Shown piece by piece: positions 1 through 64,000 of a DNA stretch of 64,000 nucleotides. Position numbers and translations under genes: made by a program. This DNA is from Pyrenophora tritici-repentis. Taxonomy: Eukaryota; Ascomycota; Dothideomycetes; Pleosporales; Pleosporaceae. Numbering within the stretch: position 1 is the first letter of the stretch; each line of letters opens with the position of its first letter. The stretch spans positions 5,704,001 through 5,768,000 of the forward strand of contig NC_089390.1 of the NCBI RefSeq assembly GCF_003171515.1. Direction: 5' to 3'. Below the pieces are notes generated by a model, which searched no databases, was not told where the DNA came from, and worked only from the letters and a program-made list of their open reading frames with translations.

Positions 1-247
1 GAAAATCCCTGGACCGACTTCGGATAGTCCCCGTGTGTCCAACGCGGGTGTATAAAAGTCTTTCTTCTCACGCTCGTATCTATTCTTCTACACACATTTG
101 GAATTTCTAACAAAAATTACGAACAACACCCACGGATGTGTCTGCTGTCTCCTTCTTTCTGAAGAACAAATTCCAACCAACAAAAGATTTCCTCCCATTT
201 GAAAATTGTTTCCTGAAATATCCCGCCGCTGGTTTGTGCTATGTATC
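1..247. other. Non-coding left edge
   Basis: No gene is supported here. The stretch is AT-rich with a TATAAAAG box near 52 followed by a pyrimidine-rich run, so it could be a promoter or the remains of an older element into which the copia element inserted. The sequence is cut by the window edge, so its identity cannot be settled. Confidence 0.4.
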
Positions 248-252
248 TCATC

Positions 253-455
253 TGTTGACACGGCAAAGGTGTCGAATACTAGCAGTCGTTGCAACGAACA
301 AAGTGTATAGTATTTGATTAGTAGTGAGCAAGAGCTGGATGGAGAGATCTCCATATGTACGGTTGCGAGCTAAGCGGGAAGCTTGGTCTAACTAGTGGTC
401 CAAGCTTCCGGCCCGGAAAAACTCGCCGGGCTGGCTGTACGCGCATGTTCCGACA
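253..455 (-). repeat. 3' LTR of copia element
   Basis: This 203-bp terminal repeat matches 5870-6072 base for base by eye. It begins TG and ends CA. It lies downstream of the RNase H end of the minus-strand reading frame, so it is the 3' LTR. The outer flank ends in TCATC, the left half of the target duplication. Confidence 0.95.
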
Positions 456-459
456 CTGG

Positions 460-474
460 CTTTTCTTCTTTTTG
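460..474 (-). promoter_or_regulatory. Polypurine tract for plus-strand DNA priming
   Basis: On the minus strand this is a run of A and G immediately inside the 3' LTR. That is the position and composition expected of the polypurine tract of an LTR retrotransposon. Confidence 0.65.
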
Positions 475-615
475 TGACGGCGTACAGTCAGCTCCCAAGT
501 ACCCCGAATCTGCTACAATATCCTGCTCCTAGAAAAGTATCTAGTTTCCTATTCCGGCTAACGCAAATACATGCAACCCATTCATCCCTTGTGTGTGTGT
601 GCATGTGTGTCCGTC

Positions 616-3090
616 TCAGTTCTCACCACAATCAATCGTGGGCTCGGTGCCATCGCTCGTAGGCTCGGTGCCTGTCTTGTTTGTAGGCTCGGTGCCTGTC
701 TTGTCTGTAGGCTCGGTGCCTGTCTTGTTCGTAGGCTTGGTGCCTGGCTTGTTCGTAGGCTCGATGCCTGTGGTGTCGCGATTCACCCATCCCTGTACAC
801 GAAGTTCGAGCTCGTTGGTGTCAATGAGATGCTCTAAAGCAGAGTTGCTCGCTGCCTTTGTCATCGCATCTGCTGGGTTGTCTCTGCCGTCAATCCAGCG
901 GATATCCATGAGATCGTTGCGCTCGTATGCCTCGCGCAATGCCATGATGTCTATCATGAGACGTTTCTCCTTAGTAGTGCCGAGTTTGACGAGACAGTCG
1001 TACAAGGATCGTGAATCCGTGCATGCGACAATAGAGACCTTAGGGAAAGACAGTCGGTCCATAATCATGTCAATCGTGGTGCCGATGGCCAGTGCAATGT
1101 CAACGCCATGTGCCATTGCATAGATCTCCGATGCTAGAACGCTCCTTGTGACGCGTTTGCATTTAGTGGAGGACCAGTGAATAATGTTGCCACGTATCTT
1201 AAAGCTGCCGTCTGAAGATGCAGTCTCGTTACCAAGAATAATAACGTATCCCATTTGAGAGCTCATGTCCTTGTTGTTGGCAAACGAGGCGTCCACCATC
1301 GTGTATAGCTTGAGATCTTTCATCTCAATAGGCACGTAGCTAAGTCCGCGAGAGACGTTTTTCTTCTGCCAGTTAATGCGCTTATTCAATCTGGATATTT
1401 CTTCTTTTGTCGGTTCAGTCGCTTGCGCTGCAGCGGCGAGATCAAAGCTTGCCTCTGGTTGACAGATAGTCGCGATATATGCTCCTCGTGCTCGTTGTTG
1501 TATGTAGGACTTTGCATCAACAGCGTTCTCAAGTTTCTCACCTTGCTTCTTCTGCCGTAAAGTAATGACGTTGCCACTGCCAAGATGTACCATACAGCCA
1601 TTAAACTCGATAGGGTCAGTGTCTGTGAGGTACTTTTTGTCCTTAGCTTTGAAACGGAGCTCCTTGTCCTCTCTATCAGCGAATGCGTTGTCTGAGAGAC
1701 CAAGAGTGTCGTCGGTTTGCATGCCAACAATGCCGAAACCTGTGGTTGTTCCAGCGTCGGTGGCCTTGGAGATGAGGAGGCATGGGTCGTACGTAGACGT
1801 CTCCATGTTGAGTGTCGTCGTGTGGTGTTTGAAGTATGTTGACCACCAGTAGGCACCTGCTTCGGCGATGCCATACAGTGGTTTCACCACGACCATGATG
1901 GTTCCTTGTGGGTACACTTTGCGGAGTTGTACAGGCAGGTCTGCAATGATAGTGCGCTGGAGGCGGTCGTCGGACTGCGTGTACGCCTGCGTGATGTCTC
2001 GGAGCCATAACTTCATGCCCATTTGGATCAATACCGGTGCAAGAGCAATAATGATCCTCTGGCTTGCGCGTTGTATCGTGGGGCTCTGGGTGAGTACAAT
2101 CTTCTTGCCATCATCGGCGTAGCCTTGTACAACTAGTCTAGATTTCTCGTACGGCTTATCGGTGGTCTTGCCTTTCACTTCATTGACAATGCGGGACTTG
2201 AAGATCCGGATCCCGCCATGCTTGGCTAGATTGAATGGCTCAAAGCGGAAGACGCCGCGGGTAATGAGAGCGTCAATCTCTGTCTTGGTTGACAGCTCAA
2301 AAGGTTCTCCAGGTGTCGTGATCTTACCGGTAGTGCGCAGTGTCCTGGCTAGCACTATGTCGTCTTTCTCGCGCTGTGCGAGGTTAGCAGCGTGTGTCTT
2401 CGGCTTGTTCTTGGAGCCTTTGGGACGGCCGCGTCCTCGGCGTTGCGGTGGCTCTTCTGGGGGAACAAAGTCGTCATTGTCGCGCTGATGCTCGCTATGC
2501 TGTTCCTCATCGCCGTGCTGTTCCTCGTCAGGTCGCGGGAGATTTGTAGTGTCGTCTTGATGATACGGCTGGACAGAGGTGATGCGGAAACTTGCTTGTT
2601 TCCCATGAGCGTCGACGATAGCAGCAGTCTGATCGTCGTTCAGGGCGAGGAGAGTGTGCGGGCCAGTCCATCCGAGGCCTTCACGCCACACCTTGACGTT
2701 GCTCTGCAGCGGTAGTTCTAGTACTTGCGTGACGATGTTGTTTGGCCCGTTACGGGTACCTAAAGCTTCATTGACTTGTCGCTTTGCCTTAATCTTCCGG
2801 ACTTCTGCCATCGCTTTGCGTATTGCCGTTGCGCGCGCGGTGATTGAGGGAGATGGCGGTGATGTCTTGGAGAGACGTGGATAGGTGCCGAATACCAGCA
2901 GCGTTGGTACAAGTCCTTCAGGTCCGGCGGTGTCGTTGACAGCCTTGACAGCCATCTGGAGGATGTCATCCTTCGTCGTCGTAGATGCACCGATGTCGGC
3001 GGAGATGACTTCGAACGCTCGTCGGATGGCAGCATGGTAGCGTTCAATTTTGCCAATCGAGTGATGGGCCTCAACTGGTACTTCGTGGAC
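616..3090 (-). pseudogene. Copia integrase C-terminus, reverse transcriptase and RNase H
   Basis: The frame is open on the minus strand from about 3090 to a stop at 616; the first ATG is at 2955, so it lacks its own proper start. It opens with the end of the integrase core (motif HHSIGKIERYH, containing the catalytic Glu), then the integrase C-terminal region. The reverse transcriptase follows with the active-site block GMQTDDTLGL near 1715. RNase H shows VDASF, SSTK and TDSRS motifs, and NPADAMTK lies near its end. The C-terminus carries an unusual array of 8-residue GTEPTNKT-like repeats. In an intact element this would be fused to the upstream Gag frame. Here a deletion removes the block with the second catalytic Asp of integrase and shifts the frame, so the two halves no longer make one polyprotein. 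Confidence 0.9.
659..778. repeat. 24-bp tandem repeat, five copies
   Basis: Five head-to-tail copies of a 24-bp unit start GTAGGCTCGGTGCC, with a partial copy before them at about 638. They lie in the end of the copia frame and encode repeats of GTEPTNKT at the RNase H C-terminus. The first three copies differ at only one or two bases; the last two are more diverged. Confidence 0.9.
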
Positions 3091-5533
3091 TTATGTCAAT
3101 CCACATAGCGCGCAGCGTGTCCCATGTTGTGCTTGCTTTTATGTCTATAAGAAAGCGGGCGGCTTGAAAAGCAGTTGCTTCGTCAACGGCGTGGAGGACT
3201 GGTTTACTGTCAATGTACATAATGTCGACGATGACGCGGGAGTTGAAGTCGAGGTTGTCATCGCGTAGAGTAAAGCGGAATCGGCCTGGTGCTTTAGCAG
3301 TTATCTGGCACTGATGACAGAACTTGTTAATCTCATCAATTAGCGTCTTGTCAATGTCGTCGTGGCCTGCCTTTACTAGGACTTTGTAGAGGCGTGCGGC
3401 GGCTGGATGCCCAAAACGTCGGTGGAGTTGCTGGAGTTCTCCTTCGGTGAGATAGTGGGTGGCAGTCTCCTGCTTGTTGAGAAGAAGCCATGGATGCCCC
3501 CACTTGCGGACAATTGGGTACTCCTTGGACTGATGAACTAGCGTATTGTCGACGTTGTTGAAGTAGATGCCATGGCGGTCCATGTCATCAAGACAGAGTA
3601 AGAACGGTGTGTTAGTAGGCATTACAGCGAACCTAATCACTCCAACGGGTGTCTGGACGTTGACGTCGCCGATAGAAACACACTCCGGGTTATCCCCAAA
3701 TCGGATCCGGTGTCGGCCAGCAGTTGACTTGTCAATCCATAACGGTTGGATGCGGTGTAACGCTGTAACCTGTTGCTTGCCTGCTGTAGACACTCCGGCC
3801 GCGCCGGTGTCTGGCATGATGCCTTGGAACTGCTCGCGCCCGTACCGGTGATCGAGTGTGAAGAGGTGGCTTGCCTCTTTGGCAATGTCGTTGCCGGCGT
3901 ATGGGTCGATCTTCGTGATCGCGTGTAGAGCGGCGGCGTTGTTGAGGTTGCGTACCATTGTTCCTCCATCAACTGCACCGCAGGTAGCAGTGAGAAACTG
4001 GTGCTTTGTATCAAACTGGTCGTTGTTGAAGAACGCGTCGAGTTCTTCGTCCGTGCCGCCGTTATCGTCGTCGTCATTAAGGTCAATGCCCTCAAACTGG
4101 GCAAGGAAAGCTTCGTAGTCTATATCGACGTTGCGGGTCTGCACGTACGTCCGGAAACGTTGTTGCGCTTCCTTTCGCTCTTCTCTAGAGTGACGAGTTG
4201 ACCAGCAGCCTGGCTTGCTACAGACGTAGCACTTCCTGTTATTGCGGCGCTGTGTATCATCGTTGTACTGCGATCGGGGTAAGCTGCGTTGGAAGCGGGA
4301 TCCTCCGCGGTTGTAGTTGCGGGATCCTTCGCCTTGGCCTTGTGCGCTATAGTTGCGCGGTTTGTCGCGTTGTCCGCTATCGTTGCGGTTGTATCGGCGG
4401 TTTGTGTAGAACGCGTCTTCGCTCGGATCGGACTCCTCGCAGTTGAACTGTGAGCGCGGATGGCAGCGCGTCCAGTTGCCGACAGCGTTGCGGAGTTCTG
4501 AGGCAACGGCTTCAAAGGTTGAAGCTGGGCGGATAAGGACTGCGCTACATGCTTCGACGCCTTGACAGGCAGCAATAAGTTGGCTTGTAAGAGCGAGCTC
4601 GCTTGGTCCATTCTGTTGAGTCATTGCCTGGTGCAGCAGCTGGAGCTTGTCGATGACTATGTCGAGACACTGGGTGAGTGTCTTGTCGGGGTTGTTGGCG
4701 ATGACGTCTTTCAGCATAATGGTGCGCCACTCACTTAAGAACATTTGGTAGTTCTCGCTCGTGTGAAAGTACTCCCCTAGTTTCTTGATAATGCTGTCGT
4801 AGTCTAGGTTGAGTGGAGCAATGTAGTTGTAGTAGTATGCTGAGGCCTTGCCTCTAAGCATAGTAGAGACTGCAAGTTTGTACTGTGCTGGTGTCGTAAT
4901 GCCAACCTTTTCGCAATGGTCTTTAAAGATGACTATCTTGTTGTCGAGGACGTCATACTTGTCGCCACTGAACTTCTCCTCCTCACTGTATACCTTTGCG
5001 AGGTTGGTGAGGGCTGTTACGTTTGCCTGAGCAGGAGATGGCGCATAGTTTATACTGGCGCTTTGAGTTGGCGGGTTGCTGCTTTGTTGAGTTGTTCTAG
5101 CGTGTTGTGCCTCTTCTGCTATCTGTCGGCATTTGAAGTCTGGGTTGAGTCGCATAACGTTGAGCTCGTCAATGGGCCAGTCGGGAGAGCGTGTAAGGCT
5201 AAGGAGATTGACTAGCTGTTGTGCGATGGTGTTGCGGCTGTTCTTCTCGATGTAGACACCTCGGTCGCGGAGTATGTTCTTGACTGCTGTACGGACTCGC
5301 ATGTCCATTGCATTGAAATGATTGAGAGACCATCCTGCAAATGTCTCTTGGAAGTCTTGAATAAGCATGATGTCAAAGTCTCCGTTCTCTTCGGCCTGTA
5401 TCATCCAGTCGATAGCAATAGTGCTTATCTGACCAGGGATAATAGCATCGGTTGCAATGTCGAGTTGGGTATTGGTGTACTCGTCCGCGTACACCTTTGG
5501 GTACCATTGCCGGGTAGTAATGCTTGTAGGCAT
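3071..5533 (-). pseudogene. Copia Gag, protease and N-terminal integrase
   Basis: This 820-residue reading frame starts at the ATG at 5533, about 340 bp inside the 5' LTR. Residues 1-420 are Gag-like. A zinc-knuckle variant (CYVCSKPGCWSTRH) lies near residue 434. The aspartic protease motif PDTGAAG is near 574. The integrase zinc-binding HHCC domain runs from about 705 (RRFGHPAAARLY) to 738 (CHQC), and the first catalytic Asp is near 770 (VDIMYID). The frame then runs into a stop at 3071, just after MWID, where other copia integrases continue through the second Asp. The lesion near 3090 is a deletion plus frameshift. Gag and protease look intact, so virus-like particles could in principle still form. 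Confidence 0.9.
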
Positions 5534-5869
5534 GATTCCGGTGGGTTGCTTGTGAGTCGCGGGTTGCCTGTGGGTCGCTTGTAGATTGCCCGTAGGTCGC
5601 TCGTCGCGGGTTGACTGTGGCGGGGTTGCTCGCCGGTGATTTTGTCGGGTTTTGGTGCGTAGTTGACGCAGATCCCTAGTTCTGGATCTCTTTCAGACTC
5701 CGTCAGCCGAAACGAACGCTCGTGGGCGGATCTGTTCTTCGCACTGCTTAATACGATACAAGGTCGTACTAAGAGTCGCTTCTTTACCTAGGCTACACAG
5801 ACGCAATGCTGATGGGCCCTCTGTACACAGATGTCTTGCCGATCTGTGGTCATATCAACCACTGATCAG
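5534..5869 (-). other. Copia 5' leader
   Basis: This is the untranslated leader between the 5' LTR and the Gag start. The minus-strand sequence directly inside the LTR, beginning CTGATCAGTGG, is where a tRNA primer-binding site should lie, but I could not match it to a specific tRNA. The part next to the Gag start holds degenerate GGGTTGCTTGTGGGTCGC-like repeats. Confidence 0.5.
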
Positions 5870-6072
5870 TGTTGACACGGCAAAGGTGTCGAATACTAGC
5901 AGTCGTTGCAACGAACAAAGTGTATAGTATTTGATTAGTAGTGAGCAAGAGCTGGATGGAGAGATCTCCATATGTACGGTTGCGAGCTAAGCGGGAAGCT
6001 TGGTCTAACTAGTGGTCCAAGCTTCCGGCCCGGAAAAACTCGCCGGGCTGGCTGTACGCGCATGTTCCGACA
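5870..6072 (-). repeat. 5' LTR of copia element
   Basis: This 203-bp repeat is identical to 253-455 by eye. It is followed at 6073-6077 by TCATC, the right half of the target duplication. It lies upstream of Gag on the minus strand and should carry the element's promoter. Confidence 0.95.
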
Positions 6073-6077
6073 TCATC

Positions 6078-7370
6078 AAAAAGCCACTACTATTTTGCGC
6101 CTTTTAAAACAAGATCAAGAAATAATATGTGTTGCGTCCTGCCTCTTTCTCCAAAAGAGATAGGTATAAGATCACACGAGTGCTTCTACTTCTCAAATAG
6201 GTCTATAGATGCTTCCCTACTTACTCCAACTTGTCGGATCACAGATATCAACGATATCTCAGCCACGTGATCGGCCGCACTGATCTCGGTCACGCGAGCA
6301 GGCGCACTGGCATCAGTCACGCGGACAGGCGCACTGATCGCGGCGTCCGAGCAGCGCTCAGACCAGACCTCCTATATCTAGCTCTTCCATAGTTCTCCTT
6401 CGCAAGACAATCAATCAGAACCATCACCGAACAGAATGCATTCCTAGTTAATCGTTATTTCCTTTCAGCACTAGTGCTACAGCCCTACCAACAGGGGCTA
6501 AGTTAAGTTTTGTACGTAGTTGTTTTGGTCTAGACTGAGCTCCAGGCGTCATGTGGGTCCTCCGAGCAGGCCAGACCAGTGAACACCATGTGGGAACTCT
6601 GTATGCGAATGGGTCAGACCAGGTGTTTGCTTGCTATTGCGGCTCGCAAATCCCCGCATAATCCTGCGGGGATGGGTACCTAGATCCGGACATCTGCCGA
6701 TGATCCCGCTTGCTCACTAGTCGTCGGGCCATGTAGCCACGTAATACCCAGGTACTCAGTGGGATGTGATCCTACACCATTGGAACCTATTTGGCTTACA
6801 CGTGGGTAGGCACCTGCAAAAAGGTAGGATGATGATATGCCAAGCGCCTTGGTCACCACTTTGCCACCAGTCAGTCGCTTGTGCCGCCATTATAGGCTAG
6901 GGGTTTTCTTCAATCGCAAATTTGCTGCGTCGATGTAATTATTTGAAGACTTCCAGATGCGGTAGTTTTAGGAGAGGTGCCTCGCTATAATATCAACTGT
7001 ACTATAGTATTAGTGTTAGTACCGTATTTCAAGCTGCCATTATATGGTGAACACTCTACCAAGATAACAGAGCAAAGCAGCTCATAGGACTAGTAATTTT
7101 CTCCCTTATTTTTGGACTCGCAGCCATAGTCGAAGGCTATAAACACAGTGCCTACGACTAAAAACCTGCCCTTTACCTACCACGATATTATCCACGTCTC
7201 GTCATAGCGTGCAACTACCTACACTCTCAAGCTTTACACTCCACGATGCTTATTGCTGCTCGCGATTATTTTTATTCCCCATCCTTTTATCATGATGCAT
7301 AATTTTCAAGCATCAGAGTCGTTGATCTTGAACAATCCATGTAATTTTCATTGCATGGGCGAATTTGCTT
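6078..7370. other. Non-coding, decayed repeat-rich spacer
   Basis: No credible reading frame is seen in about 1.3 kb. Near 6270-6350 a 30-bp GC-rich motif (GTCACGCG...CAGGCGCACTG) occurs twice. An 8-bp perfect hairpin lies at 6651-6672 (TCCCCGCA, 6-nt loop, TGCGGGGA). About 95 bp at 6895-6990 recur at 18355-18445. The region looks like degraded mobile DNA. Confidence 0.5.
6895..6990 (+). repeat. Dispersed repeat, copy 1
   Basis: About 95 bp containing TTTGCTGCGTCGATGTAAT match 18355-18445 in the same orientation. The differences are mostly C/T and G/A transitions, as expected after RIP. The family is not recognised. Confidence 0.7.
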
Positions 7371-7577
7371 CCACCTAGCAGACTCCGCAACAAACAAACA
7401 TGAATCAAACATAGGTAGCTTTTTTTACCAAACAAACAAGCATAAAGATTGTTACATTTGCAAATATTTGCAAGTATTTGGTGTTTTGTTAGGCTAAGTT
7501 TTTGCAGTTTGTTAGGTTGTGAGCGCGTCGATTTTGGTGTTTTGGTGTTCTAAATGAGCCATCTGAACTTGCCCTTA

Positions 7578-9717
7578 CACTAACCGTGCGTGTGACGAGC
7601 CACTTCGCGTGACGAGCCACCCCAACAAGATCAGACGACAAAAAAGATGAGGTTATTGAGCCACCCACAAAAGCTATTATCGTGAGACTTTTTGGTATAT
7701 TAATATATAGACGCTACTAAAGCGTTTGCACTACTTGTATCTCGCTGGCGTCTTGATTTGGCGGTTGCGCAGGCTAAATTTGGGTGGAGGAGACGCCTCG
7801 GGCGGACCAGCAACCACACCACTTGATGGAGCAACAACACGACGACGCTTTGTCGGTTTTTTTGCTGGCTTGTGTGAGGCTTCTCGCTTACGCTTATTTG
7901 CTGTATCGCGACTTTTTTGAGCGGTTGCAGCTTGTTGCAGCTTTTTAAGTGCCCGTTTGGCAGCTTTCTCCTCACGCTGCCGTAACTGCTCCGCATCCTT
8001 AGCAATTTTGGCTTGTTGTCGAGCCACCTTTGCAGCTTCTTGAGAGCGCTTTTTCTCAGCTGCTTCTGCCGCTTTAATCTCTCTATCGCGAGCTTTTTGG
8101 AGTTGTAGCTCCGCGGCTTCGTCCAGTTCTGCGGCCTTGCGCGCGCGCTCGCTGGCAAGCTTCCTGGGACTGTAGAATACAGCTCCGCCGTGCCACTCGT
8201 CGCCTTCTCGTGTAGTCAGTGTTGTAGAATTGATCGGGCGCTTTCGAATGAGGTTGAGTTCAGCGCGTAGCTCCGCGTTTTAGAGGCGGAGAAGCTCGTT
8301 GTTGACCTACAGCGAGTGCAGGCCTTGGGATAGCCGTTTGGCTTCAAATTTGGCCTTGTCAGCCACCGCAGCGTCAAAAATTTTGCGCAGCTAAGGCCAG
8401 GTATCGCCGTCGCCTTGCTCCCCAATTCCTGGGTCGTCATCTTGTTGTTGTGGGTTGTTGTTAAAGCGTTGAAGTACCCGGCTTGCGTCCATCGGCCATA
8501 TGCCTGTAGCTTGAAAACTCTTCAATATGAGATCGTGAGTCATTGTAGAGCTCCACGCAGGCCAAAAGTGACGATAGAAGTCCTGTTTGGTGATCCTTGA
8601 GAGACCTTGGGTTCGCTGGAGGTGTTGAGTAAGCTCCTTAGTGTAGTGCTTCGAAAGCGGCCCAAAGAGAACCACATCCAACGGCTGTAAGCTGTGGGTT
8701 GAATAGGGAGGATAAACCATAACCATGATACGTTTGGCTTCACAAAACTCCAAAAATTTAGGCGTAAGGTGGCTGGCGTGCCCGTCAAGGATCAGAAGGC
8801 GCCATTGACGGCGAGCTTTGGCTGCTGTATGACGTTCGAACACCTGTTAAAGCCAGGCAAGACCTAACTCGTTGTTGGACCATCCCGAAGCCGAGTGGGA
8901 TACAAATACTTAGTGTTGTTGGGTCTCCAAAAGGTCGTGAACCTAGCTTGATTAAACCCCAGAGGTGCCCTGGTAGATAAGAGCGGGCGGCAATGCATCT
9001 CTAGAAGCACATACGCAAGCTAACAGCGTAATCTATTCTCTGTTGCCATCCCTCATCGCCTAGGTACGCTCTCCCGCCTCCTAAACTGCCTTGGAGAAGA
9101 TCCTCTTTCTGCGGTCGGCGACACCGACAAAGAAGCCCTTCTCATCCATATTGTACGTATTGCGCTCGTCAATCCCGTGTTCCTCTATCTTAGAGTGCAG
9201 CAAGTTGAAGTACAACTCGTACTTATGTTTGCTGTCAGCCAGGTGACGCTCACGATCGATACCGGTGTCCCATTTAGTGGTGAGCTCGTCGGGATGACGA
9301 TGGCGAAACCGGTCAACCCAGCTATCAGAGACCTCTTGCTGCGCAACAGCGCTTCCAAAATTTTTCAAAATACCCCGTATAGGCGGTAGACCATCTCTTG
9401 TAGCCCTCTCTATGTAACCAACAACCTCATCCTCTTGTTGTAGGTTAAGTCGTTGTTGATTTGCTATTTTAGCTTCATAGGAGACCTGCAAACCCTTGTG
9501 CCGCCGCGACAGCGTTGTTCGATCAACTCCGAATACTTTTGCAACTTGGCGGTACGAGAATTTATCTCCAGCCTCACGCGATTCTATATATTCAATTGCT
9601 TCTTGAATTGCAGTCATGGTGGTTGAGTTATGACGCGTTGAAGATGGGACCACGCGCAATGTTGGGATGGTGGGGTGGCTCGTCACGCGAAGTGGCTCGT
9701 CACGCGCACGGTTAGTG
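7578..9717 (-). mobile_element. pogo/Fot1-type transposon nested in the outer hAT
   Basis: The element is 2,140 bp with 47-bp terminal inverted repeats at 7578-7624 and 9671-9717 that differ at one position. They start CACTAACCGTGCG and contain GTGACGAGCCAC twice. The flanking dinucleotide TA (7576-7577 and 9718-9719) is the expected target duplication. A minus-strand transposase frame fills the interior. It inserted about 200 bp inside the left end of the outer hAT. Confidence 0.95.
7731..9617 (-). pseudogene. pogo-type DDE transposase, RIP-inactivated
   Basis: One reading frame of 629 codons runs from the ATG at 9617 to a stop at 7731. The N-terminus has a psq-type helix-turn-helix (YRQVAKVFGVDRTTLSRR) and a second CENP-B/Tc5-type DNA-binding region. 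The catalytic core shows NMDEKGF (near 9140), LLILDGHASH (near 8790) and STHSLQPLDV (near 8690), the acidic residues of a DDE/D endonuclease. The C-terminal tail is Lys/Ala-rich, perhaps a coiled coil and nuclear signal. About ten in-frame TAG or TAA codons interrupt the region 9083-8290. All can be explained by TGG, CAG or CAA changed by C-to-T at CpA, as in RIP. No frameshift is needed, so decay was by point mutation only. Confidence 0.9.
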
Positions 9718-9719
9718 TA

Positions 9720-9996
9720 ACGACGCTAGCGTACATTATCAACCTTAGCCTGGCCGACGCGCGCGATCCCGTGACAATCTGTCAGATTTTTATGGATGGG
9801 ATCAAGTGTGTATTCTCTGTGTCTGTCTACGGCTCTGTCTGTGGGAGGTGGCCTCGCCTCGGGCTTGGCAGTGCTAAGTCCCGGCGCTAGCCCTGGTTTG
9901 GGGGTCTCATGTCCTTCCCCAACCACCATCGGCTCGATCATGGAGCAAAACCTCGCCTCAATCTGACACAATCAAAGTATCGCGACGCCCACCATT
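9720..9996 (+). other. Outer hAT leader upstream of transposase
   Basis: This is the segment of the outer hAT between the nested pogo element and the presumed transposase ATG. No gene is seen. It presumably held the promoter or leader of the transposase, now separated from the left terminal repeat by the pogo insertion. Confidence 0.5.
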
Positions 9997-12159
9997 ATGC
10001 CCCCTAAAGCTTCTAAGAAGCGCGCGCGTTCGTTAAACGTTCCTACAACCTTAACGAAGCGATTAAGAATTTCAGCAACCCCGCCACTACCTACAACACC
10101 CTCACAAGCTTAGGAGAGGCAGCAGCTCGAGTCACAACCTCAAGAATCACTGTCTACGCCCACCGAGGGCAGCTACGCTGGCACTAGCTCTATAGCAATA
10201 ACAACAGAGATAGCTAAGGATGACTATATTAATAACGGCGGCGATAACTTTAATAGGCTTAATTAGGAGCGGCTTAGAGGTCGCTATATTAAGCCCTTAA
10301 AGCAACCTAGGAGAACACAAAGCTAGGTATATACACTGTGGTGTAGTAGCTTGTCACGTGTTCGGCGTTAGGTAATCGGCGCTAGGGTTGAGTATTTTAG
10401 GACGACTCCGCGTAGAGGAGCTCGACAGTTATCGTACACCATTCTTAATACTACCGTTTATTGTTCGGATACCTTCTTGTTCTCTACTCTCTACCGATTG
10501 CGGGTCGGCAGCCTCTCTTCTGACTATTGAGGCTATCCCTCTACCACAACACACAGATACTGCGTCGTGCGTATAGACCAACCTACACGCCCGCTTTAGG
10601 TGTGTAAATACTGCTATATATATAAAGCACTATCCGTTATCATTAACTGCTTAAAAGCCACGTCCTCCGCCGCCGCCTACCTCGCCTAGCCTATTAAGGG
10701 CTATAGCCTTTGCCGTACGGGCTTAATTACTATACTAAAACGCCCAATTAGACAGCTCTTACTGCGCGAGGCGATTAACGGTGGCTTCGAAATATCACAG
10801 TCTATAGCTAACGCAATAGGCAACTTCGATATGCAGCGCTTCCGCCACGCGTTAGTGTTATAGCTCCTTAATAATAACTTGCTAATAGAGATTATTAGTA
10901 GAGCTTTAACACGTGAGCTTTTTAGAGAAGTGAGTACAGAGGCAGAGGGCGCGTTGTGGCGATCCCCGCGTAGTATTGCAACCTACGCGATGCGGCTGTT
11001 CTACGCTATTTGGCCGCAGATTGTTGACGCCTTGTCTAGCGCTGCTAGCAAAATACATATAAGCTTTAACGGCTAGACGACAAAGGGAGGGGCGCGGGGC
11101 TTTTTTAGGATCGTTGCTCACTTTGCCACAGCGTTAGGTGAGATCCACGACCTGCCTATCGCTCTGCCGCAGCTTAACGGTGCCTACACTAGTAAGGCGA
11201 TCGCTATAGCTGTTGTTGCAACACTACGGGCATATAGGATTACGTTAGATACGCTAGGTTACTTCGTACTTAATAATGCTAGCAACAACGACACTACGAT
11301 CGCGGCTGTAGCGCGCGAGTTTAGAGACTTTAACCCGACGCAGCGACGCCTCCGCTGCGGCCCTTACACTATTAACCTTATTAGGCAGGCTCTGCTGTTT
11401 GGCAACAACAAGGACGCGTACGACAACGCTGCCGAACATATCGACGACGAGGAGGCGTTTATAGCAGCGTGGCGTAAGTATAGCGCTCTTGGTACGCTCC
11501 TCTCTGTAATTACATATATTAAAACACCATAGTAATACGCGTTATTTACTAAGTGCCTAGAGGCCTCTAACAACGACCTCCCCGCCGCTGCGTGCGTTAA
11601 GATACTGCGACTGATTAAGCTAGTTGTTACGCGCTGGAACTCATACTACAGCGCTCTCGAGCGGGCAACCTATCTCAAGGGCGGCTTCGATCTCTATATT
11701 GAGAAACACGTGAGCCGCGTCGCCTACGAGGAGCGGCGTGGCACCCAGGGCGACGCTCCGGCGTGGATGAGGTCGGGCGGGCTCTAGGCAGCAGATTGGG
11801 CGGTCGTTACTAAGTACTAACGATGCTTTAAACTACTAAAAATCACTATAAAACGGCTGGAGGGGCGTAGTAAACACTATGGCAGTAGCTTCGGAGCTAT
11901 CCACGAGGTCTTGCCCGTGTTTAAGTATCTACTCGATCAGCTTGAAAAGCTAGCCGAGCTATACGCTGACGTAGTGTTTGACGCACATAAAGAGGCGCCT
12001 AAAGATTACCTTTATATTAACCTACGCAACGCTTAGGTAAAGGCTGAGGAGTATTACTGTCAGATATAATGAGATATTGCACAAAAGTGATGGATGTTGA
12101 TGATTGTGTGTATTGTGTTCTGTCTATCGTGTGTCCGCGCTTGTGGCTACGCTGGCAAA

Positions 12160-12335
12160 TGGGTTGGGTATACCCAGTCTTGGGTTGGGGTTGGGTTGGG
12201 GTCGCACAGACCATGGGTTAGGGTTGGGTTGGGGTCGCACAGACCATGGGTTAGGGCTGGGCTGGGGTCGCACAGACCAAGTGGTAGGGTTGGGCTTGGG
12301 TTGGGTTGGGTTGGGTTGGGGTTGGGTTATATTTT
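12160..12335. repeat. Left subterminal repeat array of inner hAT
   Basis: Three direct copies of a roughly 34-bp unit contain GGTTGGGGTCGCACAGACCA, followed by GGTTGGG-type repeats. The inverted form occurs at 14590-14735. Subterminal repeats in hAT elements are usual transposase-binding sites. Some units contain GGGTTAGGGTTGGG, which looks telomere-like but is part of this array. Confidence 0.8.
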
Positions 12336-12425
12336 TTGGGTACTTTAACGGAACAACACTTAATTAAGATAATGTGTACACGTTGATGATATAGTAGATA
12401 CATAAAACGAGATATATTAACACAG

Positions 12426-13347
12426 CTAATTATCACGGTAGCGCTGAGGACGCTGGCGCTTTCGAGGTGGCAATTGACGCTCCTCCTGGACCTCTTCCTC
12501 CGACTCTTCTTCTGTAGTCTGGTTCTCCTCATCTATATCGAAGGTATGCTCTAACGAGGCTGGAAGCTCAAAAAGATCATTAACCTCGTCAATTGGCTCT
12601 CCATCCTCCCCTAATTGAGCAACTAGGTAGTCTAGACCCTGTTCTTCCTCTTGAGATATTGTATCCTTAAGAACCATTATCTGCTGTATTGTCCGGGCAG
12701 ATAGTCGGTGCCTCCGACTACCAATAACATCCTTAGCAACATTGAAAACTCTTTCAACCCCAACCTGAGCAATTGGTATTGCTAGTATATCCTTCGCCAC
12801 TTGGGATAGTCTATTAGCAGATGTCTATGATAAACAGCTGTGATAACTTACCAGACTTTTTCTGGGTAAACCGCTTCTCTGAAAGTATATCCCACTCTTT
12901 CTCTAGCAGCTTAGCCTGTCTAGCACTATTTGCTAATTTATACTTAGGCTGTTGCAAAAGCGATTTCTTCAGTTGGTACTTCGCGGAGCGGTCGGCTGTT
13001 CTAACGCTTTCAAGTACCTTCTCCTCTTTATCGAAAAGAGCTTTGCGTTCACGTTGAGCAATAGCACGGGCGCTACCACTCAGAGAGCCAGTATAGGGGA
13101 CGCTCAAATTGATAGGTCGGCCTTTTCGTGAACCCCCACTACCTCTTTGATCTAAGATACCGTCAATCTCGTCAGCTTCACACGCAAATCCCTGCTTATA
13201 TTAGCATAAGCTGTGATAAATGGCTGTGATTATTACATCGGTAAGCTGCTCCCACTTATCTTGTTCGAACCCAGGCGGAGGTTCAAGTTTGATGGCTGGA
13301 ACTAGGCCTTCAGGTACGTCGCCGACTTGCTCTTTCGCGACAGGCAT
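12426..13347 (-). CDS. Spliced gene with hAT dimerisation domain but no DDE core
   Basis: My model has three exons, 13347-13237, 13191-12852 and 12799-12426, giving 274 residues with phases that agree at both junctions. The introns (45 and 52 nt) have GTAATA and GTAAGT donors and share the motif TTATCACAG or a near copy. The C-terminal half has the hAT C-terminal dimerisation motif (AKDILAIPIAQVGVERVF), then an acidic and a basic tail ending in RPQRYRDN. The N-terminal half (for example PPPGFEQDKWEQL, KYQLKKSLLQQPKYKLA) is not recognised as transposase and has a Lys/Glu-rich helical look. The RNase H-like catalytic core is absent. It may be a chimera of a captured host fragment with a transposase tail, or a regulatory transposase remnant. 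The start at 13347 is the first ATG in frame. Confidence 0.6.
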
Positions 13348-13857
13348 GGCGGGGACTGTGATAATGCGCTGTTGTAAATGGGGTGTTTTCAATGTAGTAA
13401 AGAGAGTTATTAGGTGTTGGGAGTTACTGGGCGTCAGGGGCTGGAGAAATGGGTAGACAGCATTATGCTCACCTAGAAATGGTCCGTGCGCTGCTGCCTG
13501 CGCTAGCGCGAAAACGCGGAAATTACCCAAAATGATCAACACATCGATGATTCCTTCATTTTTGGGCTGTACGCATGCGCGAGCTCGGCGTTTATCACAG
13601 CAGTTTAACACGTTTGTATGATATGCTCGCTACTGATTTTGCAACAGAAATGGTTGTATGCGATCGTGAAACAGCAAATTACGTCATGCAGTCCGTGCGC
13701 TGCTGCCTTTACTAGTGCGGAAATCGGGAAATTGCCGTCGCCCAAACTTTCCAGCTACCTAACTCTTTCAGCCTACTACTTTCTTAATTGTCGACCACAT
13801 TTATCACAGTAATTAATCACATACGTCGCCTACGTTCATCATCTACTCTACTACGCA

Positions 13858-14430
13858 ATGGCAAGGACAAAACCACGGCCTAAGGTCACCGGTAAAGCCG
13901 GCCGGGGTGGTCCTGATGGCAAGACAGTTACTGGCGGCAAGCCGGCTCAGAAGGCCCTTGCTAGTAAGGCTAGACGTCAAGTAGCAGGAAAGTCTACGCG
14001 AAAGGCACCTGTAGCTGTTAAGAAGAAGCGCAAGTTTAAGGCCGGCAGTAGGTTATCACAGTCGTTTATCACAGCTATTTTCTAATTTAGCTTAGCTGTC
14101 GCATTACGGGAAATCAAGAGATACCAGAGAGGTTTTGAACTACTCTTGCGAAAACTCCCCTTTTCCCGCGTAGTGCGCGAATTTGCACAGGTGCACAAGG
14201 CCGATATCCGCTTTCAACGATCTGCAATCGAAGCTCTTCAGGAAGCTACAGAAGCTTTCTTAGTTGGTTATTTTGAGGGTATAGTCTATCTACCCTATAC
14301 TATTTTTCATTTAATAACTTTTATAGACTGCAACATCAATGCTATTCACGCAAAGAGGGTTACTATTCAAGAGAAGGATTCTCAATTGGCTAGGCGCTAC
14401 TTTGCGCGCGAGTTACTAGCTTTTCTCTAG
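13858..14430 (+). CDS. Divergent histone H3 variant inside a transposon
   Basis: Three exons (13858-14047, 14096-14278, 14327-14430) encode 158 residues. The N-terminus is [14 protein letters not shown], against ARTKQTARKSTGG in H3, and the tail is about 20 residues longer. ALASKARR matches the H3 K23-K27 region. The histone fold is clear: [44 protein letters not shown] and [20 protein letters not shown]. Loop 1 has the canonical H3 length, so it is not an obvious centromeric CenH3. The end is [12 protein letters not shown], unlike RRLRGERS. The classical K9 context ARKS is missing, so K9 methylation signalling may not apply. The two 48-nt introns have GT and AG ends and restore conserved residues at both joints (the TVALRE and FED motifs). 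No stops or frameshifts are present. It could be expressed or a recently captured passenger. Confidence 0.85.
14048..14095 (+). other. Introner-like intron 1 of the H3 gene
   Basis: This 48-nt intron begins GTAGGTTATCACAG and has a second TTATCACAG at 14066-14074. Minus-strand introns at 12800-12851 (GTAAGTTATCACAG) and 13192-13236 (GTAATAATCACAG, then TTTATCACAG) have the same layout. The three introns appear homologous although their host genes are unrelated. Confidence 0.7.
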
Positions 14431-14589
14431 ATTATAAGATATATCTAGATACACGTGCTTAAATGCTAGCTGGCGAAGCCTCTGTATATTATAAATGAAA
14501 CTAGTTAATGCTACACTGTGTTAATCTACTGTGATACTATATAAACTTTTCTTTTATTGAAATCTATATTATACATCTTGCAATTTTTT

Positions 14590-14735
14590 TACTATAACCC
14601 AACCCTAACCCATGGTCCGTGCGACCCCAACCCAACCCCAACCCAACCCTAAGCTTGGCGCTGACAAATGGGTTGGGGTTGGGTTGGGGTCGCAAAATTT
14701 CTAACCCAACCCCAACCACACCCCGACCCATTTGC
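14590..14735. repeat. Right subterminal repeat array of inner hAT
   Basis: The sequence is rich in CCCAACCC, with CATGGTCCGTGCGACCCCAA units that are the reverse complement of the left array at 12160-12335. Part of it folds back on itself around 14655-14715. Confidence 0.75.
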
Positions 14736-15727
14736 CAGCGTACTTGTGGCCCTCTTGAGGGGCGCACTGACCCTCTCTACGCTGATTGGTTGCTGCCAAC
14801 GTCGAGTAACCCTGCTATCTGACAATTACCGTAAGCTCGACGACTTACTAGTACATTACGCCGCTACTTGTCTCTATCCGTACTACAAATACTACTGCGA
14901 GAACTTATAGGAGCATAAAGATGGATGGCTACGTACTGCAAACGCTAGATTTTAAGAGTTGTGGCGGTCATATAAGAAGGCACCGCCGAGTCCTCCACCA
15001 CAACCAGCTCGTACAGGCGCGATCGACGACGTGATCGAAGCCCTCACCGCGCGTCGTAACTGTGCGAGGAGAGACGGCGGCGACGAGTACGATCGCTGGC
15101 TAGAGGAGGAGCCGAGTTGGAGTACTGCAACGTATCACAACGATGGCAACGCAGTCTGATATTGGATGACGATAGCGCCAAAATACCCCTAATTGAGCCG
15201 TTTTGCAATTAATATACTAACTATCTTAGCATTAAGCTGCGAGTGTGAGCGACTATTTAGCGAGCTCGGCGATCTACTAGAGCTAAAACGTCGCGCTATT
15301 AGCAGTGAGCTGCTCGCTGCCTTGCAGCTTATACGCTCTTGGACCCGGGCTGGATACACCTACAACGCCAAGCGTGGCGACGACAATAGCGGCGACGGCG
15401 CTATTAGCGACGACGAGCTCGCCCGCAAATATAGTATACAAAACTGGGTAGAGGACAATCAGAGCGACGCATGAGGCGTCTAGCAGCCGCCTACAACACT
15501 AAAAACTAACGCCAAGACTTTTATACAACACCAAATATTTGCAAATCAATCAAATATACAGCTTCAAAACACCAATCAAACAATCAAATACGGCGCGGTT
15601 GCCAAGCCTTCACCAAACAATCAAATACAGCAGGCGATATTTGATTGATTTGTTTGTTGCGGAGTCTGCCACCTAGACCCTCTGCACACGGCAAAATCCA
15701 CACTCATTATGTTGCCAGCAATTAGGT

Positions 15728-16303
15728 CTAACCTAAGAGATATCGACAAAAATACTCGATCCCTTGCGTACTAGCTTGCATGATATGATTTCTATACAAG
15801 GTTTGCTCGCGCAAAGATGCTGCATCAGGGTTGACTGCTACCGGTCGAGCTACCATCTGCGAACCACGGGTTCGTCTACCACTATTCACCCACCGAAGAT
15901 TATTAGAACTAAAATCACTGCTGAGCGCCGGCGTTTTATGTCCTTTGTCTTGAATGGTTGTGCCGTCGGCGTGTCTTCTGTCATCTTTTTCATCTGCTGC
16001 CGACCATGCCGTGATACCGCAATACCCGCCAGTCAGGGCAATGTAGCCGATCATATTGGCTGTCTTCGGAAAATTGGCCGCCGAAAACCATTACTATGTC
16101 GTGTTGAGACTCATGTCGGATGACGTTTGACAAGACTGGAAGGAGGCACCGATAAAGTCCCGGCGACTCGACATTGCCCAAGAAGCTTGCCTCAAGAATC
16201 CTCCATGAAGTTTTGACGCCAGATTCCCATCCCCAAATTTGGCGGCAGCGATTATTAGAAATAATGCAAATGTCGGCATTAAGGCGGTATTCATTACCAT
16301 CAT
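15728..16303 (-). pseudogene. Unrecognised gene with two adjacent stop codons
   Basis: Reading from the ATG at 16303, an N-terminal hydrophobic stretch (TALMPTFALFLIIAAA) resembles a signal peptide. The frame reaches TAG TAA at 16096-16091 and then continues open in the same frame to 15728. Both stops fit CAG and CAA changed by C-to-T at CpA. The downstream part includes MIGYIALTGGYCGITAW. I do not recognise a family. It lies just outside the outer hAT. It could be a RIP-broken small secreted protein gene, or chance open frame. Confidence 0.35.
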
Positions 16304-16749
16304 TTGTCATCATGTAAAGTTACTCCTGCTAGCGATGTAAACACCTCACCCGAAGATAAGCGTCACAAACTCATGTTCGAAAGAATTGGATAGATTAGAT
16401 GGGTAATAGACGGATGCTGTTACAAAGCCAGAACATTTAGCAGCTATGTTAGCCTTGTGAGGGTGATGTAGGTAGCAGTTCATAAAAAATTCCTTGGCCG
16501 AATGCTAGGCTAACCGATTTACTGCACGTAAGACTTTCCGTATCGACTTTTCGTATCTATTTCATGAATCAGACACATATGCATCATGAACAACAATGAA
16601 GTAAAGAGGTAGAGTAATCATTTATTCATTGGTGTATCTTTAGTGAGCTTAAAGCTTGTCCTTTCCGTATCATCTTCGCCTTCCTTGCAATTGCCATGGA
16701 GGACAGTCTTCCACAAATAATGTTCCTTTCCAAGTCCGCATTGCCCACT

Positions 16750-17144
16750 TCAATTTGGTCCCTTTTTCAACATAGGATCCGATTTGCAGCAATAAGTAGG
16801 GGCCGCCACCTTTTGAAAAATGGTACCTAAAGTCGCAGTCTCGTCAGCTACTTGTCTGAATTACCAAGAGAACCTGTTGGACACATACTGCACGGTGTTG
16901 GTGGTTCAGCCGGTGGGGCGCACTAGATCACAGTTGGTTTAGTAAGATAGACGATTTGATGGATGCAGTTATTCCTTACAGTGATGATGATTTCCTACGC
17001 TTTGTTAGTGGATCCAATATCTGATCTCATTTGCAGGATACTCACATTTCCTGGGCAGTTGCCTTTATCGTGATATCCGCAATTCTGGGCGAAAGATGAT
17101 GAGGCAAGCAGAGCGATGGCTGCAAGGATCTGCGTAGACTTCAT
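16750..17144 (-). CDS. Small secreted six-cysteine protein, candidate effector
   Basis: Four exons are proposed: 17144-17046, 16994-16980, 16922-16889 and 16826-16750, giving 74 residues. Introns are 51, 57 and 62 nt with donors GTGAGT, GTAAGG and GTATGT, branch-like CTAAC or CTGAC, and AG ends; all phases agree. Residues 1-19 form a classical signal peptide (LAAIALLASSSFA). The mature part of about 55 residues has six cysteines, including NCGYHDKGNC near the start and YCC near the end. An alternative model skips the 15-nt exon 2 and keeps the frame. Small size, secretion, even cysteine number and a transposon-rich setting fit fungal effector-like or antimicrobial proteins; no known family is recognised. 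A MITE lies directly upstream of the ATG. Expression is unknown. Confidence 0.65.
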
Positions 17145-17306
17145 TAGACTCCGCAACAATCAATTCAATCCGGTCACTCTCCTAGACCCACTTACCTATC
17201 TAGGTAGGGCTTAAACTCCTATAGGTAACTACTAGGCTTAAAGCGGTAATCAATCAATCCAATCTGAACCTTCTAGGACCCACTTAATTGATTGTTGCGG
17301 ACTGTG
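17145..17306. mobile_element. hAT-type MITE at the start codon of the secreted-protein gene
   Basis: This 162-bp element has terminal inverted repeats reading AGACTCCGCAACAATCAATT on the left and CAGTCCGCAACAATCAATT on the right inner strand. A perfect 8-bp duplication GACTTCAT lies at 17137-17144 and 17307-17314. It encodes nothing. Its ends share AGACTCCGCAACAA with the outer hAT at 7379-15668. Inside, a roughly 40-bp motif ending GACCCACTT occurs twice. On the minus strand the duplicated target is ATGAAGTC, the start of the secreted-protein gene. Confidence 0.92.
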
Positions 17307-17314
17307 GACTTCAT

Positions 17315-18465
17315 GATGGGCGGTTGGTTGTATTGGGGATGAAATCAAGTTGTGAGATGAAGATACTGTCTGATGGTTGTGTATTAAACAGACAAGCAGT
17401 ATCCAGTCTCTTTATTTATGCTTCTCTGGCGCACGCTTCAGCCGTTGGGCTAGGCCTGTTCACTGCTCCATGAATACGATATCTCCATGCCAATACCCAA
17501 AAAAAGACAAGTATGTATCCGGCGCATGTATCCGGCGCGGTCCATATACGAATGTCGTCTAGACTGTTTGGGACTGTTCAGACATCGAGTTCCTGATCCC
17601 GTATAATGTGAAGTTGTGCGCTATTTATAGTGGGATCTAGGACTGAGGCAAAACAGCGGTAACTAGCCTCATATTGATCGCTACATTACCCTGAATAGCT
17701 CATAAAGACGACAGAAGAGTGGATGAGCTCATTGAGGTATCTAGGAGTCATAGAAACTACCAAGAGTTGCTAATTCCTACAGTGAACAAGTACACAGGTA
17801 CGGTCCGATTGATCGTCGCATATCGCAAACAACGATCGGGAAACAACAGGGACTTTCAAAAATAGTAAGGTTACGGGCCGAGTCCGATGGCAAACAGGAC
17901 CGTAGATTTGACACTGGCACATCTAGATCTTTGACACGAGATGACCCAGCCTCAGGGGTACCGTATAAGCCCCCGCGTCCTTCCCGTATTTGACCTAGCG
18001 TAATCTTGACGGGACGGCATTCAACCGCATCGTATCTTTGGGCTTCAATGAACAAGCGCCCATGAAATACCAGACAGTCGGCAGTTGCAAATGTTCATGT
18101 CGTACAAATTCACTCATGAAGCTCCAGAGCCCGCTGGGTGCCGCGTAACTTGCAGTGTACGCGACGTGGACCATGAAGGTAAGTCTGTTTCTCATGAAAT
18201 AGCTCATAACACTAAAGCCGGGATTATGCGGAATACCAAGCGAGAATGAGGACTGTGGGATGGAGTGAGACACTTGGTCAAAGCTGATGAGGTTGTGTTG
18301 CCTCCGGTTTGCCTATTGCGGCTACTATCAACTTCTACCCATGCGCTGATTCAGGGTAGGGGTTCTCATCGGTCGCGAGTTTGCTGCGTCGATGTAATCA
18401 TTTGAGGACTTTTGGATGCAGTAGTTTTGGGGGGTGCCTCGGGTCGGCTGTATTATGGTACGCGC
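17315..18465. other. Intergenic, no supported gene
   Basis: Short open frames exist on the minus strand near 17780-18270, but none has a family motif, convincing introns or a clear start. The left part probably holds the original promoter of the secreted-protein gene, now displaced by the MITE. A dispersed repeat lies at 18355-18445. Confidence 0.45.
18355..18445 (+). repeat. Dispersed repeat, copy 2
   Basis: This matches 6895-6990 in the same orientation, sharing TTTGCTGCGTCGATGTAAT and GAGG/GAAGACTT. Differences are mostly transitions. It ends just past the 3' end of the amidase gene. Confidence 0.7.
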
Positions 18466-20513
18466 TTATTCAAGACCAAGCATGCTCCTCCTGAGCAAAA
18501 TATCTCCTCCAGTTACACCACTTTGCCCAGTCTTACTCTCCTTGAGTATGCCGGCGTCGTATAGATCCGCGATAAGCGAAAACAACATACCATCACATCC
18601 CTTTGCCACCAACAGGTCGGCTGTCACAGGTAGGTATTCAACATGCCCGGTGATGGTGGAGTTGTATGGTGCGTCACCGAGCGGTACAACGAAGTCAGGG
18701 ACTTCAGCCATGTTTGAGATACGGCTATAATCGAAACCGAACGGTAAACCCGGCGGCTTTCGATAAGCGTTGCGGTAGACGGTACCAGCTGTAGAGCCGA
18801 CGTACATGACCAAAGACTCCGAACACGACTGATACGAGGGGACTAAGAAAGTCTCATTAGCCCAGGTTTGAAACATGGTCTTGTTGGCAACGCCATCTTC
18901 CAAAGTCAGAGTTTGATTGTCGCCCCACGCCCATCGATACAAAGGTACGGGATTCACAAATGGCAGACGGCCATCGTGCTTCTCCGCATAGTCAGCGTAG
19001 AAAGGCTTCTTGACAAGCTCCGACTGCTGCTTCGTAATCAGGAGTGCATACGTAAGGTTCAAAAACGTAGCAAGAGGTGCCACATCTGGGTTCGCTGCAT
19101 CGAAATCTGCCGAAATATTGTATACCGTCACCTTGGCGCCCAGAAACTCGGTTACGTTCCCCAGGAAGTCAATCAAAAGCTGGTCGGCGACATTATCTGC
19201 TTCCGTCGGCCATCCAAGCGTTTGAATGCTGGTGGGGTAATCTTTGGTGAAGGTGATGTTTGGTCCATACATTGCTTTGGCAGCTTCCATCCAGATATGT
19301 GGATTGCGCGCAAGCAATCCGGCGGTGTCGAGTACTGGGCTGAGCGGCATGACGTGGTCCAAGGGTACCAAGCCGTGCGACGGACGATTGCCATACAAGC
19401 CCTGGACCTGGGCCGGAATGCGCACACTGCCGCCCGTATCTGAGCCAAGGCTGATGTCCAACCACGAGTACGCAGCCGTACCAGCGCCGCCACCAGAAGA
19501 GCTAGAGGATGTGTCCTGGTAGCCATCACCGCGGGGGTTGAATGCTTCATGATAGTCGACCCAGTCTGCAGTAGCAACCTCGCCATTGGCAAACTGAGAT
19601 GTAATCATTTTTCCAACAATGACAGCTCCAGCATCGATCAGATTTTGGACAGCTGGTGCAGTAATATTTGCCGGCGGATAAAGCCAATACCAAGCCCTGT
19701 TGCCATTGGAAGTTCGTAGACCTTTGATGTCTACAAAATGATATCGTCAGTGAGGCCCCCGGAACAGATATAATCTCAAGCTCTATAGGCTCAGAAGCTG
19801 GGAGAAGCCACAGGATGCGCATCATAGCTTGTCCATTTCGCCAGGTTGATACACGTACCATAAATGTCCTTGATTCCAATGCGCATGCCCGCCAATGGCT
19901 TTTCAGCGGTTTTGGTGAAATACAGACGAGACGGAACAGCGACTGCTTGCTTCTGACCCACGGTCCCAGCGGGCAGGACCGAGTATGATCCGTCCCCACT
20001 CGCAATGGCAGACTCTGTGAAAGCGCCTTGTACATCAGAGTAGAGTCTCCAAGCTTCGTATACATTACCCGCCGCATTGATAAAGTACGGCCCAGGCGCA
20101 AGTTCACAGGATGAGATGCCAGAAAGAATGGTTACCGAAGTATTCAGGGACCTGGAGTTGCTACCCTGGATGTAGAGTGCTGTAAATCATGTCAGCATCG
20201 GCTTGTATCATGTAATCTCATGTGACCTACCTTCCATAAATCCAGTTTGCCAAACATCATCCTCGTCGTAACCAGCCGTCAGAGACGCGATATCAAATCC
20301 ACTGTCCTTGGCGTTCAGAACCGTGAATGGGACAAAAAGCTCATCCCCGAATGTTGATTGAAGCTCATCGCAGCGGGAGATCTTGGCGACCGGCTTCGGC
20401 GGCAAGAAGTAGTCAATATCCGTCAAAGACACAGTAAACCCTGTCGAGGATACGGCAGCTCGCGCATTGGTGACCACGAAGGACACTATGCTCGCGGACC
20501 AGAAGAGATTCAT
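18466..20513 (-). CDS. Secreted amidase-signature hydrolase
   Basis: Exons 20513-20231, 20179-19859 and 19730-18466 encode 622 residues; introns are 51 and 128 nt. A signal peptide ([18 protein letters not shown]) indicates secretion. The first 150 or so residues form an N-terminal region of the kind seen in fungal Arp1-like amidases. The amidase-signature core follows: catalytic Lys in [10 protein letters not shown], a Ser-rich SSSSSGGG segment with the cis-Ser, and the nucleophile Ser in [12 protein letters not shown]. The family hydrolyses amide bonds; the substrate cannot be read from sequence. Several NXS/T sites fit a secreted glycoprotein. The splice joints restore [23 protein letters not shown] conserved sequence, supporting the model. 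No damage is seen. Confidence 0.9.
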
Positions 20514-21518
20514 ACTGCGACGATAAATCTCGGTGGACTTTTCAGGTCTTGACACAGTCCTCGGCTTTCACAGGATATGGTAAAGCCTTTATACATGCAC
20601 CGCTAGAATATGTATGCCGAGTCATGATAACTAGTCGAAATACCTAATCATCTGCTTTACTCAATATTGATATCAACCTCTAGCTCAGTTGATGTTTTCT
20701 TGGCTGGGATTAAGATCCGTCGGTGTCCGTACAGCCTGGCGTGGGCATTCCAAAATATGCCATTACGCAGATAAGCAGTCGACCCTTTATCCTTACTGGT
20801 CGGCTATCATGGTCTGTCTTGTGGAGCTGTGCAAGTACGTAAACGGCGTTCCTAGATGTGCGATGCACGATAGCTTCCCGAAGCCGCTTCCGATGACTCG
20901 CGCCAACGACGTGCCGGTATGTCCTTATCGCGCGGTTGACGTGGAGTCGCTGCATCGCACGCGGGCCGACAGGTGATAACGCATATCCGTACTGGAAGTG
21001 CAGTGGAGAGTTTAGGGAATAGATGCAGTGTAGTAATCAAGGACAGTCAACAATAGCGGTGCGTAGTTCTAGATGACAGATGCCATTCCGAAGCTCGGTC
21101 GAACAACAGCGGAAGCACATCCCAGACCCGTGGCATCGGGAGAGAAGGAGCCACTCTGGCATTGCACCATGGCTCTAAAATCAGTCTCTATGCTGCCACA
21201 ATCCTAAACATTGCCAATTAAGCTCTGATTATTGCTAACGCCCGCGGCCGTTGAAACCGGGGAAAGGGCGGGGCATCAATCCTAGCAGGAGAACTTCGGC
21301 CGACACCCCCACCCTAACTAACTACAAACATATACTCATGCCCCTTCGCTATGCAATACCCACACTTGAACAAGAGTACCATACAGCTTTTTAGCCCCAG
21401 TACGGTGTTCGCAGACCCACAAACGTTGATCCCACACCGTCACCCGAGTCTTCTTTCTTTCGTTGACCGGCAAGCTGCGCAGGTATCAGCATGAACTACT
21501 ACCAATGAAGCGGTCGGG
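20514..21518. other. Intergenic spacer
   Basis: About 1 kb between the amidase start and the SEC24 stop. It should contain the amidase promoter and the SEC24 3' UTR. No gene or repeat was recognised. Confidence 0.5.
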
Positions 21519-24500
21519 CTAGAGTACCTCTAGTTGTATATGTCTGTGTACATGCACAAGCCAGTCTACATAGCTTTGGGCCTCGTTGTTCCGGTCTTCA
21601 TACAGCAGCCTGGCGAATTCGTATTCGGCACCGTCCAGGCCTTGTCGGGCAAGTTGAATGGTCAGAGCCTTGGACGCTCTGGTCGTCTCTAGGTATTGCA
21701 AAATGTTCCGCACTTGTGCATTGAGGTGGGTCTCGAGGATGGGCAAGGTGGATTGGAAGGGGTCGAGCGCTTTTAGACTGTTGTTGCCTTCGCCGAAAAG
21801 GTCTTCGAGTAGGTTGGGCGAGACCTGTGCGTGCAGCCATAGCAAGCATACTTGTCCGTTATCCACAATATATGCACCGCCTTCTTCTACCTTGGAGAAA
21901 GACGCTCGTATGCCTTCGGGCATTACCAGATGTCCTTTCTCGTTGGCAAAACCATCTGTCGGGTCAAGATTGTGGATCGCGATAATCCGTGGGTAAAGGT
22001 ATAGCGACAGTTCCAACGGACCCATCGATTTAATCATCCGCATATCATGAACTCTCCTATCCGTAGGTTCCTTGCCGCCCTTGAAGGCTCTCGACTTGAT
22101 CAGCCCGAGAATATACATGCCGAACTCCTTGAGGTTCTCCGGTAGCACGAGTTGACCAGGAGGGTTGTTGCCGGTAAAGTTCTTTCTGTAGCCAGCAAGG
22201 ATATCTACAGTCTTCTCGGTCAAAGCTCCTCTGATGTCTTTGAGACTCTTCTCCGTCATACGCGCAGCAGCTTCCTTGGCGATGATGTTCACTACGGCAT
22301 CCTGGTCGACAAACTTCATGCATTCACCAGTATTTGCGCTCACGCTAGCCACAATATTGGTGCATCGTACTCGTCGCTCGCCGCCGGCAGTCGTGTAGAG
22401 AAGTGCACTTTGGAAGTGAGCATCAAGCTTAGGGTCTAGTTTGCCATCGTAACTGAACATGACACCAATGGCCTTGTCAGCATCGATGACTCCAAACTCC
22501 AAGTCGGCACCGAAAGTGTGGTGGTAAAAGTTCCCGTGGTAACCGGAGACCTGCAGACCGTTTGAGCATCGAACCTTCATCAGCGCTTGATAACCGGTTT
22601 CTCGTGTGACTGTATGCTGGATCTCCTTGGACAGCTTGAGTAAGTCCCTGGGTGAGTGGAAGTTTGGGTAGTAGAAGACTTCTCCACCTGTTATGGCAGA
22701 AACATGACCTGGTGGAAATTAGCAAGAACCATGATCATCCAGGGAAATACCATACCGATAGTTGCAATATCAAGGTAGCCGCCGCTCGGTGCTGCCAGAA
22801 AAAAGTCCACACCAATGCCATTTTGTACCATCTTCTCGGCAATCTTTTTAAACCCTGGATGTTCGGTCTGGAGAAGCTTCCTCTCAGCGTCGGTGTTGTG
22901 CATATTACCGTCGTCACGAAGCATCAATCTTCCAGGACCCCAGGTGGGAAGCGCAGCCAACGAACATACTATTTTTCCGCCTGTGGCTGACAAAGCTGCC
23001 ACCGCAGAGTTCAGGGTAGGAAGTAGGGCCGGCTCAGGATTCTTGACTTCAGAGAACATATTTGGTAGTTGCGTGAGGAGGGATGTGATGACTGTCTTGG
23101 ATTCCACAGGGTCAACGAACAAGCCTTCGCTGAATGGCAAGAAAGGATCCTCAAGATCGGACATGACCAGCATCTGAGCGCTTGTCAAATTGGGATTGAG
23201 GTTGTAGAAATGCATTTCTTTGTCGAAAGTCACAATGCCAATCTTGGCACCTTTTGGTATCCGACATGTGGGTTCGGTCTCATCGGTCTCGCTTTTCGAA
23301 TCGCCGTACAATGCGCTCATTATACCTTCGCAGAAGCCATGGAGAAAGCCACGATTGACAGCCTCGGCCGTGACATCAACCAAGAATAGCCAACGTAGCC
23401 CAACAGGCTCCTTGGACCAGTATTCCTTCGGTACCAAGAAGTCAACCGTGCCAAGTGTAAGCTCCGGTCGTTGCAATCTGTCTGTTCTTACACCAGACTG
23501 ATCTGTAGGCGCAAAGTATTCTCCGGGAACGTCGTTGGGATATGTACAAAGGTTGCATACGACCTTGTTTCCGCCAGCCTTGAACTGCATGAATGGATTG
23601 ATGTACGCTCTACATCTTGCACACCTGGGTGGCCCAATCTCGCCAAAGTCTAGTACCGGTATGGCCTGTTCACCTTCCTGCTGAGTAGCCAGCGGTTGTA
23701 GAACCATTCCAAGGGGTAGGGAAGTTGCAGCGAGAGCTTGTGCGGTGAGCGGAATGTTGTTGAGTGTTAAGCGTGCGAATTTAGGTGAGGAATTGCCTTG
23801 GTCAAAGGCAACGAACGGAACGGTGGCGGGAGGTGGTAGGTGGTGCTCCATGGTCGGGTACACATGCTCGAGGTAGTATCTCGCTGGCGCATCTCGCGAT
23901 TTGGGCACACTGGGTATCTGCTCGGGATCAACACGTCCTTGGGCTGAGCCTACGGCGGCACCTCCTGGCTGATGAGGCGCCGCCGGTGTTCTTGCTGCGT
24001 ATTGCATGGGCGAAGCTTGCGCTCCTGGGCTGAACAGCGGATTCACTGGTGCAGGGAATTGGCTCATGGCGGGGGTGATTTGAGGCTCCATCCATTGCGC
24101 TCCTCCCGGCTGCGGCGAGTTCTGATTCATAAATTGCGACGGTATACCATTCTGAGGCGCGCCATTGAAGGCTTGCTGACTGCCTCCAGGACCTTCAATG
24201 TTGTGATATGCATGCCTGTTCTTCTTCTTGTGCTTTGGTTGCGCCGCCTGATCGACACCCAGCCCGACCGCGCCCATCTGTCCTGTCAGATTGTTCATGT
24301 CCTGATCGCCCTGATATTGGGGGTGCGCTTGTGGTGCCCCCTGCTGTGGAAAGTACCCTTCATGCTGCTGGACTGGCGTCCCATACTGCGCTGGTGTGCC
24401 CGCATACTGGCCCGGAGGTGGAGCCATTGCAGGGCTTCCAGCCTGGTAGTAGCCAGCAGGACTCGCGGCAACTGGCGGGCGCTGTCTATTCGGATCATTC

Positions 24501-24550
24501 GGATTTGGAGAGCCTGTGCCCATGGCGTGGTACGCAGCGAAGTCGGACAT
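21519..24550 (-). CDS. SEC24: COPII coat protein Sec24
   Basis: Two exons (24550-22756 and 22708-21519) with one 47-nt intron encode 994 residues. Sec24 binds cargo in the COPII coat at ER exit sites as a dimer with Sec23. Residues 1-200 are the Pro/Gln-rich unstructured N-terminus. The zinc finger is at C310, C313, C332 and C335. The trunk domain (WLFLVDVTAEAV), beta-sandwich (TVTRETGYQALMKVRCSNG), helical and gelsolin-like C-terminal domains follow. I chose the ATG at 24550 (MSDFAAYH); no in-frame ATG is nearby upstream. The intron joint restores the conserved IGHVSAITGGE. It is a single-copy essential gene in fungi and looks intact. Confidence 0.95.
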
Positions 24551-25160
24551 GGTCGCGGCGCGGGGATGCTGGCTTGAAGTTGACAACAGACGAGATGAGT
24601 ACCGACGGTGGGTGTCAAGCGTGTGGCCAAGGAAGAGCCGGGCGCGGAGTAATATTGGAGATGTTCATATCACACGACGAGCATGCTGGGTCGAATTTAA
24701 GCCAGGCCAAAGGGACAGATTTCGAAGAAGCAGGATTGATGATCTGGCTGCTCCATGACCATCGACTTTCCAAAAGAGTGCGTCCGTGCACCATGCCTAC
24801 ACATGCAAGAACGAGACAGGGTCCTTTGGATCGCGTGTCACCAATCGCAGTAAAGACGGGGGATATTGCGGTGGGGGCAGTATAGTTGGCGCAACGCACA
24901 TGTTATTTCACGTGCACCTCAATGCTGTGCAGATACCCACGTTTGAGCCATGTCTTCTAGAAGCGCCCTGTAGGGGTTCTATACGCTCCCTTCACTGCGT
25001 AATATACGTCATATCTGTATATCGCCGTGTGCACACCCCAAGTCCAGTTTCCATGTTCCCATCTTCTCTTTCCATCGTGGAGCGCTGACCCTAGCTGCAT
25101 GTGTGATAATCTCAACCCGCGGCCACGCGCACAAGTATACCCACCATATTTCCATGGCGC
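24551..25160. other. Intergenic spacer with Sec24 promoter
   Basis: About 0.6 kb between the Sec24 ATG and the Aps2 stop, both genes on the minus strand. It should hold the Sec24 promoter and the Aps2 3' UTR. No gene was recognised. Confidence 0.5.
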
Positions 25161-25892
25161 TCATTCTAGTTTATCAAGATGCGCCAGCCGTGTCAAGACC
25201 ACCTGTTTACTTGTCTCTTCGATCTCGCCCGCTAGGAACACTTCGTCGAGGATAGCGTACACCTGTGAACATTAGCCATCGGTCTTTGCCCTTTGATTCC
25301 CAATCGAAGCCTATTCATCCCGACCCGTGTCGCAACGTACCTTGTAGAAGTTGAAGACCAAATCCAGCTCACAGACATTACCAAAGAACGCGTCCAACAC
25401 CTCTACAAAGAAATGTATCGCCTCCAAGTACGCCAACTCATTATCATTTGTATCGACGCATGCGCAAAAGAAGAGGCCAGCGTATCGGCGGTATACGATC
25501 TTAGACATGTTTCGGAATTCGACGAAGTTGGACTGGTGCTTCTGGTCGCGTGGCGCAATGAGGCGATGAACCTTTTGTACTCTCTCGTCAACGTAGTTCT
25601 CTCGCCAGTACGCGTATCGACAATTGGGGCGGGTTCGTCGCGGAGATTCGAGACTGAAAGTTGTCGCATACCTCGCCCTTCAACTTGACCTTCTCCTCAT
25701 CCTGCCACAGCAAATTAGCAAACCACTCTTCTCATAGCATAAGTCTGCAATACTAAACTCACACTATACGGCGCATACCACTTTGCCAACCGCGTCTTGC
25801 CTCTGCCAACAAGTCAGCCCCTACTTTCCCTGCTCAATCGCTCCAAACAAAACATACTGCCTGTTCTGGATCAAGATGAACGAGAGCACCAT
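25161..25892 (-). CDS. APS2: AP-2 adaptor complex sigma subunit
   Basis: Five exons (25892-25858, 25802-25763, 25701-25672, 25571-25341, 25262-25161) encode 145 residues, the usual length for this subunit. All four introns (55, 61, 100 and 78 nt) have GT and AG ends and keep phase. The sequence matches the sigma-2 family throughout: [53 protein letters not shown] and [15 protein letters not shown]. In clathrin endocytosis the sigma subunit stabilises the AP-2 core and helps bind dileucine cargo signals. One AP-1/AP-2 alternative was considered, but the FVEFRN and [12 protein letters not shown] segments favour sigma-2. Confidence 0.95.
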
Positions 25893-26266
25893 GTTTGCAA
25901 TGTGCCTTTCGTGAGGATAGGCTCGGCGCGCTAATAGAAAGACCTTGGAAAGTTCCGTCTACAAGACAGAAGTGTCGCACAGCCCAGCAAGCCGTTCAGG
26001 ACCGACCAAACCCCCATGGAAAGGGTAGCCGGTCCGTGCGCAGGGCGGACCCCTGCGGGCGGAAGTCCACTTTTAGCCGCATTGTTCTTGTCTGGAGTTG
26101 GTTGGTCAACATCGAACTTACATGTAACGATTCCTGCTCAAGCACAGCGCGAGTATGATTACAGCATGTTTTATTGTCGCAATACATCCGCCAGCAGATG
26201 TTTCTACTAAATGAGTGAAGAAGTCTTTATACAAAATAGGTAAACATGAGAACACCGGCGACTACC

Positions 26267-27439
26267 TCATCTCCTCCTACTCCTCACCCTACTCAGCGGC
26301 TCCAGCTCCTCCAGCAATACCTGCGGAACCATCCATCCTACTTTTTCCTCGTTCTTCACCGCAACCGGTGGCGGTGGTGTAGCAACCACCAGCACCGTAT
26401 ATGCCTGGTCTTTATTACCTTGCGACTCTGAACACGCGGGTACTCTTTCCCGACGATACCTCCTCTTGCTAATCAACCCCATGAGCGAATTAACCGGCGA
26501 TTTGATATCCGACATTTTTGACAAAGAAGAAGAAGGAGCAACAGGCTTCTCCAGTACAGCAGAATCAGCATTTTCCATGATAACATCGCCATCAGCATCC
26601 CTATTCAGCCCCATCAGCTCGCCTCCTTGTTGCTCATCGCCCTCCGCTTCCTCCACAACGGTTGAAAGAGGCGACGAAGCATGCATTCCGGAATCCACAC
26701 TCTTCCTGCGCTCAGCGCTCGCAAGTAGCGCGCCCCAGAAAGTAGCCTTTTCATGCTCCATCGACCTCTTAAGGCTCTTGCAGTTCTCGGGCTTGAGGAT
26801 GCCTTCAAACATTGTATTGGTCACGGGAGCAGTAAGCGTAGACATGCTGTTACTGACTTGCAAGGTAGGGAAAGTAGTCTCTACAGGCGTGTGGACACCG
26901 TATTTCTTGCCCCACCGGCATTCAGACGGGTACTCGCATGTGTTCCAGCAGTCTTTCTTTCCCTGGCTGGGTGTTTGCGAGACGACTACGGGGTCGTTAT
27001 TGAACTGGTTTAGAGTGGTATTCTTTGTTCCGCCTCTTCGCCATCGCCCCCACGTTTTCCAGCCCGAATAGTCGAATTCGCTGCCGCAGGCTCGATGCTT
27101 CTTTGCGCGTCGTGGGTTCGTCGACTTTCGCCAGTTCTTGATTGTGGTGGTGCCGCTGCAGAACTCGTGGCCGTCGTCGAGACAGCGTCGTGTTACGCCC
27201 AGACGGTAGTTGCGGTGGCATTGGTGGCAGGACCATACCCAGGATAAGGGGCTTGGTGGTGCGTTGATCGCAGGCTGTGGGTAGATTGCAGAGTCATTCT
27301 GTCGGGATTGGTACCGGGACGGGAGATTCGCTGTAAGAGGTGTGCGTGGAGAGAATGGCGATGGAGGAATTGAAAGCAGCGAGGGTGTGAAAGGCGCTGG
27401 GGAAATCCTGAGAGGACTTCGTGACGATCGGTTTGACAT
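26267..27439 (-). CDS. Unknown fungal protein with Cys/His-rich domain
   Basis: An uninterrupted frame of 390 residues starts at the ATG at 27439. Residues 1-65 are Ser/Pro-rich. A Cys/His cluster follows (WSCHQCHRNYRLG, then RRCLDDGHEFC, ACGSEFDYSGW and CWNTCEYPSECRWG), which could bind zinc. The C-terminal half is charged and low in complexity (EEAEGDEQQGGE; ends SRVRSRRR), suggesting a nuclear protein. I do not recognise the family. No intron is evident. The pattern of conserved Trp and Cys suggests a real, conserved fungal gene. Confidence 0.75.
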   Translation of the reverse strand: MSNRSSRSPLRISPAPFTPSLLSIPPSPFSPRTPLTANLPSRYQSRQNDSAIYPQPAINAPPSPLSWVWSCHQCHRNYRLGVTRRCLDDGHEFCSGTTTIKNWRKSTNPRRAKKHRACGSEFDYSGWKTWGRWRRGGTKNTTLNQFNNDPVVVSQTPSQGKKDCWNTCEYPSECRWGKKYGVHTPVETTFPTLQVSNSMSTLTAPVTNTMFEGILKPENCKSLKRSMEHEKATFWGALLASAERRKSVDSGMHASSPLSTVVEEAEGDEQQGGELMGLNRDADGDVIMENADSAVLEKPVAPSSSLSKMSDIKSPVNSLMGLISKRRYRRERVPACSESQGNKDQAYTVLVVATPPPPVAVKNEEKVGWMVPQVLLEELEPLSRVRSRRR

Positions 27440-28283
27440 GTCTGTACAAGCGTGCTTACAACTTCGAGCAGTTTATGTTGAGGAAACTGAATCTGTTGGC
27501 AGTATGCAGTTGTTCGCAAAATCCAGCTTTGCAGTGCATCAAAATAGCAGATTGCGTAGCGAATATCGTAAGGAAACAACAGGGTAACAAGAACTGAAGG
27601 ACTGAGATACTAACCCAGGCCTGAAACAGCTGACCTACCTATTTCTAGAAAAATGTCAATGATCAGCAGTCGCCGCACCTTCAAAACGCCATTCCTTTGT
27701 GCAGACATCGGCGATGCGTTACGGAGAAGTTGACAAAAGATGGGGGTTGGTGTTCACCTTTGTTCTCATGACCTAGCCCCGTCATGATGTAGCGATCTCA
27801 CGCGGGCTGCGCAATCCGGCTCTTTGTTGAAAACGGATAGCTCGTAGGCCTGATGACCCGGTCTCGAATACATTTCCGCTTTGTTAGTGGGGCTTTCGAG
27901 CGCATGGCAGGTCCCAGTGCTTTGGGACATCTCGTTCTCTTTGGTCACTGCGGCAATTGAGGGTGTGCTCAATTATTGTTTCTGACAGTTCCTGCATGTG
28001 CTAAACTTGTGCTGCTTTGAAGACATGTCCACAAGAAACATCTGGCGATACAACGACAGAGTTTCTGCATACGACGCGTTTTGGCAAATAGTCATTATAT
28101 CGGGCTGTGTCAATCGCTCGCGGTCATCATGTCTCAGAACAACTGGTTACAAAAGACCGTATATGCTTTCGTCGACTATCTCCATTGTGATGTCTCCTTC
28201 GATGGGAGAATATTGCTGTACTGCCTGCTCTTCAACATAAATGAAGCATCTCATTACTGCCTTTGCTAACCTCCGATGCCCCT
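27440..28283. other. Intergenic spacer
   Basis: About 0.85 kb lie between two minus-strand genes. It should hold the promoter of the Cys/His-rich protein gene. No gene or repeat was recognised. Confidence 0.45.
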
Positions 28284-29168
28284 TTACACCTTCCACCCCA
28301 TCTCCACAGTGCCCTCCTTTGATGTTAAGAGCACAGGCAGTAAGCAGCTGTCCATATTGTCTAACTCGTAATCTTCAGGATAAGACTTCATGACCTTAAT
28401 CCGCACCACATCTTCCATCGCAAGAATGTCATCTTGTCCCCCTTCCTCTTCTAGGTTTTCAATGTGCCGCCAATCAAAAGCAACCCTACGTCTCCGTGGA
28501 CGATTCCTCGTGAGGGGACCGACTTCAATTTTTGGAACATCCCTGCGTGCAACGCCATCTTGTCCAGCTCGAAAGACAGCTGCATTTTTAGCATAAAAGT
28601 CGGATTGACCGCTAAAATGTCCTGCTATTTCAACCTTTCCATCTACAAGGTACCGGTAGTCATCGAGGAGGTGCGAATAGTCGTACTCTATAGTTCCTGG
28701 AGTAGTGGGATAAGGAAGGTGGGCCTTTGGACCGTAGCCTGTCGACGGGATTCTCCCTGTATGATTCATCCGGGGTGTGGAGAAGAGGGAGTCTTGGCTC
28801 TCAGTCTCAAAAACATCAGTACCGGGAGGCTGAGTCAAGGTTGCTCTGATGGTTGCTGCAAAGCCCGCTTCCAGGTGGCCTCTACCTTCGATGAGAACCT
28901 GTTCAACTCCGCGGATGCCTAGCAGCGCCTTTGAGGACCCCTTTTCCGTGCTGTTGATCATGTATGGCAGTTGTCCCTTCTCTTTCCGTGTCAAATTGCC
29001 AGTGATCAACTTGTCAAGTCGCTTGCCAACTACACCAGACATCGCGGGGGAACTCAAATGGTAGCTGTACCGCGTGAAGAGTAAGTTACCCTTTACAACC
29101 AGCTTGACAGTTTGAATATTGTGGAGATTTGTGCCATCTGAGCATGGATGAAGTTCTGTTAGAGCCAC
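28284..29168 (-). CDS. Unknown protein, C-terminal part of a possibly split gene
   Basis: An open frame of about 294 residues ends at 28284. It is preceded by a likely splice acceptor (branch ACTGAC, then CTCTAACAG at about 29159), so the true 5' exons lie upstream and are unresolved; the first in-frame ATG is at 29042. Recognisable features are few: HNIQTVKLVVKGNLLF, a mid-region TRNRPRRRRVAFDWRH and an acidic EEEGGQDD. No family is recognised. About 320 bp upstream lies the edge of the inverted-repeat unit at 29491. A separate exon outside its other edge (34887-35083) may be the detached start of this gene. Confidence 0.55.
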   Translation of the reverse strand: MALTELHPCSDGTNLHNIQTVKLVVKGNLLFTRYSYHLSSPAMSGVVGKRLDKLITGNLTRKEKGQLPYMINSTEKGSSKALLGIRGVEQVLIEGRGHLEAGFAATIRATLTQPPGTDVFETESQDSLFSTPRMNHTGRIPSTGYGPKAHLPYPTTPGTIEYDYSHLLDDYRYLVDGKVEIAGHFSGQSDFYAKNAAVFRAGQDGVARRDVPKIEVGPLTRNRPRRRRVAFDWRHIENLEEEGGQDDILAMEDVVRIKVMKSYPEDYELDNMDSCLLPVLLTSKEGTVEMGWKV

Positions 29169-30153
29169 AGCGAGTCAGTAATCCGCAAAGTCGTCCAGTT
29201 TGCTTGTTTCTAGATGAATTTCCAGGGTATGGATGTCACATAGATGGGTGTTAGAGCGATTTGCAACGTTGGAGAAAGCTTCACAGTCGGACGTGTTGGA
29301 GAGGATGATTTGATCGCGCCTTGGGAGTAAACTGGGACTGGCTTTTGGATGACGTGTCCTCCTCGTGGGTAAGAGCTCGGGCGACGAACCCTTTGTACAC
29401 CCCTCGTCCTCACCCAGCCCCTGTGATGAGCTGTGTTCTGTCTAAGATTCAGTCGTTCATTCAGTAGAGATTGCAGGGTACAGACACGGTAAGGTGCGTC
29501 CCTAGGTGGAGAGACACTATGTCCCGAGACAGGTTGGTGGTTCGGAGTTTCGGCGCCTCTATTAGGAGAAGTTATAGAGCTGATCTTTATATACGGTGTT
29601 AATTAATTGATTCTTGTTTAGACTAACAGGGTCCGATAAGGATCTCTGAAGTGTTGGTCGTGCTGTCGATCGTTTCGCCGACACCGTCGGACAATTCCCC
29701 ATCGATAACCCCCTGTCTACTCGCGATCTAGACAATTTCATCAAACGTCGGAGACCTTAGGAGGAAGAGCAGTTAACGAAGACTATGTTCCTCGACTTTA
29801 AAGGTCACTTAAACGTAGTAGTGAGCTCGCCGAAAGCCCCGAAGAGAGAGAGAGGGAAACCCTACAGCGAGACACAACCCAGCGGGACCTGCCAGCTAAG
29901 CTTAGCCTACGTTGGCGCACTCACTAGCTACTAGTAATTTAATGTAATTAATAAAACGCTATGCCTTCTTTGTATTAGCCGTAAAATAGATGTAGCGCAT
30001 GCTAATAGCTTTCTAAGAGTATCTTACGCTGCATATAGAGAACTGTGCCCCGTGTCCTTTTATGCGTTAACTAAAAGATGCTTACTATGCACCTAAAAAT
30101 ACTTGCTTAGGGCCTGAGCGATGCTATTCGGACCCTGATACAGTGTTGCCTTC

Positions 30154-33100
30154 CTAATGTTGATGAGCACCCGCATCAAGCAGCGTCTTGACTACCTGTT
30201 CGTAACCTCCAGCTAAAGCTGCCTGCAGTGCGTTGCCGTACTGTCCACCCTGCGCGTTGACCTCGGCGCCCGCGTCGAGCAGCATCTTGACTACCTGCTC
30301 GTGGCCTTCAGCTAAAGCTGCCTGCAGTGCGTTGCCGTACTGTCCACCCTGCGCGTTGACCTCGGCGCCCGCGTCGAGCAGCATCTTGACTACCTGCTCG
30401 TGGCCTTCAGCTGAAGCTGCCTGCAGTGCGTTGCCGTAGCCTCCACCCTGCGCGTTCACCTCGGCGCCCGCGTTGAGCAGCATCTGGACTATCTGCTCGT
30501 GGCCTCTGTGTGAAGCTGCCTGCAGTGCATTGCCGTAGTATCTACCCTGCCCGTCAACTTCAGCGCCCTTGTTAAGTAGCATCTTGACTACCTGCTCGTG
30601 GCCTCCCCATGAAGCTGCGTATAGTGCATTGCCGTACTCTCCACCCTGCGCGTTGACCTTAGCGCCCGCGTCGAGCAGTGTCTTGACTACCTGCTCGTGG
30701 CCTCTCCATGAAGCTGCGTATAGTGCATTGCCGTACTCTCCACCCTGCGCGTTCACCTCGGCGCCCTGGTCGAGCAGCGTCTTGACTACCTGCTCGTGGT
30801 CTTTCCTTGAAGCTGCCTGCAGTGCGTTGCCGTAATGTCCACCTTGTGCGTTCACCTCGGCGCCCTTGTCGAGCAGTGTCTTAACTACCTGCTTGTGGCC
30901 TCTAGCTGAAGCTGCCTGCAGTGCGTTGCCGTAGTATCCACCTTGTGCGTTCACCTCGGCGCCCTGGTCGAGCAGCGTCTTGACTACCTGCTCGTGGTCT
31001 TTCCTTGAAGCTGCCTGCAGTGCGTTGCCGTAATGTCCACCTTGTGCGTTCACCTCGGCGCCCTTGTCGAGCAGTGTCTTAACTACCTGCTTGTGGCCTT
31101 CAGCTGAAGCTGCCTGCAGTGCGTTGCCGTGGCGCCCACCCTGCGCGTTCACCTCGGCGCCCGCGTTGAGCAGTGTCTTGACTACTTGCTCGTAACCTCC
31201 AGCTGAAGCTGCCTGCAGTGCGTTGCCGTAGCCTCCACCCTGCGCGTTCACCTCGGCACCCTTGTCGAGCAGCAGTCTTGTGACTGTACTAAAGCCTAAC
31301 AATGCTACGTAGTAAAGCGGCATAGGTATGCAATCAAGCTTTTTTCCCAGATTTCGCCCCTCCCATGTGCGGTCTGGATCATGCAACCGAATCCAGTTGA
31401 GATATGCAGGCTCTTCCCTAGCCATTAAACCCATAATTAGCTGACTAGCTTGTTCTACTTTGTCTCCTGTCTTTCGAAGATGGCTGCTCCAGAACTCTGC
31501 TGAGTATCTTGCAAGTGCGGAAGCCTTAAGAGTCTCCCTCGATAGCGGTTGCTGGAACTGGATCAGGTACTCTAAAGAGCCTCTCGCTATCGCATTGTGA
31601 CATTCAGCCTCTTGCATGCTGTACTGCTTTGCTGACCCTTGTTTGATCCTATCTGACACAAGATACTCCTGCACTGAGTAGTGTGCTAGAGCGATGATCT
31701 GTTGGGCAGGCCTTAATCTTCCGCCCGCTTCGTTTTTCGTGATAGTGACTAGACTAGAGCAAATGTCCAGCGCTTCTAGCGGGTCTTCTAGCACCTCATC
31801 ACGGTCGAACGCTGGGTCGCGCGCCACGTCGATAGCGACGACTTCGGCGATCTCTTCGACAGATAGCGGTCGCTCAGAGAACGTCAGCCACTGCAGGATG
31901 CGCATCGCATACTCAGAATATTCCTCGCTTATCGCGGAGAGGATGCGGTCGTATGTCTGGTCTAGCGTCCGCGGTAGAGTGGCAAGAGATTTCCGCAACA
32001 TTGCTCGATTGCAACACTTTCCTAGTGTGTCCAGCTGACACACAGCCCATCGAAACCTATGCTATTGTTAGCTTTAGCTCTGCGGAAAACTGAGTAAGAA
32101 CACGTACATCCCGCGAGCTCCGCCCATGAGCGCAGCCTCGATTTCCTGCCGGACAGCATCGTCTTTGTTCCATTTCGCTAAGCCCTTGTCGTTATGCAGC
32201 CTTTGTTGAACGTATCGCTGTATGTCTTGATCTACTACGTCCCTTTAAAGACAGATGGCGCTCTCTTCCTTAATGTAGCCCTCCAAAGACCTTTCGATGT
32301 CCCGTTCTTTTCGGCTGGTCATAAGCAGGTGCAGGCTGTTAAGCTGCCACCCAGCCACTGTCTTAAGTATGTCCATCAGCTCTAAGCGCTGCGAACACTC
32401 ATCAAGAGCATCAAGGATGATGTAGACGTGCGCGAACTCTTGCACTACCTGACGTATCACGTCGAGGAGTGCATGCAACGATGGCTTTCGTAGTCCGTTC
32501 TCGCAAGATAAAAACAACGCGTCAACGCCCTTAGGTATCACGACTGAACGCTGGAGGGACTGGCATAGCAGCGAGCGCAGCATAAGCTCTGGATCCTGTT
32601 TCTGTGCATCGTTGAAGTCAAAGTAGAAGTACGCCGCTACCATACGAGTGTCATCACGGCAGTGGTGCAGTAGATGCTCGATGATAGTGGAGCTCAGGAT
32701 AGTCTTTCCACATCCTGGAATCCCGTACAGCCATAGCCGGGACGCTGCGCTCTCCTTCCATTTTGTGAACTTTGCGCTTTCTAGTAGCCAGAACCCAGTC
32801 TTAGCCTGCCGCTGCTTGTACGCTTTATGATAGTTTGTGGACGGGTCAGGTGCCGAAAGCCAGCTGCAGATCTTGCTAAGCCTCTCCTCCTGGTTTCGGC
32901 TGCGAGCATCGGAGTTGTCAGCAGGAATACTCGCGACTTGCTCGAAAGACTCTCGTATCTCTTTTCTTAGCCGCTTCAGCGCGTTCTCTTTGCCCTCGCT
33001 ATAGATCAGGGGTAGATGAATGCCGAATATGCCTAGCAGGCAATAAGCTCTATCTTCTGGGCGTGTCGTCTGGCGGTTGTACGCCCAAGAAAACCGCTCA

Positions 33101-33696
33101 GATACGCTAAAGTTGGACACTTCTTTCCCTGACAAAGCCTCGATAGGTATGCCTGTGATCTCATGGATAGTGTCTTTTAGAGACTGCTTATCCCCTAGCA
33201 GATCTCCCTCTTTTGAATAGAACGTCACTGATGCAGGAGCAAGCAGTTCCTGGAGTGTCTAGCCTCTAGTGAACTACTTGCTCTTCCTGAAGGTTGGCTT
33301 CCACCTCCAGCTTGATTCACTTTCCGCATTAGGAGTGTTGCACTCGACGTCTGGAAGGTAGACGTAACACTTCTTTGCGTTTTGATACCAGCGGAACATA
33401 GAGTTGATCGCTTCCTGAAGCTCTTGGCTGTTCGTCTTGTCAATGCAGCAGGTGTCTACCCAAAAGTAGTCTAGACTATCGCGCTTAGCTTGCTGAGCGC
33501 AGAAGAATATCTTTCGATAACCCTCCTTGACTTTTGCATCTACTTCCTCTATATTGCTATGGTTCCGAAGGTCCTTGAAGGTTGCCTCCTGCCCGCCCCA
33601 GGTGTGCGACAGGATCGCATACGAGGGGATCTTGTCTCCGACCAAGTCCTCAGTCCACCCAAGTCCCCCATCGCCTATCGTGTATAGCAGCCGCAT
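30154..33696 (-). pseudogene. HET-NACHT-ankyrin receptor, RIP-damaged
   Basis: Exon 1 (33696-32108) and exon 2 (32056-30154), joined over a 51-nt intron, give one frame of 1,164 codons. The N-terminal HET domain is clear (SYAILSHTWG, VDTCCIDK, AINSMFRWY). The NACHT P-loop is LYGIPGCGKT and the Walker B region is YIILDALDE. A helical region and 11 ankyrin repeats follow. This is the layout of fungal STAND receptors tied to heterokaryon incompatibility. Three in-frame stops break it: TAG at 33276-33274, TAG at 33261-33259 and TAA at 32247-32245. The first two sit at the invariant Trp codons of the HET motif (WFTRGWTLQELLAP in the family) and the third fits CAA. All match RIP-type changes. The ankyrin part stays open. 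Confidence 0.92.
30170..31280 (-). repeat. Near-identical 99-bp ankyrin repeat array
   Basis: Eleven 33-residue ankyrin units are built on GAEVNAQGG...YGNALQAAS...HEQVVKTLL. Adjacent units are unusually alike at DNA level. A block near 30770-30900 recurs 198 bp away at 30968-31098, showing a two-unit duplication. Such homogeneity suggests recent unequal exchange or gene conversion, as known for other repeat-bearing incompatibility genes. Confidence 0.9.
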
Positions 33697-34884
33697 CTGG
33701 CTGTGTATGTGTCCGTATGCGCGAGTGGTAGGAGCATCGAAGCAGGCTGACGGAATCGACGGCGCACGGTGGCTCGCTCGCGTAGGGCGTGGAGATCGTA
33801 GCTGTTAGGGTGGTTTCGAGTGCTAAGTAACGGTTTGTGGAGTTAAAGGTGAGGAAGACTGCCCTCCTCGTTGTTAGGGCAGGCTGCATCTCCAGCACCT
33901 AGGACAGGAGGCGCAGCCCGCCTGCGCTGTGACGTGAGGCTAGCTGGACAAGGCTGACAACGCATAATCGCGCGACAGCCACCGTACTGCAAACAGAGAA
34001 GCAGTTATTGTCTAAGGACGCGATCTAATAGTGCAGAAAGCGCGAGTTACGGACCGTTGTTTACTATAAGAGGATGTTAAGATGTATGTGCAGCGCGTGC
34101 TGGCTCGTGCAAGGACACACTGGCCATAGGGAATCTAGGCCGCTAACTAACTTATCGTAGGGCTCGGAACGCAATACAGCGACGATAGCGTCAAGAACAA
34201 CCCCGAATATCTTAAGTAACGCATTTGTCTAACGCCAGCAAGCGGCTCTAACGCGGACAACGAAATGCTATCGATGCGCATTATACTAAAAACCATGTTC
34301 ACGCAGCCTTCGCCTACCTAATCGCGACCTAAAACTAAAGCAGACCAGAGCACCCTCATGCACAACCGCCACGCCTATTTTGAGAGATATACGAGATTTG
34401 CATAGCGCCATATTGTTTACGATAGGATACAGCGGGCGAAAAACGCGCTAATGCCGGCTGATGTATGCCAAGCCACGTTAGCGTATCCTGCCAGCTCGGG
34501 CTCATATTGAGAGATCTCTTGCTTCGCACTACGGAGCTCGCGGCATGCTCGCTCCCACGTCGGAACGAGACCATAAGCTAGGAGAATCGATTTTCCTCCC
34601 TCGCGCTCTCTTTACAACCCGCCGAGTGGTTAATTACTCTACATGATTGTTAATGGACAGGGGGGTGTCGTTAAAGAGTCGATTGACGACGTTAACGCAA
34701 CGATCAATAGCCTAGCCAACACTACAGTGATCTGTATCGGAGATAAGTTAACTTGCGAAATCGTAGCTAGATAATTGTTAGGTGTCATTTACATCTCAAC
34801 AGATTTAGGAGGAAGCATTCCCGGACGTCCGAAGCGTGAACCTGTCTCGCGACACGGTGTGTCTCTGCACTTAGGGACGCACCT
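33697..34884. other. Non-coding right arm of the inverted-repeat unit
   Basis: About 1.2 kb upstream of the receptor gene. Open frames are short and without recognised motifs. It presumably contains the former promoter of the receptor gene and ends with the right inverted repeat. Confidence 0.5.
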
Positions 34885-34886
34885 TA

Positions 34887-35083
34887 CCTTCAATTTTGAC
34901 CTTTGCCCCAGCTTTGACACGACTCTTCTCCTCTAAAGGACTTGTCTGACGACGATCATCATGACTAGAAGATGTGTGACTCCTCATCAAGACAATCCGA
35001 GACGGGCTTTGAGTACCGATGGGTTCGCTGAGATCGCTATGAGCTGGGGCGACTTGTTTTAGACACAAACCCGGTCGATTCAT
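34887..35083 (-). pseudogene. Orphan 5' exon next to the inverted-repeat unit
   Basis: From the ATG at 35083 (MNRPGLCLKQVAPAH) about 65 codons run to RVKAGAKVKIEG, directly at the TA border of the inverted-repeat unit. At the border the sequence becomes GGTAAGG, a possible splice donor. Beyond the other border (29488 downward) the sequence could have continued an intron of about 51 nt and then exons toward 28284. It may be the detached start of that gene. Family unknown. Confidence 0.35.
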
Positions 35084-35327
35084 TTCCTGTCTAATGGGCA
35101 AAGATTAGTAGGGATGTGGAAGTAGAGAAGAAGATGTGTAAATATAGAGAGGTGATATGGGTGCTCAGTAGCAGATGTTCGCAATGCGAAAGGAAGACTT
35201 GCGTGTGGAGCGTTGATGGGTGAAAGAATTTATAGGTCAGGGCCAGGGCCGCCATTGACAATCAACGTGGAGTGAGCATGATTACAACCCAGAGCACCAC
35301 GCGCTATCTGAAGTACCATGGGATCAA

Positions 35328-37040
35328 CTATGAGAAAGTCCCACGGTCACTTGCGGAACTTGAGTCACGACTAGCTTTCTCGTACGCTCTCCACCATAGT
35401 GCCATGTTTGCCGCGACCAACAGATCCATCATCTTCAACCCTTCATCCTCCAAAATCATCTTGCCAAGTTTTGCTTGTTTGCCACCCAAGCCACCACCCG
35501 CAAACTCCTGGCCTAGGGAGAGGTCGTACCGGTCCAGGGGGTTTCTGGCGTTTCCAGCGCCATCGTTTCGATCAATCGATAAAGATGAGTTGTTGCGACT
35601 ATGTCGACCTCGTCGGAAGATTGACGAGCGTTTGAGAGTTGCTTCACCCGTAGGAGTAGAGCCTTTAGGGCTACTTGGAAGGTTAAATCTCAACTCGCTT
35701 ACGGTCGCAGCAGTGGGCGGTGCTCCTTGGAGCCCAGGAACGATATGTCGACACTGCAAGATTCGTTAGCCTGGCCTGCAGATGAGCATCATGATACTTG
35801 TTGCATTACCTTCAGCGATCCGCCACCTACGCCAGTGATGAACTCGCATCGACCATCCCACGGACTGGAGAACACATAACCACGAAAACTTGTCTGTCTG
35901 TCCGATACCTGAATACTGCCGTAAGTCTGATCCTCGCGAGTCAAGAACGAAGGCGTTGGGGTAGGGCGCATTTCGGCTTCCCCATTGTAGCTGCCCTTGG
36001 AGCTGGGGCGGCCGGTATTGTAATCGTGGGAAGTGTTCTTTCTGTGTCCAAAGCTACCGCCTCCGTGCTGAGACCCTTCCATCCATATGCGCCGACGGAA
36101 CGTGTTTTCACTTGCTAATCGGTGGCTCATTTGCGATGCTGGTATTTGAGCTTGTCCTACTTCGTGTGATCGCACAGATAAACCAGTATTTCTGGTGGGT
36201 AGAGGAGGCCTATCGCCGGTATCCGAGTATAGAAACTTGGAATAGCCAGGATTGAAGATCTCAATGTACATCGGCGCCCCTATTTTCTTCTTGATCCTGG
36301 GATCATCGATTGTCGTAGAGGAAATATCTAAGACAGGCGGATCCTCAATACGAGCGACATTCCACTGAGCGCCAGAAGCTGGGTCTCGTCGGATGAGGGT
36401 AAGGGCTGGACAAGCGCGTGGTGGATTCATGGATCGCCTGCGCGGTACAGCTTCTGGTCTTTTGTTTTCCTGTCGGTATTGTGTTGAGTCGTATGAACGT
36501 CGTGGCGGTAAATCCGGGACTGCTCCTGATGATTGTGCATACTGGTTTGCCTTTATATTCTGATTGCTTGAGTAGTTGTTGATGGGCGCCAGAGCGCCAG
36601 GTACAGGTTTACGAGCGGGAGCAACAGCTATAGCGGGAACACCCGGTACCGCTTTGCGTTGAACAGGCGGAGCAGAAGCCGGATAAGATGTGGATTGGCC
36701 TTGTTCTAGAAAATCATCGTCCAAATACGCAGGACGGTCAACAAGATTGGCATCTTCCGGTTGTTCAACATGTACGTAGTATAACGAGCTTGTTATGTCT
36801 TCTGCAGTCACCACCTTGTCCCGTGGCTTCATAGGCGATAGGAACACATCTAAGGCCTGTTAGGGTCATCACAAACAGGCGTGTTTTGACAGCCGTACCT
36901 CTGCTGCCAGGAACACGGGCGATGTACAGTACTAGAGGCTCGTGTCTCACATGGGTTGGGTTCCTTGGATAAGCTGGCGGGTTGAATGCCAGTGCCGTAA
37001 GGGTTGAGAGGGACTTTGCTTCAATAATGGGCGCAGCCAT
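35328..37040 (-). CDS. Unknown conserved fungal protein, 535 residues
   Basis: Exons 37040-36899, 36849-35810 and 35753-35328 encode 535 residues; the introns (49 and 56 nt) have CTAAC branch sites and keep phase. The start is the ATG at 37040 (MAAPIIEAKS). Residues 1-90 look like a compact conserved domain (EPLVLYIARVPGSRDVFLSP, TSSLYYVHVE). The middle is Pro/Ser-rich and probably disordered. A second conserved part lies around GGSLKCRHIVPG, LRFNLPSS and near MDLLVAANMALWWRAYE. No function is assigned. It lies 440 bp from the inverted-repeat unit and looks undamaged. Confidence 0.8.
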
Positions 37041-37565
37041 TAGAACGAGAAATGATAGCACTGGATACGATGGAAGAAAGATGAGATGGTGGCTTGTTTT
37101 TGCTGGGAAGACTATGGAACGGTTGTTAGTGGTTGTCGCAGGCTGTGCCTGGCATATATGCGTGCAATCAATGCTGATGTTGGGTGTGCGCGTGGCTGTG
37201 CATACGCGTCTCCACCAAGCTATTGTGTACAGCAAAGACGTCGTCGTGACCTATCACTGTGGCTACAACAAACAAGGCTGGTGCGGGTGTGAAGGAGGAG
37301 CCTGGAGCATGCGAGTCCCCTTCACGTTAAGCTTGGAACGGCAGGCGGTGGCTGGGCTGGAGAAGTGGGTGCCTGGATCTATTGGTTCACGTAAAGTACG
37401 GGTCCTAGCGCCTGAAAGTCTGCTCTGCGAAATCTTGGCCTTGATTTTCGCGACCCGCACACGACACAGCTTTGAAGACGCCCCGCCGACTCTGTGCCCT
37501 GCGTCTTGTTTAGAAAGCTACAATACACCATCACGAGACGTGTACCGTGTCTAATATCACACACC
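37041..37565. promoter_or_regulatory. Divergent promoter region
   Basis: These 525 bp separate the start of the 535-residue unknown gene (minus) from the start of SURF6/Rrp14 (plus), so both promoters should lie here. No specific operator-like motif is identified. Confidence 0.5.
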
Positions 37566-39248
37566 ATGGGCGACAACCTGGAGGTATGCACCGGGAAGAT
37601 GCCTGCCCCATCGCTCTCGCCGCTAACTGAGAGCTGCAGGAGCGATTGAAGAGCCATGCCCGGGCATTTGAGGGCCTGATGTCTTTGATACCTGCCAAGG
37701 ACTACTATGGAAAAGATGAGAGTATCACCAGCGTATGCATGTCTTCGCCCCCATGCCCCGCTCTTTGCTGATATCTGTTCGCAGACACAATGGCAAAAGA
37801 AGGGGAAGAAGCAGACCCTCGAGGAACGCCAGGCTGCCAAGCGCGCAAAGCTAGATCCCGCCTCACATAAGAGCGCCAAAGACGTCATGGACGAAAATGC
37901 GCTTAAACGAAAGCGTGAATTAGAGGGCGACGTCGAGGTATCCGAAGCCGAGTCCTCCGACCTCGACATGGACATCACCAAGGAGAAGCCCCTGGAGGGA
38001 ATCAAAACCAAGGCAAAGAAGCAGAAGACTCAACCCGTAGAGCCCGAAGTCGAAGAAGACGATGAGGCTGCTGAGACCCGTGCGCTATCGAAAGCGGAGG
38101 CCAAGGCCGAGTTGAAAGCCGAGAAACGGAGAGAGAAGAGGAAGGAGAAGCAGGCAAAGAACAAGCAAAAGCTGGAGGCGAAGAAAGCGCAAAAGACAGC
38201 CTTTACAGGCCTTGCCGCCACCGACAAGACTGAGGAGCCCCAGTCCGAGGACGAAGAAGAGGACGAAGATGACGACGGGGACGACACCGAACACCCAGAC
38301 GATCGCATACAAGCTTTGGACGTCAGTGGTCTTGTCGAAGAGGGTCAGTCTACTGCTCCCTCCACTACTGCCAATTCCAATTCCTCTACAGCCTCAGTCG
38401 CGTCTGCTGCCTCATCGACGTCATCAATGCCACAATCCACTGAAGACGCACCATCGAAGAAGGCGAAGAAGCCCTACACAATCGATCCGCAAAGTCATGA
38501 AAACTTCCGAGCCAGACTAAATGCGAAGCTCGAAGCTATGCGTGCAGCACGGAAAGCCGACGGCCCCGACGGCCGGCCTGCGCGGAACCGGGCGGAGCTG
38601 ATTGAGACGAGGCGGAAAAAGGAGGCCGAGCGAAAAGCGGCAAAGAAGGCTCAACGTCAGGAAGCAAAGGAGGACGAGGCACGGCAACAAGCAGAAGAGC
38701 AGCTCGCACGGATACGAGGCGGTTCGGGCTCACCTTCAATATTCCCTGCCAGATCACCCGAGACTGAACGCAATTTTAACTTTGGCAAGATTGCATGGGA
38801 TGGACAACAGCTCGACAGCAATCTATCTGGCTTCTTAGAGAACAGGAAGAAGAAGGGCAAGTCAGACGCGAAGACGGCGCTCGAGGCCGCTCAGAAGAAG
38901 CAAGCTCGAATTAATTCCTTTGACGAGGACAAGCGCAAGGACATCCAAGAAAAGGACCTGTGGCTAGCTGCCAAGAAACGTGCCCAAGGCGAGAAGGTCT
39001 TTGACGATGTAAACCTCCTCAAGAAGAGCCTCAAGCGTCAACAGAAGCAAAAGGATAAGAGCAAGCAGGAGTGGAAGGAAAGACTCACCAATGTCGACCA
39101 AGGAAAGGCAGCCAAGCAGAAGAAGCGAGAGGAGAATCTCAGGAAGAGGAAAGAGGACAAGGGTCAAAAGGGCAAGAAGAAGGCGGTTAAGAAGCCTGGT
39201 AAGAAGGTCAAGCGACCTGGGTTTGAAGGCACCTTCAAGTCCAAATAA
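37566..39248 (+). CDS. RRP14: SURF6/Rrp14-family ribosome biogenesis protein
   Basis: Exons 37566-37583, 37640-37732 and 37785-39248 encode 524 residues; the first exon has only six codons (MGDNLE). The N-terminal SURF6 segment (SHARAFEGLMSLIPAKDYYG) is conserved in the family. The middle is acidic and Lys-rich with nuclear-signal-like runs. The C-terminal SURF6 domain starts near RARLNAKLEAMRAARKADG and includes NFGKIAWDGQQLDSNLSGF and AQGEKVFDDVNLLKKSLKR, ending in a Lys-rich tail. The family acts in the nucleolus in pre-rRNA processing for both ribosomal subunits. Introns have GTATGC donors and CTAAC or CTGAT branch sites. The gene appears intact. Confidence 0.93.
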
Positions 39249-39684
39249 AATGGGAAGAAGACGAAATATCAAAAGGACAGCGACATGTGTACTAGCTAGG
39301 AGGGCATTTGGCGTTTGATACCATATCATGGCTGGCATCGTATGAGCGTTAGGAGTATATGTGACGTTGAATATTGACATGTCTATTTGCGAAGTAATGA
39401 CTGGATACATATCATAGTGTGAAGAGTTGCTGGTCTGGTACTTGATAATAGATATGCTCGACTTGGTAGTCTCAGCTAAAATGAGCTATGCTGGGTGTTT
39501 GGTCATAGGTTCTAGTGAGATACAGTATGTAGCAATTGAACGGCAGATTGAATTAGTCACAAGTAGACGTTGCCTACATTAGCGCGACCTCAACTACTGA
39601 TGCATCTACAAAAGAAATATGACTTGGTCTGTGACATTTAACCACTGTCTCTGTATATACAGTTGCTCCGCTTCACAACCCCCA

Positions 39685-40497
39685 TCATCTGTATGGTGCG
39701 TCCGCACGAGCTGCCGCCGCAATCTCCGGCTCCCACTTGTCTCCGTTCGCTAGCAACTTCTCCTTGTTGTACAGCAACTCCTCTCGTGTCTCGGTCGCAT
39801 ACTCAGCATTGGGTCCTGGGCAAGGTTAGCAGGTGTTTTCGACTGTTTATTGTGCCAGACGTACCCTCAACAATCGCATCGACAGGGCAGCTCTCCTGGC
39901 AGAGACCGCAGTAGATGCACTTTGTCATGTCAATGTCGTAGCGTGTGGTCCTCCTGCTGCCGTCCATGCGCTCTTCAGCTTCGATTGTGATGGCTTGGGC
40001 AGGGCAAATGGCCTCGCAGAGCTTGCAAGCAATGCAGCGCTCCTCACCCGTGGGGTACCGCCGAAGAGCGTGTTCGCCTCGGAAGCGGGGTGAGATTGGA
40101 CCCTTCTCGAAGGGGTAGAAGATTGTGTATCTTTGCAAATGTCAGGTCTTGCTTTCTTTGCATGAAACAAGCCAATCGCTTGTACTCTGAGGGCTTCTTA
40201 CGGTGGTCGGAAGAACTGCTCCAGCGACACATACATGCCCCGGAACATCTCCATGAGCAAGAAGTACTTGCCCGCCTGGTCCAATGCATTTTCTCCCTCG
40301 TCCCACTTCTTCGGCTGCGGTAACCGGAAGCCTGGCGGAGGCGGTCCTGCTGGGGTGGCGGCGCGGGAAAGAGTCGTAGAGAAGAAGGCGACGGTGGCGG
40401 GCGAGGGCAGGCGTCCTGACGCGAAGTGTGGTGACCGGAGCAACATCGCGGCTGGGCGGCTGCGTGCCAACATTGTCAATGGCTTTGCGCTGGCCAT
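39685..40497 (-). CDS. Complex I TYKY-type iron-sulfur subunit (NDUFS8)
   Basis: Exons 40497-40202, 40130-39865 and 39815-39685 encode 230 residues. Residues 1-50 are rich in Arg, Ser and Ala, as in a mitochondrial targeting peptide. The conserved core begins near [19 protein letters not shown]. Two 4Fe-4S motifs follow, [12 protein letters not shown] and [12 protein letters not shown]. The C-terminus ([20 protein letters not shown]) is typical of fungal orthologues. The subunit carries clusters N6a and N6b in the matrix arm of NADH:ubiquinone oxidoreductase. It is transcribed divergently from the mitochondrial acyl carrier protein gene, whose product is also a complex I subunit in fungi. Confidence 0.96.
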
Positions 40498-40905
40498 TGT
40501 GGGCGTAGTGACGGCGCGGGCGGGTGCTGTGGGTTGTTGCTGGGGTTTGCGGAGGTTGTTGTCGAGCTCGAAACTGGAAGCCGTCGCTTGTAACACGGAA
40601 GCTGCGATTGGCCAAGAAGACCAATGACGGCGACGACAGTGGGAGGCAACTCCGCCGTCGGAGAAAATGTGTAAAAAGTCCTAGATAGTCTTTCCAGACG
40701 CTTCCTACACCCAATACAAGTGTATGTTACAGTTATTTCAGGTACCGAAAGTATGCGTGTTCGCGGCACACAGTGTATGTTTCTCTCGATGGCTGACTAA
40801 CGTAATGTAACTTTAGTCTGAAGTTCCAAACTCTAGTCGAGCATCAACATCACTACCTCCACCGACCCTCTTGCCTCTCCCCGCCGTCTTCCGAAACCGC
40901 TCGCC
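40498..40905. promoter_or_regulatory. Shared divergent promoter of two complex I genes
   Basis: The 408 bp between the two start codons must contain promoters for both the TYKY subunit (minus) and acyl carrier protein (plus). No motif is named with confidence. Confidence 0.6.
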
Positions 40906-41586
40906 ATGTTCCGAACAGCACTCCTGAGGTCCGCAAGGTCCGCCGTTCGCGCTGCACCACGATGCCAGGCCGCAATGGCTCGCCCCGTTGCGCGAAGCGC
41001 TTTTGCTCAGCCAAGGCAAATCACCCCCTCCGTATACTTCCAGGCCGTTCGATGCTACGGTGCGAGCGCTGGTCTGTCACAGGATGAGGTCACTGGCAGA
41101 ATAATGGAACTTTTGAAGAACTTCGACAAGGTAATGGACATGCGATTGGAATTTTAGGCCGTGGCTAACCCACCAATAGGTTCAGGATACTTCCAAGGTA
41201 GCTACCGACAGTTTGTGTGAATTTTTCCTGGGGCCAGTGCTTATAATTTGCAGCTTAACGCCGAATCGCACTTCCACAACGACCTCGGTCTTGATAGTCT
41301 GGATACCGTAGAAGTGGTCATGGCAATTGAGGAGGTTAGTCGCAATCCGTGCGGCATACGGGAAGCAAATCTAACAGCATTGAAGGAATTCAGCATTGAG
41401 ATCCCCGACAAGGAGGCGGATGCCATCCACAGTGGTATGTCTTTGGGATAAAAACACTGCGCATATTACATACTGATGATATCACAGTCAAGCAGGCAGT
41501 GGACTACATCATGGCCCAACCCGATGGTGAGTTGCAAATGAAATTCCAACACAGTGCGCAATGCTAACTTTGATACAGCGCACTAA
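40906..41586 (+). CDS. ACP1: Mitochondrial acyl carrier protein
   Basis: Six exons (40906-41130, 41180-41197, 41254-41334, 41386-41434, 41488-41526, 41579-41586) encode 139 residues; all five introns are 49-56 nt and keep phase. Residues 1-50 form an Arg-rich mitochondrial presequence. The carrier domain has the phosphopantetheine serine Ser96 in [17 protein letters not shown], and continues [16 protein letters not shown] and [11 protein letters not shown]. The protein carries acyl chains for mitochondrial fatty acid (octanoate/lipoate) synthesis. It is also the acyl carrier subunit of complex I. Intron density is high for so small a gene. Confidence 0.96.
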
Positions 41587-42094
41587 ATGACATGCAATAA
41601 GGGCATGCTGAGTAGGAGATGATAGTGGTGGATTTGCTAGTCGGTCCTTCCGATGTGCTATATATATGCCTCCTTGTAAAACAGTAGCCTGGGGCGGCAC
41701 AGTGTACCTCTTCTAGAATTGACGCTATCCACCTCCCAATTGCTTTGACTGGCGTGTTTGTTGTCGGCTTACTCACTTGAGCATATGCGGCGTACACGCG
41801 GTACCTAATCTTGGCAAGTTCCGAGACCAATGACCCTGTCCCTTTGACAAGTGTGACACGAGGATCAACCCACGACTTATTATACACGTACACGCGCCTT
41901 GCGATACAAACCCCTTTATCGTTACGCCTACTCTGTGAATCCGCTGCCTTCCTCCTTGATCCTGCATTCACCGAGAGTCCCACAAAACCCGAGACGGCGC
42001 ATGCGCTGCCCAAGCGTTCCCATCCCTGCGCCCATTGAGGACCATCACCCATAATTTCAACAAGACACCCCCACCAATTCCACCACAACATCCC

Positions 42095-43321
42095 ATGGCT
42101 TCGAGCTCTGGTCTGACGCGCCGGAGAGGAGGCGGCGGCGGCGCAGCAGGCAATGGCGAGGACGAGAGCAGCCGGGTGGGCTCGCCTGCACCCAAGCGCA
42201 ATGACGACCGCACCCCCGAAACCTCCTACGAGAGCTCCGAGAACGGCCACAAGATCGCATTCGACCCGCGGGACATTAGCGAGAATGCAGAGCGAAGCAA
42301 ACAGCCCAAGCTGACGCTCATGGAGGAGATTATCCTCATGGGCTTAAAAGACAAACAGGTGCGTACCGCGACATGTGATGCGGCGGCCGCCTAGGCTGAT
42401 GCGTGAGAATAGGGTTACCTGTCCTTTTGGAACGACAACATTTCGTATGCATTGCGAGGATGCATCGTCATAGAATTGGCCTTTCGAGGCCGCGTGAGCA
42501 TGCAAAAGGACTCGTCACGACGACGGTTCCCGCTCGCCGACAGAAATATTGAGGTCATCGACGACACCCTGACGGGTGAGGTGCTGCTGGACGAGGCCCT
42601 GAAGATGATGAAGTCGAGCGAGAAGATGAGCGTCAACTCGTGGATCGACCTCATGAGCGGTACGGTTGCAGCAAACACGACGGCAAGGCTGGCTTCTAGG
42701 CACTGACTGTACGCACAGGAGAGACATGGAACCTCATGAAGATTGGCTACCAACTAAAGCAAGTACGCGAACGACTATGCAAAGGCCTCGTCGACAAGGG
42801 CATCCTGCGCACCGAAAAGAAGAATTTCCTGCTCTTCGACATGGCTACACATCCCGTCGCTGATGGCGGCGCAAAGGAAGAGATTCGGCGTAGGGTCCGG
42901 AATGTGCTCACGAACCGCACCGTTGTCCTCCCCGGCAGTCAGTTCCTGCCCGAGGAGCTTGACTTTAGGGTGCTCCGGACCATCACCATGGTCTGCGCTG
43001 CTTACGCGGCTAACGTGCTAGAGAACGCGCTGACCACGTTGGGTCACGAGGCACGGGAACGAGCTTTTGCACAGGTGGATGAACTGCTCGCAGAATACTC
43101 GCAATGGCCTTTTGCAAAGAGGCAGGGCGGCTCGCAGGGCGTGGGTGCCAATCTGGGCCAGCTCATCACGGACGAAGTCAACAACAACAAAGATAAGGAG
43201 CTTCAGCTCGAGGTGAGTTCATTCTGGGATTCCGCATATCCTTGACAAAGTGCTGAGTTTGAATTTACAGGTGGTTGCTGCGTGCTTGAGTGTGTTTACT
43301 CGGCTCGACTCACTGCTCTAG
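42095..43321 (+). CDS. VPS74: Golgi phosphoprotein Vps74 (GPP34 family)
   Basis: Exons 42095-42358, 42413-42659, 42719-43212 and 43271-43321 encode 351 residues. A disordered Gly/Arg-rich N-terminus ([14 protein letters not shown]) precedes the GPP34 domain: [56 protein letters not shown] and [20 protein letters not shown]. The C-terminus ends in TRLDSLL. The family binds phosphatidylinositol 4-phosphate and keeps glycosyltransferases in the Golgi by binding their tails and COPI. The start ATG at 42095 was chosen because the in-frame sequence upstream has no ATG. Confidence 0.95.
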
Positions 43322-44562
43322 ACATGGACCATGTGTCAAGACGAGCGGTTTTACTGGGCTGCAGGGAGCAGGCCTCACGATGGGCAAGGCTCGACGTCTG
43401 GGGCATGTACCGCTAGTACTTCAGGTGCATATAGCCGGTGAGGCTGTATGCAGTAGGTGGCAGCGTGACGAGGCGGGGAGGCTCCAAGTGTAGGGTATTC
43501 TCCATTTTTAGCGTTGATGCAGCGGAGAGATGGATGTGGAGACGAGGGCGTCGGCATGTGCTCAAAAGGTGTAACACCAGACGCTTCTTCTTCTTGTGCT
43601 GCTGAGCGGTTCTTTGCCCAAAAATATAAGCTTTATTCGACACTGAGCACCTGCCCGGGCAGTCACCAGTGCATTACGCTGTGGCGTGCAAAGCAAGTTT
43701 ATGCGCTAGCACCCGTCCACGGTACTTGAGGTGTACCCACAAGGTGTCACTGGCGCCACACGTGATGATTGCGTGGAGACGGACAGGATGGCTAGGCGGA
43801 AGCCCATGTATTTGTGGAAACGGTCGCTAAATCCAGATTCCTGGTCGTCGGCCTTTTGGGGGTGGTGGACATTTACGTTTGCATAGACGGTGGCTGCGTT
43901 TCTTCATTCACGGGACGTCGTGTTCGTGCTGGTCCATGGGCTGGCTCGGCGCTTGCAAGCGGGAGCGAGGCGCAAATCCATCAGTGCCTCTGTCTGACAC
44001 CCAACACATCATTCCGAGCTTATCCACGGCCACGGCGGCGACCCCTCACTAAGGTACCGCAGCAGGTGTTTCGCCGATTTAGGAGCCTGCCAATACTCTC
44101 GCCTGTGAAAGCCTTACTGACGGACGGGCTGCTGCGCTTGACTACCCGATCGGCACTTCTTTCCCTTGACAGCCAAACAGGAGCCCAGCCCCAGCCCTGT
44201 GACCTGTGACGACGCGCAAATTGCATGCTTGCAGAGGTATGTCGTTTTCTCTTTTCCGCTACTTTCCTCCTTGTAGTCGTTGTCATGTTGCCGTGGTCGT
44301 TGTTGTTGTTGTTTCCCCAGTGTGCGGCGCATGGGGTGCTGTTGCTGTCGCATACCCGCCCCCTTCTCCGGGCAGGCGCGACCGCATGGGACGCCCATTG
44401 ACCCACACGAGCCTCCCGCATCACGTATCTCGCATCTCGCATCACGCTTCTCGCATCCACCGCATCCCCATCCATCACTCCTGCCTCCGTCCATGCCTCG
44501 GCTCTAACTAGGGCAGCTACACGCAGGTCGCTCCTGCTGCGCGCATACGCGATACCCACGCC
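43322..44562. other. Intergenic spacer
   Basis: About 1.2 kb between two plus-strand genes. Several short frames are present but none shows a family motif. The right part near 44400-44560, with CGCATCTCGCATCACGC-like short repeats, should be the promoter and leader of the SNF5-family gene. Confidence 0.5.
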
Positions 44563-47071
44563 ATGCCCTCTCCGCCGCTCGCCGACACCCAGGCGCTCGA
44601 TTCATCGCACGGCGCGTCCACAAACGGCATCAGCGGTGAAGGTGCTGTCCAGCCCGCAAACGCTCCGACCAGCCTCAATGGATCCGACACCGCGTCCGCC
44701 GAAAACAACGCGATTCGGGACGGAAAACAAAAGGCAAAGGCCGTCATGGTCGCCTCTGGCCTGAACCTCGCTGGCGCGCAGTCCGACACAGCATCGCCAG
44801 CGCATCCCGAAGCCATCAATGGCGCGTCGCCCAGTCGAAAGCGATCGCGTTCGGGCACCCGCAAATCCTCCCACTCGCCCTCCCAAGAGGGCGCGGCGCG
44901 ACCCACGGCCTCGCAGACCCATTTGCTCAACCGCTACATTGCGCGCGACTTGTTGGACAGTGTGAACAAGTACGAGCGCAACAAGCACTCGGAAAAGGTC
45001 TACGGCGAATTGAACGACCTGCGCCACTTTTATCGCGATGAAGTATATCCCGTCCGACGCCAAAACCCCGGCGCAATCTTTGGCTATGGCTATGCCGGTT
45101 ACGGCAACGGTCTGACTGATATCCCTCCGGATCCTAGAGACCCCCGAGCCATGCCGCAAACGAAGCTTCTGTATCCTGAACATGCCAAGCGCGCTGGCCG
45201 TCGTCTCGCTCCCCAATTGAAGGTTTCGAAAGAGAAGGGGCTTCAGCAAGCAGAGCAGATTGAGGAGCTTGTGCCCATAAGACTCGACATTGAACTGGAC
45301 CGACTTAAGCTCCGTGATACCTTTACTTGGAACCTACATGACCGCGTTACCAACCCTGTCTTGTTTGCCCAGACCCTCGTTGAAGACTTTCAAATACCAC
45401 CTGAACTGCGCCAGAATGTTATGCAACAGATTGACCGGGAGATCCATGAGCAGGTCCAGGACTACTACCCCCACGCCTTCTTCGACGACGAGCCCTTGGA
45501 TCCTCACCAGCCATACTCGGCGTACAAGAACGATGAGATGCGCATACTAATCAAGCTGAACATCACCATTGGTCAACATACACTTGTGGATCAATTTGAG
45601 TGGGAAATCAACAACCCGCTCAATGCGCCTGAGGACTTTGCAAGACAAATGGCTGCTGATCTGTCCCTATCTGGCGAATTCACAACAGCTATTGCACACT
45701 CTATAAGAGAGCAGTGCCAAATGTTCACCAAGAGTCTCTACATCACAGGCCACCCCTTTGATGGACGACCAGTCGAGGACACGGATATCCAGGACAACTT
45801 CCTGGCCTCTCCACTTCCCACCGTATTCCGCCCTATGCAGTCTACGAAGGACTACCAGCCATACCTATACGAGCTCAGCAACGCCGACCTGGAACGCGCC
45901 GAACTGTCAATCATGCGTGAACAGCGACGACAGAAGCGCTCAGTCAATCGACGTGGTGGGCCTGCCCTACCAGACCTCAAAGACCGCCAACGGACTGTGC
46001 GCACATTGGTGGTTTCTTCAGTTCTACCTGGCGCTGCAGAGAGCATCGAGGACAGCCAGCTGTTCAAAGCGACTCGGAAAGTACGAGAAGGCCGTCGCCG
46101 CGGCGCTGAGGGTAGTTCGGACGAGTCTGACAGTGATGATTCTGTCATGGAATCTCCTGCGCCGGCGCAGCTGACCGGAGGTACTGCTCGGACTCGTGGT
46201 ATGCGTGGAGCTGCTACTGCGGCTCAGGCTGCGATGCGTTCAGCCATTGGACGATCAGCAACCCCAGAGGTCTCTACACTTCAGACTCACCATGAGCCGC
46301 GTGCGTCAAGATCACTACGGTACGAAGCACGGGAGGAGAGCGTTACCGAGCCTACCACATTCATTGTCAAACTTCGCATATCATCTGCGAAGCTGCGAGA
46401 GTTTCAAAGAAATCCAAAAGCCTTCGCAAAGTCTGCTTCAACGCCCATGATGGCACCCTCGCAAACTCCAGCGCGAAGCACACCTACTGCCAACTCGATG
46501 CCTCCACCGCCATCACCAGCTATGCCTCCTCGTTCCACCCCAGCCGCGGCGTCCGAAGCGTCGCCGCGGCCACCAACTACGCCCACCCCGACAGCATCGA
46601 ATAAACAATTACAATACAAGCCGGATGGATCTATGGAGGCGGCTTGGCCAGCGCCTCCGGTTGCACAGCACGTGAGTATTTTCCCTGTTTGATTGCAGAG
46701 ACAATTCTGATATGAACAAGCCTCCCCCGCCTCCATGGCTCCAACAAGGGCTGCAGGAACTGCGTGATCGCAATCCTGGAGAGCTCTTCGAATCGACCAT
46801 GCGTTATGCCGTCATGAATGAGCAATACGAGGATCCGAAGACCGGCGTCATTTCCTCCAAACCAGTCAAGATTGACACAATAGCTCCGAACGCACCACTC
46901 CCTGCGAACTACAAGGCATATTTCCTGCCACGGATTCGATGCATGGACTGCCCTGGAAAACTATATAACGCGGGACCTGAACAGACAGTCAACAATTTTG
47001 AACTGCATTTGAAGAACCGGATACACATGGAAAATGTTCGTAAACGAACGGGTCAGCCTATGCAAGGCTAG
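44563..47071 (+). CDS. SNF5-family chromatin remodeler subunit
   Basis: Exon 1 (44563-46671) and exon 2 (46721-47071) encode 819 residues, joined over a 49-nt intron. The SNF5 domain has two imperfect repeats: VPIRLDIELDRLKLRDTFTW and ILIKLNITIGQHTLVDQFEW, with PEDFARQMAADL and ITGHPFDG. A conserved N-terminal block (LNRYIARDLLDSVNKYERNK) precedes it. The middle is Ser/Pro-rich. The C-terminus has PPPPPWLQQGLQELRDRNP, a YFLPRIRCMDCPGKLYNAGP segment and HLKNRIHMENVRKRTG, typical of filamentous fungal SNF5 proteins. The product is a core subunit of SWI/SNF or RSC; I cannot decide which from sequence alone. Confidence 0.93.
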
Positions 47072-47594
47072 CACCAGCCTGGCCTGACTTGGAAGTAGGA
47101 AATAACTGTTTGGGAAGCATAGCGGGTACTTTCTTTGTCATACATTCCAGCGCATTCCAGGGTTTAGACGCCCTTGTACAAACAGCAGATGGGATTGGGG
47201 AGCATGTGGAGTTGCGCATACTGTACGATCAACGTGCTGGGACATTGGCGTTCTCATTTGCCGGCAACACTTTGGAAATTTATAGCCCCCATCTTGGATC
47301 ATGAAGTCGAACAATGGGAACAAATGCAATCTTAGATATTTTTTCCGAGCCAGTCCTTGAATAATTGCTACTTTGTTGATATCATGATTTGCTGGGTATA
47401 AGTAGAGTGCGTAAGAAACATTAGGCTGTCATTCCTCTTACCCGTTCATGGCCGTACAAGTTATAGCACAATCTTTTTCTCGGCTTTGTTGACAAGTACA
47501 ATGGCTCTACGCTTAGAGTACATTCCCTCGAATCGGCGCATCGCAGCCCATCACGTGGTCGGCTTTAGCTTATGTACATATGTAGTGAACCATA

Positions 47595-48491
47595 ATGTTC
47601 CAAGCTTCCCTCCTCCTAATCACCCTTTTAGTTATCAACATGCGGGTCCACACCACCAGTCTGCCAATCCGAATTCTAACCCACAACATCCGCTATGCCG
47701 CTGATCCTCCCTCAGAGGGCGAGAAACCCTGGTCCACACGCAAACAACTCCTTCTCAACGAACTTCACTACCAAACTCTTCACAATGCCGAATCCTTCAT
47801 CTGCCTGCAAGAAGTACTCCACTCGCAACTCGTCGACATTATGTGCGGCCTCGGCTCCGAATGGGCCTACATAGGCGTAGGCCGAGACGACGGCATAACA
47901 AAAGGCGAATACAATCCCATAATCTACCGACCAACTGTTTGGCATCTCATCAAGTGGAAAACCATCTGGTTAAATGAGAACGGTGCTGTTGGAGAGAAGG
48001 GTTGGGACGCAGGCTGCGCTCGCATCATCACTATTGGTACTTTCCAGCATCGACACAGCAAGAAGACTGTGGTGGCCATGTCAACCCATTTAGACAACGC
48101 AGGCCCCGTCTCCCGTCGCGAGTCGGCAAAGATTATCCAAAAGGTAGTTGCAAACGTCACATCGGACGTGACGTCGACTACTGTGCTCCCATTCTTCCTT
48201 GCCGGCGACCTGAATTCTGAGACGACGGGCGAGGCGTACAAGATACTTAACGATTCTACGTCTGTGCTGCAGGATACAAAAGAGCAGGCCAAGTGGGTAT
48301 ATGGAAATCAGAGTACGTTTACGGATTTCGATGATGGAGATATGGCCTTGATTGACTTTGTGTTTGTGGGGCCGAGGGAGGCGGGGGATTGGAAAGTTGA
48401 GGGTTATAGTGTTTTACCGAATCAGTTTGAGGATGGGGTTTATTGTAGTGATCATAGGGCTGTTGTCGTGGATGGGGTGTTGAGGGTTTGA
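47595..48491 (+). CDS. Secreted endonuclease/exonuclease/phosphatase-fold protein
   Basis: A single exon of 298 residues starts with a hydrophobic signal-like segment (FQASLLLITLLVI). Catalytic motifs of the DNase I-like fold are present: ILTHNIRYA (Asn), ICLQEV (Glu), STHLDN, FFLAGDLNSE (Asp, Asn) and VYCSDHRAV (Asp-His). Length and motif order fit the fungal family of small secreted EEP proteins. The substrate could be nucleic acid or a phosphorylated small molecule; the sequence does not decide. No intron or damage is seen. Confidence 0.88.
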   Translation: MFQASLLLITLLVINMRVHTTSLPIRILTHNIRYAADPPSEGEKPWSTRKQLLLNELHYQTLHNAESFICLQEVLHSQLVDIMCGLGSEWAYIGVGRDDGITKGEYNPIIYRPTVWHLIKWKTIWLNENGAVGEKGWDAGCARIITIGTFQHRHSKKTVVAMSTHLDNAGPVSRRESAKIIQKVVANVTSDVTSTTVLPFFLAGDLNSETTGEAYKILNDSTSVLQDTKEQAKWVYGNQSTFTDFDDGDMALIDFVFVGPREAGDWKVEGYSVLPNQFEDGVYCSDHRAVVVDGVLRV

Positions 48492-49016
48492 GGGAGGATT
48501 GTTGACGGTTGTATAGTTTGGAATTCAATGCATATACGTGTGTGATGGGGATAATGAAGAGCTATCTTTTCCATGTAATCAACTCTCTGTTACTTCCAAG
48601 CTACCTTTCCTAGTTACATGTCTACTGCTGAAGGCATGTCCGGTCATCACTGTATTATGTGTTTGTCCACAAAAGCAAGCATGCGAGGGCTGCCGCTTAA
48701 AGCCCCTCATCCACGGCTATTTGCAGTGCTCCCGGGTGGTGAGCCAGACTACGAGAGTCGCGTCAAATCGGCCCCTGCATTCTTGAATGCCCAGATTCTG
48801 GATCAGGCACGCACCATTCACGCAGCGTAAACGTCGGAAGGATCAGGGCAACGTAATGCGAATGTGACGTTGTCAGGCAATCGTCGTCATTGGGCTTTGG
48901 GCTAAGCGAAAGCTCGAAAGCACCCCACTGAGGGGCTGGCTCTAAACACAGGCACGACCGCGCACCACTCCAATTCTAGCTCCTGGACCATCTTTCCACA
49001 CTCAACTATACTCAAG
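48492..49016. other. Intergenic spacer
   Basis: About 0.5 kb hold the 3' UTR of the EEP gene and the promoter of the Ebp1-like gene. A CT-rich segment lies just before the latter's ATG. No gene was recognised. Confidence 0.5.
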
Positions 49017-50587
49017 ATGGCCGAGACAACACCTACCGGTAAGCTTTCGATTCCACCTCTTTGTCAAATTGTCGATAGACCAAGCTGCTTGGCGACGGAT
49101 AGCTCGAAATAAGGTCTTTTGCACAATCGCAGAAGCTAATACACTCTACAGACTACTCTCTGGCGAACCCAGATACTATCACTAAGTACAAGGTCGCCGC
49201 CGACATCTCGCAGAAAGTTCTCAAGGAAGTCTCAGGTATGTCTCACCCCAAGCTCGTAGGGCTTGCGTAACGAGGCCAAGTACCGAATTGACGGATTTCA
49301 GGATGGATTGCCGCCGACGCTAGCATTGTCGAGCTCTGTGAGCGAGGTGACAAGCTTCTGGAAGAGGAAGTCTCCAAGGTCTACAAGGGCAAGAAGGTCC
49401 CAAAGGGCGTTGGACACTGCACTACCATTTCGCCGAGCGCCTACATCACTCCCTACACACCACTCAAGACCGACGCCGAGGAGGCCGCCACGACACTGAA
49501 GGATGGCGAGGTAGTCAAGATCCAGCTTGGAGCTCAGATCGATGGCTTCTGCGCCATTGTTTGCGACAATGTAATTGTTGGCAAGTCTGACGAAGTCACT
49601 GGACGCGAGGCAGATCTCATCCTGGCTACACACTACGCAAACGAGCTTCTATTGAGGTTGATGGTGCCACCCGGTCTGGTCGCTCATGGTGACGAGGAGG
49701 AGCAGAAGAAGGCAGCGTCAAAGAAGCCCTACACACAGAGCCAAATGACCAACATGCTTGAGAAGGTCGTCAAGGCGTACGGCTGCAACCTTGTTGAGAG
49801 CACTACCATCTGGCTGTTCGACCACAACGAGATTGAGTCAAAGAAGAAGATTATTCTTGCGCCTGGCGAGGGTGTCAAGGGCGAAGGTCTACCTGAAGTC
49901 GGCGAAGTGTGGGGTGTCGAGATGGGCGTCAGCCTGGGAAGCGGCAAGGTCAAGACCAACGGCAACAGGACTACTCTTCACCGACGTACAGCTACAACCT
50001 ACCAGCTCAAGCGACCCACTTCGCGAGGTCTTCTGTCCGAGGTCGTCAAGAAGTTTGGCACTTTCCCCTTCAGTCTGCGCCAGCTTGAGGACGAGAAGGC
50101 AGCCAAGGTTGGTGTCGTTGAATGTGTCCGTACAGGTGTGCTTCGCCAGTATGAAGTCGTCGTCGACAAGGACAGCCAGCCCGTCGCCCGGTTGTTCAGC
50201 ACTGTTGGTAAGTTTCATGTTCCCTCCTTGCTTCGATTGCGCTGTCTGCGCGATACTGGCCGATTGTGGCGGTCATGGGTCTGTGCCAGAACAGATTTCG
50301 GCTTTTGAAAACCGCAAATGGAGAAAATGTGGGTCACAGTGGCTAATTACCTGATAGCAATCACCAAGAACGGCATGCAGCGCCTTGCTCAGCCCACTGC
50401 TATCGACGTGTCCAAGTACAAGTCTGACAAGAAGATTGAGGATGAGGAGATTCTCAAGATCCTTGAGCAGCCCATCGGAAAGACATCGACAAAGAAGAAC
50501 AAGAAGAAGAAGAAGAAGCCCGCCAAGAAGGCCGCCGCTGGAGAAGCCGCTGCTGCTGAAGAGGAGGAGAGCGACGATGAGGAGTAG
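49017..50587 (+). CDS. Ebp1/PA2G4 homologue (inactive M24 aminopeptidase fold)
   Basis: Exons 49017-49038, 49152-49235, 49302-50207 and 50358-50587 encode 413 residues. The M24 methionine-aminopeptidase fold is clear: KYKVAADISQKVLKEV, CTTISPSAYITPYTPL and LTHYANELLLRLM-like sequence. The first metal-ligand Asp of active enzymes (DFG) is replaced by IQLGAQ. That agrees with the Ebp1/Arx1-type relatives that bind ribosomes and RNA but do not cleave. The C-terminus is Lys-rich then acidic (KKNKKKKKKPAKKAA; EEEESDDEE). The family works in ribosome biogenesis and growth control. Confidence 0.92.
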
Positions 50588-51562
50588 GTGCAAATCACGA
50601 CCACATAGCGCTGCTTGGTCCCCCCAATCTTGGATCTGGACGATATGATTTGTTTTGAGGATGAAAGTGGCATCGCAGGAGAGAAAAGCTGGACGCTGCT
50701 CAGATGCGATGTGCCACATACTATGGATGCAGCTCGTTATAAGTAGAAGCGATAGCAAACTCCACAAAAGATCAGTTCTCTGCAAACCATCGTATTTGTC
50801 TTCTGCAGCTCACGTTAGTGGTCGCCTCGGTATACGTTGTCACGTTGGCAGCGCAAAAGTGATGAAGTCCTTTTTTCTTCTATGTCGCTCGGTGTTTGTC
50901 ATATTCTTGGTCTCTTCACCTTCATCTTCAGGGAATCGTGAGGCATCTTGACGTCTTTACCGCATGTCGGTAAAGCCACAAAGTCTTCCAAAGCATGTCA
51001 GAGTTATGTCAGATATGATGGACCAAATACACAATATTTACCCCTGAGTCACCAGTAGACAAAGTTGACAAACTTCACCGCGAGCTCAAAAGTGGGTTAC
51101 TGTTTTAGGCGGTCTCGGGCGTCTTCCAGTTTCTATTGTGCACTTAGGCGGTGATTGGGGGCTGGTGAAGGTGAGTCGAGCGCGTAACGGGACAAGCGGA
51201 CGTCGAATTTCATTAACGTCCGTCCTGTTGTAGTACTGGCCTCGTGATCCCATACATTGAACCTCACGAGACAAACAGAAGAAATCTTTTCTCAAGATCT
51301 TCCAGTCTATCCTACAATCAATATCTAGATTCGACGTAGGTGTTGCGATATGTGCAAAAGTGTAGGGGGCTGACATAATGAGAAGGCCCGTCCAAGCGTC
51401 CAGGGCTCCCTCGAACAACCTTCACCAACTCGCATTCCCGCAACACCGACCCACCAACCACGGGCTCGGCATTGCGGCGTGTAAAATTGCCGGATTCTAC
51501 GCGAAGTAAGTGTCCGAGTGATTACGTCTATGACATCGCGCTGACCAAGTGACAGTCTCGCC
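50588..51562. other. Intergenic spacer
   Basis: Roughly 1 kb between two plus-strand genes. Open frames are short and unsupported. It should include the Rco1-like promoter near 51400-51560. Confidence 0.5.
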
Positions 51563-54500
51563 ATGCCGGCCCTCCGCAAGTCTGCCCGGGAGCGCGACTT
51601 TCGATCGCAACAAAGGTCGAGCACAACACCATACGCCTCACCCACTGGCACACCCAACGAGCCCACCCACGACAAGAAGCAGCGCTCAATCACCGAGTGG
51701 ACTGAACCTCAACCGCAAACTCTCGCTCCCTCATTCGAAGAGCACGGTTTTGCGCGCCACGGCGTGTTGGAAAATATGGCTCCCCTCGGTGTACCCCCCA
51801 AAGCAAAGGACAAGCAGCGCGCGCGCGCTCTCGAAGGACCGGCTCCTCGAAACTCGCTGCTGGCGAAGAGCATGGCTTTTGGCGACGAGGCTGGGTCTAC
51901 GCCAGAGGTCACTCCTGCTCCCGAGCTCGAGCCGGACGACTCTGAGCGGCAAGAGGAGGATGAGATGCAGGCTGGCTTCCCCATCCTTGAGGACGACGAG
52001 GACGATGACTACGAGCCCACCAAGACGAAGAAGAAGGTCAAGGTGTCTAAAACTCCCGTCAGGGGCAAGACGCCTGTCACTGGCAAGACTCCTGTCAAAA
52101 ACGGCTACAGCAAGAGCACCTCTGTCTCCGCAAGCCCTGCTGTGCAAGCCATTTCCATGTCGGAACCGGTCGAAGCCACTACTCAGCGCATACAGATTGC
52201 CGTCAACGATGCCATTTCAAAGGCAAACGGCCAACAGGGTAGGCGTTATGTGGGTGTCGCTTTGAGACGCGCTTTCGAGCACAGCAAGAACGACCCCGAA
52301 CTAGCAGATGCTATAGATGCAATCATCCATGAGAACAGCACGGATGCGCAGCTCCATCGTTTCCGCAAATTCATCAAAATGGTTAAGCACGAAGAGAAGA
52401 TTAAACTGGGTCTGAGCAAAGACCGACGCTATGACCAAGCATCCGCTGTGAGCCACGGGTCTTCCTTCTTCAGCCAACAACCATCCCCACGGGCTAGCAG
52501 TGAAATCGTCCCCGACGACTCCGTCTCTGCTGCATATGACTATGCGGATCAAAAGCCAATAAAACAGACGGATTTTTCCACCGGCAACACACACGAGGCA
52601 CTGCAATCGGCGCTCGACCAAAAGTCGACGCAAATGCAGCCCCATCCCTTTAGCACAGCCCCTGCCCTCCAAGCAACAGCAGAATCATCAGCAGATTCAA
52701 CACCAAGGATGCCTTCAAAGTCGCCCCGAAAACGGGCGACGACCAACGGGGATCGTCCGATGGAAATCGATGTTGGTTTGTCTGCAACAGCCCCCACTCC
52801 TGTAACAAGGACGCCCGACACAGGAGCAAGTGACTCTGAGTTGTCCGACGTCAACGAGGAGATTGTCCAAAAAGGTCCCCCAGAGCCGGTGCAGGTCAAC
52901 GGCAAGGGTACTGCTGCTGCGGCAGCAACTGCGGCAAAGAAGGCGAAAAATGCTGCTCATGCACGCGCTGCCAAAAAGACCAAAGCCAACATGGGGAAGC
53001 TGTTCGGGAAGCATGCCTACAAACAACAGCCACCTACTGCGGAGCAGCAAGCGGAAGAAGATCGACTTTACGAGATGCGCAAGTCACTGGTGGAAGAACA
53101 GCCTATCCGTCACTTTGAGCAGAATCCTCCTCCCGTCTCTGACGTCCGCTTTGATGACGAGATCCTTGAGACTGAGTCTTTGACTGAATCTCAAATCGCC
53201 GTAGGACCACCTATGGACTCTGATCAACCGCGACGCGCTGGACGAGTTCCAAACCACGGTACCAAGCGTCTGCGAGAGGACCCGTCACGATTTTCCTCAC
53301 CGCAGTTCGAGTCGGCTGCGGCGACCCGGCCTTCAACACCTGCGGTCGGGCCGGCACCCAAGCGGGTCAAGCTCACTAATGGACAGGGTGCCAGGACTAA
53401 ACGATCGTAAGTACCCATCATTCTATTGTTCAAGCAGCCTTATGATTATGGTCGAAGCGTTGGTCCATGCCCGTACCCGTTTCAGCACAGGGCGTCGCGT
53501 CGACTCAGCAAGCTCTACGTGTTTGCGCGTACATGACTGTAAAACCCATCAAATCAGTACAAGACTAACCGTTACACGCATAGGCCGGTCAAAAATCGAG
53601 ATGCAGGACCTATTGCCGGTGTAGCATTTACTGGTGGTGGCGGTTCGAGACAGTTGGGGCCTGATGACAATGACCCAGTAAGTGCCACTCGAATTCCGAA
53701 GCATCCAACCACACCATTCCTCTTCCACCACACAATCCATCAACAACATTTCCTCTTTTCCATCTCCCAACCCCAATGTTGCTCACTACAAATATTTCCC
53801 CTCTCAAATTCCCATATTCTCCTCCACTATCAGTTATTTCGTCGCCACTAACAGAATGCCAGCACTCGCCGCAGTCTGAGAGCGACGACTTTTGCTCTGC
53901 GTGTAGGGGCGCAGGCGAGTTTGTGTGTTGCGAAACCTGCCCACGCGTCTTCCATTTGCTGTGCTGTGATCCTCCGCGAACACAGGTACCTGATGGAGCC
54001 TTTTACTGCTACGAGTGCAATGCGAAGTTTGCCGCACACGATGACTCCGCGGACTCTCATCCATCTCTGGGTCTGCTATTCAACAAGCTCGAACGCACGA
54101 ACCCTCGCGCGTTTGCCCTGCCTCAAGACATCCAGAATATGTTCGAGGGCGTTTCTGCACGCCCTGATGGCTCATATTGTGAGGAGGTCAAGAAGTTCCC
54201 ACTGTAAGTGTGACGCGTTTTGTCGCGTGATGTGGCACTAACATAAGAACAGCGCAAAGAACAGTGGCTACGGGTACCAGAAGCCTGAATACACAAAAAC
54301 CTTAGATGCCGAGCAGAAGGTCATCTTGTGTACCCAGTGTGGCGTGTCGAGCGGCAATAAGCGCCAGATGCTCAAGTGCGACTTTTGTCACGCGTACTGG
54401 CATTTGGACTGCGTCGACCCACCTCTTGCCAACCCACCACACATCAGTCTTGAGGCGTCTCAGCGAGATGCCTGGAGATGTCCTCGACATATTGAAAACG

Positions 54501-55250
54501 ATCTTCGCAGTGGTTTACTTTTGCAGAATGATCTAAATTCCAATGATCAGGACGCTGAAATGGCCGATGCTGCGCCGGTTACCCGGATCCCACGCAAAGT
54601 TCGAGTGCTCAAGAAACCCGAGTATGTTGAGCCAACGTTTTCACGTGGCATGCGCAACAACGGGCTGATTGACATCATGAACGACAGCGACGACGACACT
54701 GACGGCGAAGGCAACTACGTATTCGGCGAGAACGATCCAAAGGATGTCAACTCCAAAATTTTCCGTGTTCCCGAGAAGGGTCTCATTCTCGACTTTGTCA
54801 GCAAGGTCAAGAGGTATGTTCAGTCACATCAGCATTTCATCGCGCCCAGTCACTAATGCATCGTTTAGTGGCCGTGTTGCAAAGAAGCTTGAAGCCAACA
54901 AGGCCGGAGAGCGTGCGGCGCAGCGCAAGGCGTCTATCCAACACTACCTCGCGCATCCTATTGAACAGCAACAGGCAGCACTTACGCTAGCACAGCTGGC
55001 AAAGAAGGAACCGGAAGTCGACCTGAGCGAGGGTAAAGTCCATGCGCTCATCTATGGTCTCACCGTAAGACAACTCCCTGCCCCACTGAGCTAGTCTTGA
55101 TCATCGGCGCTAACATGCGTGAAACAGTCCGAAGCTCCCCCGAATGTCATCACTGCCATGTCCAACGCAGATCCAGCACCACTCACGCAAAAAGAGCGTG
55201 CAGAGTTGGAGAAGCTTCAGCACCTCATCAACATCCGTCTTGGGGCGTGA
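51563..55250 (+). CDS. RCO1: Rco1-type double-PHD protein (Rpd3S complex)
   Basis: Six exons (51563-53406, 53584-53677, 53863-54203, 54253-54813, 54869-55064, 55128-55250) encode 1,052 residues. The N-terminal 600 residues are disordered, with a TPVRGKTPVTGKTPVKNG repeat and acidic tracts. PHD finger 1 is FCSACRGAGEFVCCETCP...FHLLCC...FYCYEC. PHD finger 2 is ILCTQCGVSSGN...MLKCDFCHAYWHLDC...WRCPRH. Between and after them lie conserved linkers (LGLLFNKLERTNPRAFALP; KGLILDFVSKVK). Rco1 directs the Rpd3S histone deacetylase to transcribed genes by reading histone H3. The exon 3 acceptor is at CCAG before 53863, chosen to keep phase. The gene is intact. Confidence 0.9.
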
Positions 55251-57102
55251 GTGCTGCGCAGGCTACACCGGATCTGAACTTAATTACTTAGCCTGGTCGT
55301 TGTGACGCCACCGTGCACCTGGACCCATCTGGACCTTGGAAACATTTATCATGCACTCAACACACGACTTTTCTTGCCCACCCGATATTCTAGTTCCATC
55401 CTTGTGCAAAGTCCTGGCGCGACAAAATGCTCAGGTCAGCTCATCATCAGCCTACCTGGTTTCCCGGTTTAGAAAATCCAACACATGTTTTATTCGCTAA
55501 CGGAACGCGTGGCCAACGACCCTTGCCAGACACGTCAACGTCAACAACGAGTTTCCTCGCACCTCCTTTTGATCAGAGAAAAAGCGTTCACTCCTCCCAC
55601 CCCCTGTTTTCACATCCATTTATTCAACATTGGTGGACTTCGAGTCTTATTCGGGACACATGCGTTCGCGCGCATATTTGTATGTGCGCTGCTCGATATT
55701 CTGCCCATACCTCCTCCCATCCCCATCCCGGTTACAAAAAGAGCAAGAAATGTAAACCTGCAGCTTCATTGTCTGCAGGGATTCTTACGTTTTTGCTTTT
55801 TCCCTTTTGCTTTGAGTTCATAACCGGGGTTTTTGTACCACAACTGCATAGCGAGGAGTTTTTGTGTATACATTCTTAGTTGCTCTCTCTTGGTCTTTTC
55901 GACTGTGGAAATGAGCGACACTGTTTTTATGCGTTTGTTTCGGGTTTCTGGCTGAGGGATTCGTCGTCGTCGTCGGCGTTCTTTTCGGGGGTGGATCAGG
56001 TCGGGCTGGGCTGGGTTGGGTTGCAGCTGCCTTAGGAAATTAGGCATACTTAGGAAGTGGGAGGGCAAGAGAGATTGGAGTAAGGCAGAGAGGGAGCGAG
56101 AGGCGGAGAACATACCTATTTCCCATATTTTGACGAACATATGTATCTTCACTGTCTCTTATCTAAGTTTTTGGGGTATTGTCGACGTGAGGGGCACAGT
56201 CTTTTGGTATTCCGGTGGATGTGGGTAGGATCAGGTCTTAGGCATGGATATATTGTAAGGCGAATAAGGAGCTGCCGTGATACGAATACAAAGGGGGGTT
56301 TGACTGGGTGTCGCTTATGAAACTGAACTCTCGCTGCATCTGTATGCTGAAATTGACTATATTATCATGCCAGTGACGTCTACGACTTCTGCTAGACATA
56401 CGCATACACATCCGATCTACATCACACTCCTTGTACGCCAAATTGAAACAACATCATGTGCATAAACATATCCTCACATCTTCTCAGTCGCAAACCCGCC
56501 GGACACGCAAGCAAGCATGAAGTACAAAAGTGAGGCTTTCCAACGTGGTCGGCGTGGGCAAAACCTAGCTCATTCGTTGTTGACTAGGTCCACCCTTGTT
56601 AGAGAAAGACCATACAGATGGCTTAGCCTGCACTTTGATCTTTACTAGATATCTAGAGACAAAGGACAAGAAAAACCGAGAACCTGTCAATCCACTGCTG
56701 TCAGCCTAATAAGTGAGTGAGTCATCAAAGGAACGTGGGCCGGGTGGCGGACATATAGCATAGCCCCCAAGGCTCCAGCCGAAGTGTCTTTTGTACAAAA
56801 GAGGGAAGCGAACAAGGTAAAACAGGATTCATTGGTCACACTTGTTCTAGCCTAGCTGCTTTGCGCGAATCAAGAAAACATTTCTCCATTCCTCAGCTTG
56901 ACTCAGCCCCCATGCACACTCACGTTCAGCTCTGGCGAAAACTAGACCCACGGTCTTGCATCTATCGTTTGCTACGAATACCACCAATATGGGATGATTC
57001 AGCTATCTAAAACCGTTGCAGATTGGCAAGCAACCATGCAGGTAGAAACAGCGGATAATGAAACGTGTGCAGAAACACCACGAGACAACATGTCCAGCGG
57101 AA
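55251..57102. other. Long intergenic spacer between convergent genes
   Basis: These 1.85 kb lie between the ends of the Rco1-like gene (plus) and AsnRS (minus). Frames found are short and without motifs. The spacer is long for two convergent 3' ends, so an unrecognised small gene or non-coding RNA cannot be excluded. Confidence 0.4.
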
Positions 57103-58903
57103 CTAAGGCTTGCAGCGGCCGAAATAGCGGGGGTACAGGCAGCAGTCGCGGACCGTGTGTTGCTTGCAGAGCCAAGCGAGGAAGCGCTCGAGACCGAGAC
57201 CGTAGCCACCGTGGGGTGAGGAGCCGTATCTGATTGTTGTATTAGTCAAAGGGGTTTTTTGTTATAAAAAAGGAGATGAGAGAGAGAGAGAGATGAACAT
57301 ACTTTCTCTGATCAGTGTACCAGTAGTAAGCCGCAGGATCAATCTGCTCCCTCGCAAAAGCAGCCATCAATTCATCGTAGTTGTCCATGCGCATACTTCC
57401 TCCAACGATCTCGCCTACACCTGGCATCAAGCAATCCACACTCTCAGTCACACGCGCGTCGTCCTTGTCCTTTAACATGTAAAAGGCCTTGATCTCCGTG
57501 GGGAAGTGGGTGAGGAAGATAGGCCTGTTTATAATATCCGTCATCCTGCGCTCAGCAGCTTCGGCAATGTCGTCACCGAACTTGTGCGGCTCGCCGTCTT
57601 CGTTGGGGATGTTGTGCTCGACGAGCCAGTCGATAGCGTCCTGGTACTTCATGCGCTTGAACGGCCGCTCTGGGAGCTGGAATTCAGGGTTGAGGTCCAT
57701 GATGTATTGCTTGACGACGGGATCAGCCATTGTGACTTCGAGCACGCGGCACATGACTTCTTCGAGGTGGGTGAGCAGGTCGTCGAAGTTGATATAGTCG
57801 AGCTCGGCTTCAATGTGTGTGTATTCAGCCAAGTGGCGGCGGGTTAGTGACTTTTCTGCGCGGAACGACTTTTCGATGCAGTATACGTCGCCCATGGAGG
57901 GTAGGCAGGTCTCGAGGTAGAGTTGGGATGACTGGGTTAGGTAGGCCTCCTCGTTGTAGTAGCCAAACTTGAAGAGAGTGGCTCCGCCTTCAACCTGTGT
58001 CTGGACAAGCGCCGGAGGGCTGACCTTGCGTAACCGCATCTCCTTGTAGACTTGGTTGAATGCAAACTCGACGGCATCACGGACAATCATGACCTTGGAT
58101 GCTGTTTCTCCGCGCAGAGTGAGATGTCGCAAATCCAAGAGGGTCGCGTGCTCAGTGTCTTTGGAAACACGGTTGGTAATGGCATCGTCACCACCTGCTG
58201 CTTTCCACCCATCGTGAATTTTGTAGTAGTCGGCGTGCAGCTCGCGGTCGTTGGGAGCGTGTGCGCCAGCCGGGATCTGTCTCAGTTCGCCCAAAATTTC
58301 CATGCTCGTCTCACGGGCCAGGGTAAGGGCGTCATACGTCTTTGCGAGGTTGCCGGTCAAGATAACTTGCATGTAGCCGTATCCGTCCCTCAACGTGACG
58401 AACATGACATCTTTTTGTCTCCGCTCACGATGTACACGGCCAAAAACGCGTACGCGCGTGCCCTTTGTGTCTTTGCCGTCTCCCAGAGTGATCTTCTTCG
58501 GGTCGGTATCGTCGAGCTTGATCTTAACTGCTTGTGGCAGGCTGGTGTCTTCTTCTATAACGACCTTCTTGGCCTCGTCTAGCACCTTGTTGCGATCTGC
58601 CTCTTCCTTCATGCGCGACGCAAGTTGACCCTGCTCTTTCTCAGCCTTCTTCTTCTGCGCCTTCGCGTAGTTGACCGCCTTCTTCATAGCAGACTTTGCG
58701 ACTTCCTTCCATTCCAACCTTGAAGAAGCATCTGCACCCTCAGCAACCTCGCCTGTAACGCTCTTTCGCGTGAGGAACTTGTGGTTATCGCCGCGGGTAA
58801 GGACAGCGAATCCGAGCGTCTTGTAAGGAAGCGACTCATCGCCGGTTTGGTCGGCAGTGTCGTGGCCGACATCCTCGTCGATATAATAGGTGGCTTCAGC
58901 CAT
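57103..58903 (-). CDS. DED81: Cytoplasmic asparaginyl-tRNA synthetase
   Basis: Exon 1 (58903-57303) and exon 2 (57229-57103), joined over a 73-nt intron, encode 575 residues. The N-terminal 110 residues are a Lys-rich eukaryotic extension. The anticodon-binding OB fold includes [20 protein letters not shown]. The class II core has motif 2 ([20 protein letters not shown]), ahead of which is [11 protein letters not shown], and motif 3 near [13 protein letters not shown]. The end is [14 protein letters not shown]. Motifs favour Asn over Asp. The ATG at 58903 ([11 protein letters not shown]) fits the family. The intron contains an AG/CT microsatellite near 57280. Confidence 0.95.
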
Positions 58904-59512
58904 GGTGGGTGCAATTGGTGTCCTGTGTTGTGTTTGTTGGGTTGTCACCGGGGTCTGGAATTATATTGAGTGGGCGCGGGGTGACTCAAGGGTCAAATGC
59001 CCCTCCAATGCTCCGTGCGCGCCTACCGTGAAGCACTCCATGTATCGATAAGAGTCATGAAGCTAACTGCTCACTTCTTATCTGTCGGTGAGGAGTCATG
59101 CTATCGCGAATGATGTATGTAAGATTGCATACGAACCTTTAGTTTGCAGGGGACTACTGATTGATGTTGGTTCAAAAGTGCTTAGTGCTTCTGTACCTAG
59201 GTACCTGGGTGTGCTTGCATGACAATGTGGCTGACTCCATGGAGAGGAAGTTCAAAGCCATATATATTTCAGATTTCAAGTTTGGATATGGAAGCCTCTC
59301 CATTCTGTGTGTAACTAATTTGCTCTTCGCCCTGAGAGGATGTTCTCGACATTTACCACATGAGAATATGTGATGCGCGACCTAATTCCGCGCTGACAAA
59401 CAAAGAGGCCGAAGTGCCTCTTGACTAAACCAAACATTCCAACGTCAAATATATTGCTCAGTTCAGTATCGATTCCAACAGTCTCGTTCTCTTGCCATTT
59501 TACAAGCTAATC
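58904..59512. promoter_or_regulatory. Divergent promoter region, AsnRS and DOPA-dioxygenase-like gene
   Basis: About 0.6 kb between divergent starts. No further gene is supported, and no specific regulatory site is named. Confidence 0.45.
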
Positions 59513-60241
59513 ATGTCAGAGCCAAGTCTGTATACGTATGAATCCCCTTTGAAAGGTTACGAAGGCCTCGAGCCACTGCCTAAGTATGTAATTCCTACTT
59601 CTATGAACATGTACTTTATAATCATCACTGACATTTGCACAGCGAAAAGGCAGACGACGGCAAATCCTACGTTAACCCGCCTGCTGAAAAGAGGAGTGGA
59701 GCCTACACCTCTTTCGTAGCTCCCATCACCAACGGAATCCGAGGTGGCTTTGAGTACAGCCAACATGCCGCGTAAATACATCCAAAAGACTAACACTGTG
59801 CAAGCATTCACATCTACTTCCTCCAAACCGACCCGGAAGAAACGAAATATGCCAATGAACTCTGGGAACGTATACGCCGGGAATGTAAGAGGGCCATCCA
59901 ATCTTAACACTATAAACTGACAATGGTAGTTCCTGAACTACGAATCTATAGAGTCTGGGATAAGCCAATTGGACCGCATCCCATTGCCATGTTCGAGGTC
60001 AATGTCTTTACACCCGGTAGGTACTTCCCATGCCAAGCTCCCGAGCGTGTGCTAACAGCTAATAGAACAATTTGGTGCGTTTATTCCGTGGCTGGTAATC
60101 AACAGAGGGCCATTATCCGCTTTGATTCACCCCAACACAGGTGATGATGAGAGAGATCATTCACAGAGGGCGACCTGGATGGGACAGCCACTACCTATCA
60201 ATTTGAAGATGTTCAAGCGCATTGCCGCTGCCAAGGTTTAA
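59513..60241 (+). CDS. DOPA 4,5-dioxygenase-family protein
   Basis: Five exons (59513-59583, 59643-59753, 59805-59884, 59930-60016, 60066-60241) encode 174 residues. Introns are 45-59 nt and phases agree. The DODA-type domain is evident: GFDIHIYFLQTDPEET, WERIRREFPELRIYRVWDKP, IGPHPIAMFEVNVF and WLVINRGPLSALIHPNTGDD. The histidines in these motifs fit a metal-dependent extradiol dioxygenase fold. Members cleave DOPA or related catechols; many fungal copies have unknown substrates. The donor GTACAG at 59754 was chosen because it restores FDIHIYF. Confidence 0.88.
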
Positions 60242-60576
60242 TCGTCCAAATACATGGAGTGAATCTTTGGCTAGTTGTCTGATCAAGGTCACATGCCTGT
60301 ACAGCGAGCACACAATCGTGGGAGGGTATATGTAATTTGCTGAGATGGTGGTTTCCGTAGGCGCAATATATCTGGATACAGACTACTGCTGCATCATCCC
60401 GTATTATTCTGCCTGACGTTCGTCTGAACCATCCCTGTGACTGCTCCAAGCAGCTCTATTCTGGTGGCATCCAATCGATGCTGTCTGCCTCATTCCCCAG
60501 CTCGATGATGACTTCCGCCGTTGAAAATCCATGACTTTCCTCAAGCGATAAACGAACATGTAAAATCCGACTATCC
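60242..60576. other. Short convergent 3' spacer
   Basis: 335 bp between the stops of the DOPA-dioxygenase-like gene (plus) and SRP14 (minus). It holds both 3' UTRs; nothing else is seen. Confidence 0.5.
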
Positions 60577-61051
60577 TCACACCTTGGTCTCGACCTTCTT
60601 CTTCTTCTTCGTCTTTTTTGCCTTCTTCTTATCCCTCTTCTTCAACCCTGACATGCCCACTTTGCATGCTTCTGCGTATTTCGCATAGAAGCTGTCTAAA
60701 TCATCTGGCTGGACGATAGTGCTCAATTCGATTTTGTCGATGTTTTTCCTGTCTGTGCCTTCCTTCTTGGTGCTTTTGTTGTTGTGCGCGCGGATTAGGA
60801 CGGGCAGTGGCTCCGCAGGGTGGGTATCCCACAATGGATCGTCGGCAACCTTTTCAGCAAGTGGTGGTGTAATTGAGGTCCCGAATGTCATGCGCTTCTG
60901 TACAAGATAGACGCTGCCGTGGCCTTTTGTGCGCGTGTATTCGAACAGGTCGGCGAGTCTTTTGAAGAACTAGTTATGGATTAGTACGATAAATGAACAA
61001 GATATATATTGTCGCCATTACCTCATCGTTACTCAAGTGGTCTCGCCCCAT
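60577..61051 (-). CDS. SRP14: Signal recognition particle subunit SRP14
   Basis: Exon 1 (61051-61022, ten codons) and exon 2 (60969-60577) encode 140 residues; the intron is 52 nt. The start MGRDHLSNDEFFKRL and the segment TKGHGSVYLVQKR are typical of SRP14. PVLIRAHNNKSTKK and KIELSTIVQPDDLDSFYAKY follow. The C-terminus is a Lys-rich tail (KKRDKKKAKKTKKKKK). SRP14 belongs to the Alu domain of the signal recognition particle and slows elongation during targeting to the ER. The start lies 166 bp from the divergent Sgd1 start. Confidence 0.93.
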
Positions 61052-61217
61052 TGTGAATGATCGTGTGCTATATTATGCGCGCCATGGAGGTAGGAGGTTG
61101 CATGGTGGGATGGCTGCAGCCTGTCAGTGCGCGCAGGCGGAGACGCGGGGAAATCTGATCTAAACTCCGACCTGGGAACTTTTTTTGCGACAACCAACCG
61201 TCTCGACCCAAGTCAAG
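61052..61217. promoter_or_regulatory. Compact bidirectional promoter, SRP14 and SGD1
   Basis: Only 166 bp separate the two ATGs, so one short region must drive both a translocation gene and a nucleolar gene. No specific motif is assigned. Confidence 0.6.
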
Positions 61218-63769
61218 ATGCGCAAATCCTTCGGAGGGCCGAAACTGCCTGCAGAATTGAGGAACCAGCTTGGGGGTATGTTTGAAAGGCACCGGCAACA
61301 TCTGCCTTACTAATGTTGGTAGATCCAGCAAACAACAAGCGACGGAATGGTTCGCGCAACGGACCGCCGAATCGCAAAGACAAGCGCAAGGCCGACCGTG
61401 TAGAGAAGAAGCGTCAGAACAAGCAGGTCAGGAAGCCAGCGCCGACTCACCCACATAATGGCAGAGGACCGCGCCAAGGACCAGAGTCGGACGAGGAGGA
61501 GGAAGAGGAGATAGACTGGGACAATATCGAATCAGACGCCACACCACCACCGATAGAGAAGAAGGAACCTCAAAAGCCTCTGAAGGGCATTCTCAAAGCG
61601 AAGCCACAACAGAAAGAGGAGGCCTCGCCACCACCGGCAAAACTATCGCGCGCAGCACGAGACAAACTCGCCCAGGATGACGCTGAAATCGCTGCACTCG
61701 AGAAGAGATTGGGCGTAAAGGGAAAGAAAAAATCAAAAGGGGCTGACGATGGTTTGGATGATATCTTCGGCGACCTTGGAGACTTTAGCGACGAAGAAGC
61801 TGTACAGCCTGCAAAACGGAAACGGAAAGAGGACGACGATTGGCTCGCAAGCAAGAGACGGAAAGCTCTGGGCCAAGAATCCAGCGAGGAAGAAGACAGT
61901 GCGATGGAGGATGGGGATTCCGATTCCGATCTGGATTTAGAAGACACTGGCTTTGACGATGAGGATGAAGACGAGACAGACGACGAGGATGGTGACCTAG
62001 GGTCCGAGGACGAGACCATGGAGGACGAGGAACCGGAACGACCACGAGTACGAGAGAACCCGTATGTTGCACCTATAGCGCCCGATGCTCAGCCGACCAA
62101 GTATATACCACCCGCACTGAGGGCACCACCTTCGTCAGACACAGAAGCCTTGATGCGTCTCAAAAGGCAGATACAAGGTCTCTTCAACAGACTCTCAGAA
62201 GCCAACATACTCTCTATCCTCAAGGAAATTGAGGCCATATATCAGAACAATCCCCGCGGGTACGTCAACAACACGCTTGTTGACTTGCTCATTGGCATGT
62301 TATCAGACCCGACCGCTCTCCTAGATACCTTCTTGAACTTGCATGCCGGTTTCATCGCTGCAATATACAAGGTTATTGGACCTGACTTCGGGGCTCAAAT
62401 TGTAGAACGTATTGTCGCGGAATTCGACCAGCACTATCAACCTAACAAGGACGGTCACGGGAAGCAGACGTCGAACTTGACATCGGTAGTAGCGGAGCTA
62501 TATACATACCAGGTCATTGGTAGTAACATCGTCTTCGACTATATCCGGGTTTTCCTCGACGAACTCACGGAGATCAACACCGAGCTATTGCTGAGGATAG
62601 TCAAAGCAGCAGGCCCGCAATTACGACAGGATGATCCTACTTCACTAAAAGATATTGTCGTTCTACTACAGAAATCCGTAGCGAAGGTTGGCCAAAGTAA
62701 TTTGCCAGTCAGGACAAAGTTTATGATCGAGACGATCAACGACTTGAAGAACAACAAGATGAAGACTGGCATAGCTTCTTCTGCACTTTCTAGAGAGCAT
62801 ACAACACGTATGAAGAAGCAGTTAGGCACACTAAATTCACGTAATCTCAAGGCGACCGAACCACTACGCGTTGGTCTCAAGGATATCAAAGACACAGAAA
62901 AGAGAGGAAAGTGGTGGCTAGTAGGAGCAAGTTGGCGAAACGAGCCAGGCAATGAGGAGCCTGAGGAGGAGAAACAAGCCGCTCGAACCACAGCGCAAAT
63001 CGACAACGAGGACGACGACAGCGAAGTTGACCTTGTGCAGCTTGCCCGTGAGCATCGTATGAACACAGACATCCGACGCGCCATCTTCATTTCCATCATG
63101 TCCGCCAGCGACTTCAAAGACGCACAAATACGGTTGAACAAGCTTAACCTCAAGAAGGCCCAAGAGGCAGAGATACCGCGTGTTATCGTACATTGTGCGG
63201 GAGCTGAGAAGACCTACAATCCGTATTATACCGTACTCGCCCGCAAGATCTGCTCTGACCACAAGACACGGAAAAGCTTTCAATTCGCGCTCTGGGACAT
63301 CTTCAAGGGTCTTGGGGAGAAACAAGATGGTGCAGATGAATCCGACGATGAAGAAGACGAAGCAAGCAGCGATACGTCTCTGCGGAAGCTCGTAAACCAA
63401 GGCACGCTTTACGGCACGCTGATCGGTCGAAAAGCCATGCCCATTACCAGTCTGAAGAATCTCAACTTCCCATACTTACAGCCCAAGACAAAAACTTTTG
63501 TCGAAGTCTTGCTCGTTACTACCATCTTGGAAGCGCTGAAGACTTCAAAGAGTAAGGATAAGCGAGACGAGCGGGTGGTACGCGAAGTCTTTGTAGAGGT
63601 TGATCAAGCTCCGGAGATGATTGCCGGGTTACAGTTCTTCTTGAAGAAGACGGTGAGTAAGACGGAGATTGTGGACAAGTCCGAAAAAGAGACTGTCCGG
63701 TGGGCTTGCAAATCGATTATGGATATGCTCACGAGGATTCTGGCCACGACCACGATGCAGGAAGACTGA
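61218..63769 (+). CDS. SGD1: Nucleolar MIF4G/MA3 protein Sgd1 (NOM1)
   Basis: Exon 1 (61218-61275) and exon 2 (61323-63769), over a 47-nt intron, encode 834 residues. The N-terminal 270 residues are basic then strongly acidic (SSEEEDSAMEDGDSDSDLDL). The MIF4G domain begins near ALMRLKRQIQGLFNRLSEAN and includes NNTLVDLLIGMLSDP. The MA3 domain begins near MNTDIRRAIFISIMSASDF and includes FQFALWDIFKGLGE. The family acts in 40S ribosomal subunit maturation in the nucleolus. The start MRKSFGGPKLP matches the conserved basic beginning of fungal orthologues. The gene is intact. Confidence 0.94.
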
Positions 63770-64000
63770 GTAATTGAAAGAAGGAAGAGTCAGGCGAGCA
63801 TAATTAGAATACCCTTGGTTCGCCATGTATAGTATCGAGATATCAAAGTCGCCACATACAATGAGACGGCGATGTTTGAGATGTGATGCACTTTGTCAGC
63901 TTGGCGCCACCCTTGACCCTACGGAAGCCGCATAGGCCTTCTCTGCCGAGCTCCGCAAAAAGCTCAACCACACCTGCCATCCCACGCCCCAACCATTGAC
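63770..64000. other. Non-coding right edge
   Basis: The 3' UTR of Sgd1 and flanking DNA. No gene is supported within the 231 bp left in the window. Confidence 0.5.

Follow-up and report, generated by a model that had tools for sequence, protein, structure and literature searches.

A divergent histone H3 gene without ARKS motifs carried by a multicopy hAT element of Pyrenophora tritici-repentis

The window analysed here, a stretch of 64,000 nucleotides from Pyrenophora tritici-repentis (contig NC_089390.1, positions 5,704,001 to 5,768,000), contains a 2,595-bp hAT element at positions 12148–14742, bordered by a perfect 8-bp target-site duplication. The element resembles other DNA transposons of the hAT superfamily in its 8-bp duplications, short inverted ends and C-terminal hAT dimerisation domain, whereas it differs from them in having two accessory genes, one of which encodes a histone. 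This histone gene, H3L, occupies 13858–14430 on the plus strand and comprises three exons with an open frame of 158 amino acids. The features of the element, in window coordinates, are as follows.

12140–12147, no strand: left target-site duplication, CTTGTGGC
12148–12168, plus strand: left terminal inverted repeat, 21 nt, 95% complementary to 14722–14742
12181–12330, plus strand: left subterminal array, G-rich, partly of 33-bp units (TGGGTTGGGGT...), repeat families D1 and D2
12426–13347, minus strand: chimeric gene, 274 aa, to which the central gene contributes its first exons and the transposase gene its C-terminal part with the hAT dimerisation domain
12800–12851 and 13192–13236, minus strand: putative introns of the chimeric gene, from a splice model made in this analysis
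13858–14047, plus strand: H3L exon 1, encoding the tail and reaching into codon 64
14048–14095, plus strand: H3L intron 1, GT-AG, 48 nt, of the shared intron type, with TTATCACAGTCGTTTATCACAG
14096–14278, plus strand: H3L exon 2, encoding most of the histone fold
14279–14326, plus strand: H3L intron 2, GT-AG, 48 nt, outside the shared intron type
14327–14430, plus strand: H3L exon 3, with the stop codon
14593–14721, minus strand: right subterminal array, the inverted match of the left array, with a 51-nt pair that is 98% complementary and others
14722–14742, minus strand: right terminal inverted repeat, pairing with 12148–12168
14743–14750, no strand: right target-site duplication, CTTGTGGC

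The spliced 274-aa model of the chimeric gene matched the hAT dimerisation domain in Pfam (PF05699, E 1.6e-07). At one site its protein has EQDKWEQ in place of the EQDEWEQ of the long form, described below, a change that is apparently private to the window copy. A second hAT dimerisation domain (PF05699, E 1.3e-07) lies a short way to the right of the element at 15193–15474 on the plus strand, which suggests that a different and older hAT was the insertion site of the element or its neighbour.

H3L matched the Pfam family Histone (PF00125, E 9.4e-32), and the PDB sequence matches listed (60 of 176) were all named H3, the best of them with an E value of 2e-40. Over the histone fold, H3L is identical to the canonical H3 of the host (L038) at 62 of 92 positions and has a loop 1 of the same length. 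It differs from this host protein in its altered C-terminus, which diverges past LARR, in its intron positions and, above all, in its tail, which begins with ARTKP and places 61 residues ahead of GTVALRE, 18 more than the 43 of host H3. The ARTK and TGGK motifs are retained in this tail, and some of its 14 lysines could be modifiable. The canonical tail has ARKS at both K9 and K27, and host H3 indeed has the two motifs; in the comparison of the tails, ARKS was absent from H3L. The sequence-only reading of this DNA had described an intact, divergent H3 gene in three exons within a hAT element with a perfect duplication, with a loop of canonical length, a longer tail starting ARTKP and lacking ARKS at the K9 position, and an unusual C-terminus. 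Our analysis bore out this description, and it showed that the ARKS of K27 is missing as well.

The fold of H3L is also about as close to the centromere-type H3 of the host (CenH3; 61 of 95 positions) as it is to host H3, the two host proteins sharing 68 of 92 positions with each other. Together with the motifs EATEAFLV and REIKRYQ, which H3L has in common with host CenH3, this proximity could be taken to mean that the element acquired a CenH3 that acts at centromeres. Loop 1, however, lacks the three extra residues of host CenH3, R83-F84 is kept, the tail starts with ARTK, and the published account of the gene places H3L in neither group (PMC3538342). We consider a centromeric histone very improbable, and as an identity for H3L we rejected it because loop 1 is too short.

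For an estimate of whether H3L could function in a nucleosome, we scored the positions that we take to be the contacts of H3 with DNA, with H4 and with the second H3. Identity to host H3 was complete at the DNA contacts (17 of 17), and it amounted to 7 of 10 at the H3-H3 and 18 of 31 at the H4-facing positions. Contact positions as a whole were not significantly better conserved than the others (41 of 55 versus 20 of 30 identical; Fisher p 0.46). Since the fold, the loop length and the DNA contacts are kept, it is probable that H3L enters nucleosomes, where it would pair with H4.

At the nucleotide level, the 92 fold codons of H3L and host H3 showed saturated silent divergence (pS 0.91) along with a pN of 0.29, and 42 of the 62 residues that the two proteins have in common are specified by another codon. 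In a neutral control of 500 runs, in which neutral change along one branch lowered identity to the same extent, the mean number of such differing codons was 8.7 and the maximum 19, a contrast that is overstated since the control loads all change on the H3L branch. As 29% of the control runs ended without any stop, the open frame of H3L by itself proves little. Judged by these codons, the fold of H3L was shown to be constrained relative to host H3; host H3 is itself highly constrained, so that some of the silent divergence belongs to the host branch, and constraint on the H3L branch may have been relaxed of late. A recent copy of host H3 (L038) is excluded as the source of H3L by the fold identity of 62 of 92, the saturated silent sites and the different introns.

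These data bear on an alternative to a functional gene, namely that a host or foreign H3 was captured, has been copied along with the element without any role for it, and is drifting. The preservation of 67% identity in the fold despite saturated silent sites speaks against such a passenger, as do the 17 unchanged DNA contacts and the presence in H3L of an intron of the type found in the rest of the element. In its favour, the published account leans towards drift of the H3-like gene, which 'may have undergone drift' (PMC3538342).

The element in the window is not the only form. At both loci that were read whole, a long form of 5.87 kb has the same ends as the short form and perfect 8-bp duplications, and according to our splice models it encodes a transposase of 848 aa, a central protein of 358 aa and H3L. 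The spliced transposase model contains the hAT dimerisation domain (PF05699, E 2.4e-20), whereas for its RNase H-like core there was a single weak match, to PF14372, below the cut-off (E 0.041). The central protein ends in an acidic exon, with 34 D/E versus 6 K/R in 98 residues; a Pfam search with this protein gave nothing above the cut-off, and among PDB sequences there was no match up to E 10. The short form corresponds to the long form minus an inner 3.3 kb, and the aligned pieces overlap by 6 bases at the junction. The window element would thus derive from the long form by a deletion at a 6-bp repeat, which joined the central gene to the tail of the transposase gene and spared H3L. In favour of a passenger gene, the short form retains H3L by default, because the deletion fell elsewhere.

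The presence of three genes in one element, together with the acidic last exon, could also mean that H3L serves transposition, by opening or marking chromatin at the copies so as to allow action of the transposase or splicing of the RNA, with the acidic central protein perhaps acting as a chaperone. We regard such a role as improbable. The central protein has no match in Pfam above the cut-off or among PDB sequences, acidity alone is weak evidence, and the short form retains H3L but is missing the acidic exon as well as the greater part of the transposase.

An element of this anatomy has been described before. Manning et al. (2013; PMC3538342) reported a gene that they named "H3L" in P. tritici-repentis, within a hAT element with a long and a short form. 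Their long form contains a transposase, a central ORF and H3L, the copies are near-identical, the recombination from long to short form was placed at 'gactat', and the in-frame chimera of the short form is stated. The published H3L has tail insertions. The two accounts agree in all of these points and differ in the number of copies, 33 here and 26 there, and in the lengths, 5.87 and 2.6 kb here versus about 5.6 and 2.3 kb there. The window element is the published H3L element, a match made by anatomy and not by the letters of the published sequence, and an H3L in a multiplying mobile element has accordingly been known since 2013. The suspicion in the sequence-only reading that the capture might already have been reported in this species was therefore correct. 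Its call for a search for transcripts is answered in print as well: ESTs of the H3-like gene were found in libraries of pathogenic and non-pathogenic isolates (PMC3538342), which is a further point against a gene that is merely carried along. The same paper posed the question whether altered chromatin lies partly behind recent amplification of transposable elements. To this account we add that ARKS is missing at K9 and K27 alike, the 17 of 17 DNA contacts and the introns shared within the element.

To determine how H3L fares among the copies, we searched the 40.9-Mb genome (41 contigs) from which the window comes with H3L exon 1 as the query. At least 33 copies of the exon were present, 22 of which were identical over 186 bases. 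When the whole element was aligned to the fetched loci, 22 copies were of the short form seen in the window and 11 of the long form. The 8-bp duplication was perfect in 25 of the 33 copies, including that of the window, and imperfect in 8. Two copies on contig C18 have flanks equal to those of two copies on C7, so that the number of independent sites may be 31. As the loci L029 (C18) and L031 (C7) illustrate, C18 repeats part of C7, either as a real duplication or as an assembly duplicate. Elsewhere, the flanks TTTAGGCC and CTTAGGCT were exchanged between two copies, L015 and L035+L046 (G000:C6, at about 2.88 and 2.91 Mb), as expected for an inversion via recombination between the two. Besides the 33 copies, we found a piece of the transposase without ends or H3L (L044) and a decayed 0.3-kb relative of the central gene (L045:3492–3782; 71% identity) with the rest of the element absent, which is perhaps an older trace of the element family.

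The H3L frame was intact in 30 of the 33 copies, and 27 of them, the window's included, encode exactly the protein of the window. Copies and intact frames in such numbers are more than chance would give. With an intact frame, splice sites and fold at hand, a pseudogene or fragment is ruled out. The exceptions are L035 and L036, which have in common a 1-base deletion that shifts the frame of H3L, and L037, in which the start codon of H3L is lost and two stops have arisen. Over the common part of 1,937 bp, the window copy differs from the other 32 by 1–8 substitutions in 31 cases, 3 of which were compared over less sequence or in pieces, and by 90 in L037. In the 32 copies without L037, the distinct point changes in H3L were two missense and one silent, which is compatible with neutrality, and the copies of this genome are too alike for the dN/dS comparison that the sequence-only reading had suggested. 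Several points here favour a passenger gene: the near-identical copies are too young for decay, the frame would still be open only because of this youth, the frameshift has been tolerated in two copies, and L037 has lost H3L to mutation.

That mutation was clearly repeat-induced point mutation (RIP). L037 is a long copy (G000:C1, about 7525720–7531591) in which C>T and G>A account for 147 of 182 changes, 122 of these 147 in the CpA context. The remaining 32 copies differ very little from each other. At least one episode of RIP thus seems to have occurred in this genome; in the published account, RIP in P. tritici-repentis is rated inefficient, if active (PMC3538342). The RIP composite index was −0.02 for the long element and 0.14 for the window element, with 1.07 in the left flank (10000–12139) and −0.22 in the right flank (14751–16900). 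The H3L region alone scored 0.59 over only 573 bp, which is RIP-like by the index, but its sequence is nearly unchanged in the other copies and so does not reflect fresh mutation of the window copy. The premise of the sequence-only reading that the surrounding element is heavily RIP-mutated did not hold, given the index of 0.14 and the 1–8 substitutions that separate the window copy from 31 of the 32 others. Its argument from a stop-free H3L amid RIP falls likewise, since the window copy is near-identical to the others and the copy that is RIP-mutated does have stops in H3L. A frame that resists RIP in the window copy was accordingly rejected, as this element is not clearly RIP-mutated.

The introns of the element bear on the history of H3L. 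We read seven introns in the long form, and six of them, distributed over the three genes and both strands, contain a pattern like TTATCACAG-NNN-TTTATCACAG after the 5′ splice site and CTAAT ahead of the 3′ end. Of the two H3L introns, the first is among these six and the second is not. In the window, the introns concerned are those at 14048–14095, 12800–12851 and 13192–13236. In pairwise comparisons against shuffled introns, five introns reached z-scores of 4.5–7.6 and transposase intron 1 a weaker 1.8–4.1, while H3L intron 2 scored at most 2.4. The motif TTATCACA occurs 15 times in the long form, both strands counted, as compared with a mean of 0.27 and a maximum of 2 in 300 plain shuffles. 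Of the 74 strict matches to the pattern in the genome, 73 lay no farther than 5 kb from an H3L exon 1, and the remaining one in the transposase fragment L044; with a looser pattern, these numbers were 52 of 55 and one, with two matches elsewhere. At the two outside sites with the double motif (L057 and L058), similarity to the element was confined to stretches of at most 25 bases, and at L058:442–462 the double TTATCACA motif lies next to a frame that by eye resembles a DDE-type transposase. A looser pattern that included a branch site gave 114 matches versus 8 for a reversed-pattern control, and among the matches listed 4 were judged by eye to lie outside the element.

Introner-like elements of fungi place similar intron sequences in several genes. 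The introns described here are alike in this respect, occurring in several genes of a hAT element, but they differ in that the pattern is nearly confined to one transposon family. We therefore discarded a genome-wide introner that has spread through many host genes. The word 'intron' occurs once in the main text of PMC3538342, in the legend to Figure 5, and a description of the shared introns thus seems to be absent there. On our reading of the sequences, the introns may have a common origin or may have been levelled by conversion inside the element. Because intron 1 of H3L is of the element-confined type, H3L was probably present while this type spread or was levelled, and we infer from the shared introns that H3L has resided in the element for long; the likeness could also stem from conversion within the element at any date. 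The pattern common to the introns of all three genes fits a role of H3L in transposition too.

Together, these findings led us to propose, tentatively, that H3L is an H3 variant able to form nucleosomes but out of reach of the usual marks at K9 and K27, and that it is kept as an accessory gene of the hAT element. On present evidence this proposal and a drifting passenger are about equally likely, and we hold each of them to be a real possibility somewhat short of an even chance. According to the proposal, H3L would be a long-resident accessory gene of the hAT family and no fresh capture. In the absence of the ARKS context at K9 and K27, nucleosomes with H3L would be closed to the usual deposition of H3K9me3 and H3K27me3, and enough H3L would dilute silencing, so that the element would be expressed and would move more readily. 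An effect on heterochromatin or on silencing had been offered as speculation in the sequence-only reading. The anatomy, the copy number, the intact frames, the constrained fold, the shared introns and the missing motifs are shown by the analysis, and the ESTs are reported in print; the long residence of H3L, the production of the protein, its entry into nucleosomes and the anti-silencing role are what we infer. The more specific idea that the element keeps H3L, free of both mark motifs, as a dedicated anti-silencing histone, perhaps together with an acidic chaperone of its own and alongside a private intron type common to its genes, appears unlikely to us.

If H3L does enter nucleosomes, a mobile element would be spreading a histone on which the two main silencing marks could not be placed as they usually are. 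The shared introns raise the separate question of how introns grow alike across different genes in one element. Were the proposal true, a transposon would have a direct route to weaken its own silencing, in a genome that holds 30 intact copies of the gene, and it would become a testable question whether transposons alter host chromatin via histones of their own.
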